Assembly: GCF_014696315.1 (NCBI RefSeq)
Contig: NZ_JACJPX010000033.1
Location: 1-64,000, forward strand
Length of the DNA: 64,000 nt
DNA from: Calothrix membranacea FACHB-236
GTDB taxonomy: Bacteria; Cyanobacteriota; Cyanobacteriia; Cyanobacteriales; Nostocaceae
Direction of reading: 5' to 3'
Positions 1 to 64,000 of this stretch are shown here, one piece after another (positions within the stretch are counted from its first letter, which is position 1; every line of letters begins with the position of its first letter). The translations under genes were made by a program, and so were the position numbers. The notes below the pieces were generated by a model. The model made no database searches. It saw only the letters and a list, made by a program, of their open reading frames with translations, and was not told the DNA's origin.

Positions 1-1
1 A

Positions 2-88
2 AAGCTGTTTGGATTAGTCAAAACCAGGCGTAAGCGCCATCGAGAGATTGACGCTTACACCCAACAAATTTGGGCTTTATCTTCTTAA
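2..88 (+). CDS. C-terminal end of an unidentified protein (5' truncated by window edge)
   Basis: The frame beginning at base 2 is open to a TAA at 86-88 and encodes 28 residues, rich in Arg/Lys (LVKTRRKRHREIDAYT) and ending in WALSS. The composition looks like a real protein tail, but there is too little to assign a family. The next gene converges on it from the minus strand. The call as coding rests only on the open frame and plausible composition. Confidence 0.45.
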   Translation, partial: KLFGLVKTRRKRHREIDAYTQQIWALSS

Positions 89-100
89 GTTGACACCAAT

Positions 101-118
101 GGGCAGTGCCGTTCCCCT
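101..118. repeat. GCAGTGC-centred palindromic dispersed repeat, short copy
   Basis: The segment is centred on GGGCAGTGCCG, directly downstream of the first stop codon. Related palindromes with a GCAGTGC core occur at 61435-61458 and 61653-61675, so this looks like one member of a dispersed palindromic family lying between convergent genes. It may also help to terminate transcription; that is inference. Confidence 0.4.
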
Positions 119-155
119 ACAATCTGCCCCATTCTTTTTTCAAATTGGTATTACT

Positions 156-1385
156 TTATAAATCATCTCTTAAACCTGCGATCGCACTACTATAAAGATT
201 CAAAAAGCGAGATTCTTCTAAGGGTGCATCGTTGTTCCAGGTAGCCGCAACACAATATTGCTTGCCGTTCTTCGCTTTTAACCAAGTTGTCAGATTTAAA
301 ACCCCTGATTCCGATCCACCTTTAAATGCAACTCTTTCCCAATCTTCTGCTTTGGCAACTCCTGGATTGATACTCATTAAAGGTAAATCGGTAACTTGTG
401 TCATCAGGTCACACAGTTCTTTAGCTGTAAAAAACCACTCAACATCAAGGATAGGTTGGTTCCCCGCAAATTCCCTTGCATCAGGTAAAGGTTGTGACGC
501 TAGTGATTTTAAGATTGCTCTTTTCTGGGATTCATTACTACTACGATAGCGTTTTAATAAATCTTGATTTTTAGCACTTTTGAGTACAAATAATTCCCGA
601 GTAGTCAAAAAAGGACGGTTGCGGGGTGTGAGAGATTCAATAGCCTGTCGTCCCACAATGTTAATTAAGCTATCGGTGGCGGTATTATCACTTTGAGAAA
701 TCATCAACGCCGCTAAAGTCTGCAAAGTTAAAAGTGAGCGATCAGGCCAGGTTTGCAAAATCCCTGATGGTAAACTCTTCCAAGCTGGTTGTAACTCGAC
801 AACATCCTGCCACGATCGCTTACCTGTGGCAATTTGAGATTTGAGTGTTTGCAGTACTGCTAATTTAAAAGCAGAACCAACTGCTAGCGGTGTGGTAGCA
901 TTTAAAGCTGCTCGTTCTGATTTACCTTCGAGAACTAGAAAGTTGACTTTTCCCGGGAAAGTTTTAAATTCTGCGATCGCCTCTTCTAAACTCTTAGCCT
1001 GAGCAACAGGTGGTTGAAAGAAGAGCATGGCAATTTTACCATTGGCATCTAAACCAATTTGTGCAGGTACATAACCACGCGCAAACACAACTTTGTAATT
1101 TTTGCCTTCCTCTTCGACTCTCTGATAATCTCCTAGTCCCTGTTTCAAGCTGGCAATAATTTGTTGAATTTGAGCTATTGGTACTTGAGCCACAAACTCA
1201 GAAGTAAACCATTCAGATTTTACAGGCTCAATAGTTAAAAGTCTTTCCAAAGCAGCTTTTGGCATAATCGACTGTTTAGGTAACTGCGCTTGCACAATTG
1301 ATGATAAGTTTTGCTGATTTGTTCTGGCTAAAGCCTGATTTGGTAAAAGCAAACTTGTTGTTAATAATAAAGTTTCTAACCACAT
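156..1385 (-). CDS. Secreted serine hydrolase, class A beta-lactamase-like fold
   Basis: This 409-residue protein has a hydrophobic N-terminal signal segment (about residues 1-20). Its C-terminal half carries beta-lactamase/penicillin-binding landmarks: an S-x-x-K tetrad (SAFK, about Ser171/Lys174), an SDN triad (about 232-234) and a K-G-G element near residue 360 in the place of KTG. The first 140 residues are a separate domain of the kind that precedes the catalytic domain in cyanobacterial serine hydrolases. I chose the ATG at 1385; the frame can extend only to a TTG three codons upstream. It is expected to act in the periplasm, but beta-lactam hydrolysis cannot be inferred because many members of this group are uncharacterised. 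The family call is firm and the substrate unknown. Confidence 0.8.
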   Translation of the reverse strand: MWLETLLLTTSLLLPNQALARTNQQNLSSIVQAQLPKQSIMPKAALERLLTIEPVKSEWFTSEFVAQVPIAQIQQIIASLKQGLGDYQRVEEEGKNYKVVFARGYVPAQIGLDANGKIAMLFFQPPVAQAKSLEEAIAEFKTFPGKVNFLVLEGKSERAALNATTPLAVGSAFKLAVLQTLKSQIATGKRSWQDVVELQPAWKSLPSGILQTWPDRSLLTLQTLAALMISQSDNTATDSLINIVGRQAIESLTPRNRPFLTTRELFVLKSAKNQDLLKRYRSSNESQKRAILKSLASQPLPDAREFAGNQPILDVEWFFTAKELCDLMTQVTDLPLMSINPGVAKAEDWERVAFKGGSESGVLNLTTWLKAKNGKQYCVAATWNNDAPLEESRFLNLYSSAIAGLRDDL

Positions 1386-1967
1386 ATTTATCAAGTTATA
1401 AATATTTATATATAAATATTGAGTTATTAATTTATCTGTTGTAAAAGTTTTCTTTTGATTTTCCTCTACCTAAGAGCAATGGCACAATAAATAGTTGCTA
1501 TCAAATGAGAAAATCTTGCCGTAGTTATTGTGAGGTAACGGCTTTTGCTACCAACTATCTGACTAATAGACAAATTGATGAAAACTGCTGATGGTGATTA
1601 GTGTTAGCACAGCCACCTCTTTTGTTTACAGTGAGATATTCTTAACTTTACTACATCTATATGCATTTACTCCGTAATTGTACTATTACTATTCGTCAGT
1701 TCCATAATTAAAACTAAAACTGATGAGAGCTAACATCTTTTAGCATTCTCAATCATCAAAGAGTTGGCAGTACCAGATTTATCAAAAGAAGCATCTCCTA
1801 CCTCAATACTTGTTGGTTAAGGGAGAAAAGGCCAAGGGGAAGTAAAGAAAATAATTTCAACCCTTGCCCTGTAAGCCTTTCTCTAAACCAAATTATCAGT
1901 TCAAAATGCTACCCCTTGTAGTATTGGCTTCTACTCTATTCTTGATGTTCCAGAGGACGATTAATTA
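1386..1967. other. Intergenic spacer between divergent genes, no gene found
   Basis: This is 582 bases of AT-rich sequence between the start codons of the serine hydrolase (minus) and the hybrid kinase (plus), so it must hold both promoters. I see no convincing ORF, RNA gene or strong consensus promoter. A purine-rich segment (GGGAGAAAAGGCC and following, about 1820-1855) resembles other purine-rich spacers in the window. Confidence 0.5.
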
Positions 1968-4900
1968 ATGAGGCAGCACGGTTATCATTGGTTAAAATCA
2001 GCGAAAATTTACAGCAAACAAGTTCTGCTGTCATTGTTAGTTGGTATTGTGGTCTCAGTTGCAGTTCTCATACTCTGGCAAAAATTATTAACTCAAGAAA
2101 AGACCAATGTCGAGCAACTGATTCAACAGCAGGCGATTACAATCCAAACTGAAGTGACTAACCAGCTACAAAGTCGCATTCAAGCATTGCATCGCATGAG
2201 AAAGCGCTGGGAACTAGATGGCGGAACTCCGCAATATGGATGGGGAATCGATGCAGCCAGCTATGTTGAAGATTTTATAGGGTATCAAGCGATCGCATGG
2301 GTTGACTCATCATTTCAGGTACAGAGAATTGTGCCATTGGCTGGTAATGAAGCTTTACAAAATCTTGATCTCAGCCAGCAACCCCAACAACTAACTGCAC
2401 TGAAAACTGCTCGCGATCGCCGTCAAACTATTTTAACTAGCGCTGTCAATCTGGCCTCAGGGAAGAAAGGATTTTTTATTTACATACCTGTATTTCAAGC
2501 AGATAAGTTTGATGGCTTACTTGTGGGAGTTGTTCAAATTCAACCCTTTTTGTCATCTGTTGTACATCTACCACCAGGTTACAAACTGAGGGTATTTGAT
2601 GGTGAGGAATTGATTTACAGCCACGATTTACAACTACCAGAGCTATTTTCTTGGCATACAGAAAAAAAGATAGAATTTTATGGATTGAATTGGCGAATAC
2701 AGGTTGATCCTACTTCTGAATTATTAACCAACTTACACTCACCAATCCCAGAAGTCCTGTTGTTTGCTGGCTTATGGCTAGCTGGCGCGATGAGCTTATT
2801 AGTTTATTTTGCTCAAGTTGCCATGTTGAGCAATCGTCAGATAGCAATTATCAATCAGGAACTAGCACTGAAAATTCTAGAGCAAAATCAAGCAAAAGCA
2901 ATTCTCAAAGAAAAAGAAGAACGTTGGCAATTAGCGTTGCAAGGAAATAATGATGGTATTTGGGACTGGAACCTGAAAACCAATGAAGTCTTTTTCTCCG
3001 TACGCTGGAAAGAAATGTTGGGGTATCAAGACCACGAAATTTCTCATAATCTGGATGAATGGTCAAAACGAGTTCATCAGGAAGATTTGGAATGGGTAAC
3101 GCAGGTTCTCCAAGACCATTTTGCCAAGAAAACCCCTTTTTACATTACCGAATATCGAATGCTATGTAAGGACGGGAGTTATAAATGGATTCTGGATCGG
3201 GGACAAGCGCTTTGGGATGAAGCCGGAAATGTGGTGCGGATGGTGGGATCTCACACCGATATTAGTGAACGCAAACAAATCGAAGCCGCCTTAAAAGAAA
3301 GCGAAGGGCGATTTCGCATTATGGCAGATAGTGCGCCTGTGTTGTTATGGGTAGCTGATGTTGAGGGAAGTTGTAACTTTTTTAACCAAACCTGGCTAAA
3401 TTTTACTGGACATACTTTGGAAGAGGAACTCAAGGATGGGTGGGTAAAGGGAGTACATCCTGATGACTTAAAAAATACCCTCAATACCTATTGGACTGCA
3501 TTTAATGCTCGCCAACCCTTGAAGATGGAGTACCGTTTGCGTCGTGCTGACGGTGAGTACCGTTGGATTTTAGACACAGGTATACCCAGGTTTCATGCTG
3601 ATGGTAGCTTTGCTGGATATATCGGTTCTTGTGTAGATATTAGCGATGTTTACAACGAATTGCGCTTACGCAAACTTGCGGAGGAGGCTCTGCAAAAACA
3701 ATTACAACATACGCTGCTGCTGGAAAAAATCACCCAAGAAATTCGCCATAGTCTAGACAGCAAAGAAATATTTGAAACAGCTGCCACTCAAATTGGCAAA
3801 GTATTTGTTGTTGATCGTTGTTTGATTCACTCTTACATGAGTGAGCCTATACCGCAAATTCCCGTAGTAGCAGAATATGTTGTGGCTGATTACACATCAA
3901 TGCTGGAAACGGAGATTGCCATTGATGATAATCCCTATATTCAGCAAATCATTGCCCAGGATCGAGCGATCGCTTCTGCTAATGTCTACAAAGATCCGTT
4001 AATTCAAGCCTCTAACCTCAACTGCGAAGCAACAGGCTTAAAATCCCTGCTTTCTGTCCGCACTTCCTATCAAGGACAACCGAACGGTGGCATTAGCTTA
4101 TACCAATACAGCCATATTCGCCAGTGGACTCAAGAAGAAATTGAATTATTTGAAGCTGTAGCAGCACAATTAGGTATTGCTTTAGCACAGGCTCACCTTT
4201 TAGAACAAGAAACCCGCCAGCGAGAAGAACTGACATTAAAAAACTTTGCCCTAGAGCAAGCAAAACGACAAGCAGAAGCCGCGAACCGTTCCAAGAGCGA
4301 GTTTTTAGCGATGATGAGTCACGAAATTCGCACGCCAATGAATGCCGTGATTGGCTTGACAGGCTTGCTGCTAGATATGACAATAACTCCCCAGCAACGA
4401 GAATTTTTAGAAATTATTCGCAGCAGCAGTGATACTTTACTTGCCATTATCAATGATATTTTGGATTTCTCGAAGATTGAATCTGGCAACTTGGACTTGG
4501 AGAGACATCCTTTCAATTTAGATAAATGTATCGAAGAAGCCTTAGATTTACTCGCGCCTCAAGCTAATGCCAAAGGAATCAATTTAGCTTATTTGATGGA
4601 AAGGCACACCCCAAACACAATTATGGGGGATATCACTAGAGTCAGACAAACTTTAATCAATCTGTTGGGTAATGCAGTCAAATTTACAGAAACAGGGGAA
4701 GTTGTAGTTTATGTCACAGCCCAACAGTTAATCAGTCCCCAAGAATACCAAATTCAATTTGCCGTTAAAGATACAGGCATTGGCATTCCCCAAGATAGAA
4801 TGGAGCGACTGTTTAAGCCTTTTAGCCAAGTTGATGCATCCATGACTCGCCAATATGGGGGTACCGGATTAGGTTTAGCCATCAGCAAGCGCTTAAGTGA

Positions 4901-6269
4901 ATGTATGGGCGGTACTATGTGGGTAGAAAGCGAGGTAGGAGTCGGCTCAACCTTTTATTTCACCATAGTGGCGCAAGCAGTTTCCAGTTCTGAAAAATTT
5001 GAAATTGATATCTTACAGCCAAATTTATCAGGCAAAAAACTGTTAATAGTTGATGACAACGCCACCAATCGCCAAATTATCACCCTACAAGCCTCAAGCT
5101 GGGGCATGGAGGTGCGTGCAGCCACTTCAGGTTGGCAAGCTTTGGAATATATCACCTCCGGGGAAAAATTTGATTTAGCTATTTTGGATATGCATCTGCC
5201 ACAAATGAATGCTTTAACTCTGGCAGCAAAAATTCACTCTTTCCCAGGCTGTCAAGATTTACCCTTAGTATTGCTCATTTCCGTGGGAGAATTAGCAAAC
5301 CCAGAACAGACAGCCACATCAGATTTTATCGGTATTCTGAATAAACCAATTAAGCGATCGCATCTTTTAGATCTCTGCATTCGCATCTTCGCTGGACAAA
5401 AAGCTTGTGTCTTACCTGTACAATCGTCGCTACCGCCAGTATTTGATTCTAAATTGAGTCAACAACTACCTTTAAGTATTTTGTTAGTCGAAGATATTAC
5501 TTTTAACCAAAAGGTGGCTGTAAAAATGTTGGAGCGCTTGGGTTATCAGGCTGATGTTGTCAATAATGGACTAGAAGCACTTTCAGCTTTGCGCCGACAA
5601 TCTTACGATCTAGTCTTTATGGATGTACAAATGCCAGAAATGGATGGACTAGAAACAACACGCCAGATTCGTCAAGAATGCGTCGAGCAAAGCCAACCTT
5701 GGATTATCGCCATGACAGCCCATGCTATGCAAGGCGACAAAGAAGAGTGTCTCAGCGCCGGAATGAATGACTACATTACTAAACCGATCAGATCTGAGAC
5801 TCTTGTCCAAGCTTTTAATAATTATAAAGCTTTGCATCCATCGAATAATAACCAAGATATTGATCATTCAGAATTAAAGAGCTTTTCTCCACTAGAAATT
5901 AATTCTCAGGTAAGTTTGCCACCTGCTATTGATGCTATAACTTTTCAATCTTTAAAAGATTTAGCAATTGATGAAACTAACCTTTTAGTAGAGATAATTG
6001 AATGTTATTTAGACGACACACCAAAAAAAATCCTAGCAATTTCTCAAGCCGTTGAACAAAAAGATGCTGTAGGAATTTGCCAAATTACCCATTCTTTAAT
6101 CTCATCAAGCCTAACAATTGGTGCTGTAGTTTTCGCTCAATTATGCAGAAAAATAGAAACAATAGGGAGGGCTGGTAGTACAGATAATGCCACTCAATTA
6201 GTTGATCAACTTCAAATAGAGCATCAAAGGGTAAGAGATGTTTTGCAATTAGAAATAATAGGTAAGTAG
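1968..6269 (+). CDS. Hybrid sensor histidine kinase: CHASE-PAS-PAS-GAF-HisKA-HATPase-REC-REC-HPt
   Basis: This 1433-residue membrane kinase has a membrane helix at about residues 17-38, a CHASE-type extracytoplasmic sensor (about 70-235) and a second helix (about 262-283). Two PAS domains (from about 320 and 447) and a GAF domain (about 585-745) follow. The dimerisation box [11 protein letters not shown] places the phosphoacceptor at His785. The HATPase has its N box ([10 protein letters not shown]) and G boxes (DTGIGI, GGTGLGL). Two receiver domains follow, with probable phospho-Asp at 1074 (LDMHLP) and 1219 ([10 protein letters not shown]), then a C-terminal HPt with His1375 (THSL). All phosphorelay stages are therefore in one chain. 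No response regulator or transcription factor lies next to it. ATG 1968 follows AGAGGA. CHASE domains bind small extracellular ligands; the ligand here is unknown. Confidence 0.93.
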
Positions 6270-6302
6270 GTTGGCGAAATTAAAGATAACTGGCTAAGGC
6301 TG

Positions 6303-6337
6303 TCATTGGTCATTGGTCATTGGTCATTGGTCATTGG
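6303..6337. repeat. Heptanucleotide tandem repeat, five perfect TCATTGG units
   Basis: Five exact consecutive copies of TCATTGG lie just downstream of the hybrid kinase stop codon. Heptamer arrays of this kind (STRR sequences) are characteristic of Nostocales intergenic DNA. A related array with unit GGTAAT(G/T) follows at 6404-6431. Confidence 0.9.
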
Positions 6338-6403
6338 TAAAGATTTTAAACCTATTTACGTTTATTAACATAGTTGGGTTTATTGTTGCCGACTTACTTA
6401 GTA

Positions 6404-6431
6404 GGTAATTGGTAATGGGTAATGGGTAATT
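6404..6431. repeat. Heptanucleotide tandem repeat, four GGTAAT(T/G) units
   Basis: Four adjacent 7-base units (GGTAATT, GGTAATG, GGTAATG, GGTAATT) end nine bases before the stop codon of the minus-strand phosphatase-like gene. It is the same class of heptamer array as at 6303 but a different unit. Confidence 0.85.
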
Positions 6432-6439
6432 GGTGTTTC

Positions 6440-6823
6440 TTACTTCTCCCATGCTCTCTGCTCTCTGCCACTCTGCTTTTTATCTCCCCTATTCTCCTTT
6501 TTCCCTAACAAAGGTAGTATTTTCTTTTTTAATAACTCAATTAAAGCGGGTTCCATATATTCATATTCATCGGGAATATCTAAACAAATGACTCGCTTAT
6601 CTTTGAGAAAAGGCTGGAAATTCTTGGCTAGCTTTTGTTTATGTGATTTTTCCATCACAAAGATTATATCTGCCCAGGCGATCGCTTCTGTGGAAACTGG
6701 GACTTCAGCATAACGATCCAATCCGGCGGAATCAGTTTCCAGCCCTTCATACTCCGCAAAAACAACTTCGGCGGTAGGGCTTCGCAGTCTATTCTGGCTA
6801 CATAAAAATAAAAGTTTTTGCAT
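6440..6823 (-). CDS. Low-molecular-weight protein tyrosine phosphatase-like protein
   Basis: The N-terminus holds the C-x5-R-S phosphate-binding signature of the LMW-PTP/arsenate-reductase fold (CSQNRLRS, Cys8 and Arg14). The typical general-acid D-P pair near residue 120 of classical LMW-PTPs is not visible, because the conserved part ends at about residue 105. The last ~22 residues are almost all charged or polar (KKENRGDKKQSGREQR) and are encoded by a low-complexity pyrimidine-rich stretch next to heptamer repeats. That tail therefore looks like repeat DNA captured by loss of the original stop. Function is uncertain: it may be a short, PTP-derived phosphatase. Confidence 0.75.
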   Translation of the reverse strand: MQKLLFLCSQNRLRSPTAEVVFAEYEGLETDSAGLDRYAEVPVSTEAIAWADIIFVMEKSHKQKLAKNFQPFLKDKRVICLDIPDEYEYMEPALIELLKKKILPLLGKKENRGDKKQSGREQRAWEK

Positions 6824-6916
6824 TATTAATTAACATTTATAACAACAAAAGTGTGCTTAGTAGATTGAGCGATCGCACTCAGTTTCAGGATTACAAAACT
6901 AGCTCCCTTTACCCAA

Positions 6917-6946
6917 TTGACATAGGATAGCAATACACGATACATC
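6917..6946 (+). promoter_or_regulatory. Candidate promoter for the sbtA-sbtB-carbonic anhydrase operon
   Basis: A perfect TTGACA (-35) at 6917-6922 is followed after 17-18 bases by ATACAT/TACATC (6940-6946), a weak -10. This would leave a leader of roughly 70 bases before the sbtA start. The -10 is poor, so an activator may be needed. SbtA genes are generally induced by low inorganic carbon, but I see no unambiguous regulator box. Confidence 0.35.
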
Positions 6947-7022
6947 ATGAGTCAATCGTTAAATTATTCCAAATGCAAAGTTCCTTTAATCGCCAGTTTT
7001 ATCAGCATCAGGGGGGATGAAT

Positions 7023-7991
7023 ATGGATACCAGTTTGATCATATCCAACATATTAAATCCGCCCATCCTCTTCTTCTTTTTGGGGATGACAGCTGTTTTT
7101 GTGAAGTCGGATTTAGAAATTCCTCCGCCTGTACCCAAACTATTTTCGCTTTATCTGCTATTTGCGATTGGTTTTAAAGGCGGGGTAGAATTAATTAAAA
7201 GTGGCATCACTCAAGAAGTCGTTTTGACGCTCTTGGCAGCGATGTTGATGGCTTGTTTTGTCCCGATTTACACCTTTTTTATCTTAAAACTCAAGCTTGA
7301 TACTTACGATGCTGCCGCGATCGCCGCAACTTATGGTTCTATCAGTGCTGTCACCTTCATCACCGCTAGTGCCTTTTTAAGCGAGCTTGGTATTACTTTT
7401 GATGGCTACATGGTAGCAGCTTTAGCTCTCATGGAATCTCCAGCCATCATTGTTGGTCTGATCCTGGTGAATATATTTACAGTAGATGAAAAGCGGGAAT
7501 TTTCTTGGACAGAAGTGTTACAAGAAGCATTTCTCAATAGTTCCGTTTTTCTGTTGGTAGGTAGCCTGGTAATTGGTGTTTTGACAGGAGAACATGGTTG
7601 GCACGTTTTGGAACCTTTCACCCAGGGAATGTTTTATGGCGTTCTCACCTTCTTTTTATTAGATATGGGATTAGTCGCCGCCAGAAGAATTAAAGACTTG
7701 CAAAAAACCGGACTTTTTCTGATTTTATTTGCCATACTAATTCCTTTAGTTAATGCAGGCATTGGATTGGCAATTTCCAAATTCATTGGTATGCCTCGAG
7801 GAGATGCCTTACTGTTTGCTGTTTTGTGTGCCAGTGCTTCTTACATCGCTGTTCCTGCAGCTATGCGGATGACTGTTCCAGAGGCTAACCCTAGCCTGTA
7901 CGTTTCTACAGCTTTAGCAGTCACATTCCCGTTCAATATTATTGTGGGTATTCCGTTATACCAATACGGAATTAACCTGTTGTGGAGGTAA
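7023..7991 (+). CDS. sbtA: SbtA, sodium-dependent bicarbonate transporter
   Basis: This is a polytopic inner-membrane protein of about 322 residues with some ten hydrophobic segments and the SbtA-type segments LLFAIGFKGGVEL near the N-terminus and CASASYIAVPAAMRM near the C-terminus. The family imports bicarbonate with sodium to feed carboxysomes. The loop between the two halves is short (around VDEKREFSWTEV), making the protein shorter than the 374-residue Synechocystis SbtA. I prefer ATG 7023, six bases after the GGGGGG ribosome site at 7011-7016; ATG 7017 touches that site and is less likely. The stop at 7991 is four bases from the sbtB start, and GGAGG inside the sbtA end serves as the sbtB ribosome site. 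First gene of a three-gene operon. Confidence 0.92.
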   Translation: MDTSLIISNILNPPILFFFLGMTAVFVKSDLEIPPPVPKLFSLYLLFAIGFKGGVELIKSGITQEVVLTLLAAMLMACFVPIYTFFILKLKLDTYDAAAIAATYGSISAVTFITASAFLSELGITFDGYMVAALALMESPAIIVGLILVNIFTVDEKREFSWTEVLQEAFLNSSVFLLVGSLVIGVLTGEHGWHVLEPFTQGMFYGVLTFFLLDMGLVAARRIKDLQKTGLFLILFAILIPLVNAGIGLAISKFIGMPRGDALLFAVLCASASYIAVPAAMRMTVPEANPSLYVSTALAVTFPFNIIVGIPLYQYGINLLWR

Positions 7992-7995
7992 TAAT

Positions 7996-8307
7996 ATGCA
8001 CCTAGTTAAAAAAATAGAAATTATCGCCAACTCCGTTGAACTTGCCAAAATATTAGATGGTTTAGACAAGTCAGGTGTACATGGTCATGCTGTAATCCGA
8101 GGAGTTGCGGGCAAAGGATTACGAGGGGGAGCAGAAGATTTAGATATGACGATGCTAGATAATGTCTATATCATCGCCTTTTGTATGCCAGAGCAACTCA
8201 AGCCTGTAGTGGAAAATATTAGACCACTACTCAACAAGTTTGGTGGTACTTGTTACATCTCCGATGTCATGGAAATTCGCTCCATGAAATGTGTTGCGTC
8301 GTTATGA
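7996..8307 (+). CDS. sbtB: SbtB, PII-like regulator of SbtA (short form)
   Basis: This 103-residue protein has the PII-like ferredoxin fold pattern: a first beta strand (KKIEIIANS), a flexible T-loop region with GVAGKGLRGGAEDL (about residues 34-47), and a last core strand (TCYISDVMEI). In Synechocystis, SbtB binds adenine nucleotides and gates SbtA. Here the protein ends in MKCVASL and lacks the C-terminal CGPEGC redox loop of the Synechocystis protein, keeping one Cys. A longer in-frame ORF begins at 7942 inside sbtA, but ATG 7996 has GGAGG at 7984-7988 and matches the family start. Its stop overlaps the next start in an ATGA tetranucleotide, implying translational coupling. Confidence 0.88.
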   Translation: MHLVKKIEIIANSVELAKILDGLDKSGVHGHAVIRGVAGKGLRGGAEDLDMTMLDNVYIIAFCMPEQLKPVVENIRPLLNKFGGTCYISDVMEIRSMKCVASL

Positions 8308-9005
8308 AACATTTTCTACAACGTCGTGATGTTTTGCGGTTGGGAATCACTGGTACATTGGGGATGATGGTCACTACCAGTGATTTACTTTGGCGAGTTC
8401 AACAGGCTCAAGCCGCAGAAAAGCCTCAACCCCTCAGCCCCGATGAAGCATTGCAAAAGCTAATTGAGGGAAATCAACGCTTTATCGAACATCAACCCCA
8501 ATACCCAGATCAATCGGCGGCGCGGTTGCAGGAAGTAGCGCAAGCACAACATCCCTTTGCAACCATCCTCACTTGTGCAGATTCACGAGTACCCGTAGAA
8601 ATTCTTTTCGATCAAGGTGTTGGAGATATCTTTGATATTCGGATTGCGGGGAATATTGCCACACCAGAAGCCCGTGGCAGCATTGAATATGCTGTAACGC
8701 TGTTAGGTTCGCCTTTGCTAATGGTACTGGGCCACGAGCGTTGCGGAGCCGTCACAGCCGCCGTGCAAAACGAAGTGCTGCTGGGTGATATTAGTACCTT
8801 TGTGAATGCAATTAAGCCAGCCGTCGCCAGAGTGAAAAATCAGTTAGGTGACCCAGTGGAGAACGCTGTCGTCGCCAATGTGCAATATCAAATTGAACGC
8901 TTAAAGCGATCGCGTCTTTTAACTGAAAGCTTACAATCTGGCAAACTCAAAATTGTGGGAGGTCGTTACGATTTAGATACAGGCAAAGTCAGTATTATCG
9001 CTTAG
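8304..9005 (+). CDS. Beta-type carbonic anhydrase with twin-arginine-like export signal
   Basis: This 233-residue beta-carbonic anhydrase has zinc ligands and the catalytic dyad in CADSRVP (Cys91, Asp93, Arg95) and HERCGAV (His144, Cys147). The N-terminus has a twin-arginine motif (QRRDVLRLG) followed by a hydrophobic stretch and an AQA-A cleavage-like site near residue 37, so it is probably exported to the periplasm like EcaB. The start ATG overlaps the sbtB stop by four bases. It interconverts CO2 and bicarbonate, so beside SbtA it could supply or scavenge bicarbonate at the outer face of the membrane. The enzyme call is firm; export is inferred from the signal. Confidence 0.92.
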   Translation: MKHFLQRRDVLRLGITGTLGMMVTTSDLLWRVQQAQAAEKPQPLSPDEALQKLIEGNQRFIEHQPQYPDQSAARLQEVAQAQHPFATILTCADSRVPVEILFDQGVGDIFDIRIAGNIATPEARGSIEYAVTLLGSPLLMVLGHERCGAVTAAVQNEVLLGDISTFVNAIKPAVARVKNQLGDPVENAVVANVQYQIERLKRSRLLTESLQSGKLKIVGGRYDLDTGKVSIIA

Positions 9006-9149
9006 GGCTGAAATTTGCCGTCTGGTACCTCGTGGAAGCACTACAATCGATAAAAGGACATTGTTCACTAGCTACCCCACTTTACCCATGACGGCAACAT
9101 TAATTCAGAGTCCTGAGATTGGGTACGAGAAAATTTAGCAACCTAACTG

Positions 9150-9190
9150 TATAGAACATGGCGTTGCTAGCTGCGATCGAAGTTGAAATA
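9150..9190 (+). repeat. Left copy of an imperfect direct repeat flanking a toxin-antitoxin module
   Basis: The segment with AGAACATGGCGTTGCTAGCT and following bases matches 9871-9911 at nearly all positions. It encodes MALLAAIEVE and then stops, whereas the right copy continues as a 98-codon ORF. It is therefore a truncated duplicate of the 5' end of the gene at 9879, on the other side of the vapBC-like pair. Confidence 0.75.
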
Positions 9191-9209
9191 CCCCAGAACT
9201 AAGAAATAT

Positions 9210-9599
9210 TCACCAAGCGATCGTTTGTAAGTTTTCAACCTCCTGAAAGTGAGCATCGCGTGTTACTAAGGTCAAATTATATTGGAGTGTGAGTGCTGCA
9301 ATCCAAATATCATTTTCTGGCAAGGGACGACCTTTGAAACGTAACTTGTGTTTCACTTCACCATAATATCGAGCCGTTTCTGTATTACATTCGAGTACAG
9401 TATTATTAGCAATAAATTCATCAATACGTTGTAAATTTTCTTTTGATCGCCCTGATTTTCTTGCACCATAAAATAACTCACCCACTGCAATACTGGGGAT
9501 AAATACTTCATCTGCTTGTGCAAGGCTATTTTTAACCTCTACTTCATTTGCGAAGAGAGCAATAATGATATTAGTGTCTAATAAATATCTACCACTCAT
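9210..9599 (-). CDS. PIN-domain toxin, VapC type
   Basis: This 129-residue PIN-domain ribonuclease has acidic residues in LLDTNIIIAL (Asp near 7), VGELFYGARK (Glu), ENDIWIAA (Asp) and VTRDAHF (Asp), the usual four-acid metal site. VapC proteins cleave tRNA or rRNA when freed from their antitoxin. I chose the ATG at 9599 because the family starts MSGxYLLDTN; the longer frame to 9629 would run deep into the antitoxin. The start overlaps the antitoxin stop by 11 bases, the typical coupled order antitoxin then toxin. Imperfect direct repeats lie on both sides of the pair, suggesting mobility. Confidence 0.88.
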   Translation of the reverse strand: MSGRYLLDTNIIIALFANEVEVKNSLAQADEVFIPSIAVGELFYGARKSGRSKENLQRIDEFIANNTVLECNTETARYYGEVKHKLRFKGRPLPENDIWIAALTLQYNLTLVTRDAHFQEVENLQTIAW

Positions 9600-9816
9600 C
9601 AGTGTCAACTTGCTCACAGCCTTGTTCAATTGCTTCGCTGATTAGCTGTAAGTCTTCTGTTGGTATTGCACCCGCAAAACGTAATAGTTGCCAACCGGGA
9701 ACACCTTGAATTTTGGAACTTGCTAATGAGCGTGCAAACTCAAGTACTTGCGATTGTAAGTCTTGGGGCATTACTTTCAGTTGTTCAATTACCTGATCGA
9801 GGATAGATGTATCCAT
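9589..9816 (-). CDS. Antitoxin partner of the PIN toxin (VapB/DUF2281-like)
   Basis: This 75-residue protein begins MDTSILDQVIEQLK and has the pattern of short cyanobacterial antitoxins (LPxDLQxQVLEFARSL, then a toxin-binding acidic C-terminus ending VDTDEW). ATG 9816 was chosen over 9831 because AGGAAA lies about seven bases upstream of it. The stop overlaps the toxin start. It is expected to neutralise the PIN toxin and autorepress the pair. Confidence 0.75.
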   Translation of the reverse strand: MDTSILDQVIEQLKVMPQDLQSQVLEFARSLASSKIQGVPGWQLLRFAGAIPTEDLQLISEAIEQGCEQVDTDEW

Positions 9817-9870
9817 CTTGCTTTCCTGCAAAACATCATAAGTTTATTCTACGTGGAGTTACCTTGAGTG

Positions 9871-9911
9871 TAGAGAACATGGCGTTGCTAGCTGCTATCG
9901 AAGTTAAAGTA
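9871..9911 (+). repeat. Right copy of the direct repeat flanking the toxin-antitoxin module
   Basis: It matches 9150-9190 except for a few substitutions and contains the start of the hypothetical gene at 9879. Together the two copies bracket about 680 bases holding the toxin-antitoxin pair. Confidence 0.75.
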
Positions 9912-10175
9912 GAGCTTGTTATTCAGTATTCTCGTCATTTGCGGAATATTGTAGTCAAGCACCTTGAGTTACCGGGTTTGAATTTTAGAGTAACTTCAGA
10001 TTCCACAATTGGCGGTTGTCCAATCGAAGCACTCGATATCCCACCAAGAATAATTAATCCAAATGGGGAACCTCGCTATGATTTGTTGAACTTCCGGCTG
10101 AAGACTAAGTTAGACTGTTCTAATTTCCATCGTGGGCAGAAAGTTTTGGTTGAAAAGCTTCTGTTAGTTGAGTAG
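9879..10175 (+). CDS. Hypothetical protein, 98 residues
   Basis: The protein starts MALLAAIEVKVE and ends VLVEKLLLVE. It has no signal peptide or membrane segment and I do not recognise a domain. The frame extends upstream to 9807, but ATG 9879 is preferred because the first ten codons are exactly those preserved in the repeat copy at 9158. It is divergent from the toxin-antitoxin pair and convergent with secA, from which it is separated by a hairpin. It may be an intact small gene or a fragment of a larger family left after rearrangement. Confidence 0.55.
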   Translation: MALLAAIEVKVELVIQYSRHLRNIVVKHLELPGLNFRVTSDSTIGGCPIEALDIPPRIINPNGEPRYDLLNFRLKTKLDCSNFHRGQKVLVEKLLLVE

Positions 10176-10215
10176 TTTAAGATGGTTATTCTCGGACAGG
10201 TCTAATACAAAAATC

Positions 10216-10250
10216 AGTCAAGAGGTCTAAGTTTTTCAGACTTCTTGACT
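10216..10250 (-). terminator. Hairpin terminator downstream of secA
   Basis: A 13-bp stem (AGTCAAGAGGTCT paired with AGACTTCTTGACT, one G-U-type mismatch) encloses a 9-base loop. On the minus strand it is followed by a short T run (TGATTTTTG), fitting intrinsic termination of secA; it may also stop the convergent small gene. Confidence 0.75.
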
Positions 10251-10292
10251 GCGATTCATTTTGTAGTTGCTATTTTACAAACTGCTTCAGTG

Positions 10293-13085
10293 TTAAACCA
10301 TCTCCGATGATGTTTGCACTACAGGCTGCGGCTGTGGCTGGAACATGAACAAGGAGTAAACCACATCTCGGCGGATGTTGACCATCATATCCAAGAAGAG
10401 TTCATAACCTTCGCTCTTATACTCAATTAATGGGTCTTTTTGACCATAACCACGCAATCCTACAGATTCACGCAGCGCATCCATTTGTTGCAGGTGTTCC
10501 CGCCACAGGGTATCGATGCGTTGCAAAATAAAGAATCGTTCGGCTTGGCGCATTAATCCTGGCTGAATTTGGTCAATTTGCGCTTCTTTGAGGTCGTAGG
10601 CAATTCTTACCTGTTCGTGGAGGAAGGCTTTAATTTCAGCTACCGCCATATCTTCTAATTGATTTGGCTGCATGTCTCCCAACAAATAGACAAATTCCTT
10701 GACTTTATCCACCAACTTTTCTAATTCCCACTCTTCTGAGGGCAAATCGACGTTGATGTAATAGTCAACGATTTCGCTCATTGTTTTTTCGGCGTAAGTG
10801 ATCACCTGTTCTTTCAGGTCTTGACCTTCTAGCACCCGGCGGCGTTCGGCGTAGATGGCACGACGTTGGTTGTTCATAACTTCGTCGTACTCAAATACCT
10901 GCTTCCGGATGTCGTAGTAGTAGGTTTCGACTTTTTTCTGTGCGCCTTCCAAACTGCGAGTCAGCATCCCGGATTCAATGGGCATATCTTCTTCGACGTT
11001 GAAGGCGTTCATTAAACCAGCAACGCGATCGCCACCAAAAATCCGCAGTAAGTTATCTTCTAAACTGAGGAAGAATCTGGTGGAACCAGGGTCACCTTGT
11101 CTACCTGCACGTCCGCGCAATTGGTTGTCAATCCGGCGGGATTCGTGGCGTTCTGTACCAATTACGTGCAATCCACCTAGTTCCACCACTTCTTCATGTT
11201 CGCGGTGGGTGAATTGTTCGTATTCGTGCTTGACAAGGTTGTATGCTGCCCGCAATTTTTGAATTACAGGGTCATCAATGGGGGCTTTTTCGGCGGCTAC
11301 AGCTACTTTTTCTTCGGCTTCTAATTCCGGTAAACTGCGATCGCCATATTCCCGCACTGCTAAATCTACAGCTTCTTTTAATTGCTGTTCAGCTTCTTTG
11401 GATAACTGGGTGGGGAAAATTTCGGGGGAAGCGCGCCAGGTTTTAACTTTTTTCCCAGGGACAAAACCTTGTCCGCCGCCGCTTCCTGTTGGTAAACCAG
11501 ATGCTCTTTGTACGCCAAAGGTGTCTTCATCTTCTGGTTGCACAATCCGGGGCATAAAATATTCTCGCAGTTTCAGCCGGGCCATGTATTCAGAGTTACC
11601 ACCGAGGATAATATCTGTACCTCTACCAGCCATGTTGGTGGCGATAGTTACAGCACCTCTGCGTCCTGCTTGAGCGACAATTTCCGCTTCCCGTTCTACG
11701 TTTTCGGGGCGTGCATTTAGTAACTCATGGGGGATTTCCATCTGCTTCAGCAGTTGGCTGAGATACTCAGATTTTTCTACGCTAGTGGTGCCGACTAATA
11801 CAGGCCTACCCTGTTCGTGCATTTCTCCACATTCGCGGGCGATCGCTTGCCATTTGCCTGCTTCTGTCTTAAAGACCATATCAGACAAATCTTGCCGTCT
11901 TCTGATCCGGTTGGTAGGAATAATGGTGACTTCAAGCTTGTAGATTTTTTCAAACTCAGCTTCTTCTGTCTTTGCTGTTCCGGTCATTCCTCCCAACTTA
12001 GGATACAGCAAGAACAGGTTTTGATAGGTAATTGTTGCCAAAGTTTGAGTTTCTGGCTGAATTTCTACATGTTCTTTAGCTTCAATAGCTTGGTGCAGAC
12101 CATCACTCCAACGTCTTCCCGGAAGCACCCGTCCGGTAAATTCATCCACAATCACTACTTCGTCATTGCGGACAATATAGTTGACATCCTTAAGGAACAG
12201 TTCTTTGGCTTTAATCGCATTAAATACAAAGTGCGCCCAAGGGTCTTCTGGGTCAAATAAATCGGTTACACCCAAAAGGTTTTCGGCTTCCGCAAAGCCT
12301 TCATCAGTCAACAGCACGTTCCGCGCTTTTTCATCTACCTCATAATGCTCATCTTTTTTGAGAGCAAAGGAGATTTCAGCTGCTTGTAAATATTTTTCTG
12401 TCGGTCTTTCTACCTGCCCAGAAATAATCAGTGGTGTCCGCGCTTCATCTACTAAAATTGAGTCTACTTCGTCGATGACGCAGTAATTAAAGGGGCGTTG
12501 TACCACATCTGCCATTGATGTGGCCATGTTATCCCGTAGGTAATCAAAACCTACTTCGCTGTTAGTGACGTAAGTAATATCACAGTCATAGTTTTTTTGC
12601 CGTTCGCTGGGAATCATGTTCGCTTGAATTAGCCCTACACTCAATCCCAGGAAGCGATGCACCTGACCCATCCATTCCGCGTCCCGACGCGCCAGGTAAT
12701 CGTTCACGGTAATAACATGTACACCTTTACCAGTGAGGGCATTTAAATAACTTGGTAAAGTCGCCACCAGGGTTTTACCTTCCCCAGTCTTCATTTCCGC
12801 GATTTGCCCACTGTGCAGAATAATACCACCCAACATCTGCACATCAAAGTGCCGCAGGCCTAAAACTCGCCGTCCTGCTTCCCGAACCACGGCAAAAGCT
12901 TCTGGCAGAATATCATCAAGGGTTTCCCCTTTGGCAAGCCGCTGTCTAAACTCGCCTGTTTTGCCTTTTAACTCCTCATCGGAAAGCGCTTTAATATCTT
13001 CCTCTAAGAGGTTAATTTCCGTAACGTAAGGTTGGTATTTTTTAAGTTTACGAGCGTTGGGATCGCCCAACAAAGTTTTTAGCAT
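10293..13085 (-). CDS. secA: Preprotein translocase ATPase SecA
   Basis: This 930-residue protein is the motor of the Sec pathway, driving unfolded preproteins through SecYEG at the cytoplasmic and thylakoid membranes. The Walker A is EMKTGEGKT near residue 100, the DEAD-like Walker B is [21 protein letters not shown] near 207, and motif VI includes [11 protein letters not shown]. The preprotein-crosslinking and scaffold domains follow in normal order. The C-terminus is a Pro/Gln-rich tail (PQPQPVV) without the zinc-binding Cys cluster found in many proteobacterial SecA proteins. The start is ATG 13085. It is a monocistronic core gene. Confidence 0.98.
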
Positions 13086-13420
13086 GGCAGGTTATGGCAC
13101 TAAATAGAGGGGGATGGGAATTAAAGTTTCGGCAATAGATTATAAAAATTTAACCCAACCCAGCGATTTTGGTTGTTGATGGGTATGAAATGAGAATTAA
13201 CTCACAAACAGCAAAAACGCTGGCCAATCAGTTTACTAAATGATTGGTTTTATTTCATATCTTATTGTTAGAACTCTATTAATAGTATCATTTCACCCCT
13301 GACTGAGGCAGAGAACGCCCACCATGCTCAAGTAGCGATTTTACCCATGTTGGGGATTGGGTAATGGTTCTTTCTCCCTCATCTTCCTCATCTCCCTCAT
13401 CCCCCTCATCTCCTAACGCT
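13086..13420. other. Spacer between secA and an upstream toxin gene
   Basis: This 335-base spacer must hold the secA promoter. It contains a 7-bp stem hairpin (CCAATCA/TGATTGG, about 13224-13247) that could end transcription from the toxin gene, and a pyrimidine-rich run of CTCATC-type units at about 13370-13413. No gene is visible. Confidence 0.5.
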
Positions 13421-13786
13421 TTAGCCATCCTCGGTATCAAAATCAGCTAGAACATTGCGGATTTCATTTGCAGCAATATCCTCTTGGTCAGATTTAGAAT
13501 AAATCGTTAATAGTAAAATACTTGTGGGTGACTCAAGTTGATAGATGAGGCGGTATCCAGCACTTTTACCCTTTTGAATATTACTGTTGCGAACTCTCAC
13601 CTTGTAAACAACATACTCCTCACCAAGACCGCTAATCCTGTCTCCTACAACATTTCCCTGTTGTAGTTGCTCGATAATGGGTTGAACATCAGAGCGAATG
13701 TTGCGAAATCTTTTAGAAAGGTCACGCAAGTTTTGTTTATATTCAGGAGTTAAATCGATCAAGACCGATGGCTGTTCATTCGGCAT
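13421..13786 (-). CDS. RelE/ParE-superfamily toxin
   Basis: This 121-residue protein has the RelE-fold pattern: an N-terminal helix pair (EYKQNLRDLSKRFRNI), a central strand with YVVYKVRVRN, then GKSAGYRLIYQLE and LLLTIYSKSDQED, where Arg and Tyr/Lys positions normally form the ribonuclease site. ATG 13786 was chosen because GGGAGGG lies seven bases upstream; the longer frame adds only a TTG codon. It overlaps the upstream antitoxin stop by 11 bases. RelE-type toxins cleave mRNA on the ribosome; ParE-type relatives act on gyrase, and the sequence alone does not settle which. Confidence 0.8.
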   Translation of the reverse strand: MPNEQPSVLIDLTPEYKQNLRDLSKRFRNIRSDVQPIIEQLQQGNVVGDRISGLGEEYVVYKVRVRNSNIQKGKSAGYRLIYQLESPTSILLLTIYSKSDQEDIAANEIRNVLADFDTEDG

Positions 13787-14033
13787 CAATACCCTCCCAC
13801 ATTTGGGATAATGGTAGACGTTCTCCTGCTTTTGCCTGCTTTAAGGCTTTCCTCAAGCTGGCTTTAATTTCCTCAACTGGTGTATCATCTGGGTCGAGTT
13901 CTTCTGATTCTGCTGGTTCTGGAACCAACACAATCACACGCACCTGATGAGGGTAGGTTGTTCCCTGAATTGGCTCATCTAGAATCAGGTTGCCTTGAGC
14001 GTCAATCTTACCAGTCACTTCGATCGCTTTCAT
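13776..14033 (-). CDS. Antitoxin of the RelE-type pair
   Basis: This 85-residue protein begins MKAIEVTGKIDAQGN, a small beta-rich N-terminus common in cyanobacterial antitoxins, and has an acidic linker (EELDPDDTPVEEI) and a helical toxin-binding C-terminus. I chose ATG 14033, which has AAGGTGG about ten bases upstream; the longer frame starts with GTG at 14045. Its stop overlaps the toxin start. Role is inferred from position and family shape. Confidence 0.72.
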   Translation of the reverse strand: MKAIEVTGKIDAQGNLILDEPIQGTTYPHQVRVIVLVPEPAESEELDPDDTPVEEIKASLRKALKQAKAGERLPLSQMWEGIDAE

Positions 14034-14103
14034 CTGCCGAGCCACCTTATTTTTGTTGCAGATCCTAACACGCCTAAATCCAACCCCGAATCAAGCCTTG
14101 TAG

Positions 14104-14123
14104 AGACGCGATTCATCGCGTCT
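14104..14123. repeat. Perfect 8-bp stem palindrome, dispersed-repeat type
   Basis: AGACGCGA and TCGCGTCT flank a 4-base loop. The sequence lies in the 129-base gap between the antitoxin start and the cytochrome gene stop. This palindrome type is common in Nostocales spacers; here it may terminate the cytochrome transcript. Confidence 0.6.
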
Positions 14124-14162
14124 TTACTCAAAAGTCATTTATCCGCCTTTTCCCCAATCCCC

Positions 14163-14714
14163 TCACGGCGAATTCTCCATTTCTGGACTCAACTGACGGA
14201 AATTGAAATCTGCGGCGCTGGGGTGACAACTAACACAGCTATTGATTTGTACAGGACGTTGTAGCTTGACTTTGGGATGCAAAGCTTTGAAATAACGTGA
14301 ATTGTTGACGCGATAGGGAGTTTCTTCGTCTTTGCGTTGCGGACGCGAAAAAGTTTGCAGATACCGCCAAACTAAAATGCGTGGCGGATCGATTAAAGGC
14401 TGTAGCTGCGCGCCGTAGTGCTGTGAGTCTTCTAGGAGGCTTTTCCAAGTCTGGGTAGGTAAAGCTTCTGGTGGTATGGGGATGTGACAAGTTGAGCAGT
14501 TTTCTAAATATAATTCTTTTCCCAGTTTGTATTGTGCAGGTACTACGTCAACTGTACCCACTTGTGATGTCGGGGTAGCACCTTGGACGTTGCTAGCTAA
14601 GGCTAAAAGCCAACCCATAGCTAAACTCCATGCCAATACCACCAATAGTAAACCCAAAGGTCGGCGTTTGAATTGGCCGCGATCGCGGACTTTCCGCTTC
14701 ACAAGATTTGACAT
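14163..14714 (-). CDS. Membrane-anchored di-haem cytochrome c
   Basis: The 183-residue protein has a positively charged N-terminus and one hydrophobic segment (about residues 21-42) acting as signal or anchor, then two CxxCH haem-attachment motifs, CSTCH (about residue 75) and CVSCH (about residue 161). The lumenal/periplasmic domain is short for two haems, and distal ligands are not obvious. It is likely an electron carrier at the thylakoid lumen or periplasm; the partner is unknown. It is divergent from the CHAT-protein gene. The di-haem assignment is direct from sequence. Confidence 0.88.
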   Translation of the reverse strand: MSNLVKRKVRDRGQFKRRPLGLLLVVLAWSLAMGWLLALASNVQGATPTSQVGTVDVVPAQYKLGKELYLENCSTCHIPIPPEALPTQTWKSLLEDSQHYGAQLQPLIDPPRILVWRYLQTFSRPQRKDEETPYRVNNSRYFKALHPKVKLQRPVQINSCVSCHPSAADFNFRQLSPEMENSP

Positions 14715-14856
14715 TCCTCACATTCCCCAATAGTTAAATTCAGCGCTGATCTCACTGTATTGCTCGACGCTCAAATTTTTGCATATGTTCTCCCTACCTG
14801 TGAGATATAGATGATTGAGGGCGCAATTTTAGATAAATGCTATTTAAGGAATTGCT

Positions 14857-17800
14857 ATGAAATACCATGTTAAATCTCTTACCGCTTTTACTTTAATACT
14901 TTCTTTAATTTGCCCGATCGCAGCAGCAGCTAATAACCGTCTATCAGTCAAAAATACTTTAGCCCAATCAACAACCACGAACAATCGCCAAGCCCAAGCT
15001 AATCGGCTGTTACAGCAAGGAATTAAACAAGCGAATACTAAACAGCTAGATGCTGCATTGCAGTCTTTACAACAAGCATTAAATATCTATCAACAAATTA
15101 AAGATTTGGCGGGACAAGGTCAAACTCTGCAAAAATTAGGTGATGTTTATGCTGCCAAAAAAGATAGTAGCAAATCTATTGCTGCCTACGAGCAAAGTTT
15201 GGTAATAGCACGGCAAATTAATAACCGAGATTTAGAAGCTAGAAGTCTGCTGAATTTAGGTGTGGTATACAACAGCATCAAGAAATATGATAAAGCACTA
15301 GAGTTTTTACCACAGAGTTGGCAAATCGCCCAGAATATCAACAGTCGTGAGTTGCAGTTGCAATCTTTAATTCAGTTATTTGAAGCTTATAACGCTCAAG
15401 GTAATACTGTCAAAGCGCAAGAATATCAACAGCAATTAGCTACTAATTTTGGCGATGTAATTAAATATGTAGTAGCATTTCAATCTTATAGCCAAATAGC
15501 TGTATTGACAGAACAAAAACAATACCAAAAAGCTATTGAAGTTGGGCAGCAGGTACTAGATTTTTTTCAAACAAATAAACTTAATAATGATGATAGTAAA
15601 TTATTAATCAGTTTATCTGGTATCAACGATGCATCAATTAAGCCAGAATTGCTGCAAAAAACTCTACAGTTGGCAGTAATGGTACAATTAATTCAAACTT
15701 ATGATGCTGTGGCTGACTATCCAAAAATTATCCAGCTTGGTGAACAGTTACTCACATCTGTACGTAATCTGAATGCAGATGAGTGGACAATACTAGCTAA
15801 TATTTCCGGTCAGCAACAAAGTAATTCATTAGCAGAATTTAAGAAATTATCAGAAATGGGTGTTTTGTGGTTACTAGCAAAATCACATGACATTTCTGGA
15901 GAATACAATAAAGCGATTCCCTTGGCGCAACAAGCTATACAAATATCGCGGGAATTGAAAAATCCAGAGTATGAAGCTAATGGATTGCTAACGCTAGCTA
16001 GTGCTTCTAAATCCCTAGCTGTAACTGATACAGAACATCGTCAGGCTTTAGAATTAGCCCAACAAGCTTTGACAATTGGCAAAAACATCAAAAATTCAGA
16101 GATTGAGTCAGACGCGTTGAATGCGATCGCTGAGATTTACAGTAATGTTGATGAATATCAAAAAACTATTGAGTTTGCTTCTAAAAGTTTAGAAATAGCT
16201 AAAAAAAGCCAAAATCCGGCTGCAACTGTCAAATCTTTATTGACATTATCTAGCACTTATATCAGTTTAGGAAACTACCAAAAATCTAGCGAATTATCTC
16301 AAGAAGCATTAACTATTGCTCGCAAGATTAAGCAAATTCCTATAATTGAAGCCACATCTATGTTGTATTGGACTTTTAATCAGTTTATTCAAGGAGACTA
16401 TCAAAAGACGATTGCTTCATCGCAAGAAGGGTTAAATTTAGTACCTCAGATTAACATCCCCTATTACCAACAACAATTTTTGATGTTGAATAATCTATTT
16501 TTAGGAATTGGGTATGGGGGATTGAATGATAATCAAAAAGCCCTAGATTACATTCAAAAGAGTGTGCAAATAGCAAGAAATGCTCAAGATGCTAAATCAG
16601 AAGTGCAAATGCTAGTATATCTAGGCGGGTTTTATCGAAGGGCAAAACAATACCAGCAAGGAATTGATGCCTATAACCAAGCTACTACTATTGCAGATAA
16701 ATTAAATTATTCTGGTAATCGAGCTATATTATATGCAGGTTTAGCGAGAATTTATCGAGATTTAAAGCAACAAACAACAGCGATTGCTTATTATCAAAAG
16801 TCAATTAATGATATTGAGAAAGTTCGGGAGAAAAATCGGGGACTTTCAAAAGACTTACAAACATCTTTTCTGCAATCTGTGCAAGATGCGGATCGGACGA
16901 ATATTGCTGACATTTATCGTGAATACGCTAACTTATTACTGTCTCAAAATCGCAGTTTAGAAGCTAGCCAAGTTTTAGAACTGTTGAAGGTACAAGAGTT
17001 AAGCGAATTTACGAATAATAACAGAGTTGCGAATCTTCCCAAGCCAATGGGTCAAACTCCTATTGAAGCCAAACTGATAAAAAATTATGGGAGTTTGATT
17101 GCTTTTGGACAAAAATTTGATGAATGTCAAAAAAATAATTGTGGGGAGAAAACTAAATTAGCAGATGAACGAGATGCTTTGATTTCTGAGTTTAATCAAA
17201 AGATTCAAAACTTAGAGAAAAATGTGCGCGATCGCCTTTCAAAAGACCGAGGTAATCTTGATACTCAAGACCTGAGAAGTATAGGCAAGAAAATTGTCGA
17301 ATCGCAACCAGGGACAGTGTTAATTAATGTGTTTGTAGTAGAAGATAAAACCTGGGTTTTGTGGGTATCAAAAGGAGGTGTGGTTAAAAGTGTAGAAGTC
17401 TCTGTAGGTGAACCAAAAATTAGAGAAACAGTGAATAAATTCCGCAAATTGCTGCAAAATCCTAGTTCTGATATTAATGAAGTCAAAGCAACCGGAAAAC
17501 AACTCTATGATTGGTTAATTAAACCACTAGAACCAGAGTTAAAAGCCAATAAAATTGAAAATTTGGTATTTTCTTTGGATCGTGCAGCACGTTATATACC
17601 CATTAGTGCCTTATTTGATGGTAAGCAATATCTAGTAGAAAACTATAATATTTCTACTGTGCTATCTGCTGGCTTAACAGATACAGATTCGCGCCTTCCA
17701 GCTGGAACCGCCAATACCAAAGTTTTAGGCTTAGGTTTATCTAAAGCTGTTCCCGGATTTAATGCTTTACCTAATGTCCCCGCAGAATTAGATGCAATTA

Positions 17801-18423
17801 TTCGCCAAAAGCCTAGCGATAAAAATGGAATTTATCCTGGTCAAGAATATCTCAATCAGGCATTTGATTATCGGACTTTACGCGATAATTTGAAAGGTCA
17901 TAATATTTTGCACATTGCCACACATGGCGTATTTGTCCCAGGAAAACAAGATGATTCTTATTTAGTCTTAGGGACTGGGGAAAAATTGCCAATTCCCAAA
18001 ATTGATAATTTAGAAGATTTAAGTGATGTGCATTTGGTAGTGTTATCTGCTTGTGAAACTGCATTAGGTGAAACAGCAAAAGACGGGTTAGAAATTCCTG
18101 GTGTTAGCTTTTATTTTCTCAACCGTCGTGCGAAGGCTGTTATGGCTTCTTTATGGTTGGTGGATGATGCTAGCACTAGTTTACTAATGCAACAATTCTA
18201 TGCAAACTTAGCGAAAGATAGCCACCCAACAAAAGCCCAAGCTTTGCGCCAAGCGCAACTGAGTTTATTGCGTAGTAATAATTCTGCAAATAGCAATGTT
18301 GAACGAGGCGCAATTAATGTCGAAGCAGTACCAGGCGCACCTACAACACCAAAAAGAAATCTTACTAACTTTACACATCCTTATTATTGGGCACCATTTA
18401 TTTTGATGGGTAATGGCTGGTAA
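14857..18423 (+). CDS. Secreted TPR-CHAT domain protein, caspase-like protease candidate
   Basis: This 1188-residue protein has a signal peptide (about residues 1-24, cleavage near AAAANN), then about fourteen tetratricopeptide-like repeats (about 50-690), a coiled linker (about 690-800) and a C-terminal CHAT domain. The CHAT catalytic dyad is intact: His1023 in HIATHG and Cys1066 in LSACETALG. CHAT domains are caspase/separase-like cysteine proteases named after HetF; HetF takes part in heterocyst differentiation, while other CHAT proteins act in defence or cell death. With an export signal, this one should act outside the cytoplasm. AAGGAA precedes ATG 14857. Substrate unknown. Confidence 0.9.
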   Translation: MKYHVKSLTAFTLILSLICPIAAAANNRLSVKNTLAQSTTTNNRQAQANRLLQQGIKQANTKQLDAALQSLQQALNIYQQIKDLAGQGQTLQKLGDVYAAKKDSSKSIAAYEQSLVIARQINNRDLEARSLLNLGVVYNSIKKYDKALEFLPQSWQIAQNINSRELQLQSLIQLFEAYNAQGNTVKAQEYQQQLATNFGDVIKYVVAFQSYSQIAVLTEQKQYQKAIEVGQQVLDFFQTNKLNNDDSKLLISLSGINDASIKPELLQKTLQLAVMVQLIQTYDAVADYPKIIQLGEQLLTSVRNLNADEWTILANISGQQQSNSLAEFKKLSEMGVLWLLAKSHDISGEYNKAIPLAQQAIQISRELKNPEYEANGLLTLASASKSLAVTDTEHRQALELAQQALTIGKNIKNSEIESDALNAIAEIYSNVDEYQKTIEFASKSLEIAKKSQNPAATVKSLLTLSSTYISLGNYQKSSELSQEALTIARKIKQIPIIEATSMLYWTFNQFIQGDYQKTIASSQEGLNLVPQINIPYYQQQFLMLNNLFLGIGYGGLNDNQKALDYIQKSVQIARNAQDAKSEVQMLVYLGGFYRRAKQYQQGIDAYNQATTIADKLNYSGNRAILYAGLARIYRDLKQQTTAIAYYQKSINDIEKVREKNRGLSKDLQTSFLQSVQDADRTNIADIYREYANLLLSQNRSLEASQVLELLKVQELSEFTNNNRVANLPKPMGQTPIEAKLIKNYGSLIAFGQKFDECQKNNCGEKTKLADERDALISEFNQKIQNLEKNVRDRLSKDRGNLDTQDLRSIGKKIVESQPGTVLINVFVVEDKTWVLWVSKGGVVKSVEVSVGEPKIRETVNKFRKLLQNPSSDINEVKATGKQLYDWLIKPLEPELKANKIENLVFSLDRAARYIPISALFDGKQYLVENYNISTVLSAGLTDTDSRLPAGTANTKVLGLGLSKAVPGFNALPNVPAELDAIIRQKPSDKNGIYPGQEYLNQAFDYRTLRDNLKGHNILHIATHGVFVPGKQDDSYLVLGTGEKLPIPKIDNLEDLSDVHLVVLSACETALGETAKDGLEIPGVSFYFLNRRAKAVMASLWLVDDASTSLLMQQFYANLAKDSHPTKAQALRQAQLSLLRSNNSANSNVERGAINVEAVPGAPTTPKRNLTNFTHPYYWAPFILMGNGW

Positions 18424-19232
18424 GAAACTAAATTGAAATTTTTCGTAGCGTGCGTTACTGCTTACACCTAACGCACGAAAAGCATTGTTATAGGTTGATA
18501 CGCTTGGGTTAAACCGATTAGCGATTGATTTGTCAGTTATTCAAGAAGCCAGAAGAATTGGGGGATTCTCCCCCAAACCCCCGATTGGGTGACGGTTGCG
18601 TCCCCCAAACCCCCTCCAAAATGATTGATCTGTTTTTTTTGAGTAACTAGTACAGCACGGCGTAAATAAACAGACCATACCCTACGGGAAGCCGCTTTGC
18701 GTCTACAAAATCAACAAAACCCTTATTCTGTCTTAATTTTGAATTTTGAATTCCGCCTTGCGGTACTAGTTTTTTGGTTTTGTTATCAATTAATTTTCTT
18801 GACTGAACTGTATTTTGTTATAAGTGCTGTACTCTCGCTGCTAACACGCTCTACAACTTGATTAACCGTATATTGCTTATTGTTAGAAATTAACTTAAAC
18901 GGGGAAGACTATATAAAATTGTCGCTTGGATTTCGTTTTATAAGGCAAAATTTTATTGTATTTGTTGGGTTTGGCTAGCTTGAACCTTATCGACGCAATT
19001 TAAGCTTTTTGACACTCAGTAAAGTATATCGATTTATCGTTATAAACTCACTGAAAATGGGAAGACTATATTTGTAAGTAGGCGCAATTAAATCAAACTG
19101 TATCAAGTTGAGAAAAGAATCAGGATAATAGTTTTTCTTTTTATCCCTAACCTTTATTATTCTGAATATAGTTATGATTTATAGCTATCTACTCACTTAA
19201 ATGTGTTTATATCTTAACTGCTGAGAAATACA
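18424..19232. other. Long spacer carrying a diverged MITE-like repeat
   Basis: This 809-base spacer has no supported gene. Positions 18516-18814 match the MITE-like element at 27546-27848 at both ends and in a GC-rich core; the rest is AT-rich and should include the promoter of the downstream two-gene operon. Confidence 0.6.
18516..18814. mobile_element. MITE-like dispersed element, copy with eroded left end
   Basis: It shares with 27546-27848 a GATTGATTTGTCA left part, an about 70-base G/C-run core containing GGGGGATTCTCCCCC and CCCCCTCCAAAATGATT, the AGTAACTAGTA motif, and the right end TCAATTAATTTTCTT with CTGAACTGTATT. The interior differs. The left inverted repeat is not recognisable here, so this is probably an older copy. 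Confidence 0.65.
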
Positions 19233-19838
19233 ATGCAACCCCAACGTACTGCTGTGCTATTGATTGGTTTTCAAAATGACTACTTTGCGGCTGACGGGAT
19301 TCTACATAATGTAATTGAAGAATCTTCAAGAGCTACCAAAGTACTAGAAAACACTGTTGAGCTTGTACAATGTTTGCTAGCAACTCCAGTGTTACTAATT
19401 GCGACACCAATTTTTTTTACGCCGAACTATCAAGAATTAATTGAACCTGTGGGAATTCTCAAAACTATCAAAGATGTTGGGGCTTTTCAAGTTGGTACCA
19501 AAGGTTCGCAGATGATTGATGAGTTATTCCCCTTTCGTAGCAACATTCTCGAAGTTCCTGGAAAACGAGGATTTAATGCTTTTATTAATACAAATTTAGA
19601 CGAGATTCTTCAAGAAAAAGAGATTACTCATGTAGTTTTGGCTGGTGCTGTTACTTCAGTTTGTATTGATTCTACAGGTCGTTCTGCTCATGAAAAAGGC
19701 TATCAGGTAACAGTTTTGTCTGATTGCACCTCTGCTCGCACTGTGTTTGAGCAGGAATTTTATCATACTCATGTATTCCCCTTGTACGCGGATACAATCA
19801 ACCACACGGAATTACTTCAACGTTTAGCTACAGTATAA
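19233..19838 (+). CDS. Isochorismatase-fold (cysteine hydrolase-like) protein with an apparently missing catalytic Asp
   Basis: This 201-residue protein has the isochorismatase/nicotinamidase fold. The Lys (PGKRGFNAF, about 110) and nucleophile Cys (TSVCIDSTGRSA) regions are present. The family's catalytic Asp, found in the VDxQNDF motif, aligns with Gly12 here (LLIGFQNDYF). Without this Asp, ordinary hydrolase activity is doubtful, so it may bind a ligand or have altered chemistry. The stop codon overlaps the following kinase start (TAATG), so the two proteins are made together. It could supply a signal to that kinase, which is inference. Confidence 0.85.
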   Translation: MQPQRTAVLLIGFQNDYFAADGILHNVIEESSRATKVLENTVELVQCLLATPVLLIATPIFFTPNYQELIEPVGILKTIKDVGAFQVGTKGSQMIDELFPFRSNILEVPGKRGFNAFINTNLDEILQEKEITHVVLAGAVTSVCIDSTGRSAHEKGYQVTVLSDCTSARTVFEQEFYHTHVFPLYADTINHTELLQRLATV

Positions 19839-21178
19839 TGTCAGATTTCAACAATGAATTGCATACACAAATTCAGTACAGTTTGATTGAGAAATTGTCT
19901 GAATCGGAGCGACGTTACCGAGAATTGGTGAATAGTCTGCGCGAAATTGTGTTTAAATGCGATCGCTTGGGTAATGTAAAATTCCTCAACCAAGCTTGGA
20001 CTAAAACCCTTGGCTATCAGGTAGCAGATGTCATTGGTAGCCCTTTAAGCAATTTCATTGACGCAGAAGACCGATACTTATGGCAAGCAACTTTAGAAAA
20101 GCTGCAAACTGGAGTTGAAGTCTGTCAAGAACTCCGCTTTCACCATCAAACTGGTTTGATTGTGTGGCTGGAACTGTCTATTCAACCTTGTGATGAATCT
20201 GAATTCTCGGGTTCGCTGATCCATATTAAGGATCGTAAGCAAGCAGAAGTATTACTAAAGCAAACAAATGAAGAACTGGAAGCTAGAGTAGAACAACGCA
20301 ATACTGAGCTAATTCACGCTAACCAGGAATTAAAATTAACTCTACAAAAACTGAAATTTACTCAGGCTCAATTAGTACAAACTGAAAAAATGTCGAGTCT
20401 GGGACAATTAGTAGCAGGGATTGCTCACGAAATTAACAATCCAGTTAACTTTATTTATGCCAATCTCTCCTATGCATCAGAGTATACAGAAGTATTATTC
20501 CAAATTTTAGAACTTTACCAGCAAGCTTATCCAGTCCCACTTTTACATATTCAAGAAGCAATTAAACATTTCGATTTAGAATTTATTCAACAAGACCTAG
20601 CGAAGCTGTTGCACTCGATGCAAGCAGGTAGCGATCGCATTCGAGAAGTTGTACTATTGTTAAGAAATTTTTCCCGGTTGGATGAAGCAGAAATCAAAAA
20701 TGTTGATATTCACGTGGGTATCGATCACACAATTACATTACTGCGTCATCGCCTCACAACTAATTCGGGAATGATGGTAATTCAAATATTTAAGGATTAT
20801 GGCACAATTCCCCTCATCAAGTGCTATCCCGCCCAACTGAATCAAGTATTCATGAATATTATTAATAATGCTATTGATGCTTTACTAGAGGCAATTAACC
20901 AATCTCAACTGTTCATGCCTACAATTTGGATTAGTACGGAAATCATTGATGAAGTTTGGCTGAATATTCGCATTAAAAACAATGGTTTGCCTATACCTGA
21001 ATCTGTAATGGCGAAAATCTTCGATCCGTTCTTTACAACCAAAGCTGTGGGTAAGGGAATTGGACTTGGTTTATTTGTGAGCTATCAAATTGTGGTAGAA
21101 ATGCACCAAGGTAAATTAACCTGCACTTGCTTACCAAATCAAGAAACAGAATTCTGCATCCAAATTCCCATTGTGTAA
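19838..21178 (+). CDS. PAS-domain sensor histidine kinase
   Basis: This 446-residue cytoplasmic kinase has a PAS domain (about residues 20-130), a coiled-coil linker (about 130-185), a HisKA segment with His197 in AHEINNP, and a HATPase domain ending at residue 446. No membrane segment is seen. In the final G-box region the usual DNGxG is IKNNGLPI, while GKGIGLGLF is kept, so nucleotide binding may be altered. The ATG overlaps the stop of the isochorismatase-like gene by one base. Its kinase core closely resembles those at 39275, 53117 and 60267. No response regulator is adjacent. Confidence 0.9.
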
Positions 21179-21219
21179 GAAGGATGAAGTAAAGCTTAGG
21201 GTTTTAACGAAAGATTTAC

Positions 21220-21357
21220 AGGACTTACGCAACTGGCACAGTGATCCTCTGGCATAAGAGTCAAGAGTCAAGGGTCAAAAATTTAGCTTTTTTGGACTCT
21301 TGACATTTGACCCTGGACAAACCCAAACGAAAAAAATATGACACTTGCGTAAGTCCT
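21220..21357. mobile_element. 138-bp MITE-like element with 13-bp perfect terminal inverted repeats
   Basis: The ends AGGACTTACGCAA and TTGCGTAAGTCCT are perfect inverted repeats, and the interior holds a second inverted set (GTCAAGAGTCA/GACTCTTGAC and AGGGTCAAA/TTTGACCCT). It has no coding capacity. The structure fits a non-autonomous transposable element or a strong cruciform. I see no clear target-site duplication. Confidence 0.72.
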
Positions 21358-21392
21358 AATTTAGTAGTGTTCACCCTATCAATTATGAACTA

Positions 21393-21441
21393 TTACCAAT
21401 GACCAATTAGCAATTACCAATGACCAATGACCAATGACCAA
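21393..21441. repeat. Heptanucleotide tandem repeat, seven TGACCAA-type units
   Basis: Seven consecutive 7-base units (TTACCAA, TGACCAA, TTAGCAA, TTACCAA, then TGACCAA three times) lie 56 bases upstream of the rlmN start. Reverse-complemented, the unit is TTGGTCA, the same family as the array at 6303. Confidence 0.88.
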
Positions 21442-21497
21442 TTTGAAACATAAACGGTAGGATAGAGATTCAGCATCCATTTGTGATTGATTAATTT

Positions 21498-22592
21498 ATG
21501 TCTGCTACGCCGCTTGTATCTCAGGTTGACTCACCCAACTCAGAAAAGTTAGAAAATATTCCGCCTCTACTAGGTGCGTCTGTTACCGAGTTAACTGCTT
21601 GGGTACAGCAGCAAGGACAACCTGGCTATCGAGGTAAACAGCTGCATGATTGGATTTATCATAAAGGAGTGCGATCGCTTGCTGATATCACTGTCTTTCC
21701 TAAACAATGGCGTGCGGATTTAGCAGAAATTCCCATTGGACGTTCCAAGATACATTACCGCTCGGAAGCACGGGACGGCACAGTTAAGTATTTATTGCAA
21801 CTATCCGACGGACAAATTATTGAAACTGTGGGGATTCCCAGTTTTGGTAAAGGGGGAGAAATTTCCAAAACCCGTTTAACAGTCTGCGTCTCTACTCAGG
21901 TGGGATGTCCGATGGCGTGTGATTTCTGCGCTACGGGGAAAGGCGGCTATAAGCGCAACTTAGCTAGACATGAAATTGTTGATCAGGTGTTGACTGTACA
22001 AGAAGATTTTCAGCAGCGAGTAAGTAATGTAGTATTCATGGGATTGGGTGAACCGTTGTTAAATACGGAGAATGTTTTAGCAGCCCTGAAATCCCTCAAT
22101 CAAGATGTGGGAATTGGACAGCGATCGCTTACTGTTTCTACAGTGGGTATTCGCGATCGCATTCGTCAGTTAGCCCAACACCATCTCCAAATTACTCTCG
22201 CTGTGAGTCTCCACGCACCTAACCAAGCACTACGAGAACAACTAATACCCAGCGCCCGCCCTTATCCTTTGGAAGATTTGTTAGCGGAATGTCGGGAATA
22301 TGTGGAAATTACTGGTCGTCGTGTAACTTTTGAATATATTTTGCTGGCTGGTGTCAACGATTTACCAGAACACGCTTTGCAATTAGCCAAATGCTTGCGG
22401 GGTTTCCAAAGCCATGTCAATTTAATTCCCTACAATCCCATTCAAGAAGTAGATTATAAACGCCCCAGTAGCGATCGCATTCAAGCCTTTCTCAATGTGC
22501 TTCAGCAACAAAATATTGCGGTTAGTGTCCGCTATTCTCGCGGTTTAGACGCTGATGCTGCTTGTGGACAACTTAGAGCCAGTAAATCATGA
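21498..22592 (+). CDS. rlmN: Dual-specificity 23S rRNA/tRNA adenine C2-methyltransferase RlmN
   Basis: This 364-residue radical-SAM methyltransferase acts on A2503 of 23S rRNA and A37 of certain tRNAs. The radical-SAM cluster is CPMACDFC (Cys137, Cys141, Cys144), followed by ATGKGG and [10 protein letters not shown] conserved C-terminal catalytic Cys is in the DADAACGQL segment. Length and order are normal for the family. It is monocistronic between a MITE-like element/heptamer array upstream and a strong hairpin downstream. Confidence 0.96.
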
Positions 22593-22720
22593 TGTCCAAG
22601 ACAATGCAAAATTAAAAGCTAATATCAAATTTCTAAAAATCGTAGATTTTCCTAAAGTTATTCAGCGCTATTGTGAACAACCACAATGAGGTAAATATAT
22701 TTTAGGAATTACATTTATAA

Positions 22721-22762
22721 AATTGTGGGGCGGTGATTCCTAATAATCACCGCCCCACAATT
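22721..22762. terminator. Strong bidirectional hairpin between rlmN and the fasciclin gene
   Basis: A perfect 18-bp stem (beginning AATTGTGGGGCGG) with a 6-base loop lies between two convergent genes. There is no long T run on either side, so it may act as a bidirectional structural terminator rather than a classical intrinsic one. Confidence 0.72.
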
Positions 22763-22786
22763 ACTATTGTCTATTTCCGCGTTTGC

Positions 22787-23188
22787 TTACGCAGGAATTA
22801 ACACTGTGTCAATTATGTGAATAACACCGTTATCAGCAGCAACATCTGGTGTTGCAACAGTGGCATCATTTACCTTAACACCATTAGAAGCATCAATTTT
22901 CACGTTGGTGCCTTCAACTGTAGTAGCTGACTTTAGCTTAACCACATCTGCTGACAATACCTTGCCTGAAACAACATGGTAAGTCAGAATTTTCTTGAGT
23001 TTAGGAATGTCTTTTAGCAGTGCATCTACTGTACCTTCTGGAAGCTTCGCAAATGCTTCATCAGTAGGTGCAAAAACAGTAAATGGCCCAGCGCCTTTGA
23101 GAGTATCTACCAAATTAGCAGCTTTGATTGCAGCAACTAGGGTATTGAAAGATCCAGCATTAACAGCGGTATCAATAATGTCAGCCAA
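22787..23188 (-). CDS. Fasciclin (FAS1) domain protein, cytoplasm-type without signal peptide
   Basis: The 133-residue protein is a single FAS1/BIgH3 domain, with the conserved blocks [17 protein letters not shown] (H1) and [10 protein letters not shown], and [12 protein letters not shown] at the end (H2). FAS1 domains mediate adhesion or matrix interactions. No signal peptide is seen: translation appears to start at a TTG (23188) preceded by AGG, and an in-frame TAG just upstream excludes a longer form. Short FAS1 proteins starting MADIxDTAV are common in Nostocales; their role is unknown. Confidence 0.9.
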
Positions 23189-23923
23189 GTTTTTTACCTA
23201 GTGAGCTTTTAATCTATATATTCAATGTAGCGTACTTTTTAATAAAAAGTATTTGCTGTTACAGATTTAGATTGATAAATTTAACCAAGAAAGATAACTT
23301 ACAGAGTGTATTTTATACATAAAAATACAAATTTTAATTTCAATTTTTACTTCCATATTAAATTTATTCTCAAATACTAACTTAATATTTTGAGTAGTCC
23401 TAAACCCTCAATGCTGCTTTCTCAGAGCTTTACAGCTTCAGAGGGAATGTAATTAGAAAATAAAGTTAGTATTTTTAAATCCCTAAGTATCCTGATTGAA
23501 TAAAATTGAGATTATTTATGCTAAAAAATAAATTATTTCAATATATACCAATATTTTTTCTAACTCATTGAATGTTATTACTTAGTTTTTAACTAATTAA
23601 AAGGTACATGAAAGTCAGTATTTCATCAAGGTAAACTCAGGGGTTTTATTTATATAAAATTTTTTAAAAAATATAACTGCTATACTATAAATATGAAACA
23701 GCGAAAATGCTACATAAAAGGCAGCCAAGATGGATGCCCAAAAAATTTTAAAGGTATATACAGTCAATTGAATAAATTGAAATCAGGCAGATTTGGGGGA
23801 ATCAGCTAGATGAATTTCAACCTTTAAATATTAGCTTTGCTTTACCCTAATAGTTAAGCAATCCCTAGAATTTTAATAGAGAACACCCAACACATAGTTT
23901 CTTTTCATCAAGGAGTATTTATA
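23189..23923. other. AT-rich spacer upstream of the phycobiliprotein gene
   Basis: This 735-base, very AT-rich spacer lies between divergent genes. I see no ORF or RNA gene. A TATACTATAAAT stretch at 23681-23692 could be a -10 region for the phycobiliprotein gene with a long leader, but no matching -35 is evident. Confidence 0.4.
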
Positions 23924-24409
23924 ATGAGCCTGATCCTAAATTCAATTATTAGTGCAGATATCGAAGCTCGCTATCTCAGCCCTGGCGAACTAGAACCGAT
24001 TAAGAGTTTTATTAAGAGTGGTGAACGCCGTCTGCGCCTTGTTAAAGTTTTAAATGAAAATCGGGAAACTATTATTAAACAATCTGGAAACCAACTGTTT
24101 CAAAAGCGCCCAGATATTATCTCTCCTGGTGGTAATGCTTATGGACAGGATATGACAGCAACTTGTCTACGAGACATGGATTATTATCTACGCTTGATTA
24201 CTTACGGTATTGTAGCTGGTGATTCTACACCACTTAACGATATTGGAATCAGTGGTGCGCGTGCAATGTATAAGTCTCTTGGTACTCCAATTGAAGCTGT
24301 TTGTGAAAGTATCCGTGCAATGAAAACTGTTGCTACCTCAATGATATCCAGCGAAGATGCGAACGAATTAGGTAGTTACTTTGACTACTTAATTGCTGGA
24401 CTCCAGTAG
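23924..24409 (+). CDS. Allophycocyanin alpha-type subunit, isolated divergent paralogue
   Basis: This 161-residue phycobiliprotein has the allophycocyanin-alpha pattern: [35 protein letters not shown], and the bilin-attachment segment [12 protein letters not shown] with Cys81 and Asp84. It should carry a phycocyanobilin and could sit in the phycobilisome core in place of ApcA. It is not next to apcB, apcC or apcE, and the C-terminal third (ICESI-like [32 protein letters not shown]) differs from canonical ApcA. A good ribosome site (AAGGAG) lies ahead of ATG 23924. It may be a specialised terminal emitter or stress variant; ApcD is a less likely label. Confidence 0.88.
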
Positions 24410-24502
24410 GTTAATGGGTTTCAATTTAGCTTGCTCAAAGCCTGGCTAGAGTTGTACATCATCCTATAGCTACTTTATTTATTACTAGAAGGGAGAGCCA
24501 TA

Positions 24503-24601
24503 ATGTCCAAAGAAAAAAAAGGTAATAGAGAAGTCAAAAAACAAAAAAAAGATCCTCAGAAAAAAAAGGAGAAAAAAGATCCAAATAGATATGATGGATA
24601 A
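24503..24601 (+). CDS. Lysine-rich micropeptide, 32 residues
   Basis: A short ORF starts MSKEKKGNREVKKQKKD and ends DPNRYDG, with a good GGGAG ribosome site nine bases upstream of ATG 24503. About 45 percent of residues are Lys or Arg. It lies 93 bases downstream of the phycobiliprotein gene on the same strand with no obvious terminator between. It could bind nucleic acid or an acidic surface such as the phycobilisome; no family is recognised with certainty. Confidence 0.6.
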   Translation: MSKEKKGNREVKKQKKDPQKKKEKKDPNRYDG

Positions 24602-25047
24602 GCCTGGTGCAGCTACAGAGAAGTCAAAATTGCAAAAGCCTATATTCATAAGCTTCTAAGACATTTTCATCTAGTTATTATTACCGTATGGCACTAATAA
24701 CTAGAGAAATTTGAAATATTGTACTATTTCATTTTGATAATGCTTCATCTAGTAGAACTCCTACTGAGTTATATTCTTGAAACTACGATGTTTTTTTGCT
24801 AGTTATCAGGAAATTAAGATTACAAGCTGCTCAAGCTAGTTAGTAAAAATTCAAATAGTAAACAAAGTATAATTTTTTCTGGTTGAGGCGTTACTTAGAT
24901 ATTAGTTAGGAATAAATAATGCCATATTTAAGGAAAAATATTTCTGTTGTATCTATATAGAGTTTCTTATGTAAATTCTAAAGATACTCAATAGCAGCAT
25001 TAATATTTTTATAAATTGTTTAAAATATAGATAATATCAATTATATT
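24602..25047. other. AT-rich spacer, nothing recognised
   Basis: This 446-base spacer has no ORF with a ribosome site and no repeat or hairpin I can support. Confidence 0.5.
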
Positions 25048-25290
25048 ATGCCCAAATACATTTTTTTTGCTTGCTTTCCTTACACTTCAAACTTAGCTAA
25101 TGGCATAACCATTAGCCATAACACAGAAGAAGATGAATACGTAGGCATAATTAATACTAAAACCTATGAAGCATTAAAAAAATACAATATTAATAATAAC
25201 GCCGAGCTTCTTCACCTATTGAAAAATGAAGGCTTCAAGGCTATTAAATTTTTAGAAAAAGATGGCTATATAGGTTTTGAGCAAATGTGA
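25048..25290 (+). CDS. Hypothetical protein, 80 residues
   Basis: The ORF starts MPKYIFFACFPY and ends GYIGFEQM, with an amphipathic middle section (TKTYEALKKYNINNNAELLHLL). Codon use and composition look protein-like, but no ribosome site is evident and no family is recognised. It lies among several other small genes. It is not clearly secreted or membrane-bound. Confidence 0.5.
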   Translation: MPKYIFFACFPYTSNLANGITISHNTEEDEYVGIINTKTYEALKKYNINNNAELLHLLKNEGFKAIKFLEKDGYIGFEQM

Positions 25291-25453
25291 AATAATTAAT
25301 TATTTGCATAAGTTTAAACCTATATAAATTTGCATATTCAATTTTAATGTCAATTAGCTGAATAGCATTAATTTAGTTTAGCTAAATTACTTTGGTGGAA
25401 GCATGGCTGATTTTAACTAAATTCTATCTAAGCCAAGTTCTTGTACAAAAAAG

Positions 25454-25624
25454 CTATTCGTCTTCGTCTCCTGGAGGTCGTTCACTCTCACTTTGTTGGG
25501 TGTTCCACTCCAAAACAATACGCTCTAGCATTTCAGCCTGGGTACAGTTATTCACAAGAGCATATTGCTTAATTAGCTCTCGTACTCTAGGGCTAATATG
25601 ACGTATATCAAGTGCTTTATTCAT
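25454..25624 (-). CDS. Small ribbon-helix-helix-like protein, 56 residues
   Basis: The ORF starts MNKALDIRHISPRVRELIKQ, continues with CTQAEMLERIVLEW and ends in an acidic tail (ERPPGDEDE). The N-terminal strand followed by two helices with T-Q-A-E-M-L-E-R-I fits small ribbon-helix-helix DNA-binding proteins such as CopG-like antitoxins or plasmid-type regulators. No partner toxin is adjacent, so it may be an orphan regulator. Start ATG 25624 has only a weak ribosome site. Confidence 0.5.
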   Translation of the reverse strand: MNKALDIRHISPRVRELIKQYALVNNCTQAEMLERIVLEWNTQQSESERPPGDEDE

Positions 25625-25879
25625 GGTAATTTATATTAGCTACCTAGTAGACATTACATAAATTTATTATATTAGAGATTATCAGATTGAATCATAGTTA
25701 ACATCTTGTTTATCATTTTTAAGTTTGACTTTAACAAAAAGAATCTCTTGGCAGTATTAGTATTATTATAAAGCCCCCTGGTGATGCGATTTCTCACAAC
25801 ACCAGTGATGTTTTGTAGTTCTAATGAGTAGTTGCCAGAGCTAAAAAATTAATGGCAAAGTATAGATAATTTTTCTATT

Positions 25880-25987
25880 CTAGAATTTAGCACTTGGTAT
25901 GCCAGAGCGTCTGTTTAACAGAATTGCCCCTAAATTTGCCAACAGACAGATGCTGCTTAGTGCTAATAAAATGTATGTGGGAGCCAT
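25880..25987 (-). CDS. Possible single-span membrane micropeptide, 35 residues
   Basis: The frame reads MAPTYILLALSSICLLANLG and continues to RRSGIPSAKF: one hydrophobic helix followed by a basic turn, the shape of small photosynthetic or stress membrane peptides. There is no clear ribosome site and no known family. An overlapping plus-strand frame of 33 codons is also open, so this could be chance. Confidence 0.28.
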   Translation of the reverse strand: MAPTYILLALSSICLLANLGAILLNRRSGIPSAKF

Positions 25988-26145
25988 GACAATCGCCTAG
26001 ATTTCTAGTGATTTTTCTTAGGGATATGAGTAATAGTGCAAGACTTCTTCGTTAAACATTTTCACCTAGAAATTTGCTTGAGAGTAAAGGGTAAAGAGCA
26101 ATAGTAAAAGGCTTTACATGCCCTTTTTAGCTTGCCCTTTTACCC

Positions 26146-26280
26146 TTAACTGAAAAAGTATTGAGTGATACTTTGCCCACCAGCATTAACATAGATATAG
26201 ACGCATCCAGAGCCCGGTAGACTCTCAAGCATAAACGCGCTGTTATCCTCAGCTTTACAAGTGCAATCAACTTGATAAAG
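26146..26280 (-). pseudogene. Possible remnant of a small coding sequence
   Basis: One minus-strand frame is open for about 44 codons and ends with LPGSGCVYIYVNAGGQSI and TQYFFS before TAA. The residues look like a folded domain (Cys, aromatic and Gly-Gly pattern), but no start codon with a ribosome site exists; the first in-frame Met leaves 28 residues. An in-frame stop precedes the segment. It may be a decayed gene or a chance frame. Confidence 0.25.
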
Positions 26281-26320
26281 TTATCAAATGCAAACTTAAT
26301 TAAGTGTATACAGGTGCGTA

Positions 26321-26509
26321 TCAGCCACTCAATTTAATTACACCTTGACTAACTAGATATTCCAGCTTGCCATCTTGCAGTATTTGCTCACGCACCAATC
26401 TTATCTGCTCGTGGCTGAGAATGTGTAATCCTGGATGGACAACATAATCTTTCAGGATAATTCTTTCCGGCTGCTGACTGTTGGTGCGATTGTAGGTAAT
26501 GGAAGGCAT
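26321..26509 (-). CDS. Hypothetical protein, 62 residues
   Basis: The ORF starts MPSITYNRTNSQQPERIIL and includes VVHPGLHILSHEQIRLVREQ followed by YLVSQGVIKLSG. The Pro/His-containing segment and alternating helix look protein-like. No membrane or signal segment. The ribosome site is weak. I do not recognise a family; the gene stands alone in the small-gene zone. Confidence 0.5.
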   Translation of the reverse strand: MPSITYNRTNSQQPERIILKDYVVHPGLHILSHEQIRLVREQILQDGKLEYLVSQGVIKLSG

Positions 26510-26642
26510 ACTTGCAAAAAGCTTTTCAGCAATAATGGGTAGAAGAGAGTTTGACTCTGCTCCCTAAGCTTTACACAAGTTTTTAACTAGATTGCAGTTA
26601 GCAGCGCTAAAGAGTTACAAAAAACAATAATCCTAGTAAAGC

Positions 26643-26690
26643 ACGGCGTAAGTAAGCAAATCTTTCTAAATTAACGAAAGCTTACGCCGG
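26643..26690. repeat. Inverted repeat ACGGCGTAAG / CTTACGCCGG
   Basis: Two 9-10-base arms (ACGGCGTAAG at 26643-26652 and CTTACGCCGG at 26681-26690) enclose 28 bases. The left arm is also found inside the MITE-like copy near 18657 (CACGGCGTAAATAA), so this is likely another dispersed repeat piece. Confidence 0.5.
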
Positions 26691-26767
26691 ATAATAGATA
26701 ATTTTACGAATTATTGTTGGATTGCTAAATATCCATATTTTCTGAGTTCTGTAGAATTGTCAAAATA

Positions 26768-26947
26768 TTATCTTTTAGCGTGAATACCAGGGGCATAAGC
26801 CTCAATAACTTTACCAGTGCGAGTACAACTGATCATTAAGTAGTCGCAAGTTGGGCATTGTGTGCGAGTTATTTCGCTAGCAAAAATGTAGTGACGTTCA
26901 GCCCCACTGCCACAGTTTGGACAGCAAATGTGTTGTATAGTCTGCAT
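26768..26947 (-). CDS. Small zinc-ribbon protein, 59 residues
   Basis: The ORF starts MQTIQHICCPNCGSGAERHY, has a second CPTC knuckle 20 residues later (TRTQCPTCDYLMISC), and ends HAKR. Two CxxC pairs at about residues 9-12 and 31-34 form a rubredoxin/zinc-ribbon type metal site. An AAGGG ribosome site lies about 9 bases ahead of ATG 26947. It probably acts as a small nucleic-acid or protein adaptor; function unknown. It was too short for a long-ORF search but the metal motif makes it convincing. Confidence 0.75.
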   Translation of the reverse strand: MQTIQHICCPNCGSGAERHYIFASEITRTQCPTCDYLMISCTRTGKVIEAYAPGIHAKR

Positions 26948-27433
26948 TTTAAAAACCCTTGGTTGTAACTAAATTACCTTATAAGACCCTATCAACCTAA
27001 CCAGTAATGTTTCCTGGTTTCACACCACTTAATAAAAAGCCTATATATTTGGCTAATTACTTTAACAAAATTTAATTTGCACAAACAAGCGCTATTGTAT
27101 ATCTATTATCTTAGTCTATGCCCTTAGTTATCATCTCACTTTAGATATATAAGTTTATTTTTGACACCCTCACTATTTAGAAATGGAATGATCCCTGATA
27201 CTAATACCTTCATATCACGTTATTTACAGTGATCTCCAGAAATAGTAAGTATATTAATAGCAAAAAGTCAAAACTCGGAAAATACTGTATATTTGATTAC
27301 AAAAAGATTCTTTTTAAGTTTTGCTTAAGATTTATACTGTTGAAATAGAGATTAAATAGTCAGGAAATAATTTAATTAAAACTTCCAATCTACATGGTTC
27401 AAAGCCTTGGTTATGTCTGTTAGTCTAGTTGTT

Positions 27434-27461
27434 GGTAATGGGTAATGGGGAATGGGTAATC
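27434..27461. repeat. Heptanucleotide tandem repeat, four GGTAATG-type units
   Basis: The units GGTAATG, GGTAATG, GGGAATG and GGTAATC are adjacent. It is the same family as at 6404 and links the GGTAAT and GGGAAT variants. Confidence 0.82.
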
Positions 27462-27545
27462 GATATTGGGTTCTCCCAACTATCAATTACCCATCACTTT
27501 CTTCTTGGCCTGCCTACGATTTTCGAGACTATTAGTTAAGCTATC

Positions 27546-27848
27546 AGCCAATACAGTTCAGATAAGATCATTAGTGATTGATTTGTCACTTGTGGAAAAA
27601 GCTAGCTCAATTGGGGGATTCTCCCCCAAACCCCCGATTGGGTGACGGTTGCGTCCCCCAAACCCCCTCCAAAATGATTGTTCAGTTTTTTTGTTGAGTA
27701 ACTAGTAACACCAAAGCGGGAATAAACATACCATTCTCAATGGCGAAAAAGCTTATAATATCAGTCTTTTGACTTTTGGCTTCCGCACAGTGGTACTAGT
27801 TTTTTGATTTTTTTGTCAATTAATTTTCTTAACTGAACTGTATTGGCT
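27546..27848. mobile_element. 303-bp MITE-like element with 22-bp terminal inverted repeats
   Basis: The left end AGCCAATACAGTTCAG... (27546-27567) and the right end ...CTGAACTGTATTGGCT (27827-27848) are inverted repeats matching at 21 of 22 bases. The interior contains a GC-rich core (GGGGGATTCTCCCCC, then CCCCCTCCAAAATGATT) and AGTAACTAGTAA. No transposase is encoded. A diverged copy is at 18516-18814. A clear target duplication is not seen. The right end lies just after the uvrC stop and may supply its terminator. Confidence 0.8.
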
Positions 27849-27854
27849 TATATC

Positions 27855-29723
27855 TTAGGGATGAAAGTAATCGTAGATTTCTTGGGCTAAACGTGGCCCA
27901 ATACCTGATACTTCCGCTAGTTGTGTGGGTGTTGCTTGCCGAATATAATCGACAGAACGAAAATGTCCCAATAGCAACTTTTGGCGATGGTGTCCCAAAC
28001 CGGGAATCTCATCTAAACGCGATCGCTTTAATTTATCACTACGTTGTTGGCGATGGAAACTCACAGCAAAGCGATGTGCTTCATCCCTTAAGCGCCGCAA
28101 TAATTGTACTCCTGGTTGTTCTGCATCAGTTTCTAAAGGTTGGGATTCTCCTGGGAGAAAAATCTCCTCTCGCCGTTTCGCTAAACTGACAACTCGCAAG
28201 TCTTCTAATAAATTCATCTCTTGCAAAATGGCGACAACGGATGATAATTGACCTTTACCGCCATCAATCATCACTAAATCTGGCCAGTCAGGATTACCCC
28301 CACGCGTTAATTGCGGATCTTCAATATACTTGCGAAAGCGACGCTGGATGACTTCTGCAAGACTGGCGAAATCATCTGAATGTCCGGCGGTGACTGTGGG
28401 ATTTTTAATTTTGTAGTGACGATAGTGCTGCTTGGCTGGTAACCCATCAATAAATACTACCTGGGAAGCTACTGCATTCGACCCTTGAATGTGGGAAATA
28501 TCATAACCTTCGATGCGGTGAGGTAAGTCGGGTAAATCAATAATCGCCGCTAAATCTTGCATTGCTTGTTGATTGCGATCGCCTAATTTTTGCATTCTTT
28601 GCAATTCATATTGGGCATTACGCTCGACCATTTCGATTAATTCTGCCTTAGTTTGGCGCTGGGGTGCAAGAATTGTGACTTTTCTGCCTTTTTTCCCAGT
28701 TAAGACATCTGCCAATATCTCACTATCTGGTAACTCATGCTGAACTAAAATTTCTGCGGGAATTTCCACCGAGTCAGCAGTTTGGTAATGTTCTTCTAAC
28801 ACCCGTTGTAAAATAGCACCAAATTCGGCTTGTGCATTGGCCACAAATCCTAAGCGTCCTACTAATTGCCCTGCACGAATTTGGAATAATTGAATACAGG
28901 CGTGTTGGTCATCAGCTGCCAAGGCGATCGCATCTCGGGAAACTGTATCATCTGGTAAGGAAACTTTTTGATCGGCTGTCAGCGACTTTAACCCAGCTAT
29001 TTGATCGCGAATCCGCGCTGCTGCTTCAAAGTTCAATGCTTCTGCGGCTTTATCCATCTGCTGCTTCAGGATATCAATCAGTTCCTGAGTTCTTCCCTGA
29101 AATACCATCGCTACCTTTTGTACAGTTTTCCGGTATTCTTCTGGGGAAATCAGCTGTTGACATACACCAGGACATCGTCCCAAATCATAATTCAAGCAAG
29201 GACGGTCTTTAAATAATGGTTGAGGCCGTTGGCGTAAGGAAAAAATTCGCTTAGAGATGCGTAATATTTCGCGCAATAAACCCGCATCTGTATATGGCCC
29301 GTAAAATTTATCTTTTTCTTTGCCTAGTTGACGCTTACGGGTAATAAAAATCCGGGGATAGTCTTCTGACCAAGTGATGCAAACATAGGGATATTTTTTA
29401 TCATCCTTGAGCAACACATTAAAATAAGGCTGGTGCTGCTTAATCAAGTTAGCTTCCAGCGCCAAAGCTTCCGCTTCGGTATCGGTGACGATAAATTCAA
29501 TTTCTGCCACCTGTTTCACCATTGTGGCAATGCGATCGCTTTTGTTGTACCCATCGCGGAAATAAGAACGGACACGCGATCGCAATTTCCGCGATTTACC
29601 TATATAGATAATGCGATCGCCTTCGTCGCGCATAAAATAAACACCCGGTTCTGGTGGAATTTCAGCTAGACGGCTTTCTAGGCGATCCGGATCTTTAACC
29701 AGTGTTTGAGAAGATTTTGTCAC
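27855..29723 (-). CDS. uvrC: Excinuclease ABC subunit C
   Basis: This 622-residue nuclease subunit of nucleotide-excision repair makes both incisions around UvrB-bound damage. The GIY-YIG domain is at the N-terminus ([27 protein letters not shown], about residues 24-55), a UvrB-interacting UVR motif lies near 220 ([15 protein letters not shown]), the RNase-H-like endonuclease is in the second half ([17 protein letters not shown]), and a helix-hairpin-helix ends the chain ([19 protein letters not shown]). Translation probably starts at GTG 29723. It is monocistronic. Confidence 0.97.
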
Positions 29724-29882
29724 GAATAGATCTAGGTAACTTCATAAATCCACCTATTTCTATTTTAAAGAATATTGATTTTTTGTGTTGTTTCCCTAAC
29801 TGAATATTCGCCCCATATTAACTACACACACAACTAGCATTTCGCCCTAACTATTTTTACATAAAAGCTTAGTTGATATCGC

Positions 29883-30296
29883 TTAACAAGCTAGCTTTTC
29901 TTCAATTGTCATTACTAAAGCTTTGAGATTGATAGGTTTTACAAAGTAACGCCAAGCACCTAAACTCATTGCTCGTTGTTGATCAATCTCAAAAGCGAAG
30001 GCTGAAACCACAATAATGGGGATTGTGGAAAACTCTGGCTTTTGCTGGATTTGAGCTAATAATGAATAACCATCAATGTCTGGTAATTTTAAATCCAGTA
30101 ATATTAACTCTGGCTGGAATTTTTCGACAGCTGAAAATAAAGCAGAGCCTAATGAAAAACTTTGGACATCGTACCCAAAGTGGCTAAGATAGTCACTCAA
30201 CAACATTCTATTAACATCGTTGTCTTCTATGAGTAGAATCCGTTTAATTGCTTGAGACTTTAATCGCTCATTAAGAGAGAGTAATTGTGCTGTCAT
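29883..30296 (-). CDS. Single-domain response regulator (REC only)
   Basis: This 137-residue protein is a lone receiver domain: acidic pocket in RILLIEDND, phosphoacceptor Asp in LILLDLKLPDIDG (about residue 69), Ser/Thr switch in IIVVSAF and Lys in YFVKPINLK. There is no output domain. Such proteins act as phosphate shuttles or diguanylate/taxis partners. No kinase is adjacent, but four orphan AHEINNP-type kinases lie within 31 kb on either side, so it is a candidate partner. Partnership is untested. Confidence 0.9.
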   Translation of the reverse strand: MTAQLLSLNERLKSQAIKRILLIEDNDVNRMLLSDYLSHFGYDVQSFSLGSALFSAVEKFQPELILLDLKLPDIDGYSLLAQIQQKPEFSTIPIIVVSAFAFEIDQQRAMSLGAWRYFVKPINLKALVMTIEEKLAC

Positions 30297-30942
30297 TGTT
30301 CGCTATAAATCTGAATATTAATGTCAATTTCTTTGGGGTAAAAAATTCAAAATTTGAAAGCCTCTCCTTGCCTGTACGCACGGCTTCACGGCTCAATAAC
30401 TAAATAATGAAACCCAGAGTTATATGGAATTATAGGCAAGTTTTATCATGCTCATAATTTTCCACGACCAATTGTCATTTTTGGCTCTTTCTGAGTTGAA
30501 AATGTTTATCTGATGATTTTTAAATTCTTGATTTACGAACATTAAAAATCTCTGATTCGGACATCAATTATTGCACAAGATACGGAACAAAAATTCAGCC
30601 AAAGTCAAGGGAAAATGTCAGTCAAATGATAAATTTGCTGAGTGTAAATCAGTCAAAATTTTAATAAATCGAATTTAGTTTTTGTTTATCTGTGTTTCAT
30701 AATATTATCTTAATGGTCTTACTTCAACAAAAAGTTAATATTTTTTTAAACTATCTATAGTTATAATTATGGTATTAAATAATTGGAATTAAATTATCTT
30801 CTTTAGTCATAAAGAATGGGCAATCTATCCCTAAATGCGATTTTTGAGAAGGTAGATTGTATTTTTAGGGCAATAACATACGCTCAAATAAGAGCTAATA
30901 CGCAAAATTGATTCAACAAAAGACTAAGCAATTTTGTTAAAA
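30297..30942. other. AT-rich spacer, nothing recognised
   Basis: This is 646 bases of AT-rich DNA upstream of the response regulator. I see no gene; only the terminator at 30943 is supported at its far end. Confidence 0.5.
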
Positions 30943-30982
30943 ATATGAGGGCGCATTCAATATATGCAATGCGCCCTCATAT
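30943..30982 (-). terminator. Intrinsic terminator of the aminotransferase gene
   Basis: A perfect 15-bp stem (ATATGAGGGCGCATT / AATGCGCCCTCATAT) with a 10-base loop is followed on the minus strand by TTTTT. It lies 42 bases beyond the stop codon of the gene at 31025. Confidence 0.9.
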
Positions 30983-31024
30983 GCTATAAGTATTCGTCAA
31001 AGCAGCCAACGCTCACAATCAACC

Positions 31025-32221
31025 CTACAGAAACTCAGCAATTCTCTCAACAGCCGTTTCCAATAAAGGCGGCTCATGCACCAAGGCAAAGCGCACATAC
31101 CCTTCACCAGATTTGCCAAAGCCAGTACCAGGAGAAGCAGCTACACCAGTTTTTTCGACGAGTTGAGTACAAAATTCTCGAGAATTTTGGCTCCAGGTAG
31201 GAGGTAGCTTTGCCCAAATATACATTGTGGCTTTGGGGGTAGGAACGTGCCAGTCAATGCGGTGTAAAGCAGTAATAAAAGCATCACGACGCTTGCGGAA
31301 AGTCTCAACAGCCTTTTCCACTCCTGCTTGCGGCCCAGTCAAAGCAGCGATCGCACCATCCAAAATGCCGCGATATTGATTAAAATCGACGGCTGCTTTA
31401 ACTTGGCGTAAAGCACGAATCAGTTCAGCATTGCCAATGGCATAGCCAATTCTAAAGCCACCCATGTTGTAAGACTTAGACAGGGTGAAAAATTCAATGG
31501 AAATACTTTTATCTGGGTCAGCTTGCAAAATTGAGGGCACTAAAGCCGAATTTTCTCCCAGTCCCCTATCCTCATTTCCCTCAAACACCAAATCTACATA
31601 GGGGAAATCATGAACCAGGACAATATTATGTTGCTGGCAAAAGGCCACTGCTTCTTTAAAGAAAGATAGAGGCGCGATCGCAGCTGTGGGGTTGTGGGGA
31701 TAACTTAAAACCATCATCCGCGACTGTGCTAAGACAGCAGCCGGAATATCACTCAATACTGGTAAAAAATCATTTTCTGCCCGTAATGGCATCGGGTAGA
31801 TTTGACCGCTTGCTAAGTATACACCTCCAGCGTGGGAAGGATAGCCAGGGTCGAGTAACAAGGCAAAATCGCCGGGATTGAGCAATGCTAGAGGTAAATG
31901 GGCTGTACCTTCCTGAGAACCGATTAAAGGCAATACCTCAGTTTCCGGATCGACCTGAATGCCAAATTTTTGCTCGTACCAACTAGCCGCCGCTTGGCGA
32001 AAGCCTTGAGTAGCGTGAAACAGCAAATAACCATGTGTACTAGGGTCGTGAAGCGATCGCGCGATCGCTTCAATTACATGAGCTTCCGTTGGTAAATCAG
32101 AAGATCCTAACGACAGGTCAATAATATCTCTACCGGCAGCCAAAGCGATCGCCTTGGCTCTATCCATATCTGCAAATACATTAGATTGCAGGGGTTGTAA
32201 ACGCTTTGCAAATTCAATCAT
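31025..32221 (-). CDS. PLP-dependent aminotransferase, class I/II fold
   Basis: This 398-residue aminotransferase is similar in length and motifs to LL-diaminopimelate and aspartate aminotransferases: the substrate-binding start (IDLSLGSSDLP), the PLP pocket (GSQEGTAHLPLALLNPGD), the Asn/Asp contacts (SYPHNPTA, VHDFPYVDLVF) and the Schiff-base Lys in FFTLSKSYNMGGFRIGY. ATG 32221 follows AGGGG. It is monocistronic, ending at a strong terminator. Substrate specificity cannot be fixed by eye; cyanobacteria use a class I/II enzyme (DapL) for lysine and peptidoglycan synthesis, one option here. Confidence 0.85.
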   Translation of the reverse strand: MIEFAKRLQPLQSNVFADMDRAKAIALAAGRDIIDLSLGSSDLPTEAHVIEAIARSLHDPSTHGYLLFHATQGFRQAAASWYEQKFGIQVDPETEVLPLIGSQEGTAHLPLALLNPGDFALLLDPGYPSHAGGVYLASGQIYPMPLRAENDFLPVLSDIPAAVLAQSRMMVLSYPHNPTAAIAPLSFFKEAVAFCQQHNIVLVHDFPYVDLVFEGNEDRGLGENSALVPSILQADPDKSISIEFFTLSKSYNMGGFRIGYAIGNAELIRALRQVKAAVDFNQYRGILDGAIAALTGPQAGVEKAVETFRKRRDAFITALHRIDWHVPTPKATMYIWAKLPPTWSQNSREFCTQLVEKTGVAASPGTGFGKSGEGYVRFALVHEPPLLETAVERIAEFL

Positions 32222-32784
32222 AATCAACCCCTAAGGGTAATTCAAAATTCAAAACTAAGAAAATAAAGGTCAAAAAATGGCGGTGTAAAACCAATTCCAA
32301 ATTCACAATTCAAAATTGAAGAAAGCCAGATTTCTCATGGGTTTCCGAGTTTGAATCTGTTACTGAATTTTGGAGACTTGATGTCAGGCTTGGTATAGAT
32401 GAGTTCGCTCAATCAAATTGATTGGCTCAAACAAGGATGCTGTTAACTTCCGACTCAATAATTGTTGATAAAAGAGAAAATGACAAGAGGAAAGAGGTAA
32501 AGAAAACATCTTTAACTCTTACCCTGTTATTTTTTCTTTAAACCCAATTTCGAGTAGAAAACCTATCCGTTGCAGTCTTACATCAGACTGGCATATACTT
32601 TGCACCCAATACCCTTACACCCGCCGTAAAGGGCTTGTCATTTATTTGGACTTGAGACTGTTGACAGTAGGAGGGATAAAGGATGAAGAATGAAGAGAGA
32701 ATTATTACCAGCCGCCGTAGGCGAAAAAAATACACTATTGATAAGTAGGGTAATTTTATCCTTCATGCTTCAGCCTTCCCTTCA
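32222..32784. other. Spacer between aminotransferase and thioredoxin genes
   Basis: This 563-base spacer has low-complexity AATTCAAAA-type repeats near 32240-32330 and purine-rich segments near 32470 and 32670-32700. No gene is recognised. Confidence 0.45.
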
Positions 32785-33120
32785 CTAATTACTATTTAAA
32801 TGTTCATCTAAAAAGCTGAGTAATTTGTCTTTACCAATGACACCCTCAGAGGATGCCAAAAGTGCGTTGTCTTTAATAAGCCTTAAGGCTGGTACGCCTT
32901 CTACCTGATACTGTTTCACAGTAAGTGGGTTGGGGTCAATTTCCATTTTGACAACTTTTAGGCGATCGCTGTATTTGGTAGCAGCTAAGTTAATTAATGG
33001 TGACATTAGCCGACAAGGCCCGCACCAAGAAGCCCAAAAGTAAACCAACACTGGCAGATCGGTTGTTAAGACTTCGGTTTCAAACTCAGCATCAGTTACG
33101 GTGATTACACCCTTACTCAT
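32785..33120 (-). CDS. Thioredoxin-fold protein
   Basis: This 111-residue thioredoxin has the redox-active WCGPC site (Cys33, Cys36) and the cis-Pro loop VEGVPALRL. It reduces protein disulfides in the cytoplasm; in cyanobacteria several thioredoxin isoforms link photosynthetic electron flow to enzyme control. ATG 33120 follows GGAGA; the longer frame to 33162 runs through spacer sequence. The C-terminal GKDKLLSFLDEHL is a normal final helix. Monocistronic; the isoform class is not assigned. Confidence 0.92.
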   Translation of the reverse strand: MSKGVITVTDAEFETEVLTTDLPVLVYFWASWCGPCRLMSPLINLAATKYSDRLKVVKMEIDPNPLTVKQYQVEGVPALRLIKDNALLASSEGVIGKDKLLSFLDEHLNSN

Positions 33121-33191
33121 TGCAGTCTCCATGAGGTGGCATCTATCAAAATGGGCACACAAAATACTCTATCCCAAACTGAGGACATATA

Positions 33192-33226
33192 GGGAATGGG
33201 GAATGGGGAATGGGGAATGGGGAATG
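33192..33226. repeat. Heptanucleotide tandem repeat, five perfect GGGAATG units
   Basis: Five exact GGGAATG units followed by one GGTAATA unit lie in the thioredoxin-vipp1 spacer, followed by a long pyrimidine tract (33237-33290). Confidence 0.9.
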
Positions 33227-33349
33227 GGTAATAATAATTTCCCTTTTTTTCCTTTTCCCCTTTTCCCTTTCCCTTTTTCCCCACCCTCCAGATACAAAAT
33301 CCCACAACCAAAGGGCGTGGGATAAGCTTTCATCAGTGTGGTGAAGATA

Positions 33350-34138
33350 TTACATCTGATCCAATTGCTTGCGTAAAGACTCCAACTCAGCATCCACCAC
33401 TTCATTAGATTTTGGCTGTGTGCTTTGTGGTTGGGGTGTTTGAGGTGGTAGTGCCGGTTGATTGGCTGAGCTAGCAGGGCCTAAAGTCATTTGGGCTTTT
33501 AAGGCTGCTAATTCATCGTCAACATCACTACCAGCTTCCAACTGTGCAAATTGACTTTCTAAATCAGCACCAGCCAATTCTCCTGCTGACTGCGCCCTAG
33601 CCTCTTGCATTAAGACTTTTTCTTCCATGCGCTCAAAAGCAGCCATTGCACTGCTGGTATTCATACCCCGTACCATACCTTGCAGTTGTTCTTGGGCTTT
33701 GGCGGTGGTAATCCGGGCTTTGAGCATTTCTTTCTTGGTTTTAGCCTCAGAAATCTTGCTTTCTAGCTGGATGAGGTTGCGCTTAAGGGTTTCAACTTGC
33801 CCACTTTGTTGATCTAAGCTAGTTTTCAGGGCAGTACCAGTCTCAGTGTAAGTTTTTTTACGTTCTAGGGCTTGCCGTGCTAGATTTTCATCACCTTTTT
33901 GCAGGGCTAGTTGGGCATTGCGTTGCCATTTATTGATTTCATTTTGGGCATCATTGTACTGTTTTTCAGTGCGTTTTTGTGCCGCGATCGCTTGAGCAAC
34001 ACCCTGACGCAGCTGTACTAAGTCTTCCTGCATTTCCAGGATGGCTTGTTCCAGCATTTTTTCAGGATCTTCAGCTTTATTTACCAGGTCGTTGAGATTA
34101 GCACTGACTACTCGCTTAATCCGATCAAATAATCCCAT
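33350..34138 (-). CDS. vipp1: Vipp1/IM30, thylakoid membrane-maintenance PspA-family protein
   Basis: This 262-residue coiled-coil protein starts MGLFDRIKRVVSANLNDLV, the amphipathic membrane-binding helix of the PspA/Vipp1 family. It carries the central helical scaffold (EDPEKMLEQAILEMQEDL, RMEEKVLMQEARAQ) and, beyond residue 220, a Pro/Gln-rich linker and a last helix (ELESLRKQLDQM). That C-terminal extension separates Vipp1 from PspA. Vipp1 forms ESCRT-III-like rings and rods and is needed for thylakoid biogenesis. A PspA paralogue lies 315 bases upstream on the same strand. Confidence 0.93.
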   Translation of the reverse strand: MGLFDRIKRVVSANLNDLVNKAEDPEKMLEQAILEMQEDLVQLRQGVAQAIAAQKRTEKQYNDAQNEINKWQRNAQLALQKGDENLARQALERKKTYTETGTALKTSLDQQSGQVETLKRNLIQLESKISEAKTKKEMLKARITTAKAQEQLQGMVRGMNTSSAMAAFERMEEKVLMQEARAQSAGELAGADLESQFAQLEAGSDVDDELAALKAQMTLGPASSANQPALPPQTPQPQSTQPKSNEVVDAELESLRKQLDQM

Positions 34139-34393
34139 AACTTTGTTTTTTCCTTGTGTTGTTTACGCAATTTGTTGGACAGTTAAGCTTTTTACTGTTT
34201 AATAGCTACTTATTCCAATGTAATCTTTCCGGTCTGGAACAGTACCTCCCAACACCCCTTAATTGTTAAGATATACTCCCGCCTCAGTAATTGCCCAATC
34301 TATAGTTAGTCTTGAGTGCTGAGTCCTGAGTAATGAGTGAGATTTCTAATTCAGCACTCGTTACTGGGAACTGTCACAGCCCCTTTTATCACC

Positions 34394-34422
34394 CCTGCGG
34401 TGGAAAGATTTTCCGCCGCAGG
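34394..34422. terminator. Hairpin downstream of the pspA gene
   Basis: A stem of about 13 bp (CCTGCGGTGGAAA paired with TTTCCGCCGCAGG, one mismatch) with a very short loop lies 31 bases beyond the pspA stop. It has no T run on the minus strand, so termination is only probable. Confidence 0.5.
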
Positions 34423-34453
34423 AAACTAGCACTTAGCACTACATAGTTAGTAC

Positions 34454-35161
34454 TTATGACTTTTCATTGTTGGGTAACTGTTGTGATGGTGTGTTATTTG
34501 CATCATCAAAAACCTGCACTTTCATTGCTGCTAGTTCAGCATCAATATCATTGGTAGATTCTAATGAAGCAAATTTCTTTTGCAGATCATCGCCACCCAG
34601 TTGCGCCATCGCTTCTGATTGGGCTTCTATTTGCAAAACTTTGTCTTCCATACGCTCAAATGCATTGAGGCTGCTGGTTGAGGAAACTCCGTTGAGCATT
34701 TCCTGGAGCTTTGTGGACGCTTCTGCGGAACGGGCGCGGGCAATAAACATATCTTTTTTGGTTTTGGCTTCAGATATTTTTAACTCCAGCGTCCGCATAT
34801 CCTGTTTGAGTTTATCCACCAAACCATTTTGCTCAGATCTTTGATTAGAGAGAGCCTTGGCAGTTTCTTGGTAAACTCGGCGTTTAGTGAGAGCTTCTTT
34901 TGCTAGGGTTTCGTTACCTTGTTGTAGAGCCAGTTGAGCGCGACGATACCATTCTTCTGCTGTAGACTCAGCCGCAGCAGCTTGTCGTTCGGTACGTTTT
35001 TGGATTGCGATCGCTTGTGCAACTCCTCGCCGGAGTTGCATTAAATTTTCTTGCATATCCAAGACGGTTTTTTCCAGAATCTGCTCTGGATCTTCCGTAC
35101 TGCCGATCAAACTATTGAGGTTAGCGCGAAACACCCGCAGGATACGCTTCATCACTTCCAT
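34454..35161 (-). CDS. pspA: PspA, phage-shock-protein A family
   Basis: This 235-residue coiled-coil protein is clearly homologous to the neighbouring Vipp1 (ANLNSLIGSTEDPEQILEKT against ANLNDLVNKAEDPEKMLEQA) but stops soon after the helical core, without the C-terminal helix. This marks it as the PspA-type paralogue, which responds to membrane stress and supports envelope integrity. Two starts are possible: ATG 35161 with GGAG upstream, or ATG 35152, which gives the usual MKRILRVFRAN. The tandem arrangement with vipp1 suggests local duplication. Confidence 0.9.
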   Translation of the reverse strand: MEVMKRILRVFRANLNSLIGSTEDPEQILEKTVLDMQENLMQLRRGVAQAIAIQKRTERQAAAAESTAEEWYRRAQLALQQGNETLAKEALTKRRVYQETAKALSNQRSEQNGLVDKLKQDMRTLELKISEAKTKKDMFIARARSAEASTKLQEMLNGVSSTSSLNAFERMEDKVLQIEAQSEAMAQLGGDDLQKKFASLESTNDIDAELAAMKVQVFDDANNTPSQQLPNNEKS

Positions 35162-35386
35162 ATCGGCTCTCCATTCATTGTGTACCAGTCAACCCAACTC
35201 CTTTGGCGAAATTTATAAAGTCAAAAAACTTTAATTTTAGGCTTTTGGATGATGTTGTAACTGAGTTCGCTGTTTGCTCTCCAGCTTTTTTGCAAGGTAG
35301 GGTATGGTATTTTTCTTTCCATCATGCTGTACTGGGCAGAAGCTAATTATTGATATTTACTTCATTATCGCCTAGATTTTTGTCAC

Positions 35387-36676
35387 TTATGGCTGTTGCA
35401 CTCTAGCTTGAATTCCCCTTTTTTGTAACAGTTGTAGATGTTGTTGTACTTCTTTTTGAGTTTTAAAAGCACCTAAAAAAATCAACCTGTTATCAGTTGA
35501 TAAATAAGCATCAGGAATTACTTGTCGTACCGAGGCAAAAGTCCTTTCATTTTGATTATCGATGACTACATGATAAAACCCATCTGCTGAAGGTTTGGTC
35601 TGTGGATTTAGTACTACTGGGGCGGAGTTGACTGATGACGTAGGTGGATTGATGGGAGATGCAGGTTCTACCGTTTGTAATGGCGCTGCTGCTGTCGGAT
35701 TTGCGGGTTGTGGTGCAGATAAGCCTGTGGGGGGTTGTACTGGTGGCACGACTTTTTGCGCTGGAATCTGGTTAGGTAATGCTGCAGTATTTGCTTGGCC
35801 TTTGGGTGTTAAGCCGACAATATCATTAGGATCTTTGACTTCTGGAAACTCTTTAGCCGCCAAATTAGGATACTTGGGTATGGGTGTGAGTAATGTTTCG
35901 GGTTGCGTTTGGATATTAGTCGCTACGTTTGTAGTATTGTCCGCTGGTGCGGAAGATTTACCATTAAACACATTACTCAGCTTTAACTGTGTCAAGCTTT
36001 TAGGATTAAACACCACATAGCCTAGAGTCAAACTTGCTACTAATAGCAGCAACATCGAACCTATACCCAAAGGTGAAAGTATTCCGTCATTAGAAGTGCT
36101 GTTGGGTCTTTTCGCTGGGGATTCTTCGTCTGTAACGCTACGCAACAGCGCTTCACTAGATTCTAAGTAGTTATCAGGTTCGATAGGCGTATCATCTGGC
36201 TGTAAAAGAGTATCACCCTCATCAGGCTGTCCTGTACGTACTATGCTGCTGGCAGGGGTTGGTGGGGTTGATGGTGTTGGTGGGATTGGTGGCGGTGGTG
36301 GGGGTGGTGGAGTTAATGTTGTCGCCACCTCTGGAGTTGAGGGTAACTGGAGATGATCTAGTTCCTCAAACTGTACTGTATCTGTTGCTGCTTCTATCTG
36401 AGGATCTGGCATTACAGGCGCAGGTGGTGTGGGGAGTTTAATTTCTCCTGTCTGAGATTGTTCTAGAATTGCTGCTGCGATCGCTTGGGGTGAACTGCCA
36501 ATATAACTAACTACACGAGGATTTGCTAATCTCGAGGAATCGCGTGTGCGTCTATACCGCGCTAATTCTTGATCTAATTGGACTTCTAAGCTTGCCAATG
36601 CCGCTGCTAGCGGTGGCTTCAGCCCAGGTATTTTAGAAGATTGAGTACGGGAATCTATTGGTAAATTTTGACTCAT
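35387..36676 (-). CDS. Proline-rich single-span membrane protein with SPOR-like C-terminus
   Basis: This 429-residue protein has a cytoplasmic N-terminal part (about residues 1-200) with a nine-residue Pro run (TPPPPPPPPIPP), one membrane helix (about 208-230, GIGSMLLLLVASLTLGYVV), a long Pro/Ala/Thr-rich external linker, and a final ~65 residues (YHVVIDNQN...LIFLGAFKTQKEVQQHL...GIQARV) that match the SPOR fold pattern (aromatic strand, GAF-x-K-x-E). SPOR domains bind denuded peptidoglycan at division sites. ATG 36676 with GGAG upstream is preferred over 36688. A role in septum or wall remodelling is inferred. Confidence 0.75.
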   Translation of the reverse strand: MSQNLPIDSRTQSSKIPGLKPPLAAALASLEVQLDQELARYRRTRDSSRLANPRVVSYIGSSPQAIAAAILEQSQTGEIKLPTPPAPVMPDPQIEAATDTVQFEELDHLQLPSTPEVATTLTPPPPPPPPIPPTPSTPPTPASSIVRTGQPDEGDTLLQPDDTPIEPDNYLESSEALLRSVTDEESPAKRPNSTSNDGILSPLGIGSMLLLLVASLTLGYVVFNPKSLTQLKLSNVFNGKSSAPADNTTNVATNIQTQPETLLTPIPKYPNLAAKEFPEVKDPNDIVGLTPKGQANTAALPNQIPAQKVVPPVQPPTGLSAPQPANPTAAAPLQTVEPASPINPPTSSVNSAPVVLNPQTKPSADGFYHVVIDNQNERTFASVRQVIPDAYLSTDNRLIFLGAFKTQKEVQQHLQLLQKRGIQARVQQP

Positions 36677-36688
36677 GGCCTGCTCCAT

Positions 36689-37324
36689 AAATTTTGATAA
36701 TTGAATTGCCGTCTTGCCATCACGGTCAATTTATCAATCATAATTAGGACAACTGTAAAGACGTTGTGACAGTGGTACACTAGCCGTCACAACACAGGGA
36801 AGTCTTGCAATGGACTGGCTCATTTTTTCAGCATCCTGAATGAATTGTTCTAGTATAGACTCGAGAACCAAACTCAATCATGGCTTATGTAACTGACCCA
36901 GATCTGTTTGCTAAGGGGGTCAACAGCAACTCAAGCATATTAAAACTGGTTTTCAACTTTTTATCAGCGAAAATACATTTAATTTGTATATTAAATTTTA
37001 TCAATCTCTTGTGGGACAGCATCTCGCCCGCAGCCCTGAGGATGCAACTTGAATGTTAAGGAGCTTATCTGAAAAAGACGCGATCGCTACACTTAACGTC
37101 TTCTCTACAACAAAACCCTAATTCGCAAGCTGCCATAACCATCCTAAGAGTGAAATAAAATAACAACTTTAGGTGGTAACTAAAAAAATTATTAATAGAT
37201 AACATAGTTTAACTAACGTCTGAGCAAATAATTACGAATTACTAATTATTTTGAAATTATCTGTTGCCAATGCTAGGTAATAGATTGCCATCGCTCAAAA
37301 AGCAGTACTAACTAGCGGAGGATC
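36689..37324. other. Spacer between divergent genes
   Basis: This 636-base AT-rich spacer holds the promoters of the SPOR-like gene (minus) and the pentapeptide gene (plus). No ORF, RNA gene or repeat could be supported. Confidence 0.5.
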
Positions 37325-37858
37325 ATGATGAAAGCAGAAGACCTTCTTTCTAACTATGCCGTAGGCGCAAGAGATTTTACTGCAGTCAACCTCAGCGAAG
37401 CCAATTTGAGAGAAGCCAATCTGAGTGGGGCGATTTTAGATAGAGCAATTTTAGATGGTGCGAATCTTAGCCATGCAAATTTAAGTCAAACTAGCCTGAT
37501 TGAGGCAGATCTCAACGGTGCAAATTTGAGTGATGCTGACCTCACTGGGAGTAATCTAACTGGAGCTATCTTAGATGGAGCAATTTTAGATGGTGCTGTT
37601 TTAGATGGTGCTAATTTGACTCAGGCTAATTTAACTGTTGCCAAGCTAATTGAAGCTAACCTGAGTGAGGCGGAGTTACACGAAGCAACTTTGGTAGCTG
37701 CAAATTTAGATAAAGCCGATTTAAGTGGCGCAGACTTAACCGTAGCCGACCTCAGCCAGGCGAATCTTGCTCAAGCAGACTTAAACCAAGCCAACTTAAA
37801 CGGCGCAAATTTAGAGCAAGCTAATTTGGAAGGGACGATTTTGGATGATAATGGTTGA
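37325..37858 (+). CDS. Pentapeptide-repeat protein
   Basis: This 177-residue protein is almost wholly made of A(D/N)Lxx pentapeptide repeats (about thirty units such as ANLSE, ADLNG, AILDG), which fold as a right-handed quadrilateral beta-helix. It has no signal peptide or extra domain, so it should be cytoplasmic. Such proteins are numerous in cyanobacteria and mostly of unknown role; some mimic DNA and protect gyrase. GGAGG lies just upstream; ATG 37325 and the immediately following ATG 37328 are both possible, the second having better spacing. Confidence 0.93.
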   Translation: MMKAEDLLSNYAVGARDFTAVNLSEANLREANLSGAILDRAILDGANLSHANLSQTSLIEADLNGANLSDADLTGSNLTGAILDGAILDGAVLDGANLTQANLTVAKLIEANLSEAELHEATLVAANLDKADLSGADLTVADLSQANLAQADLNQANLNGANLEQANLEGTILDDNG

Positions 37859-37861
37859 ATT

Positions 37862-37896
37862 TGTCATTTGTCATTGGTAATTGGTAATTGGTAATT
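37862..37896. repeat. Heptanucleotide tandem repeat, TGTCATT x2 and GGTAATT x3
   Basis: Five adjacent 7-base units of two related types lie directly after the pentapeptide gene stop codon. The rest of the 342-base spacer up to 38200 is pyrimidine-rich with no supported gene. Confidence 0.85.
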
Positions 37897-38200
37897 GGTG
37901 TTTGTCATCGCTAAAAGAGAATAGGGAAAAATTTTTAATTTTTTGTCTCCCTCATCCTCCTCATCTCCCCAGTTCCCAATTTCCAGTCGCCAAACCCTAA
38001 TCCACCGACTCTTCCGTTGTGGATTAATAGCCATATCTGCTTATTTTTTTCGTCTCACAGCAAAGAAAATTCAGGGAGACAAGGGAGATTGTGGCATAAT
38101 TCTCCCTTGTCTTCCTTATCCCCTCTATTTTTGATCCTGGCAAGAAAGCCGCTGTTGTGACAAACAGATTTTAATTAAAAATCAAAAATTAATTTTTGAT

Positions 38201-38725
38201 TTATCTGCCCATATAACGACTAGCCATTTGGATAGCATCAGAAATATCGACATCGCCATCATTATCGGAATCCAGAAAACTGCTGAGTACTGGATTTCCC
38301 CCAGCTTGGAAACCTTGAGTATTAGCCCCAGATTGCAAGAAGTTCAGCACTACAGGCACAATTTGGGGTAGTAATTGTTGAATCATCCCAGCATCCAAGC
38401 CGGTGCGTTGAGCCGCAAATTCCGCTACTTGTTGCTGTAACGCAGGAGAAAATATGGAATTAACTGCTGCGGAATTAGGCGAAGTACCTGCAAATTCATT
38501 GACTACAGATTGCACCGCTTCACTACCTTCTGTAGCTTGCTTTTCTTGTAAAGCCGATCGCACTTGACCACCCACAACCGACAACAGCGATTGAATTGTA
38601 GAAGAGTCTGCACCAGTGCTATTACTCAATTGATCTACAGTGCTAATAATACTTCCCAATTGTCCTAAACTGGCTTGCTGATTAGGATTGGCAACAGCAC
38701 CAAGAATTTGATCAAAAAGTCCCAT
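38201..38725 (-). CDS. DUF937-like protein with a C-terminal EF-hand-type calcium loop
   Basis: This 174-residue protein begins MGLFDQILGAVANPNQQ and has the helical DUF937-like pattern (LGSIISTVDQL, VNSIFSPALQQQV, IQQLLPQIVPVVLNFL). Near the end, DSDNDGDVDISDA fits a DxDxDGxxDxxD calcium-binding loop, as in EF-hand/dockerin proteins. ATG 38725 was chosen because AGGAG lies about nine bases upstream; the frame to 38773 adds 16 residues without a ribosome site. The function is unknown; calcium binding is inferred from the motif. Confidence 0.82.
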   Translation of the reverse strand: MGLFDQILGAVANPNQQASLGQLGSIISTVDQLSNSTGADSSTIQSLLSVVGGQVRSALQEKQATEGSEAVQSVVNEFAGTSPNSAAVNSIFSPALQQQVAEFAAQRTGLDAGMIQQLLPQIVPVVLNFLQSGANTQGFQAGGNPVLSSFLDSDNDGDVDISDAIQMASRYMGR

Positions 38726-38899
38726 AAGTTTTTTTCTCCTTATGTTAGTCTCAAAATCAGTGGTTGATGGCACATCGTCTTCGATGAATCATCCCTACAA
38801 GCATCTTAGAAGAAAACTGCAGAGACATCAGTCGCTAGTTAAGAAGTGTGGGCCGTAACTACAACAGGAATTTATTAACGCACTCTTGAAACAAACACT

Positions 38900-39151
38900 A
38901 TGACCAGAGTAAATCTAGACTTACCCGAAGAAGTATTCTCAGCCCGTCGTCTAGCTCCAGATGATTTTGTGCGTGATATGCGCCTAGCAGCTGCTATCTA
39001 CTGGTATCAAAAAGGTGAAATTTCCCAGGAAAAAGCTGCCCAAATTGCAGGTTTAAACCGCCGCGACTTTCTTGCAGCCCTTGCTCGTGAGCCAGTAGAT
39101 GTATTTACTGTAGACTTTGATAATTTACAACAAGAATTAAACCGTGGCTGA
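38900..39151 (+). CDS. UPF0175 family protein, probable antitoxin-type regulator
   Basis: This 83-residue protein matches the UPF0175 pattern: an N-terminal strand (TRVNLDLPEEVF), then AAAIYWYQKGEISQEKAAQIAGLNRRDFLAAL, a helix-turn-helix-like part. UPF0175 proteins often pair with a PIN-type (DUF3368) toxin, but no toxin follows here. A GTG-initiated 46-codon frame overlaps its stop and leads straight into the histidine-kinase start, so the three could be co-translated. It may be an orphan antitoxin or regulator. Confidence 0.8.
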   Translation: MTRVNLDLPEEVFSARRLAPDDFVRDMRLAAAIYWYQKGEISQEKAAQIAGLNRRDFLAALAREPVDVFTVDFDNLQQELNRG

Positions 39152-39284
39152 ACGTCTTCAACCCCATCTTCAAAAATGCGATCGCACTTTGCTATTGTCG
39201 GTGTTTTCCGCAGGTATTTGGGCACTATATGGCCAGCCTTTGTTGCAATATGATGCCAGACTCTTGCTCAAATCATGTCCTTGA
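39144..39284 (+). CDS. Possible 46-residue linker ORF between UPF0175 and a histidine kinase
   Basis: A GTG at 39144 overlaps the UPF0175 stop and opens a frame (VAERLQPHLQKCDRTLLLSV ... LLLKSCP) that ends at 39284, ten bases into the kinase gene. It has a weakly hydrophobic centre and no known family. It may be a real coupled micro-ORF or a chance frame in the gap. Confidence 0.3.
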   Translation: MAERLQPHLQKCDRTLLLSVFSAGIWALYGQPLLQYDARLLLKSCP

Positions 39285-41557
39285 ACTCTGCCAATAAGCC
39301 CCTTCTGAAATCAAATAACCGGATACAACTCAACTTAATTCTCATTATTCCCTTTGTGCTGCAAATTTTTGCGGCTGTGGGATTAGTTGGGTATCTCTCA
39401 TTTAAAAATAGTCAAAAAGCTGTAAACAATCTGGCTGAACAGTTGATTGATAAAGCTGGTCAGCAGGTTGATGATCGCCTGGATATGTATCTGGCGTTAC
39501 CTATTCAATTAACCCAAATAAATGTAGATGCGATCGCTAACCGCGAATTAAATCTCAACGATCCCATAGCTAGCGGACATTATTTTTGGAGACAAGCCAA
39601 AGCTTTTCCTCATCTCAGCTATGTGGGCTATAGTTTAATCGATAAAAGAGAAGCTGGCGCAGGACGTTGGATTAAAGGAGTTGACTTAGTACTATATGAA
39701 AACTTGAGCAGCGGTAAAGCTTTCGACTACCTCGCTAACGCTCAAGGCGATCGCGCTAAACTTTTGCAAAGCTATGATTTCAATCCCTTAACCGAGCCTT
39801 GGTATAAAGATACCGTCACCGCAGGCAAGTTGACCTGGAGTAAGATTAAAGCGGCTGAAATTCGTAATTCACAATTTACTGAGGCTGGAAAAGCACTGCA
39901 AAGGCAGGATAATTCTTTAGATAATGGGCTTGATTATTACATTGCGGTTTCGGCTGCGGCTCCATTTTATGACAACAACCGCAAGTTACTGGGCGTTACA
40001 AGTATCGATTTGGCGCTAACTAGTATTAGCGATTTTCTGCGTCACCTCAAAGTTAGCCCAGCAGGTCAGGTGTTTATTATTGAGCGTAATGGTAAGTTGG
40101 TTGGTAGTTCTGGGAATTTTCCCATCTTGTATAAGGTAAATAACCAGGTAGAACGATACAGCGCCTTCGACATTCCCGATCGCCTAATTCGCACTGTAGC
40201 GCAAGGGTTGCAAAAGCGGTTTCATAGCCTGCAAGCAATCCAGAATCAGCAAAAGTTTAATATTGTTTTCAATGGCGAAAAACAGTTTCTTCAAATCAAG
40301 CCGTGGCGAGACAGATACGGTTTAGACTGGCTGGTGGTTGTGGCTGTACCCGAATCCGATTTTATGGCACAAATTCATGCCCACAATCGTACAACTATGC
40401 TGTTGTGTTTGGGGGCTTTGGTAATTGCCACAATTATTGCAATTTCTACTTCTAAGCGGATTGCTCAACCAATTTTACGACTAAGTCAAGCAGCGGAGGC
40501 GATCGCTAATGGCAAATTGGATCAAAATGTTGCATCCTCAAATGTCCGCGAATTAGATATTCTGGCTCGTGCTTTCAACTACATGGCGCAGCAATTGCAA
40601 GAATCATTTCAGGCTTTAGCACAAACCAATGAACAATTAGAACATCGGGTAGAGGAACGGACTGCGGATTTGACAAATACTCTCCAAGAACTGCAACAAA
40701 CCCAAGCGCGGATGATTCAATCCGAAAAAATGTCCAGCTTAGGACAAATGGTTGCAGGAGTTGCCCATGAAATCAATAATCCGGTTAATTTTATTCATGG
40801 TAACGTCGATTTTGTCCATGATTATACGGAGAGTCTTTTGGAGTTAGTGCAACTATACCAAAGCGAATATCCCAACCCCACATCAGCGATCGCAGAAAAA
40901 ATTAGCGATATAGATTTAGAATTTGTCAGCGAAGATTTGCTGAAGTTACTCACCTCCATGAAACTGGGGACTGAACGCATCCGCGAAATCGTCAAATCTC
41001 TGCGAAACTTCTCCCGCCTGGACGAAGCGGAAATCAAAGAAGTTGATATTCATGAAGGTATTGAAAGTACATTGTTAATTTTGCATCATCGCTTACAACC
41101 TGAAGCTGGCGCTGTGGCGATCGCAGTCATTCGAGATTATGCTACCTTACCGCTAGTCGAGTGTTATCCTGGGCAACTCAATCAAGTATTCATGAATATT
41201 CTGGCAAACGCCATCGATGCAATAGAAGAAGCCAACATTCACCGCACATCCCAGGAAATTCAAGCCAATCCTAGCCAAATTACCATCTCCACCGCAGTCA
41301 TCGATTCCGATTGGATTAAAATTGCGATCGCTGACAACGGCTTAGGGATGACAGAAACCGTCATTCAGCATATTTTTGACCCTTTCTTCACTACAAAACC
41401 TGTCGGTAAGGGAACAGGTATGGGGATGTCAATTAGCTATCAAATAATTACAGAAAAACATGGCGGTAAATTAGAGTGTTTTTCCACTCCTGGTAAGGGA
41501 ACAGAAATTTTAGTTCAGATTCCTATCCGCCAGATAAATTCTCAAATAAGTACTTAA
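39275..41557 (+). CDS. Membrane sensor histidine kinase: dCache-HAMP-HisKA-HATPase
   Basis: This 760-residue kinase has a first membrane helix (about residues 19-43), a large extracytoplasmic double-Cache-type sensor (about 60-345, with LTEPWYKDTVTAGKLTWS and LLGVTSIDLAL), a second helix (about 370-392), a HAMP domain (SKRIAQPILRLSQAAEAIANG), a coiled coil, and a HisKA core with His498 in AHEINNP. The HATPase keeps NILANAIDA, DNGLGM and GKGTGMGM. dCache domains bind small molecules such as amino acids or organic acids. The conserved kinase core is shared with 19838, 53117 and 60267. No response regulator is adjacent. Confidence 0.92.
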   Translation: MSLNSANKPLLKSNNRIQLNLILIIPFVLQIFAAVGLVGYLSFKNSQKAVNNLAEQLIDKAGQQVDDRLDMYLALPIQLTQINVDAIANRELNLNDPIASGHYFWRQAKAFPHLSYVGYSLIDKREAGAGRWIKGVDLVLYENLSSGKAFDYLANAQGDRAKLLQSYDFNPLTEPWYKDTVTAGKLTWSKIKAAEIRNSQFTEAGKALQRQDNSLDNGLDYYIAVSAAAPFYDNNRKLLGVTSIDLALTSISDFLRHLKVSPAGQVFIIERNGKLVGSSGNFPILYKVNNQVERYSAFDIPDRLIRTVAQGLQKRFHSLQAIQNQQKFNIVFNGEKQFLQIKPWRDRYGLDWLVVVAVPESDFMAQIHAHNRTTMLLCLGALVIATIIAISTSKRIAQPILRLSQAAEAIANGKLDQNVASSNVRELDILARAFNYMAQQLQESFQALAQTNEQLEHRVEERTADLTNTLQELQQTQARMIQSEKMSSLGQMVAGVAHEINNPVNFIHGNVDFVHDYTESLLELVQLYQSEYPNPTSAIAEKISDIDLEFVSEDLLKLLTSMKLGTERIREIVKSLRNFSRLDEAEIKEVDIHEGIESTLLILHHRLQPEAGAVAIAVIRDYATLPLVECYPGQLNQVFMNILANAIDAIEEANIHRTSQEIQANPSQITISTAVIDSDWIKIAIADNGLGMTETVIQHIFDPFFTTKPVGKGTGMGMSISYQIITEKHGGKLECFSTPGKGTEILVQIPIRQINSQIST

Positions 41558-41571
41558 AAGATTAAAGCTAA

Positions 41572-42579
41572 TTAGTAGCCCCACTTTGCTATGTATATTG
41601 AATCATAAGTTCTGTTACTACCGCAAATTCGGCATTTTAAAGTTGTTTGTGGTATGCCAGCAAACGCGTTCTTCTCTATATCAAAATCTTCGTTATGGCA
41701 CACATCGCATTGCAGACTATCAATTGGCCGAGTGTTTTCCCAGAGATTGACAGTCACACGAAGAATCTTAAGCCCAACCTCAACACATCTTGAAAAGTAG
41801 TTGCACCAGTCTCGGTAACGGTCATACTTGAATATCATTCCTGCCCATGTACCCTGAAATACGCCTCGATTAATTAATTGTGTTTCTGCCCCATGAATAC
41901 TACTATTTAAGTCTCCATAAAGGGCACTAATTTGATCTGCTAAATCTTCTGTAAGAAGGCTTTTAGAGAATAATATGCTGAGTACACCATTCTTTCCTCT
42001 TAAAGGGGGTACTCGATAATTACCTAATTTCCACGCCTGAAGATCAGATTGATTGGTGCAAAAGTACAATTCCATTATTACTTCTTCTAAAAAGCTTCTC
42101 AAAACTTGTAATGCTTGCTTATAGTACAGTTTAGATGCCAACAGAATTGAGCAATCAAGGTCAGATTGAGCTTCTAAGACATGAGCAAGACAAAAAAATG
42201 CACTCTCGGAAAGTACCTCGCTGATGGTACCATCCCATGCGATTGCATACTTTGCCATTAGCCCAAAGAAACTATCTTGTGAAAAATCTGGTATTGTTTC
42301 AGCTTGATTTTTAGCAGCAGGAGCAGGATTAACCTGTTTAGCTTGGTTCTCAAAATCACTGCAAATTGATTGATAACGTTTGATGCTTACATCGAAAAGA
42401 TGTTTCCCGTAGGACGAATAGTTAAATGTAGTAACTTGTCCAGCAGAGTCCATCATCGAACCTGCCTTGTCATACAAACACAATAAAAAACTTAACAGAT
42501 CAGTTTTATCTGACCAAGAGGATATGGGTTCGGATAAGAATGGAAGAATCTGTATACAATTTGCTGGAATGATTTCCAT
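41572..42579 (-). CDS. Hypothetical protein with a C-terminal zinc ribbon
   Basis: This 335-residue protein is mainly helical. A central part (ASKLYYKQALQVLRSFLEEVIMELYF and DLNSSIHGAETQLI) resembles the helical pattern of DUF5677-like or HEPN-like proteins, with an S-x-x-H element. The last 50 residues hold two CxxC pairs (CDVCHNEDF, CRICGSNRTY), a zinc ribbon. There is no signal or membrane segment. It is convergent with the dCache kinase gene, 14 bases apart. Function is unknown; some HEPN-like proteins are RNases in defence systems, but no partner is visible. Confidence 0.6.
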   Translation of the reverse strand: MEIIPANCIQILPFLSEPISSWSDKTDLLSFLLCLYDKAGSMMDSAGQVTTFNYSSYGKHLFDVSIKRYQSICSDFENQAKQVNPAPAAKNQAETIPDFSQDSFFGLMAKYAIAWDGTISEVLSESAFFCLAHVLEAQSDLDCSILLASKLYYKQALQVLRSFLEEVIMELYFCTNQSDLQAWKLGNYRVPPLRGKNGVLSILFSKSLLTEDLADQISALYGDLNSSIHGAETQLINRGVFQGTWAGMIFKYDRYRDWCNYFSRCVEVGLKILRVTVNLWENTRPIDSLQCDVCHNEDFDIEKNAFAGIPQTTLKCRICGSNRTYDSIYIAKWGY

Positions 42580-42640
42580 AAGTAGTTCATGTAGGATGTG
42601 TTAGCATAGCCTAGCGCATCAATGGGATCGCTAATATTGT

Positions 42641-43090
42641 TCATTGATCGCCGCTGATGATTTTCCAGCGTTCACGACTGAGAAAGAAACCATTACCGCT
42701 GGCGTTGGTACAAGTCAGCCCAGTTTGCTGCGATAAACAATTGAAATTTCCTTGTTTCCAGCTACTGCCGTAAGATAATTTGTAATTCGCCTCAAAGGTG
42801 TCACTAATACAGAGAATTTCTGGTTTGCCATACTCAGATAGTAAAAACCCTCCTCCCCAATCATATTCACAATAATGAGGATAAGGTTGAGGCGGTATAG
42901 GCTTGAGTCCACTGTTAATTTCGCAGCGTAAGGCATCTTTTTTTTCGCCTACGACTATGCACCGGATATTACCGCTAGGAGTTACAAAGCTTTCGGGAAC
43001 TGTTTGAGCATAACTAACAGAGGTAATTCCCATCATGACAAAAACTGACGATATCAAAATTTTCTGTGCTGGTAAAATTTTTAACCACAT
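42641..43090 (-). CDS. Secreted hypothetical protein, Cys-rich
   Basis: The 149-residue protein has a signal peptide (about residues 1-28, ending SVSYAQ). The mature part contains six Cys in a TPSGNIRCIV...LRCEI...HYCEYDW...ILCISD...NFNCL...LTCTN pattern, similar to DUF6636-type actinobacterial and cyanobacterial exported proteins. Disulfides are expected. The role is unknown. ATG 43090 has no strong ribosome site. Confidence 0.65.
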   Translation of the reverse strand: MWLKILPAQKILISSVFVMMGITSVSYAQTVPESFVTPSGNIRCIVVGEKKDALRCEINSGLKPIPPQPYPHYCEYDWGGGFLLSEYGKPEILCISDTFEANYKLSYGSSWKQGNFNCLSQQTGLTCTNASGNGFFLSRERWKIISGDQ

Positions 43091-43209
43091 AAAAAGATTT
43101 ATTTGATTACTGGGGGATTACTAATCTATACAGAAAATTTGAGGAACTTATGAACTTGATTCCTGCAATCAATGCCGAACTGCAAGTATCAAGCAACTAT
43201 TCTCAAATA

Positions 43210-43238
43210 AAATCCCCCAGTGGAGTGCTGAGGGATTT
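43210..43238. terminator. Weak hairpin downstream of the PhnD-like gene
   Basis: AAATCCC at 43210 pairs with GGGATTT ending at 43238, with further short pairing inside. It lies about 100 bases beyond the stop of the minus-strand gene at 43334, in a 243-base spacer otherwise empty. No T run follows, so the role is uncertain. Confidence 0.35.
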
Positions 43239-43333
43239 ACTCTGGAACGCGATTTGAGAACAATATACAATACAATTGTACTATATACGCACTAAAAAAT
43301 TATTAAGAAAATTCTATTGTGGTGTCATAATTT

Positions 43334-44134
43334 TCACAAAGACTCATAGCCTGCCTTAAGATCTGCATTGTAGATATCCGCGATCGCGTTATAATCTGCT
43401 AACTCCACTACCGCAAAGTGCTTGACTCCTACTAGTTGCATTGCTGTCTGTAGTTCAGCATCCGGCTCAAGCAAAGCTAACTGTATCTGCTCAATTAGAG
43501 ATTTCCCCAGATGCTGAGCTGCAACCAAAGGTGGCATCGGACAGGGGCCAAGTGCCTCGACTACGCGCAAGTACTGATATAACTCGGGAAAATCCTGTAA
43601 TTCTTGTTCTAGTACCACACTATCAATAGCAGCACAATCTACCTTTCCTAGTGCTACCCAGCGAATAGAATTCTGATGAGAACCTGATTGTATAGCTTGG
43701 CTAAAAAACTGTTGGGGATATCTTCCCTGTAACAAGCGATGACGCAGCAGATTATAGCCGCTGTTAGAACCTGGATCGTTGTAGCACACCGTTTTACCAG
43801 CTAAATCGTCAAATTTGATGACATCGCTATCAGCATTGACTATGACATCTGAAAAGTAAATCGGACGGTTGCGATAACGCAGTGCTTGCATCACTGGTGC
43901 AACCACAGGCTGCAACTGATCCAACACTATCTGAGAATAACGAATCAGAGGTAATCCACAAATAAAAGCTAGGTCTAGTTGGTCTTTTAAAATCAGAGGA
44001 TCTAATAAAGGGTCGCATTCACCCTGCTTTAATTGCGTTTCTGCTCCCAAAACCCTATCCAAATAAGCCAATACTGCTTCGTAGAAACCAAACCAATTAG
44101 GAGCTAAATAAGAAATAGCTTGTAATTTTTTCAA
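43334..44134 (-). CDS. PhnD-like periplasmic-binding-fold protein without signal peptide
   Basis: This 266-residue protein has the PhnD/SsuA-type binding-protein fold: LDLAFICGLPLIRYS, a hinge segment with NDPGSNSGYNLLRHRLL, and GKVDCAAIDSVVLE. Phosphonate or phosphate-like anions are usual ligands. It starts directly MKKLQAISYLAPNWFG, with no export signal, and no ABC permease or ATPase is nearby. The only start is a TTG at 44134, one base after the stop of the upstream membrane-protein gene, so it probably depends on translational coupling. It may be a membrane-tethered or cytoplasmic ligand sensor; inference. Confidence 0.8.
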   Translation of the reverse strand: MKKLQAISYLAPNWFGFYEAVLAYLDRVLGAETQLKQGECDPLLDPLILKDQLDLAFICGLPLIRYSQIVLDQLQPVVAPVMQALRYRNRPIYFSDVIVNADSDVIKFDDLAGKTVCYNDPGSNSGYNLLRHRLLQGRYPQQFFSQAIQSGSHQNSIRWVALGKVDCAAIDSVVLEQELQDFPELYQYLRVVEALGPCPMPPLVAAQHLGKSLIEQIQLALLEPDAELQTAMQLVGVKHFAVVELADYNAIADIYNADLKAGYESL

Positions 44135-44135
44135 C

Positions 44136-44435
44136 TTATTTACTAGTAGATTCTACTGTTTTGTTAGCAATGTTGAAACCTGAAAATAGCTTGCGGGAAT
44201 ACCAATGAAAACCCAAGAAAATCATACTCACCAAGGTCAGCAGCATCACGCTAAAAATCGTTCCGTATGCTTTACTATGCCACCACAATTTTTGTACTGC
44301 TGCACCAGCGATTCTCACAAGACTCCACAAGCTACCTTGATTGATATGCTGAGAAGCGTGAATTATGATTTCCTCGGACGTTGCTGTGTTTTGCTGTTCT
44401 AAGATGCCCAAGGGCTTGTTGCTCAACATTGCCAT
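44136..44435 (-). CDS. Small membrane protein coupled to a PhnD-like protein
   Basis: The 99-residue protein starts MAMLSNKPLGILEQQNTATSE and has one firm membrane helix (about 63-83, IFSVMLLTLVSMIFLGFHW) after an amphipathic segment. AGGAG lies eight bases upstream of ATG 44435, chosen over the TTG at 44465. Its stop is one base from the TTG start of the PhnD-like gene. It could anchor the binding protein or signal from it; no family is recognised. Confidence 0.7.
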   Translation of the reverse strand: MAMLSNKPLGILEQQNTATSEEIIIHASQHINQGSLWSLVRIAGAAVQKLWWHSKAYGTIFSVMLLTLVSMIFLGFHWYSRKLFSGFNIANKTVESTSK

Positions 44436-44645
44436 TTTGATAACTCCTCTAGAGCCTAAAATCAATCAGCTCTATAAAAACTACGGTAAGTCGATAGGAA
44501 TAAAGCATTTTATAAAAATATGCCATAGCTTGGTTGAAGAAGCAAGCTAGGCGTTAGCCATTGATGTTTGTAGTTGCAGAGGGAATGAGGCAGGGGGGCA
44601 GGGAGCAGGGAACAGGGGGAGAAATAGTTAATGACAAACACCAAA

Positions 44646-44701
44646 CACCAATTAGCAATTACCCAATGACAAATAACAAATGACAAATGACAAATGACAA
44701 A
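44646..44701. repeat. Heptanucleotide tandem repeat covering the KDPG aldolase start codon
   Basis: Seven-base units (CCAATTA, GCAATTA, CCCAATG, then TGACAAA, TAACAAA and three TGACAAA) run up to and across ATG 44694. The coding sequence begins inside the last TGACAAA unit. A G-rich tract with GCAGGGA units precedes it (44590-44620). Confidence 0.88.
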
Positions 44702-45356
44702 TAAAGCTTGGTTATCAAAATTGCGACAACACCGCGCGATCGCAGTTATTCGTGCGTCAAAGATGGAATTAGCAAAGCAAATGGCTTTGACAGCTGCATC
44801 TGGGGGAATGCAGCTGATTGAGATTACTTGGAATAGCGATCGCGCTGGGCAATTAATTAGCCAACTTCGTGCCGAATTACCAAACTGTACAATTGGTACT
44901 GGTACGCTATTTAACGTCCAGCAGTTACAACAAGCGATCGCCTGTGGTGCAGAGTTTCTATTTACACCCCATGTAGATATAGCAATGATTCAAGCTGCTG
45001 TGGAGCAAAATATACCAATCATTCCCGGTGCCTTGTCACCTACAGAAATTGTTACAGCCTGGAATCATGGTGCTAGTTGTGTAAAAGTTTTCCCAGTGGA
45101 TGTGGTAGGAGGGGCGAGTTATATTAAAAGTTTGCAAGGGCCTCTAGGAGAAATTCCTCTAATTCCTACTGGGGGAGTGACTTTAGACAACGCCAAAGAT
45201 TTTTTGCAAGCAGGAGCGATCGCTGTTGGTTTAAGTAGTCAATTATTTCCTCAGCATTTAGTTACACAAAATAATTGGGCAGTAATTTATCAGCAAGTGC
45301 AAAGTTTGATACAGCAATTAGGGTACTTTAGGGTAGAAGCAGATAATTTTCCCTAA
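44694..45356 (+). CDS. KDPG/KHG aldolase
   Basis: This 220-residue class I aldolase of the 2-keto-3-deoxy-6-phosphogluconate aldolase family has the catalytic Glu in LIEITWNS (Glu43) and the Schiff-base Lys in SCVKVFPVD (Lys131), with the GTGTLF and PLIPTGGVT segments. It makes or cleaves pyruvate and glyceraldehyde-3-phosphate in the Entner-Doudoroff route, or 4-hydroxy-2-oxoglutarate. ATG 44694 sits in a heptamer array and has no ribosome site. The frame continues upstream only to an in-frame stop within the array, so initiation may be inefficient or the natural start may have been reshaped by the repeats. Confidence 0.9.
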   Translation: MTNKAWLSKLRQHRAIAVIRASKMELAKQMALTAASGGMQLIEITWNSDRAGQLISQLRAELPNCTIGTGTLFNVQQLQQAIACGAEFLFTPHVDIAMIQAAVEQNIPIIPGALSPTEIVTAWNHGASCVKVFPVDVVGGASYIKSLQGPLGEIPLIPTGGVTLDNAKDFLQAGAIAVGLSSQLFPQHLVTQNNWAVIYQQVQSLIQQLGYFRVEADNFP

Positions 45357-45380
45357 ACACCATAGTTAAGTATATTTACG

Positions 45381-45893
45381 ATGAAAAATAAAAATCATCA
45401 TCGATGGATACACCGCTTACCCATATTTATGACTGGTGTAGCACTCAGTTTGATTGTGGCAAATCCTGGAATTTGTGAAGTTACCGCCAAAGCTAAAGAT
45501 GATACCGTTACCCAAACAATCGAGACACTAAAACAATCAGATCAACGCTGGATTCAAATTAATCTTTCTAAGCAACGGCTAATAGCTTGGGAAGGTAAAA
45601 CGCCTATTTATGCGATCGTGATTTCTACGGGTAAAAAGTCTACCCCTACTCGCATTGGCTCGTTTAAAATTCAGTCTAAACACAAATCTGCGAGGATGCG
45701 GGGTAGAAACTACGATGTTCCGGACGTACCCTATACCATGTATTACAAAGGTGGTTACGGAATACACGGTGCTTACTGGCATAATAAGTTTGGCACTCCA
45801 GTTAGCCACGGCTGTATAAATGTTGCACCAAATCATGCTAAGTGGTTATTTAATTGGGCATCAATAGGAACTTCTGTATTCATTCATAAATAA
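45381..45893 (+). CDS. Secreted L,D-transpeptidase (YkuD domain)
   Basis: The 170-residue protein has a signal segment (about 14-32) and a YkuD domain (about 55-170) with the catalytic [20 protein letters not shown] motif. L,D-transpeptidases form 3-3 peptidoglycan crosslinks or attach proteins to the wall. It starts 24 bases after the KDPG aldolase stop, perhaps by chance. A close paralogue lies at 46657. ATG 45381 has only a weak ribosome site. Confidence 0.92.
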   Translation: MKNKNHHRWIHRLPIFMTGVALSLIVANPGICEVTAKAKDDTVTQTIETLKQSDQRWIQINLSKQRLIAWEGKTPIYAIVISTGKKSTPTRIGSFKIQSKHKSARMRGRNYDVPDVPYTMYYKGGYGIHGAYWHNKFGTPVSHGCINVAPNHAKWLFNWASIGTSVFIHK

Positions 45894-45939
45894 CAAGCTT
45901 TATCCCTATTAAAAACCAGCCTCACAAAAATATGGTGAT

Positions 45940-45972
45940 GAGATTCCCATATCAAAATTCCCTGGGAATCTC
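45940..45972. terminator. Hairpin downstream of the first L,D-transpeptidase
   Basis: GAGATTCCC (45940-45948) pairs with GGGAATCTC (45964-45972) around a 15-base loop, 47 bases past the stop. No T run follows. It is a possible transcription or RNA-stability element. Confidence 0.45.
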
Positions 45973-46656
45973 TGGAATAAAGATAAATGGAATTGAAGTA
46001 AAATATAGAGGAAAAGACTCATAAAGTCATTCTCAAAGCACGATGAGAATTTCAAAAAATCTGTATTAAACCTTAAACTAGGCACGATTTCTCATTTTGG
46101 TAATAAGGTATCTAGCAGTGCCCATGCTGCAAAATAACTCGTGTTTAGAGGTGCTTAAAAAACTCTGGAAACATATACTACTTATTTTCATACTTTATCT
46201 GTTTATACTGCACAAACAGGCTTAATTTTTGCGGCAATAACCTTTGGACAGATTGCGGAATCCATTAATTAATAATTAATTAATTAATTAAATTTGGACT
46301 ACTCTGGGTTCTTCTGCACATCATCTGCATTTGAAAACAGCATTTGTCAATATGTAGCCAGCGAACAGATTTAATTAAGATTTTTCTATCCGTAGTCAAC
46401 TTATCTGCATGATATATCTATATATGAATTAATCTTAATATGATATATCAGCGATTAATTATTCGTAGAAAAATAAAATTCCCGACCGATGCAAAAAATT
46501 ATTAATCAGGGAATTGTCTTTTTAACCAATATTTAATCTTCTAATCTTTTTATAGAAAATCAGTATATCTCTGCCAAAAGAGCATTGTGCAAAAAATGGG
46601 GAAAGATTCAAGCTTAAAGAAGCAAAATTTAGCAAACGAACAGAAGGTGAGACTTT
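45973..46656. other. AT-rich spacer between the paralogous transpeptidase genes
   Basis: About 680 AT-rich bases. A TTAA-periodic run (AATTAATTAATTAATTAA, 46275-46291) is the only striking pattern. No gene is seen; the promoter of the second transpeptidase gene must be here. Confidence 0.5.
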
Positions 46657-47193
46657 ATGCAAACCAAGATTTACAGGAGTTGGCTAAATCGCTCAGGTAA
46701 TGGCTTTACAAGTTTAGTGTTAATATTGGTAACTTTATTTTCTTGGTCGTCACCAGTTAATATTGACTCCAAATTTGCTCAAGCCAGTGCTGCTGCAATA
46801 GATAATCAGCAAAAAGTAGCTCAACCTCAAAAAAAATCCCCAACTCGTTGGATTGAAATTGACTTATCTAAGCAACGTTTATTTGCTTGGGAAGGTAAAA
46901 AGCTAGTTTACTCATACCGTATTTCTACTGGTAAACGCGCAACCCCTACACCCAAAGGTAAATTTGCAATTAATTCTAAGTATCGCCTTAACCGAATGCG
47001 GGGCGAAGACTACGACATTCCTGATGTCCCTTATGCTATGTATTTTTATGAAGGCTATGCCATTCACGGTGCTTACTGGCATAACAATTTTGGTACTCCA
47101 GTTAGCCACGGTTGTGTAAACTTGCGAGTTAAGCAAGCTCGTCAACTGTACAACTGGGCAAAAGTTGGGACTTTAGTAGTAGTACATAAATAG
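46657..47193 (+). CDS. Secreted L,D-transpeptidase (YkuD domain), second paralogue
   Basis: The 178-residue protein has a signal segment (about 17-36) and a YkuD domain with [20 protein letters not shown]. From SKQRLxAWEGK to the C-terminus it follows the protein at 45381 almost position by position; the signal regions differ. AAGGTGAG lies ahead of ATG 46657. The pair looks like a tandem duplication with an expanded spacer, possibly giving one constitutive and one regulated enzyme. Confidence 0.92.
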
Positions 47194-47220
47194 ATCTTTT
47201 CTCAAAATCTGATTCCCATA

Positions 47221-47380
47221 AGATGCGTTGGCGCGTTCGCGTAGCGTCTCGTAGAGAAGCAACTTGTCATCAGACATCGCTGCGTCTATGCGGCGTAGCT
47301 CATTCTCATCTAAAATCTGTCTTGAAAAGTTTGCAAGGGCGGGGGGAACCCGTCCAACGCACTGGCTCAACTTTTCGCAA
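47221..47380. repeat. Composite of dispersed GC-rich repeats between a transpeptidase gene and hisS
   Basis: It contains GCGTTCGCGTAGCGTCTCG followed by TAGAGAAG, and GGGGGGAACCCGTCCAACGC followed by ACTGGCTC. Both are motifs I recognise as frequent in Nostoc-type intergenic DNA. The GC content is much higher than the neighbouring spacers. No gene is supported here. Confidence 0.6.
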
Positions 47381-47412
47381 AATCTCAAGTCTAAAACTGG
47401 TAGTGTAAGGTT

Positions 47413-48804
47413 ATGGCAAAAGGTGACAAGATTAATTTTTCTACCCCTAGCGGGTTTCCGGAGTTTCTTCCTAGTGAAAAACGCCTGGAAGTATATTTAC
47501 TAGATATTATCCGCAGAGTTTTTGAAAGTTATGGGTTCACGCCCATCGAAACCCCTGCTGTAGAACGCTTAGAAGTACTACAAGCAAAAGGGAATCAGGG
47601 TGATAACATTATTTATGGTATCGACCCCATCCTGCCACCAAACCGCCAAGCAGAAAGAGACAAAGCAGGGGAAACTGGTTCTGAAGCTAGGGCTTTAAAA
47701 TTCGATCAAACAGTTCCGTTAGCAGCATACATTGCCCGTCACCTCAACGAATTAACCTTTCCCTTTGCGCGCTATCAAATGGATGTTGTGTTTCGGGGTG
47801 AACGCGCCAAAGATGGACGTTTCCGCCAATTTCGCCAATGTGATATTGATGTGGTGGCTCGCAGTCAACTCAGCTTGCTTTATGATGCTCAGATGCCTGC
47901 AATTATTACCGAGATATTTGAAGCCATTAATATTGGTGATTTTATCATTCGGATAAATAACCGCAAAATTCTCACAGGATTTTTTCAATCTTTAGGCATA
48001 GCTGAAAATCAAATTAAAACTTGTATTAGTATTATCGATGATTTAGAGAAAATTGGTGAAGCCAAAGTCAAACAAAAATTAGACAAAGAAGGCATTTCAC
48101 CAGAGCAAACCCAAAACATTATTGAGTTTATTAATATTAAAGGTAGTGTAGATGAAGTATTAGATAAACTCAAACATCTGTCACAAAATCTCCCCGATGC
48201 CGAACAATTTAATCTAGGTGTTAACGAAATCGAAACTGTAATTGCCGGAGTAAGGAATTTGGGCGTTCCCGAAAAACGTTTCTGTATTGATTTATCAATT
48301 GCTCGAGGTTTGAATTACTATACTGGCACAGTTTACGAAACAACTCTCATCGGACATGAAGCTTTAGGCAGTATCTGTTCTGGTGGCAGATATGAAGAAT
48401 TAGTGGGAATGTTTATCGGTGAGAAAATGCCTGGTGTCGGCATTTCCATTGGCTTAACTCGCTTAATTAGTCGCTTGCTAAAAGCCGATATTTTAAAGAC
48501 TCTACCTGCAACCCCAGCGCAATTAGTAGTAGTAAATATGCAAGAAGATTTGATGCCAACTTATTTAAAAGTTTCGCAACAGTTGCGCCAAGCTGGCATT
48601 AACGTAGTTACAAACTTTGAAAAGCGCCCTTTAGGTAAACAATTCCAAGCAGCAGACAAGCAAGGAATTAGATTTTGTGTAATTATTGGTGCTGACGAAG
48701 CAGCAGCACAAAAATCATCGCTGAAAGATTTGCAAACAGGCGAACAAGTAGAAGTTAGTTTAGAAAACTTAGCAGAGGAAGTCAAAAGCAGACTAGGTAA
48801 TTAA
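47413..48804 (+). CDS. hisS: Histidyl-tRNA synthetase
   Basis: This 463-residue class II synthetase charges tRNA-His. Motif 2 is in FARYQMDVVFRGERAKDGRFRQF, followed by QCDIDVV. The histidine-specific motifs are LSIARGLNYYTG and GGRYEELVG, motif 3 is GVGISIGLTRL, and the anticodon-binding domain covers the last 90 residues (VVNMQEDLMPTYLKVSQQLR). It is about 40 residues longer than the E. coli enzyme owing to the SEARALKFD region and the middle insertion. ATG 47413 follows AAGG. It is an essential core gene if it is the only copy. Confidence 0.95.
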   Translation: MAKGDKINFSTPSGFPEFLPSEKRLEVYLLDIIRRVFESYGFTPIETPAVERLEVLQAKGNQGDNIIYGIDPILPPNRQAERDKAGETGSEARALKFDQTVPLAAYIARHLNELTFPFARYQMDVVFRGERAKDGRFRQFRQCDIDVVARSQLSLLYDAQMPAIITEIFEAINIGDFIIRINNRKILTGFFQSLGIAENQIKTCISIIDDLEKIGEAKVKQKLDKEGISPEQTQNIIEFINIKGSVDEVLDKLKHLSQNLPDAEQFNLGVNEIETVIAGVRNLGVPEKRFCIDLSIARGLNYYTGTVYETTLIGHEALGSICSGGRYEELVGMFIGEKMPGVGISIGLTRLISRLLKADILKTLPATPAQLVVVNMQEDLMPTYLKVSQQLRQAGINVVTNFEKRPLGKQFQAADKQGIRFCVIIGADEAAAQKSSLKDLQTGEQVEVSLENLAEEVKSRLGN

Positions 48805-48885
48805 AAATTTATTTACAATGTGAAGTGCGTTAAAAACTTGACGCACTATATCATTTTAAGTATTGAGTGTGTAAATCCTAAATTC

Positions 48886-49788
48886 ATGAACAACCAATAC
48901 AATTCTGAAAGAGAAGACGAGGCTGATGACTTTTTGCATATAGCCCCTGTTAAGGAAGATTGGGGTGGAGATGGAAGAGGGAGGATGAACTTATCAGGAA
49001 GATGTACAGCTATCTCCAAAGAATACTTACCTCGTCAATATCAATTTTTTGACACAAATACTGTACCAGAAGAACAAGGTTGGCGAATTAAAGGAATGCC
49101 GGATGATGTAGCACCTGGCAGCCGTAGATTATTAACTTGGAATGAGTTTGGTGCTTCGACATCCAGAGTTATTTTACAATCAGAATTTAAAGCCCCATCT
49201 GGTATATTTACATCTGACTTAGAGCTTTTTGTACTCAAGGGTAAAATTCAAATTGGTGAATGGCAACTTACTAAGCATTGCTATTCTTTTATTCCCGCAG
49301 GAGTGAAGTTAGGTGATTGGCAAGTACTAGGCGGTGAAGAAGTTGAAATTCTTTGGATGGAAAACGGCAATGCACAATATAGAAATCTACAAGATAATCA
49401 TCCAAATACTAAGTTAAATGAATTTATCCCAGTATTAGATAGTAAGTTATTACCTTGGGGTAAAACAGACACAGTTCAATTTGAGGTAGCGAAGAAAAAA
49501 TATTTGCGGAAAGATGCTAACGGGGGTGGAGTGTGGCTACTAGCTATTTTGCCTCATTATGACGGTCTCAAGCAAATTATACAATCATACAATGAAGAGG
49601 CATATGGTTTATTTGGATATGTTGAAATGGGAAAATACTGTTTTGGAAAGGATCACTTTGGCTATAGTCCTAGCTTTAGTACTCTTCCTCGACATATATC
49701 AGATGATGGCGGCTTATTCTTTATTCGAGTTGATAGGGATTTATCAAAAGTAGGTACAGTTTTATCATATGAACCTGGAGATACCTAA
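48886..49788 (+). CDS. Cupin-like protein (DUF4437-type)
   Basis: The 300-residue protein appears to contain two beta-barrel cupin-like halves (SDLELFVLKGKIQIGEWQL with HCYSFIPAGVKLGDW; GLFGYVEMGKYCFGKDHFGYSP). Metal-ligand His residues are sparse, so the barrel may bind a ligand rather than be a classical dioxygenase. ATG 48886 gives MNNQYNSERE; the longer frame to 48820 runs into the hisS spacer. The stop overlaps the start of the next gene by one base (TAATG), so both are co-translated. Substrate unknown. Confidence 0.65.
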   Translation: MNNQYNSEREDEADDFLHIAPVKEDWGGDGRGRMNLSGRCTAISKEYLPRQYQFFDTNTVPEEQGWRIKGMPDDVAPGSRRLLTWNEFGASTSRVILQSEFKAPSGIFTSDLELFVLKGKIQIGEWQLTKHCYSFIPAGVKLGDWQVLGGEEVEILWMENGNAQYRNLQDNHPNTKLNEFIPVLDSKLLPWGKTDTVQFEVAKKKYLRKDANGGGVWLLAILPHYDGLKQIIQSYNEEAYGLFGYVEMGKYCFGKDHFGYSPSFSTLPRHISDDGGLFFIRVDRDLSKVGTVLSYEPGDT

Positions 49789-50246
49789 TGATTAGATCAA
49801 GTAATTTTGGTATTCTTTCTGGATTGATAGTTTCAGCTTTGATTTTCACCTTTTCTGCTTTTGTAGAGCCTGGAAATTTTGCAGTATCAGCTGAACCCGT
49901 ACCAAATAATTCTGCTAATACCCAATCCAAGAAAGTTGTGGCACGGATTTGGCATGGTACAACTCCGGCATCGAAAGCAGATGAATACTATACCTATTTG
50001 GTAGAAGCAGGAATTAAAAAAATCGAGTCAATTCTTGGTAATTTGGGGACGCAAGTACTTCGTCGCACTAATGGCAATAATACAGAATTTACTGTGATTT
50101 CTTACTGGGAATCACGAGATGCAATTCGTAAGTTTGCTGGTAACGACATTGAAAAAGTCAGACCTCTTCCTAGAGATAACGAATATCTCATCAACCCTGA
50201 AACCACAGTTAAACACTTTGATGTCATGATAGACGATCGCAAATAA
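49788..50246 (+). CDS. Exported ABM-like (antibiotic biosynthesis monooxygenase fold) protein
   Basis: The 152-residue protein has a signal peptide (about residues 1-36, ending AVSAEP) and a dimeric alpha/beta-barrel-like domain (ARIWHGTTPASKADEYYTYLVEAG, VISYWESRDAIRKFAG). ABM-fold proteins include monooxygenases and haem-degrading enzymes; the fold alone does not define activity. It is coupled to the cupin-like gene by a one-base overlap. Directly after its stop, a 21-bp repeat array continues in the same frame. Confidence 0.72.
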   Translation: MIRSSNFGILSGLIVSALIFTFSAFVEPGNFAVSAEPVPNNSANTQSKKVVARIWHGTTPASKADEYYTYLVEAGIKKIESILGNLGTQVLRRTNGNNTEFTVISYWESRDAIRKFAGNDIEKVRPLPRDNEYLINPETTVKHFDVMIDDRK

Positions 50247-50252
50247 TTTCAG

Positions 50253-50420
50253 GTCGTTACATTAGCAATGTCAGTGGTTGCATTAACAATGTCAGTCGTT
50301 GCATTAACAATGTCAACCGATACATTAGCAATGTCAGTCGTTACATTAACAATGTCAACCGATACATTAACAATGTCAGTCGTTACATTAGCAATGTTAA
50401 CCGATACATTAACAATGCTG
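50253..50420. repeat. Minisatellite: eight 21-bp units
   Basis: Eight adjacent units, each with the core ACATTARCAATGTCA or close variants, alternate GTCGTT- and ACCGAT-type beginnings. Because 21 is a multiple of three, frames stay open: the frame of the upstream gene reads on past its TAA as (V/T)(V/D)(T/A)L(A/T)M(S/L) repeats to a TAG at about 50445, and another frame reads RYINNVN/RYISNVS units. There are no spacers, so it is not a CRISPR array. Confidence 0.9.
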
Positions 50421-50535
50421 ATGAAGCAACTTGTGTGTACACCTTAGCCCCGCAAGCAGGGCGGGGATGTTTGTTAGATATTTTGGCTGTAGACAATACT
50501 GGGGTGGGGTAATGCGGATCTTGATTAGCCGATGA

Positions 50536-51351
50536 TTAATTTTGCAGAAAATTGACTAATAATTTTAATATTTCTGTTGACATTTGATTTACCATCCACA
50601 GGTTTCCGCCTTCTAATTCCACACTTTGACTATGAGAAATTACTTCCTTGAGCCAAGATTGATTCTCTGCTTTGGCTAAACCAGCTTTTTCTAATGGTTC
50701 TAATACCTTGTCTCCCGACATAATCAAAGTCGGAGAGTTAATTAAACGAAATCTTTCTGGAGCCGAAAGACAATAGTTTGCTACTGCAACACCAGGATAT
50801 ATAGTAGAACCGAAAGATTTTAAATCATCTAAAACACAACGGTGATTTAACTCTCCTGTGCCGACATAATTTGCTCGAGCTAGCCATCTTTTCATCAAAT
50901 GAGAGCCATCTTCTTGCACTTGATATCCCTGAGAATATTGCTGGAGAATTTTGTCTTGTTCTTCTGCATCAAATCCAACTACATTACAGAGAATGAGTTT
51001 TTGGACTCGTTCTGGATAGGCAGCTGCAACTTCTCCAGCAATATAACCCCCTGTCAGACTACCGAAAATGCTGGCTTTTTTTATGCCTAACTCGTCCAAA
51101 AGTGCGATCGCATTTTTGGCATAGTCTGCAACGGAGTAAACTCTGGGTGGTTTGTCGGAATCACCCAACCCCATTAAATCCATTGCAATTACTAAGTTCG
51201 TGGCTGCCAAACTCGGCATCAATTCTTTAAATTCATCACTACTGCGGGGAGTCATGTGCAGTAAAAGTATTGCTTCACCTTCTCCACCTATACGGTAAAG
51301 AATTTGTCCATCTTCTGTATCTAAAAAAGCTCTTTTGATACGTTGGCTCAT
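50536..51351 (-). CDS. Alpha/beta-hydrolase-fold protein with apparently lost catalytic Ser and His
   Basis: The 271-residue protein has a clear alpha/beta-hydrolase fold: LLLHMTPRSSDEF (oxyanion region), MDLMGLGDSDKPP, a nucleophile-elbow region IFGSLTGGYIAGEVAAAYPERV, and SPTLIMSGDKVLEP. The expected G-x-S-x-G is GSLTG, which puts Leu99 where Ser should be, and the C-terminal catalytic His position reads LEGGNLW, with Asn250. Asp213 remains. It is therefore probably not a normal esterase; it may bind a ligand or use different chemistry. It follows the amidohydrolase gene by 26 bases on the same strand. Confidence 0.82.
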   Translation of the reverse strand: MSQRIKRAFLDTEDGQILYRIGGEGEAILLLHMTPRSSDEFKELMPSLAATNLVIAMDLMGLGDSDKPPRVYSVADYAKNAIALLDELGIKKASIFGSLTGGYIAGEVAAAYPERVQKLILCNVVGFDAEEQDKILQQYSQGYQVQEDGSHLMKRWLARANYVGTGELNHRCVLDDLKSFGSTIYPGVAVANYCLSAPERFRLINSPTLIMSGDKVLEPLEKAGLAKAENQSWLKEVISHSQSVELEGGNLWMVNQMSTEILKLLVNFLQN

Positions 51352-51377
51352 TTTTTATACTTCCTAGGACGATACAA

Positions 51378-52865
51378 CTAAGTATTTAAGCCACTATGGG
51401 AACGTTTCAAATAACGTCCAGTAGGCGAACCTAAAACTTGACCATTGTTGTAAATCAAATTTCCCCGTAAAAAGGTACTCTTCACCTTACCAGTTAACTC
51501 TACACCTTCAAAAGGTGTGTAACCTTGTTGTGATTTCGACTCAACCGCACGTACCACAAAGCTTTCAGTGGGATTTACTAATACTAAATCCGCATCATAA
51601 CCAATAGCAATATCCCCTTTTTCTAACAAGCCAAAACGCCTTGATGGGTTCCAAGATAGTAACTTAGCCATGTGGTTGTAAGACATTCCTCGCTTACTTC
51701 CTTCACTGACAACACCAGAAAGTAAATATTCCGTACCACCAAAACCAGATTTGGCTAACCAAATATTATTCGGGGATTTTGCACTGCGTTTTTGTTCAGC
51801 AGAACAGCAAGCATGATCGCTAACTATCCAATCTACTTGATGATTGAGTACTGCTTGCCATAAATATTCCACATCAGCACGGGGACGAATTGGGGGGTTA
51901 ACTTTTGCCCAAGTACTATTAGGAGTATCGACATCTAAGAGTAAATGTCCTACAGTAACTTCGCGCCGAAAATTAATATGAGGAAAAGCAGTTTGCATAG
52001 TTAAAGCTGCTTCCATTGCTTTCCGCGAACTGAGATGTAATAAATTGATATTTGCACAGTTGGTTTCATGTGCTAAATATGAAGCGATGCAAATTGCTAA
52101 ACCTTCGGAATGTGGCGGACGGGCTGCACTGTATGCTTTTAGTCCACTCAGGCTAGTATCATTTTCAACTATTTTGGTGTAGGCATTAAGAATTTCTGCT
52201 ACTTCGCAATGCAAACTCAAACTAATAGTATCTCGCGCTGCTGGATGTGCTTCCATTAAGCGAGTGAGTCCGCGCATAATAAATTCAAAATGGGCAAAGT
52301 CATAGCGTTCCTCTTTATTAATCATTAAAAAGAGATTTTGCTGGTCTGATAAACCATGCAAACCATAACCACCATAAAACATAAAAATTTTAAACGAAGA
52401 TACCCCATGTTCTTCATAGAGTAGTGGGATTTCTTCAATATGCTGTTTAGCTATAGGTGCAATGTGGTAACTATAATCAACAAAAAAATTACCTGCAGAT
52501 AATGCCAATACTTCTGGAAAAAAATCTTTGTAAGCGCCGCCTTTATTGAGATAATACTGCCCTGTGCGAATGTAATTTAAGCTTGTAGTTACGCCTCCCA
52601 TTGCAGCAGCTTTACTTTCTGTTACAGCATCTTGATCTAGAGGTTGATAGATACCAATGTGCATATGGGCATCAACAACTCCAGGAAATCCTAGCAAGTT
52701 TTGGGCATCAAATACTTGTTGACTTTTATCTGGGCTAATATGAGGAGAAATCTCGATAAATTTCCCATCCTTAATGCCTAAATCTAGTAGTTCGACCGTA
52801 TCATTATGAGGACGAACTACGCGCACATTTTTGATAATTAAATCTAATAGAAAAGCTTCAGACAT
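51378..52865 (-). CDS. Cyclic amidohydrolase (dihydropyrimidinase/hydantoinase/allantoinase-like)
   Basis: This 495-residue metal-dependent hydrolase of the amidohydrolase superfamily has HxH ligands in VVDAHMHIG, a likely carboxylated Lys in SSFKIFMFYGG, further ligands in SLHCEVAE and LLHLSSRKA, and the catalytic Asp in IVSDHACC, followed by a C-terminal beta-sandwich (ADLVLVNPTESF). Such enzymes open cyclic amides such as dihydropyrimidines, hydantoins or allantoin. ATG 52865 has GAGG eight bases upstream; the frame before it begins with TTG. It forms an operon with the alpha/beta-hydrolase-fold gene. Confidence 0.87.
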   Translation of the reverse strand: MSEAFLLDLIIKNVRVVRPHNDTVELLDLGIKDGKFIEISPHISPDKSQQVFDAQNLLGFPGVVDAHMHIGIYQPLDQDAVTESKAAAMGGVTTSLNYIRTGQYYLNKGGAYKDFFPEVLALSAGNFFVDYSYHIAPIAKQHIEEIPLLYEEHGVSSFKIFMFYGGYGLHGLSDQQNLFLMINKEERYDFAHFEFIMRGLTRLMEAHPAARDTISLSLHCEVAEILNAYTKIVENDTSLSGLKAYSAARPPHSEGLAICIASYLAHETNCANINLLHLSSRKAMEAALTMQTAFPHINFRREVTVGHLLLDVDTPNSTWAKVNPPIRPRADVEYLWQAVLNHQVDWIVSDHACCSAEQKRSAKSPNNIWLAKSGFGGTEYLLSGVVSEGSKRGMSYNHMAKLLSWNPSRRFGLLEKGDIAIGYDADLVLVNPTESFVVRAVESKSQQGYTPFEGVELTGKVKSTFLRGNLIYNNGQVLGSPTGRYLKRSHSGLNT

Positions 52866-53116
52866 AGTAGACCTCAAAGTTAAATTAGTATAGTACTCAA
52901 AGTTGATATCAGTACAAAAAATGTAATTTTATTCAACCATTGTACAAGTTAAGCTTATATAGCAATCTCGATTTGATTCCGGAAATGACTTGGGTGATGA
53001 GCTTAGTACAAGCCAAGTAGAAAAATTTATACTGTAAATTTAGTTACTTATTGTGATTAACACTTGCTTGATGGGCAAACTTAACTGAGAAGTTATCAAA
53101 GAGTTAGGTTTTGCTG
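52866..53116. other. Spacer between divergent amidohydrolase and giant kinase genes
   Basis: This 251-base AT-rich spacer holds the promoters of both divergent genes. No ORF, repeat or clear consensus promoter is evident. Confidence 0.45.
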
Positions 53117-56100
53117 ATGAACATGGTGGCTGATGGCACTGTAGCGATCGCTGGTTACTCAATTACAAAACCAATTTATGCGGGTACGCGAACACTGATA
53201 TATCAAGCAAACCGCAACATAGATCAAATGCCCGTAGTCATCAAACTGATGCGGAATGAATACCCCAGTTTTAACGAAATTGTTCAGTTCCGTAACCAGT
53301 ACACCATTACCAAAAACTTAGACTTACCGGGAATTCTCAAAATTTACAGTCTGGAAGCATATCGCAATGGTTATGCCCTGATCATGGAAGATATGGGGGG
53401 CATTTCTCTTAAAGATTGGATAGTACAAAAACAAGGCGACATTATCGATGATTTCCTCAGTGTTGCTATTCAAATTGCCACTCATTTAGAAGCCATACAT
53501 CGCCACAGAGTTATCCACAAAGATATCAAACCTAGCAATATTCTAATTAATCCCCAAACCCATCAGATAAAACTGATTGATTTTACTGTTGCTTCTCTCT
53601 TACCAAAGGAAACCCCCCAGCTACAAAATCCCAATATTTTAGAAGGAACTCTGGCATATATTTCTCCCGAACAAACTGGCAGAATGAATCGGGGCATAGA
53701 TTACCGCAGCGATTTTTATGCTTTAGGTGTGACTTTTTATGAACTGCTAACAGCGAGATTACCATTTTCATCTACCGATCCGATGGAGTTGTTACACTCC
53801 CATATTGCCAAAATTGCCCCTCAAGTTCATACAATAAATCCATCTATTCCACTGACTATTTCTAATATTATTGCTAAATTAATGGCAAAAAATGCCGAAG
53901 ATAGATATCAGGGTGCTGCCGGATTAAGGCATGATTTAGAAATTTCTTTAGCTCAGTATCAAACAACAAAAAATATAGTTGAAATTCCCTTAGGCAGTCG
54001 GGATATTTACGAGCATTTCTTGATTCCTGAAAAATTATATGGACGTACAAGCGCAGTTGAAACGCTACTCAAAGCATTTGACAGGGTGAGTACTGGTGCT
54101 ACAGAAATGCTGCTGGTTGCAGGTTGTTCGGGAATTGGTAAAACTGCTGTTATTAATGAAGTCCATAAACCGATTGTGCGGCAACGAGGTTATTTTATTA
54201 AAGGTAAATACGACCAATTTCAACGGAATATACCTTTTTTAGGATTTGTACAAGCTTTTCAAGATTTGATGAGTCAAATTCTGAGTGAAAGCGATACACA
54301 AATAAAAGTTTGGCGTAGCAAGATTCTCTCGGCTGTGGGTGATAACGGGCAAGTGATTATTGATGTGATTCCGGGATTAGAAAATATTATCGGTAAACAA
54401 CCGCTTGTTACGGAATTATCTGGTAACTCTGCTCAAAATCGGTTTAATTTATTATTTCAAAAATTTACGCAGGTTTTTACCACTCAAGAACATCCATTAG
54501 TCATATTTTTAGATGATTTGCAATGGTCAGATTTAGCATCATTAAAACTTTTAGAACTATTGATGAATGATGCTGGTAGCTTATTGTTGATTGGCTGTTA
54601 TCGTGATCATGAAGTGTCACCTGCTCATCCGTTAATTTTAACTGTGCAAGGAGTTAAAAAAACAGGTTTAACAGTTAACAAAATTACATTAAATAATCTC
54701 AGCCAAGCAGATATTAATCATTTAGTAGCTGATACATTGAGTTGTGATGAAATTGTGGCTCAACCCTTGGCCAATTTAGTTTATCAAAAAACTCAAGGTA
54801 ATCCATTTTTTGCTAGGCAATTTCTTAAATTTTTATACGAAGAAAAGCTCATTACTTTTGATAGCGATGCTAGATATTGGCAATGTGATATTGCTCAGGT
54901 AAAAGCCATTGCCATTATTGATGATGTAGTAGAATTTATGGCGCTGCAATTGCAAAAGTTACCACCAGCAACTCAAGATGTGTTGAAATTGGCGGCTTGT
55001 ATTGGCGCTCAGTTTGATTTAAACACATTAGCGATCGCATCTGCGCGATCGCCTGCAGCAACGGCTGCTGATTTGTGGAAAGCGCTACAGGATGGATTTT
55101 TGCTTCCCACGAGTGAAATCTATAAGTTCTTTACTGACGCTGATGATTTACCGACATCTGTTATTCCATCAGCGGCTAACCCAACTTATAAATTTTTGCA
55201 CGATCGCATCCATGAAGCTGCCTATTCCTTAATTCCTGACGAGCGCAAACAGTCTACCCACCTGAGAATTGGGCAGTTACTACTACAAAGTATACCTGTG
55301 TCAGAGCAGGAAGCCAGGATTTTTGATATTGTCAATCACCTGAATCGTGGTATCGAGGTAATTAGTACCACCGCACAACGTCAAGAACTCATCCTGCTTA
55401 ACTTCATGGCTGGGAAAAAAGCCAGAACTGCAACTGCTTATGGGGCGGCTGTTAACTATTTTGCGATCGCGAAAAGTCTGTTACCTGTCAACCACTGGCA
55501 ACGACAATATCATCTGAGTTTAGATATTTATCATGCTGCGGCTGAAGCCGCTTATCTTAGTGGCGATACTTCCCAAATGGAGCAACTGCTTGATGAGATT
55601 TTCCAAAATGCTGAATCTTTACTAGATACAATCACAGCTTACGAAATTAGGCTCAATAGCTATACCGTTAATCATCAACCCACACAATCAGTAGCGATGG
55701 GATTAGAGGCTCTAAAACAATTAGGAGTCAAATTTCCCCAAAAAGTAACGAAATTACATATAATTTTAGCTTTGCTGCAAATCAAGCTAGCTTTAAGGCG
55801 TAAAAATATCCAGGATTTACTCAGACTACCTCCCATGCAAAACCCTACCGCTTTAGCAAAGATGTCTTTGTTAAGCAGTATCGTCACAGCTAGCTATATG
55901 TGCGAACCCAATTTACACCTACTGATTATTTTGAAACAGCTGGAACTGTCACTGCGCTATGGCAATTCTGCTTTCACCGCTACAGCTTACGCCGCCTATG
56001 GTTTTATTCTCTGCATGATGGGTGATATAGAAATTGGCTATCAATTTGGTGAACTAGGGCTGCGGTTAACAGAAAACGGTTTGGGTAAGCAATTTCGCAC

Positions 56101-59026
56101 AGAGGTATTATTTATCTTCTCCAATATGATTCGGATTTGGAAAGATCCACTGAATGCAACCCTAGAGACTTCATTGCAAGGTTATCAAACAGGGCTAGAA
56201 ACAGGGAAACTCGAGTATGCGGGTTATAACGCAGCTGGTTACTGTGGGGCGCTGCTACATTCCGGTGAACAGTTAGATATAGTTTTCCAAGAATTTGCCA
56301 ATTACACTCAATCACTTCAACAACTGCACCAAGACAAGGCGCTGACATACCATTTCATAGCGCAACAATTGGTACTGAATTTAATGGGAAAGTCAGCCGA
56401 TCCTTGCTGTTTGGTGGGTGAGGTATATGATGAAATCGCTATGCAGCAGAAATATTTAGCAGCCCAAGAAGCCAATTCCCTTTCCCGCCTCTATACCTTG
56501 AAGACTTGGCTAGGGGTTTTATTTGGGCAAGAACAGCAGGCGGTGGAAAATGCTAGGGAAGCCGAAAAATGGATTGCTGGATCGCAGGGAACCTTGGTAA
56601 CTTTCGTTTTTTGCTTTTATCAATCCCTAGCGGAGTTAGGTATTTATCCCACTGCATCGAAATCGGCTCAAGCCAAGATTTTGCAGAAGGTAAATAAGAA
56701 CCTCAAGCGGCTGAAGAAATGGGCAGATTATGCACCCATAACTTATTTGCAAAAATGGTATTTAGTTGCAGCCGAGAAGCATCGAGTATTAGGACAAATG
56801 TCTGCGGCTATGGAGATGTACGATCGCGCGATCGCCCTAGCAAAAGAAAACCAATTTCTCCAAGAAGAAGCGATCGCCTGTGAATTGGCGGCTAAATTTT
56901 ATCTCAGTTGGGGTAAAGCCAAAGTCTCCCAAGTCTATATGACTGATGCTTACTACGCTTATTTGCGTTGGGGTGCAGTTGCTAAAGTCGCTGATTTAGA
57001 AAAGCGCTATCCGCAAATGTTCCCACCTATCCGCCAACAACCAATTACCTCAACAAATCTCTTCGACTCATCCTTGCAGAGAAATCAAGCCACCACATTA
57101 ACAGCATACGATTCTTCCAAGTTGCTAGATTTGGCAACTATTCTCAAAGCTTCTCAAACCCTTTCCAGTCAAATTGAACTAGAGAAATTACTAACAGCGT
57201 TACTGCAAATTGTGATTGAAAATGCTGGCGCTGATAAAGCTGTGTTTTTACTACCACAAGCTGATCAATGGTTAATAGCAGGTATTTCGCAACTCCAACA
57301 ACACACAACTGTTTTGCAATCTTTACCTCTAGAGAACAGTGAAACTGTGCCGATTTCGGTGATCAATTCAGTGAAAAATACTCGGAAATCAGTAATACTC
57401 GATTATGCTATTGATCATCCCACCTTTGCGGTTGACCCCTACATTCTTCACCACCGCCCTAAGAGTATTTTATGTACCCCTATTCTCCATCAAAGCAAAT
57501 TGATCGGGATTTTATACTTAGAAAACAACTTAACCGTCGGGGCGTTTACAGGCGATCGCGCTGAACTTCTGAATCTCCTATGCGCTCAAGTCGCTATCTC
57601 CCTAGAAAATGCTCGTCTCTATCAAGAATCACAAAATTACGCCCAACAGTTAGAGCGATCGCTACAACAATTGCAACAAGCCCAACAAGAATTGCTGCAC
57701 AGCACCCAAGCCTTACAGAATACTCAAAATCGGTTGCAAAAGTTGGCGGAAAACGCCCCAGGGATGATTTATCAATTCCGTCTCGCTGTCGATGGTTCAG
57801 CATCGTTCTCTTATGTTAGCTCTGGTTGCTATGAACTGTTTGGCTTACATCCAGAGGAAATATCAGACGCAGAGGTGCTGTTTGCGATGACTTATCCAGA
57901 GGAGCATGAGAGCATTAAAAAATCAATTATGGATTCAGCCGCTAACTTAACACCTTGGCGATGGGAAGGAAGATTTTTAGTTACTGGTAAAGAAAAATGG
58001 ACACAAGCTGCTTCCCGCCCAGAACTTCAAGCTGATGGCTCAATTGTTTGGGATGGAGTCTTGATAGATATTAGCGATCGCAAATTCGCTGAAGCCGCAT
58101 TACGCCAATCGGAAATTCAACTGCGCCAGAAGGCTGAAGATTTAGAGCAAGCACTATACGAACTCCAACAGGCGCAAACCCAACTGGTGCAAAGCGAGAA
58201 AATGTCTGCATTGGGTAATCTTGTCGCTGGTGTCGCCCACGAAATCAATAACCCCATTGGATTCCTCAGTGGAAATATTGATTATACATTGGACTATATC
58301 AAGGATTTGTTTGGCTTGATTGATTTATATCAGCAGGAATATACCAATCCCAGTACTACTATTGAACGCCAAATTAAAGCCATCGACCTCAACTATATTC
58401 GCAAAGATTTACCTAAGATGATTGCTTCCATGCAAGAAGCTGTAAATCGCATTTGTGATATCAGTAATAGCCTCAGAACCTTCTCCCGTGCAGATAGCGA
58501 TCGCTCCACCTATTTTAACCTGCATGACGGTATCAACAGTACTATTTTGATTCTCAAGCATCGCCTCAAAGCCTCACAATCTCGCCCAGCTATTGAAGTT
58601 ATCAAAAACTATGGTGAAATTCCTCAACTTAAATGTTATCCGGGACAACTCAACCAAGTATTTATGAACTTATTAGTCAATGCCATTGATGCTTTAGAAG
58701 AAACCAATATCGGCCGCAGTTTTGACGAGATTCAAGCTCATCCTAATTATATCACTATTACTACTAGTTTCAGTGAAAATTCGCAGCAAGTAATTCTCAG
58801 AATTCAAGATAATGGTCATGGGATGACAGCAGAAACACAACAAAAGATTTTTACGCAATTATTTACTACTAAACCTGTAGGTAAAGGCACAGGTTTAGGA
58901 TTAGCAATTGCTCGTCAAATTATTGTGGAAAAACATGGAGGCACAATCAATGTAAATTCTTCACCAGGACAAGGAGCCGAGTTTATCATTCGTCTGCCAA
59001 TAGAGCCATCATCTCATGATTTTTGA
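53117..59026 (+). CDS. Dual Ser/Thr and His kinase with ATPase, GAF and PAS domains (HstK type)
   Basis: This 1969-residue cytoplasmic protein has an N-terminal Ser/Thr kinase domain (about residues 10-275) with catalytic Asp136 in HKDIKPSN and a metal-binding DFT in place of DFG. An AAA-like ATPase follows with Walker A GCSGIGKT (Lys342), then a helical TPR-like region (about 700-1290). A GAF domain (about 1355-1500), a PAS domain (about 1540-1665) and a histidine kinase core with His1708 in AHEINNP complete it. This is the HstK-type architecture described in Anabaena. ATG 53117 is preferred; the frame starts with TTG at 53111. Its targets are unknown. The FIST/kinase operon follows on the same strand, 67 bases away. 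Confidence 0.93.
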   Translation: MNMVADGTVAIAGYSITKPIYAGTRTLIYQANRNIDQMPVVIKLMRNEYPSFNEIVQFRNQYTITKNLDLPGILKIYSLEAYRNGYALIMEDMGGISLKDWIVQKQGDIIDDFLSVAIQIATHLEAIHRHRVIHKDIKPSNILINPQTHQIKLIDFTVASLLPKETPQLQNPNILEGTLAYISPEQTGRMNRGIDYRSDFYALGVTFYELLTARLPFSSTDPMELLHSHIAKIAPQVHTINPSIPLTISNIIAKLMAKNAEDRYQGAAGLRHDLEISLAQYQTTKNIVEIPLGSRDIYEHFLIPEKLYGRTSAVETLLKAFDRVSTGATEMLLVAGCSGIGKTAVINEVHKPIVRQRGYFIKGKYDQFQRNIPFLGFVQAFQDLMSQILSESDTQIKVWRSKILSAVGDNGQVIIDVIPGLENIIGKQPLVTELSGNSAQNRFNLLFQKFTQVFTTQEHPLVIFLDDLQWSDLASLKLLELLMNDAGSLLLIGCYRDHEVSPAHPLILTVQGVKKTGLTVNKITLNNLSQADINHLVADTLSCDEIVAQPLANLVYQKTQGNPFFARQFLKFLYEEKLITFDSDARYWQCDIAQVKAIAIIDDVVEFMALQLQKLPPATQDVLKLAACIGAQFDLNTLAIASARSPAATAADLWKALQDGFLLPTSEIYKFFTDADDLPTSVIPSAANPTYKFLHDRIHEAAYSLIPDERKQSTHLRIGQLLLQSIPVSEQEARIFDIVNHLNRGIEVISTTAQRQELILLNFMAGKKARTATAYGAAVNYFAIAKSLLPVNHWQRQYHLSLDIYHAAAEAAYLSGDTSQMEQLLDEIFQNAESLLDTITAYEIRLNSYTVNHQPTQSVAMGLEALKQLGVKFPQKVTKLHIILALLQIKLALRRKNIQDLLRLPPMQNPTALAKMSLLSSIVTASYMCEPNLHLLIILKQLELSLRYGNSAFTATAYAAYGFILCMMGDIEIGYQFGELGLRLTENGLGKQFRTEVLFIFSNMIRIWKDPLNATLETSLQGYQTGLETGKLEYAGYNAAGYCGALLHSGEQLDIVFQEFANYTQSLQQLHQDKALTYHFIAQQLVLNLMGKSADPCCLVGEVYDEIAMQQKYLAAQEANSLSRLYTLKTWLGVLFGQEQQAVENAREAEKWIAGSQGTLVTFVFCFYQSLAELGIYPTASKSAQAKILQKVNKNLKRLKKWADYAPITYLQKWYLVAAEKHRVLGQMSAAMEMYDRAIALAKENQFLQEEAIACELAAKFYLSWGKAKVSQVYMTDAYYAYLRWGAVAKVADLEKRYPQMFPPIRQQPITSTNLFDSSLQRNQATTLTAYDSSKLLDLATILKASQTLSSQIELEKLLTALLQIVIENAGADKAVFLLPQADQWLIAGISQLQQHTTVLQSLPLENSETVPISVINSVKNTRKSVILDYAIDHPTFAVDPYILHHRPKSILCTPILHQSKLIGILYLENNLTVGAFTGDRAELLNLLCAQVAISLENARLYQESQNYAQQLERSLQQLQQAQQELLHSTQALQNTQNRLQKLAENAPGMIYQFRLAVDGSASFSYVSSGCYELFGLHPEEISDAEVLFAMTYPEEHESIKKSIMDSAANLTPWRWEGRFLVTGKEKWTQAASRPELQADGSIVWDGVLIDISDRKFAEAALRQSEIQLRQKAEDLEQALYELQQAQTQLVQSEKMSALGNLVAGVAHEINNPIGFLSGNIDYTLDYIKDLFGLIDLYQQEYTNPSTTIERQIKAIDLNYIRKDLPKMIASMQEAVNRICDISNSLRTFSRADSDRSTYFNLHDGINSTILILKHRLKASQSRPAIEVIKNYGEIPQLKCYPGQLNQVFMNLLVNAIDALEETNIGRSFDEIQAHPNYITITTSFSENSQQVILRIQDNGHGMTAETQQKIFTQLFTTKPVGKGTGLGLAIARQIIVEKHGGTINVNSSPGQGAEFIIRLPIEPSSHDF

Positions 59027-59093
59027 CTATTGCTTACAGATAGGATCAATCGCATTTCTTCGAGTTTAGATTAGATTTATACCAGGATATAAA

Positions 59094-60260
59094 ATGTTAA
59101 AAGTTGTTGTTGGACACAGTGAAGACCCAGATTCTCAAGATGCGATCGCAGAAGTTTTGGAACATTGTGTTGGTGATTTAGATGGTGTAATTCCTCAAGC
59201 AGGTATCTTATTTGCTGCTATTGATTTCGATCATGCTTTAATCGTTAAAGAAATAAACCAAGTTTTCCCCGAACTTGAATTGATTGGTTGTACTACCGAT
59301 GGTGAAGCTTCCTCAGTTTTAGGATTTCAACAAGATTCTTTAACGCTGATGCTCATGTACTCTGATAATGTAGAAATCCATGCTGGTGTGGGTTATGGAG
59401 CCAAAGATAACCCCTTAGAGGCGGCTAAACAAGCAGTACAACAAGCCACCGAGAAAAGTACTAATTCTGCAAAATTATGTATTACTGTTCCCGCAAGTTA
59501 TATAGAAGATGGTTCCACAACTAATGGTGAGTTAATTCTCCAAGGATTGAAACTAGCCTTAGGTGCGGAAATGCCAATTTTAGGTGGTACAGCTGGCGAT
59601 CAATTTAGGTTTACAAAAACCTATCAATTTTTCCGCAACGAAGTACTAACAGATGCATTACCAGTTTTAATCTTTTCTGGAGATATCAAATTTTCCTATG
59701 GAATTGGCTGTGGCTGGGAACCCATTGGACGCAAAAGCATTGTTACCAAATCTCAAGAAACTATTCTCTATGAGATAGAAGGTATCACGGCCCTGGCATA
59801 TTATGAGCGCTATTTAGGCGATCGTCCTCCTACGGCAGAGCATCCATTAGCTGTGTATGAAGGAGATAGCGATCGCTATTATATGCGAGTGCCTAATACT
59901 TATGATGTGGAAACTGGTAGCATAAATTTTCTCGGTAATGTCCCAGAACAAGCTACAGTTCAAGTCACAGATATTAGTAGAGATGATGTAATTGCAGCAT
60001 CTGAAACTTCATTTAAAAATGCTCTAGCAAATTATCCCGGAACGCAACCAGAAGCAGTTTTAATATTTTCTTGTTGCTGTCGCCGTTGGCTTTTAGGAAC
60101 CAGAGCCAAAGAAGAATATCAACTTGTAAAAAATGCATTGCGTGAAGAAGTACCCATTTGTGGATTCTATACTTACGGTGAATTTGCACCCTTAGAACCT
60201 CATGGTTCCTCTTACTATCACCAAGAAACTTTTGTGACTTTGCTTCTAGGAACTAAGTAG
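59094..60260 (+). CDS. FIST-domain sensory protein (FIST_N-FIST_C)
   Basis: The 388-residue protein comprises a FIST_N domain (about 25-225, with LELIGCTTDGEASS and ILGGTAGDQF) and a FIST_C domain (about 225-375, ending CGFYTYGEFAPL). FIST domains are predicted to bind small ligands such as amino acids and occur in signal-transduction proteins. No output or membrane domain is present. The stop lies six bases before the start of a histidine kinase that has no sensor of its own, so it is the natural sensor for that kinase. Two CCC/CC Cys runs (IFSCCCRRW) may be redox-active. Confidence 0.9.
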   Translation: MLKVVVGHSEDPDSQDAIAEVLEHCVGDLDGVIPQAGILFAAIDFDHALIVKEINQVFPELELIGCTTDGEASSVLGFQQDSLTLMLMYSDNVEIHAGVGYGAKDNPLEAAKQAVQQATEKSTNSAKLCITVPASYIEDGSTTNGELILQGLKLALGAEMPILGGTAGDQFRFTKTYQFFRNEVLTDALPVLIFSGDIKFSYGIGCGWEPIGRKSIVTKSQETILYEIEGITALAYYERYLGDRPPTAEHPLAVYEGDSDRYYMRVPNTYDVETGSINFLGNVPEQATVQVTDISRDDVIAASETSFKNALANYPGTQPEAVLIFSCCCRRWLLGTRAKEEYQLVKNALREEVPICGFYTYGEFAPLEPHGSSYYHQETFVTLLLGTK

Positions 60261-60266
60261 AGGCTT

Positions 60267-61343
60267 ATGGAACCCACAGACAATGAGAGCAGACTCAAAG
60301 AGTTAGAAAAAACCGTTCGGATTCTGAAAAAAAAGTTAGAGCGATCAGAAGCCGATAGATTACAACTAGAGAACAATACTGAAGTTAGAGAAAGCGTTCT
60401 CAAAAATATGATTCGCGAGTTAGAAGATTCACAAACTGCTTTAAAGCACAGAGGTGATGAGCTAGAAAATGCCCTCAGAAATCTCGAAGCTTTACAAATG
60501 AAACTCGTAGAATCAGAGAAAATGTCTGCTCTCGGAGTTCTAGTGGCTGGAATTGCTCACGAAATTAATAACCCAGTCAGTTTTATATATGGCAATTTAA
60601 ATTATGCATATGAATATTTTCAAGATTTATTGAGGCTAATTGCACTGTATCAAAAATATTATCCTGAACCTGAAGTTGAAATTAAACGAGAAATGCAAGT
60701 TATTGAACTTGATTTCCTCAAGCAAGATGCAGAGAAACTTTTTCGCTCTATGAATGTAGGAGCAGAGCGTATTCGTGAAATAGTTAAGTCACTCCGGACA
60801 TTTTCTCGTTTGGATGAAGCCGAATTTAAAGCGGTAGATATTCATGAGGGAATCGACAGCACTCTAGTTATTTTAAACAGCCGTATTAAAGCATCAGCAG
60901 ACAATTATCATGGCATTGAAGTTATTAAAAATTATGGAACCTTCCCCTTAATAAAGTGTTACGCTGGACACATGAATCAGGTATTTATGAATCTGATTAC
61001 CAATGCCATTGATGCTTTAGAAGATTCTTTATTAAAACAAAAAATAGCTGGAATAGAACAGAAAATATATAAACATCCACAAATTAATATTAATACTAGC
61101 ATCGTTGATAATTCTTGGGTAGAAATTCGCATTTCTGACAATGGTATAGGAATGGATGATAAAGTGCGAAGTAAAGTATTTGATCCGTTCTTTACAACTA
61201 AAGCTGTAGGGAGAGGCACAGGTTTAGGTTTATCAATTAGTTACCAAATTATTAACGAACTGCATGGTGGTAAATTAGAGTGCTATTCACAACCAGGCGT
61301 AGGTACAGAATTTGTCATTAAAATCCCAATTCGAGAAAATTAA
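60267..61343 (+). CDS. Sensorless histidine kinase paired with a FIST protein
   Basis: The 358-residue protein has a coiled coil (about residues 5-75), the HisKA core with His98 in AHEINNP, and a HATPase with NLITNAIDA, DNGIGM and GRGTGLGL. No PAS, GAF, Cache or membrane segment precedes it, so input must come through the coiled coil, probably from the FIST protein encoded six bases upstream. AGAGG precedes ATG 60267. It shares its core with the kinases at 19838, 39275 and 53117. No response regulator follows. Confidence 0.93.
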   Translation: MEPTDNESRLKELEKTVRILKKKLERSEADRLQLENNTEVRESVLKNMIRELEDSQTALKHRGDELENALRNLEALQMKLVESEKMSALGVLVAGIAHEINNPVSFIYGNLNYAYEYFQDLLRLIALYQKYYPEPEVEIKREMQVIELDFLKQDAEKLFRSMNVGAERIREIVKSLRTFSRLDEAEFKAVDIHEGIDSTLVILNSRIKASADNYHGIEVIKNYGTFPLIKCYAGHMNQVFMNLITNAIDALEDSLLKQKIAGIEQKIYKHPQININTSIVDNSWVEIRISDNGIGMDDKVRSKVFDPFFTTKAVGRGTGLGLSISYQIINELHGGKLECYSQPGVGTEFVIKIPIREN

Positions 61344-61652
61344 TTATCTCAATTAACGTCATATTTTACAGTAGCTTACAGATACATAATTTATAAAAAT
61401 CAGACAAATTTGAAAAAAGAATGCGACAGATTTTAGGGGCAAGGCAGTGCCGTGTCCTCTAGAATATTATTGATGTGTCGCAAACATTATCTGATTTGGT
61501 ATTAGACCAATTTTCTAGAAAAATATGACAAATAAGTAAGGGTACAAATACTGCTCGGTTAAGGATTTTTAACTCGGAATGGGTAAGGGTTAATGGTTTT
61601 TTCTTGCCCCTTTTCCCCTTCCCCTTTTGCCCTTAACTGACAAGTATTGGTA
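61344..61652. other. Spacer between convergent genes, with palindromic repeats
   Basis: About 310 bases between the sensorless kinase and the binding-protein gene. It holds an imperfect GCAGTGC-type palindrome (61435-61458) and a pyrimidine-rich tract (61600-61635). No gene is seen. Confidence 0.5.
61435..61458. repeat. GCAGTGC-centred palindromic repeat, imperfect copy
   Basis: AGGGGCAAGGCAGTGCCGTG followed by TCCT is an imperfect palindrome with the same core as 101-118 and 61653-61675. Confidence 0.5.
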
Positions 61653-61675
61653 AGGGTACAGCAGTGCTGTACCCT
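61653..61675. terminator. Perfect GCAGTGC-centred palindrome between convergent genes
   Basis: Arms AGGGTACAGCA and TGCTGTACCCT (11 bp each, one-base centre) form a perfect palindrome 26 bases beyond the stop of the binding-protein gene. It belongs to the same dispersed family as 101-118 and 61435-61458, and probably acts as a bidirectional transcription end; no T run is present. Confidence 0.55.
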
Positions 61676-61701
61676 CGAATAATTTCCCTGTAATTCAATT
61701 T

Positions 61702-63003
61702 CTATGTACGATTATTCCACTGTTGCGCTGCGTCCTCTACAGCTTTATCTACTGTTTTTTGGTCTAACATTGCTGCTTGCAAGTTCTCATAAATTGCCTT
61801 TTGCAATTTGTTAAAATCCTTCATTGTTGGTGTTAATATTTCTGCTTGTTGTAGTTGTTGAGCGCTGATTACTCTTGCTTTGTCTACTGTTGTTGCACTA
61901 GCAGGAACATCTTTAAAGTAACTATCAGAAAGTGATTTTACGGTAGATGGCAAAACATTAGCCGCTTTAGCAAAAGCTAATTGGTTTTGATCGTTAGTGA
62001 CAAACAGAGCAAATTTCACAGCACCATCTGCGTACTTGCTATCTTTGGGGATCACTAAGTTCATGACAGCAACATTCTTTTTACCAGTATCACCTGTAAT
62101 TTGCGGTGCGATCGCAGAAGCTTGAGCAATTTTCGGAGCATTGTTAGCGATGGTTTTCAGAAATTCTGGGCCGGAAGCTAAAAATGCTGTTTCTCCTGCT
62201 TGGTATAAATCTATTGCATGGCGATGTCCTTGAGTTAAAACCTCTTTTGGAAGTAATCCTTTTTTGTATAAATCTACCCAATACTGAAAAGCTGCTTTGC
62301 CTTGCGGTGAGTTAAAAGCTGCTTTACCTTCGGAATCTACTAAGGTGACTCCCATTTGCACAAATGATTCCAAAACTTCTCCGGAATCTTGCGGAACAAA
62401 AGTTACAAAAAATGCATATTTCCCTGTTTTATCTTTAATTTGTTGTGCTACTTGCCCTAATTCTGCGTAAGTATTCGGTGTTTTGTTGATACCTGCCTGT
62501 TTTAATAAATCAGTGTTATAAATAGTTAGCCGGGTAGTGAGGTACCAGGGAATACCAAAACTCTTACCATTTAGTGTGCTAGCTTTCCAAATATTTGGTA
62601 GATAGGAGGAACGTACTTCATTTGGGACTTTCGTATCTAAATCTAACCAGGCATTTCGTCCTGCAAGTTGAGATGCGAAATCCGGATTGAGGTTCACAAC
62701 ATCAGGTGGCGTTTTTGCTGAGACAGCTGTTAAGATTTTGTTCTCCATTGCTGCCCAAGGTATATCGACCCAGTTAATCTTTATACCTTTGTTTTGTGAT
62801 TCAAAAGATGCAATCAGGTTCTGAAAGTAACTATTAAATTGAGGTTGGAGTTGCATTGTCCAAAACTCAATTGTTGTTGCTCCCCCAGAAGCCTGTTCTG
62901 TTCGTGTGCCTACATTTCCTGTACTACAACTGACTATCCAGCTAGTCAATAAACCGAGCAGTACAAACACAGTCAATCGTCTGAATTTTGAAGTTTTAAA
63001 CAT
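61702..63003 (-). CDS. Extracellular solute-binding lipoprotein, sugar ABC transporter type
   Basis: The 433-residue protein has a lipoprotein signal with a lipobox-like IVSC (Cys26) and the family 1 solute-binding fold (ATTIEFWTMQLQPQFN, GIKINWVDIPWAAMENKI, DVVNLNPDFASQLA, AFLASGPEFLKTIA). This family delivers sugars or oligosaccharides to ABC permeases. No permease or ATPase gene follows within the window; the next gene in its direction is convergent. Ligand unknown. It is divergent from pilM. Confidence 0.92.
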   Translation of the reverse strand: MFKTSKFRRLTVFVLLGLLTSWIVSCSTGNVGTRTEQASGGATTIEFWTMQLQPQFNSYFQNLIASFESQNKGIKINWVDIPWAAMENKILTAVSAKTPPDVVNLNPDFASQLAGRNAWLDLDTKVPNEVRSSYLPNIWKASTLNGKSFGIPWYLTTRLTIYNTDLLKQAGINKTPNTYAELGQVAQQIKDKTGKYAFFVTFVPQDSGEVLESFVQMGVTLVDSEGKAAFNSPQGKAAFQYWVDLYKKGLLPKEVLTQGHRHAIDLYQAGETAFLASGPEFLKTIANNAPKIAQASAIAPQITGDTGKKNVAVMNLVIPKDSKYADGAVKFALFVTNDQNQLAFAKAANVLPSTVKSLSDSYFKDVPASATTVDKARVISAQQLQQAEILTPTMKDFNKLQKAIYENLQAAMLDQKTVDKAVEDAAQQWNNRT

Positions 63004-63144
63004 TTTACTAGTATATTTACGCTTGCTCTGAGTGAAAAGCTTATGCAGAATTGTCGAGATTATAGGCTAAATCAATTACCTAGTACCAAGAACGTTTTTT
63101 AGCATCATTTAACTTATCAATTTAGCAGTGCAACGGGCATCAAA

Positions 63145-64000
63145 GTGGTGAAAAGCTTCAATAGTCTGTTTAGCAAATCTAATAAAGGGGTCGGTATTGA
63201 ACTAGCACCAGAAAGGGTGAATATAGTTCAATTACGCAAACAACGTCAAGGCTTAAAAGTAGAAGCCTTAACATCAATACCAGTTCCCGAAGGTGTAATG
63301 ATGGATGGTCAAATCGCTGATGCGCCAGCGATGGCCCAGTTAATCCAACAGGGTCTGGCTGAAAGCAAAATTAAAGCTTCTCGGGTTGCTACTGGTGTAA
63401 CAGGACGAGATTCAATCGTACGTTTAATACCTGTACCAGCAGAGTTAGATGATAAAGAACTGCGAGAAATGGTGCTAAACCATGAAGCAGCTTTGTATTT
63501 ACCCTATCCGCGTGAAGAAGCTGATGTGGATTATCAAAAACTTGGGTACTTTGTAGATGAAGATGGTATTGAAAAAGTACAAGTACTTTTAGTAGCTACA
63601 CGTAAGGAGGTAACGGAATCATATATTAATACATTTGAGCAGGCAGGATTGCAAATCGATGTTTTAGAAATAAACAGTTTTGCAATGATTCGGACAATCC
63701 GCGATCAACTGCGGCAATTCAGCCCCCAAGAAGCAGCAGTATTAGTTGATATCGAATTTGACAGTTCCGAAATTGCCATTATTGTCAACGGAGTACCGCA
63801 ATTTTCACGCACTGTGCCTATCGGTACTTATCAAATGCAATATGCCCTCTCGAAGGCTATGAGTTTACCTGCAAGCCGAGATATGGAAATGTTGTATGGC
63901 ATGACAATTATGACAACGAACGTCGATGGCGGCAAAACTGGGCTAACCGATATTAATCCGGGTATGGCAGCTTTATTAAGAGTTTTGGGGGAACTCACCG
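63145..64000 (+). CDS. pilM: Type IV pilus assembly protein PilM (3' truncated by window edge)
   Basis: The open frame encodes 285 residues of PilM, an actin-like cytoplasmic ATPase-fold protein that links the pilus motor to PilN/PilO. Matching segments are GVGIELAPERVNIVQLRKQ, ATGVTGRDSIVRLIPVP, LNHEAALYLPYP and VLVDIEFDSSEIAIIVNG. There is no in-frame ATG; translation probably starts at GTG 63145 (or 63148), giving MVKSFNSLFSKSN. In cyanobacteria pilMNOQ genes follow each other and serve motility, DNA uptake and hormogonium gliding, so pilN is expected just beyond the window. Confidence 0.95.
   Translation, partial: MVKSFNSLFSKSNKGVGIELAPERVNIVQLRKQRQGLKVEALTSIPVPEGVMMDGQIADAPAMAQLIQQGLAESKIKASRVATGVTGRDSIVRLIPVPAELDDKELREMVLNHEAALYLPYPREEADVDYQKLGYFVDEDGIEKVQVLLVATRKEVTESYINTFEQAGLQIDVLEINSFAMIRTIRDQLRQFSPQEAAVLVDIEFDSSEIAIIVNGVPQFSRTVPIGTYQMQYALSKAMSLPASRDMEMLYGMTIMTTNVDGGKTGLTDINPGMAALLRVLGELT

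Follow-up and report, generated by a model that had tools for sequence, protein, structure and literature searches.

The two adjoining genes at positions 19233 to 21178 of the window, by which we mean the whole stretch of 64,000 nucleotides that was analysed, probably encode a two-subunit sensor in which a catalytically retired isochorismatase fold would bind a ligand and regulate the partner encoded directly downstream. The first protein carries changed residues at the former active site, the relatives that share its Gly fall into one clade, and in nearly all loci of this type the gene is linked to signalling genes, whose output class has changed repeatedly; it also co-occurs with a short helix at the N-terminus of most partners. 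From these observations we infer the binding of a ligand, physical contact between the two proteins and the direction of control; such a sensor would probably be cytosolic.

Both genes are read from the forward strand of an 8.8 Mb genome, which holds two matches to the Pfam family Isochorismatase (PF00857), namely the Gly-type gene of the pair and one gene of Asp type. The first gene (19233-19838, +) encodes a Gly-type isochorismatase-fold protein of 201 residues, the proposed ligand-binding regulatory subunit, and the second (19838-21178, +) a PAS histidine kinase of 446 residues. They meet in a TAATG (19836-19840, +), where the stop codon TAA (19836-19838) and the kinase ATG (19838-19840) have one base in common (19838). 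An earlier note on this DNA had described this overlap correctly, but its word "fused" has to be dropped, since these are two overlapping genes and not a fusion. Nor was any fused first gene and partner found among the Gly-type matches read, of which the longest open frame, at 404 residues, is too short for both proteins. The kinase begins with a 15-residue helix (19853-19897, +), a proposed docking or signalling element recognized by our helix profile (A2) and predicted as a helix in the model of the relative L047. This is followed by a PAS domain (residues 22-137; 19901-20248, +) identified by TIGR00229 and Pfam PAS families (36 bits against a Pfam cut-off of 27), a HisKA region (20399-20494, +) with the H-box AHEINNP at His197 (20426-20428), and a HATPase_c domain (residues 331-444; 20828-21169, +; 66.8 bits against 26.4). 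All parts of a PAS sensor histidine kinase were thus observed, with HisKA at 25.9 bits, one bit below the Pfam cut-off of 26.9. No membrane segment was evident from hydropathy, as the 19-residue mean peaks at 1.24. Two further features were noted around the pair, a TPR-CHAT protein of 1188 residues upstream on the same strand (14857-18423) and a short tandem repeat with the 7-base unit ACCAATG (21385-21442) in the gap 3' of the kinase.

By profile and by fold the first protein is a member of the isochorismatase superfamily. The PF00857 match, the only one in the Pfam scan, spans residues 6-192, near full length, at 116.7 bits against a cut-off of 27. An AlphaFold2 model (pLDDT 92.8, pTM 0.90) was most similar in Foldseek to PDB 3kl2 (TM 0.93, 35% identity), followed by BiuH, RutB and TrtA, and the titles of the matches listed (50 of 140, E ≤ 0.001) were those of isochorismatase-type hydrolases or related amidases. 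Five NCBIfam equivalog families, BiuH and RutB among them, were matched, all far under cut-off (70 bits against 370 for BiuH and 54 against 378 for RutB).

The residues at the former active site suggest that the protein is not one of the active triad hydrolases. According to excerpts of PMC7948467, the triad of TrtA consists of D24, K129 and C162, its Asp binds the substrate and has the proposed further role of activating water, and the position two residues before the Cys is Glu160 in TrtA and Asp173 in BiuH. In the first protein the motif reads LLIGFQNDYF, and alignments without gaps to Asp-type relatives place Gly12 (codon GGT, 19266-19268, +) at the catalytic Asp position, as the earlier note had proposed. 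The position two residues before the Cys, an acid or Asn in most relatives, is Ser142 (19656-19658, +), with Ser in 70 of 72 Gly-type rows, Asn in 4 of 4 close Glu-type rows and Glu or Asp in 25 of 28 Asp-type rows of the alignment. An Arg specific to the Gly type, Arg169 (19737-19739, +), was observed in 71 of 72 Gly-type rows, where the four close Glu-type rows have Val, Thr, Thr and Leu; the Gly-type marks absent from these four rows include Gly12, Asn115, Ser142, Asp146, Arg169 and Tyr185. The loss of two acids together with the gain of an Arg suggests that the ligand may be anionic. Asp16 was considered as a replacement acid and rejected, because ordinary members also hold this second acid (Asp in 26 and Glu in 2 of 28 Asp-type rows), and the alignment shows no other Asp in the active site.

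The other two triad positions are kept, again in agreement with the earlier note. Cys144 (19662-19664, +) occupies the nucleophile position (Cys in 93, Trp in 2 and a gap in 1 of 96 Gly rows), and Lys111 (19563-19565, +) that of the catalytic Lys (Lys in 92 and Arg in 3 of 96), an assignment based on the ungapped spacing of six residues to the conserved Phe117, where a HMMER pair alignment with TrtA instead puts a gap of three residues near Lys111 and pairs a different Lys. Conservation of both residues almost everywhere goes beyond the need of a pure scaffold; we counted it against the sensor-subunit reading, and it keeps an altered or residual enzyme as the chief rival. Such an enzyme would make or destroy a signal sensed by the PAS partner, perhaps by substrate-assisted catalysis or with another group standing in for the Asp, and its nucleophile could survive, as the charge of the Lys lowers the pKa of the Cys in TrtA (excerpts of PMC7948467). 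The substrates of the most similar enzymes of solved structure are biuret, triuret and, for RutB, ureidoacrylate. We nevertheless consider this explanation unlikely, given that the Asp, which in TrtA takes part in substrate binding and has been proposed to activate water, is Gly in the first protein, that Ser has replaced the acid two positions ahead of the Cys, and that two members linked to Ser/Thr kinases (L095, L101) have Trp at the Cys position, which argues against Cys hydrolysis in at least some members. The same two residues could also work as a redox or electrophile switch, with Cys144, near Lys111 and freed of the Asp, reporting to the partner. That both were kept while the acids were lost is consistent with a switch, as is a second Cys (Cys165) in 67 of 72 Gly-type rows; however, Cys165 is also present in every one of the four close Glu-type rows and in 10 of the 28 rows of Asp type and so is not special to the Gly type, and the two members with Trp at position 144 also argue against it, leaving this possibility a slim one.

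To follow the pair through other genomes, a seeded scan over 84,980 species was used, from which the best 80 of 85 loci were taken; the closest copies of the first gene among these were from Nostoc (90-97% identity), and two Nostoc comparisons gave dN/dS values of about 0.09-0.18 for both genes. The seeds included IGFQNDYF, so the share of Gly among the 80 loci is biased. Since one scan seed contains the Gly, a second search was made with a profile (A1) that combined 43 Gly rows with a single Ser row. Among 339 cyanobacterial genomes (E ≤ 1e-25) it found eight matches, seven Gly and one Glu; among 321 genomes from the class to which L055 (Marinobacterium) belongs (E ≤ 1e-20) eleven, with three Gly, two Glu and six Asp; and among 294 genomes from Planctomycetota, the phylum of L081, twenty, with eighteen Gly and two Glu. 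Half of the Gly-type profile matches (14 of 28) repeat earlier loci, G544 and G552 having served as search centres and G551 having been known before. The Gly type is rare, occurring in 7 of 339, 3 of 321 and 17 of 294 genomes, respectively. After merging duplicates by identical extracted core, a step that leaves close relatives and several loci from metagenome bins in the set, position 12 was Gly in 96 rows and Ser in one. Addition of L107, whose open reading frame reads IGFQNDYF though its extracted core missed that column, gave 98 Gly/Ser loci. L105, which has a stop in its own frame, a broken HisKA_2 open reading frame as neighbour and a LytTR regulator further on, stands outside the 98, and L022, from the Asp-type set, misses position 12 and was placed in no class. 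Two other copies were noted in passing. In G103 (L032/L116) a first-gene fragment of 76 residues lies beside a PAS-GGDEF-EAL gene whose open reading frame begins after the helix, and the locus looks damaged; in Pseudoalteromonas a second, divergent isochorismatase-fold paralogue (L068, 4207-4809, -), which by alignment is without Asp, Lys and Cys alike, was found near a Gly-type pair.

A signalling gene was observed directly downstream of the first gene in 94 of the 98 Gly/Ser-type loci, compared with none of the 8 Glu-type and none of the 28 Asp-type loci (all non-redundant), a partner being any same-strand open reading frame that starts -220 to +320 bases from the stop and many control flanks being about 1.5 kb long. 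The single His-type row had no partner by the same test. The three profile searches agreed, with a signalling neighbour in 28 of 28 Gly matches (25 histidine kinases and 3 Ser/Thr kinases) but in 0 of 5 Glu and 0 of 6 Asp matches (flanks of about 1.5 kb). The linkage in which the earlier note would have found its refutation, had it been absent, is therefore strongly kept, while the idea that the neighbour is always a histidine kinase was rejected. The 94 partners comprised 76 histidine kinases, 11 PAS-GGDEF-EAL proteins and 7 Ser/Thr kinases, classes that were assigned by profiles built from some of the same partners and that Pfam confirmed for 16, 9 and 6 of them, respectively. The GGDEF-EAL and Ser/Thr kinase partners widen the idea from a kinase input to a general signalling input. 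Twenty of the 94 pairs overlap by four bases and ten by one base, as in the window; some start codons were overcalled, so large overlaps are unreliable.

Four Gly loci had no scored partner. Two of these are broken or cut, L069 showing a PAS-like start with the helix, truncated by the contig end, and L106 a frame-broken PAS-GGDEF-EAL gene (PAS by Pfam, the remainder by eye). At L045 a same-strand partner is absent and the neighbour, 156 bp off, is a hybrid kinase gene on the other strand that runs towards the first gene, and at L076 the nearest same-strand kinase lies 2.7 kb on, outside the test window. The absence of an adjacent same-strand partner at these last two loci would fit an operon formed for an unrelated metabolic reason, in which the two proteins never meet, and gene order alone is no proof of contact. 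We regard such an operon as very improbable, as the linkage was kept over six phyla and through at least four changes of partner class and the helix co-occurs with the first gene. That six phyla share the Gly, the pairing and the order of the genes also indicates more than chance. A receiver-domain gene lies directly upstream at L068, L079, L082 and L108, which we counted in favour of a sensor subunit.

Other neighbours were also recorded. The upstream protein at L068, L079, L082 and L108 has 311-358 residues, with a C-terminal receiver domain after an N-terminal part to which no domain was assigned, and is encoded on the same strand, making a three-gene signalling array, and homologues of it occupy a comparable place at L086, L092 and L110. 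Directly 3' of the kinase at L038 lies a gene for a carbamoyltransferase and methyltransferase protein of about 1260 residues (8512-12297; Pfam), with a like protein at the same place at L041, L042 and L044 (four cyanobacteria in all, the Pfam scan covering L038). Near the Glu-type L113 a receiver-domain-like open reading frame was seen by eye about 2.9 kb off, not adjacent. Beyond the pair, the neighbours were lineage-local only (the receiver protein in some gammaproteobacteria, the carbamoyltransferase/methyltransferase in four cyanobacteria), too little to name a ligand.

The history of the first protein was examined on a tree from which the position-12 column had been removed (quick search, no bootstrap, root set on eight Asp rows). 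Kept off this tree were L032, L105, L107, L022, L176 (His type), near-identical rows and all but the eight Asp rows. The 73 Gly/Ser rows (one of them Ser), from Cyanobacteriota, Pseudomonadota, Planctomycetota, Verrucomicrobiota, Myxococcota and Bacteroidota and in several cases from metagenome bins, form one clade with an SH-aLRT of 99. The Glu rows adjoin this clade, followed by the Asp rows, and three of the Glu rows have long branches that meet. The acid state at position 12 needs two changes on the tree, the minimum. Partner class (histidine kinase, GGDEF or Ser/Thr kinase) changed at least four times on the first-protein tree and needs three changes on a tree of the partners' helix and PAS region. 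The cyanobacterial copies linked to GGDEF-EAL proteins (L114, L115, L116) nest within the cyanobacterial kinase-linked group, and the helix and PAS halves of their partners, one another aside, are most like the kinase partners of that group, with up to 0.51 identity to cyanobacterial kinase partners. The gammaproteobacterial GGDEF partner L059 is more distant, with 0.32 identity to L114 over the same region. For 60 pairs, the distances between first proteins were correlated with those between partner N-termini (Spearman 0.37, a value that none of 999 permutations reached), the figure being raised in part by the genomes' common ancestry.

Most histidine-kinase and GGDEF-EAL partners carry, just before the PAS domain, a helix with the consensus ELxxQIQYRLIEKL, which in the model of L047 runs on into the PAS domain as one helix. 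The helix profile scored at least 20 bits in 80 of 97 partners (68 of 76 kinases, 10 of 11 GGDEF, 2 of 3 unclassified and 0 of 7 Ser/Thr kinases), the scores of the 30 partners from which it was built being partly so by construction; two further kinases reached 18.7 and 19.1 bits and one GGDEF protein 16.5. Among 5826 open reading frames of the fetched loci, scores of at least 20 bits occurred only in partners and their duplicate copies. Of the 339 cyanobacterial genomes, 17 had a match at E ≤ 0.001. Seven of these were strong (69-79 bits), six of them within the seven Gly-type genomes and one in G265, whereas the seventh Gly-type genome (G442) gave 25 bits. The other nine matches (22-28 bits) were in genomes with no Gly-type match; eight of them align with the second half of the profile only, a stretch that looks like the beginning of many PAS domains, and the ninth, in G338, with positions 11-37. 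A search of six genomes at E ≤ 1 again gave the known partners as the strong helix matches, and the genome of L045 had none, its best match being 16 bits. The match in G265 (L182) is an N-terminal kinase fragment beside an open reading frame that by eye is TnpB-transposase-like, in a genome with no first-gene match in the profile search, and looks like a decaying, truncated copy of the gene pair.

The helix scored nothing in all seven Ser/Thr kinase partners and in the kinases L094, L097, L098, L100, L102 and L104, and so cannot be the sole docking site. Helices N-terminal to PAS domains often pair with each other, and the role of this one may be dimerisation. A model of the first protein with the partner N-terminus gave a pTM of 0.71, a value that speaks neither for nor against contact. 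Six of the Ser/Thr kinase partners (L160, L161, L163, L095, L096, L101) have about 65-105 residues with no domain assigned, and no PAS, ahead of the kinase domain, some of their starts being overcalled, and this N-terminal segment is a possible second docking segment.

The kept signalling linkage and the lack of a second Asp support the proposal of the earlier note that an enzyme fold has been reused as an input or modulator of the kinase, and for the mechanism we infer the following. Having lost two acids (the Asp, now Gly12, and the one two positions ahead of the Cys, now Ser142), gained Arg169 and kept Lys and Cys, the old pocket would most likely still bind a small metabolite, perhaps an anionic or carbonyl-bearing one, with no useful turnover. 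The bound or the free form would then dock on the downstream partner, at its N-terminal helix and PAS region, and alter the partner's output, which would be autophosphorylation in the histidine kinase of the window and c-di-GMP turnover or Ser/Thr phosphorylation in relatives. We see an even chance that this extends to a modular class in which, across at least six phyla, the retired isochorismatase fold serves histidine kinases, c-di-GMP enzymes and Ser/Thr kinases as an interchangeable input, docks mostly through the short partner helix and reads a metabolite in the former active site.

The pair was compared with known enzymes and known sensors. PDB 3kl2, a putative isochorismatase from Streptomyces avermitilis, has the same fold, Lys and Cys and shares Tyr66 and Glu68 of the Gly type, but has Glu where the first protein has Gly, and the eight loci of its Glu-type relatives, among which its own locus is not included, have no signalling gene directly downstream. 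The hydrolases of biuret (BiuH), triuret (TrtA) and ureidoacrylate (RutB) likewise have the same fold (TM 0.81-0.88) and the Lys and Cys of the triad, and differ in having two acids that the first protein has lost, the catalytic Asp and the one that precedes the Cys by two residues. Among sensors, NosP is, like H-NOX, a stand-alone NO sensor, a small soluble protein usually encoded beside the histidine kinase or DGC/PDE that it regulates. The haem-binding domains of these sensors are HNOB or FIST, and the Pfam scan found no such domain in the first protein. H-NOX is described in excerpts of PMC8738867 as a small soluble sensor whose gene usually adjoins that of a histidine kinase or DGC/PDE, which it regulates. 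The Gly type resembles it as a stand-alone gene beside histidine kinase or DGC/PDE genes, and differs in its isochorismatase fold and in having Ser/Thr kinases among its partners. By this analogy, the best reading is that the first protein would regulate its partner as H-NOX does. CpxP and QseG, accessory proteins of histidine kinases, are also separate proteins that modulate a sensor kinase; they are envelope proteins, whereas the first protein is a soluble enzyme fold with partners beyond two-component systems.

A description of the pair was not found in the open-access literature, among the matches listed and as judged from titles and the starts of abstracts; with subscription papers and preprints outside this scope, such an absence is weak evidence. 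Stand-alone sensor subunits are a known kind, and the isochorismatase fold is new in that role. Few stand-alone sensors serve several output classes, H-NOX being the known example compared in our analysis. If correct, the two-subunit sensor would offer a clear example from nature of an enzyme turned receptor, with the acid lost and the signalling linkage kept through changes of output. PAS kinases, diguanylate cyclases and planctomycete Ser/Thr kinases that are otherwise orphans would also gain an input, and a single purified protein would suffice for a direct search for the ligand.
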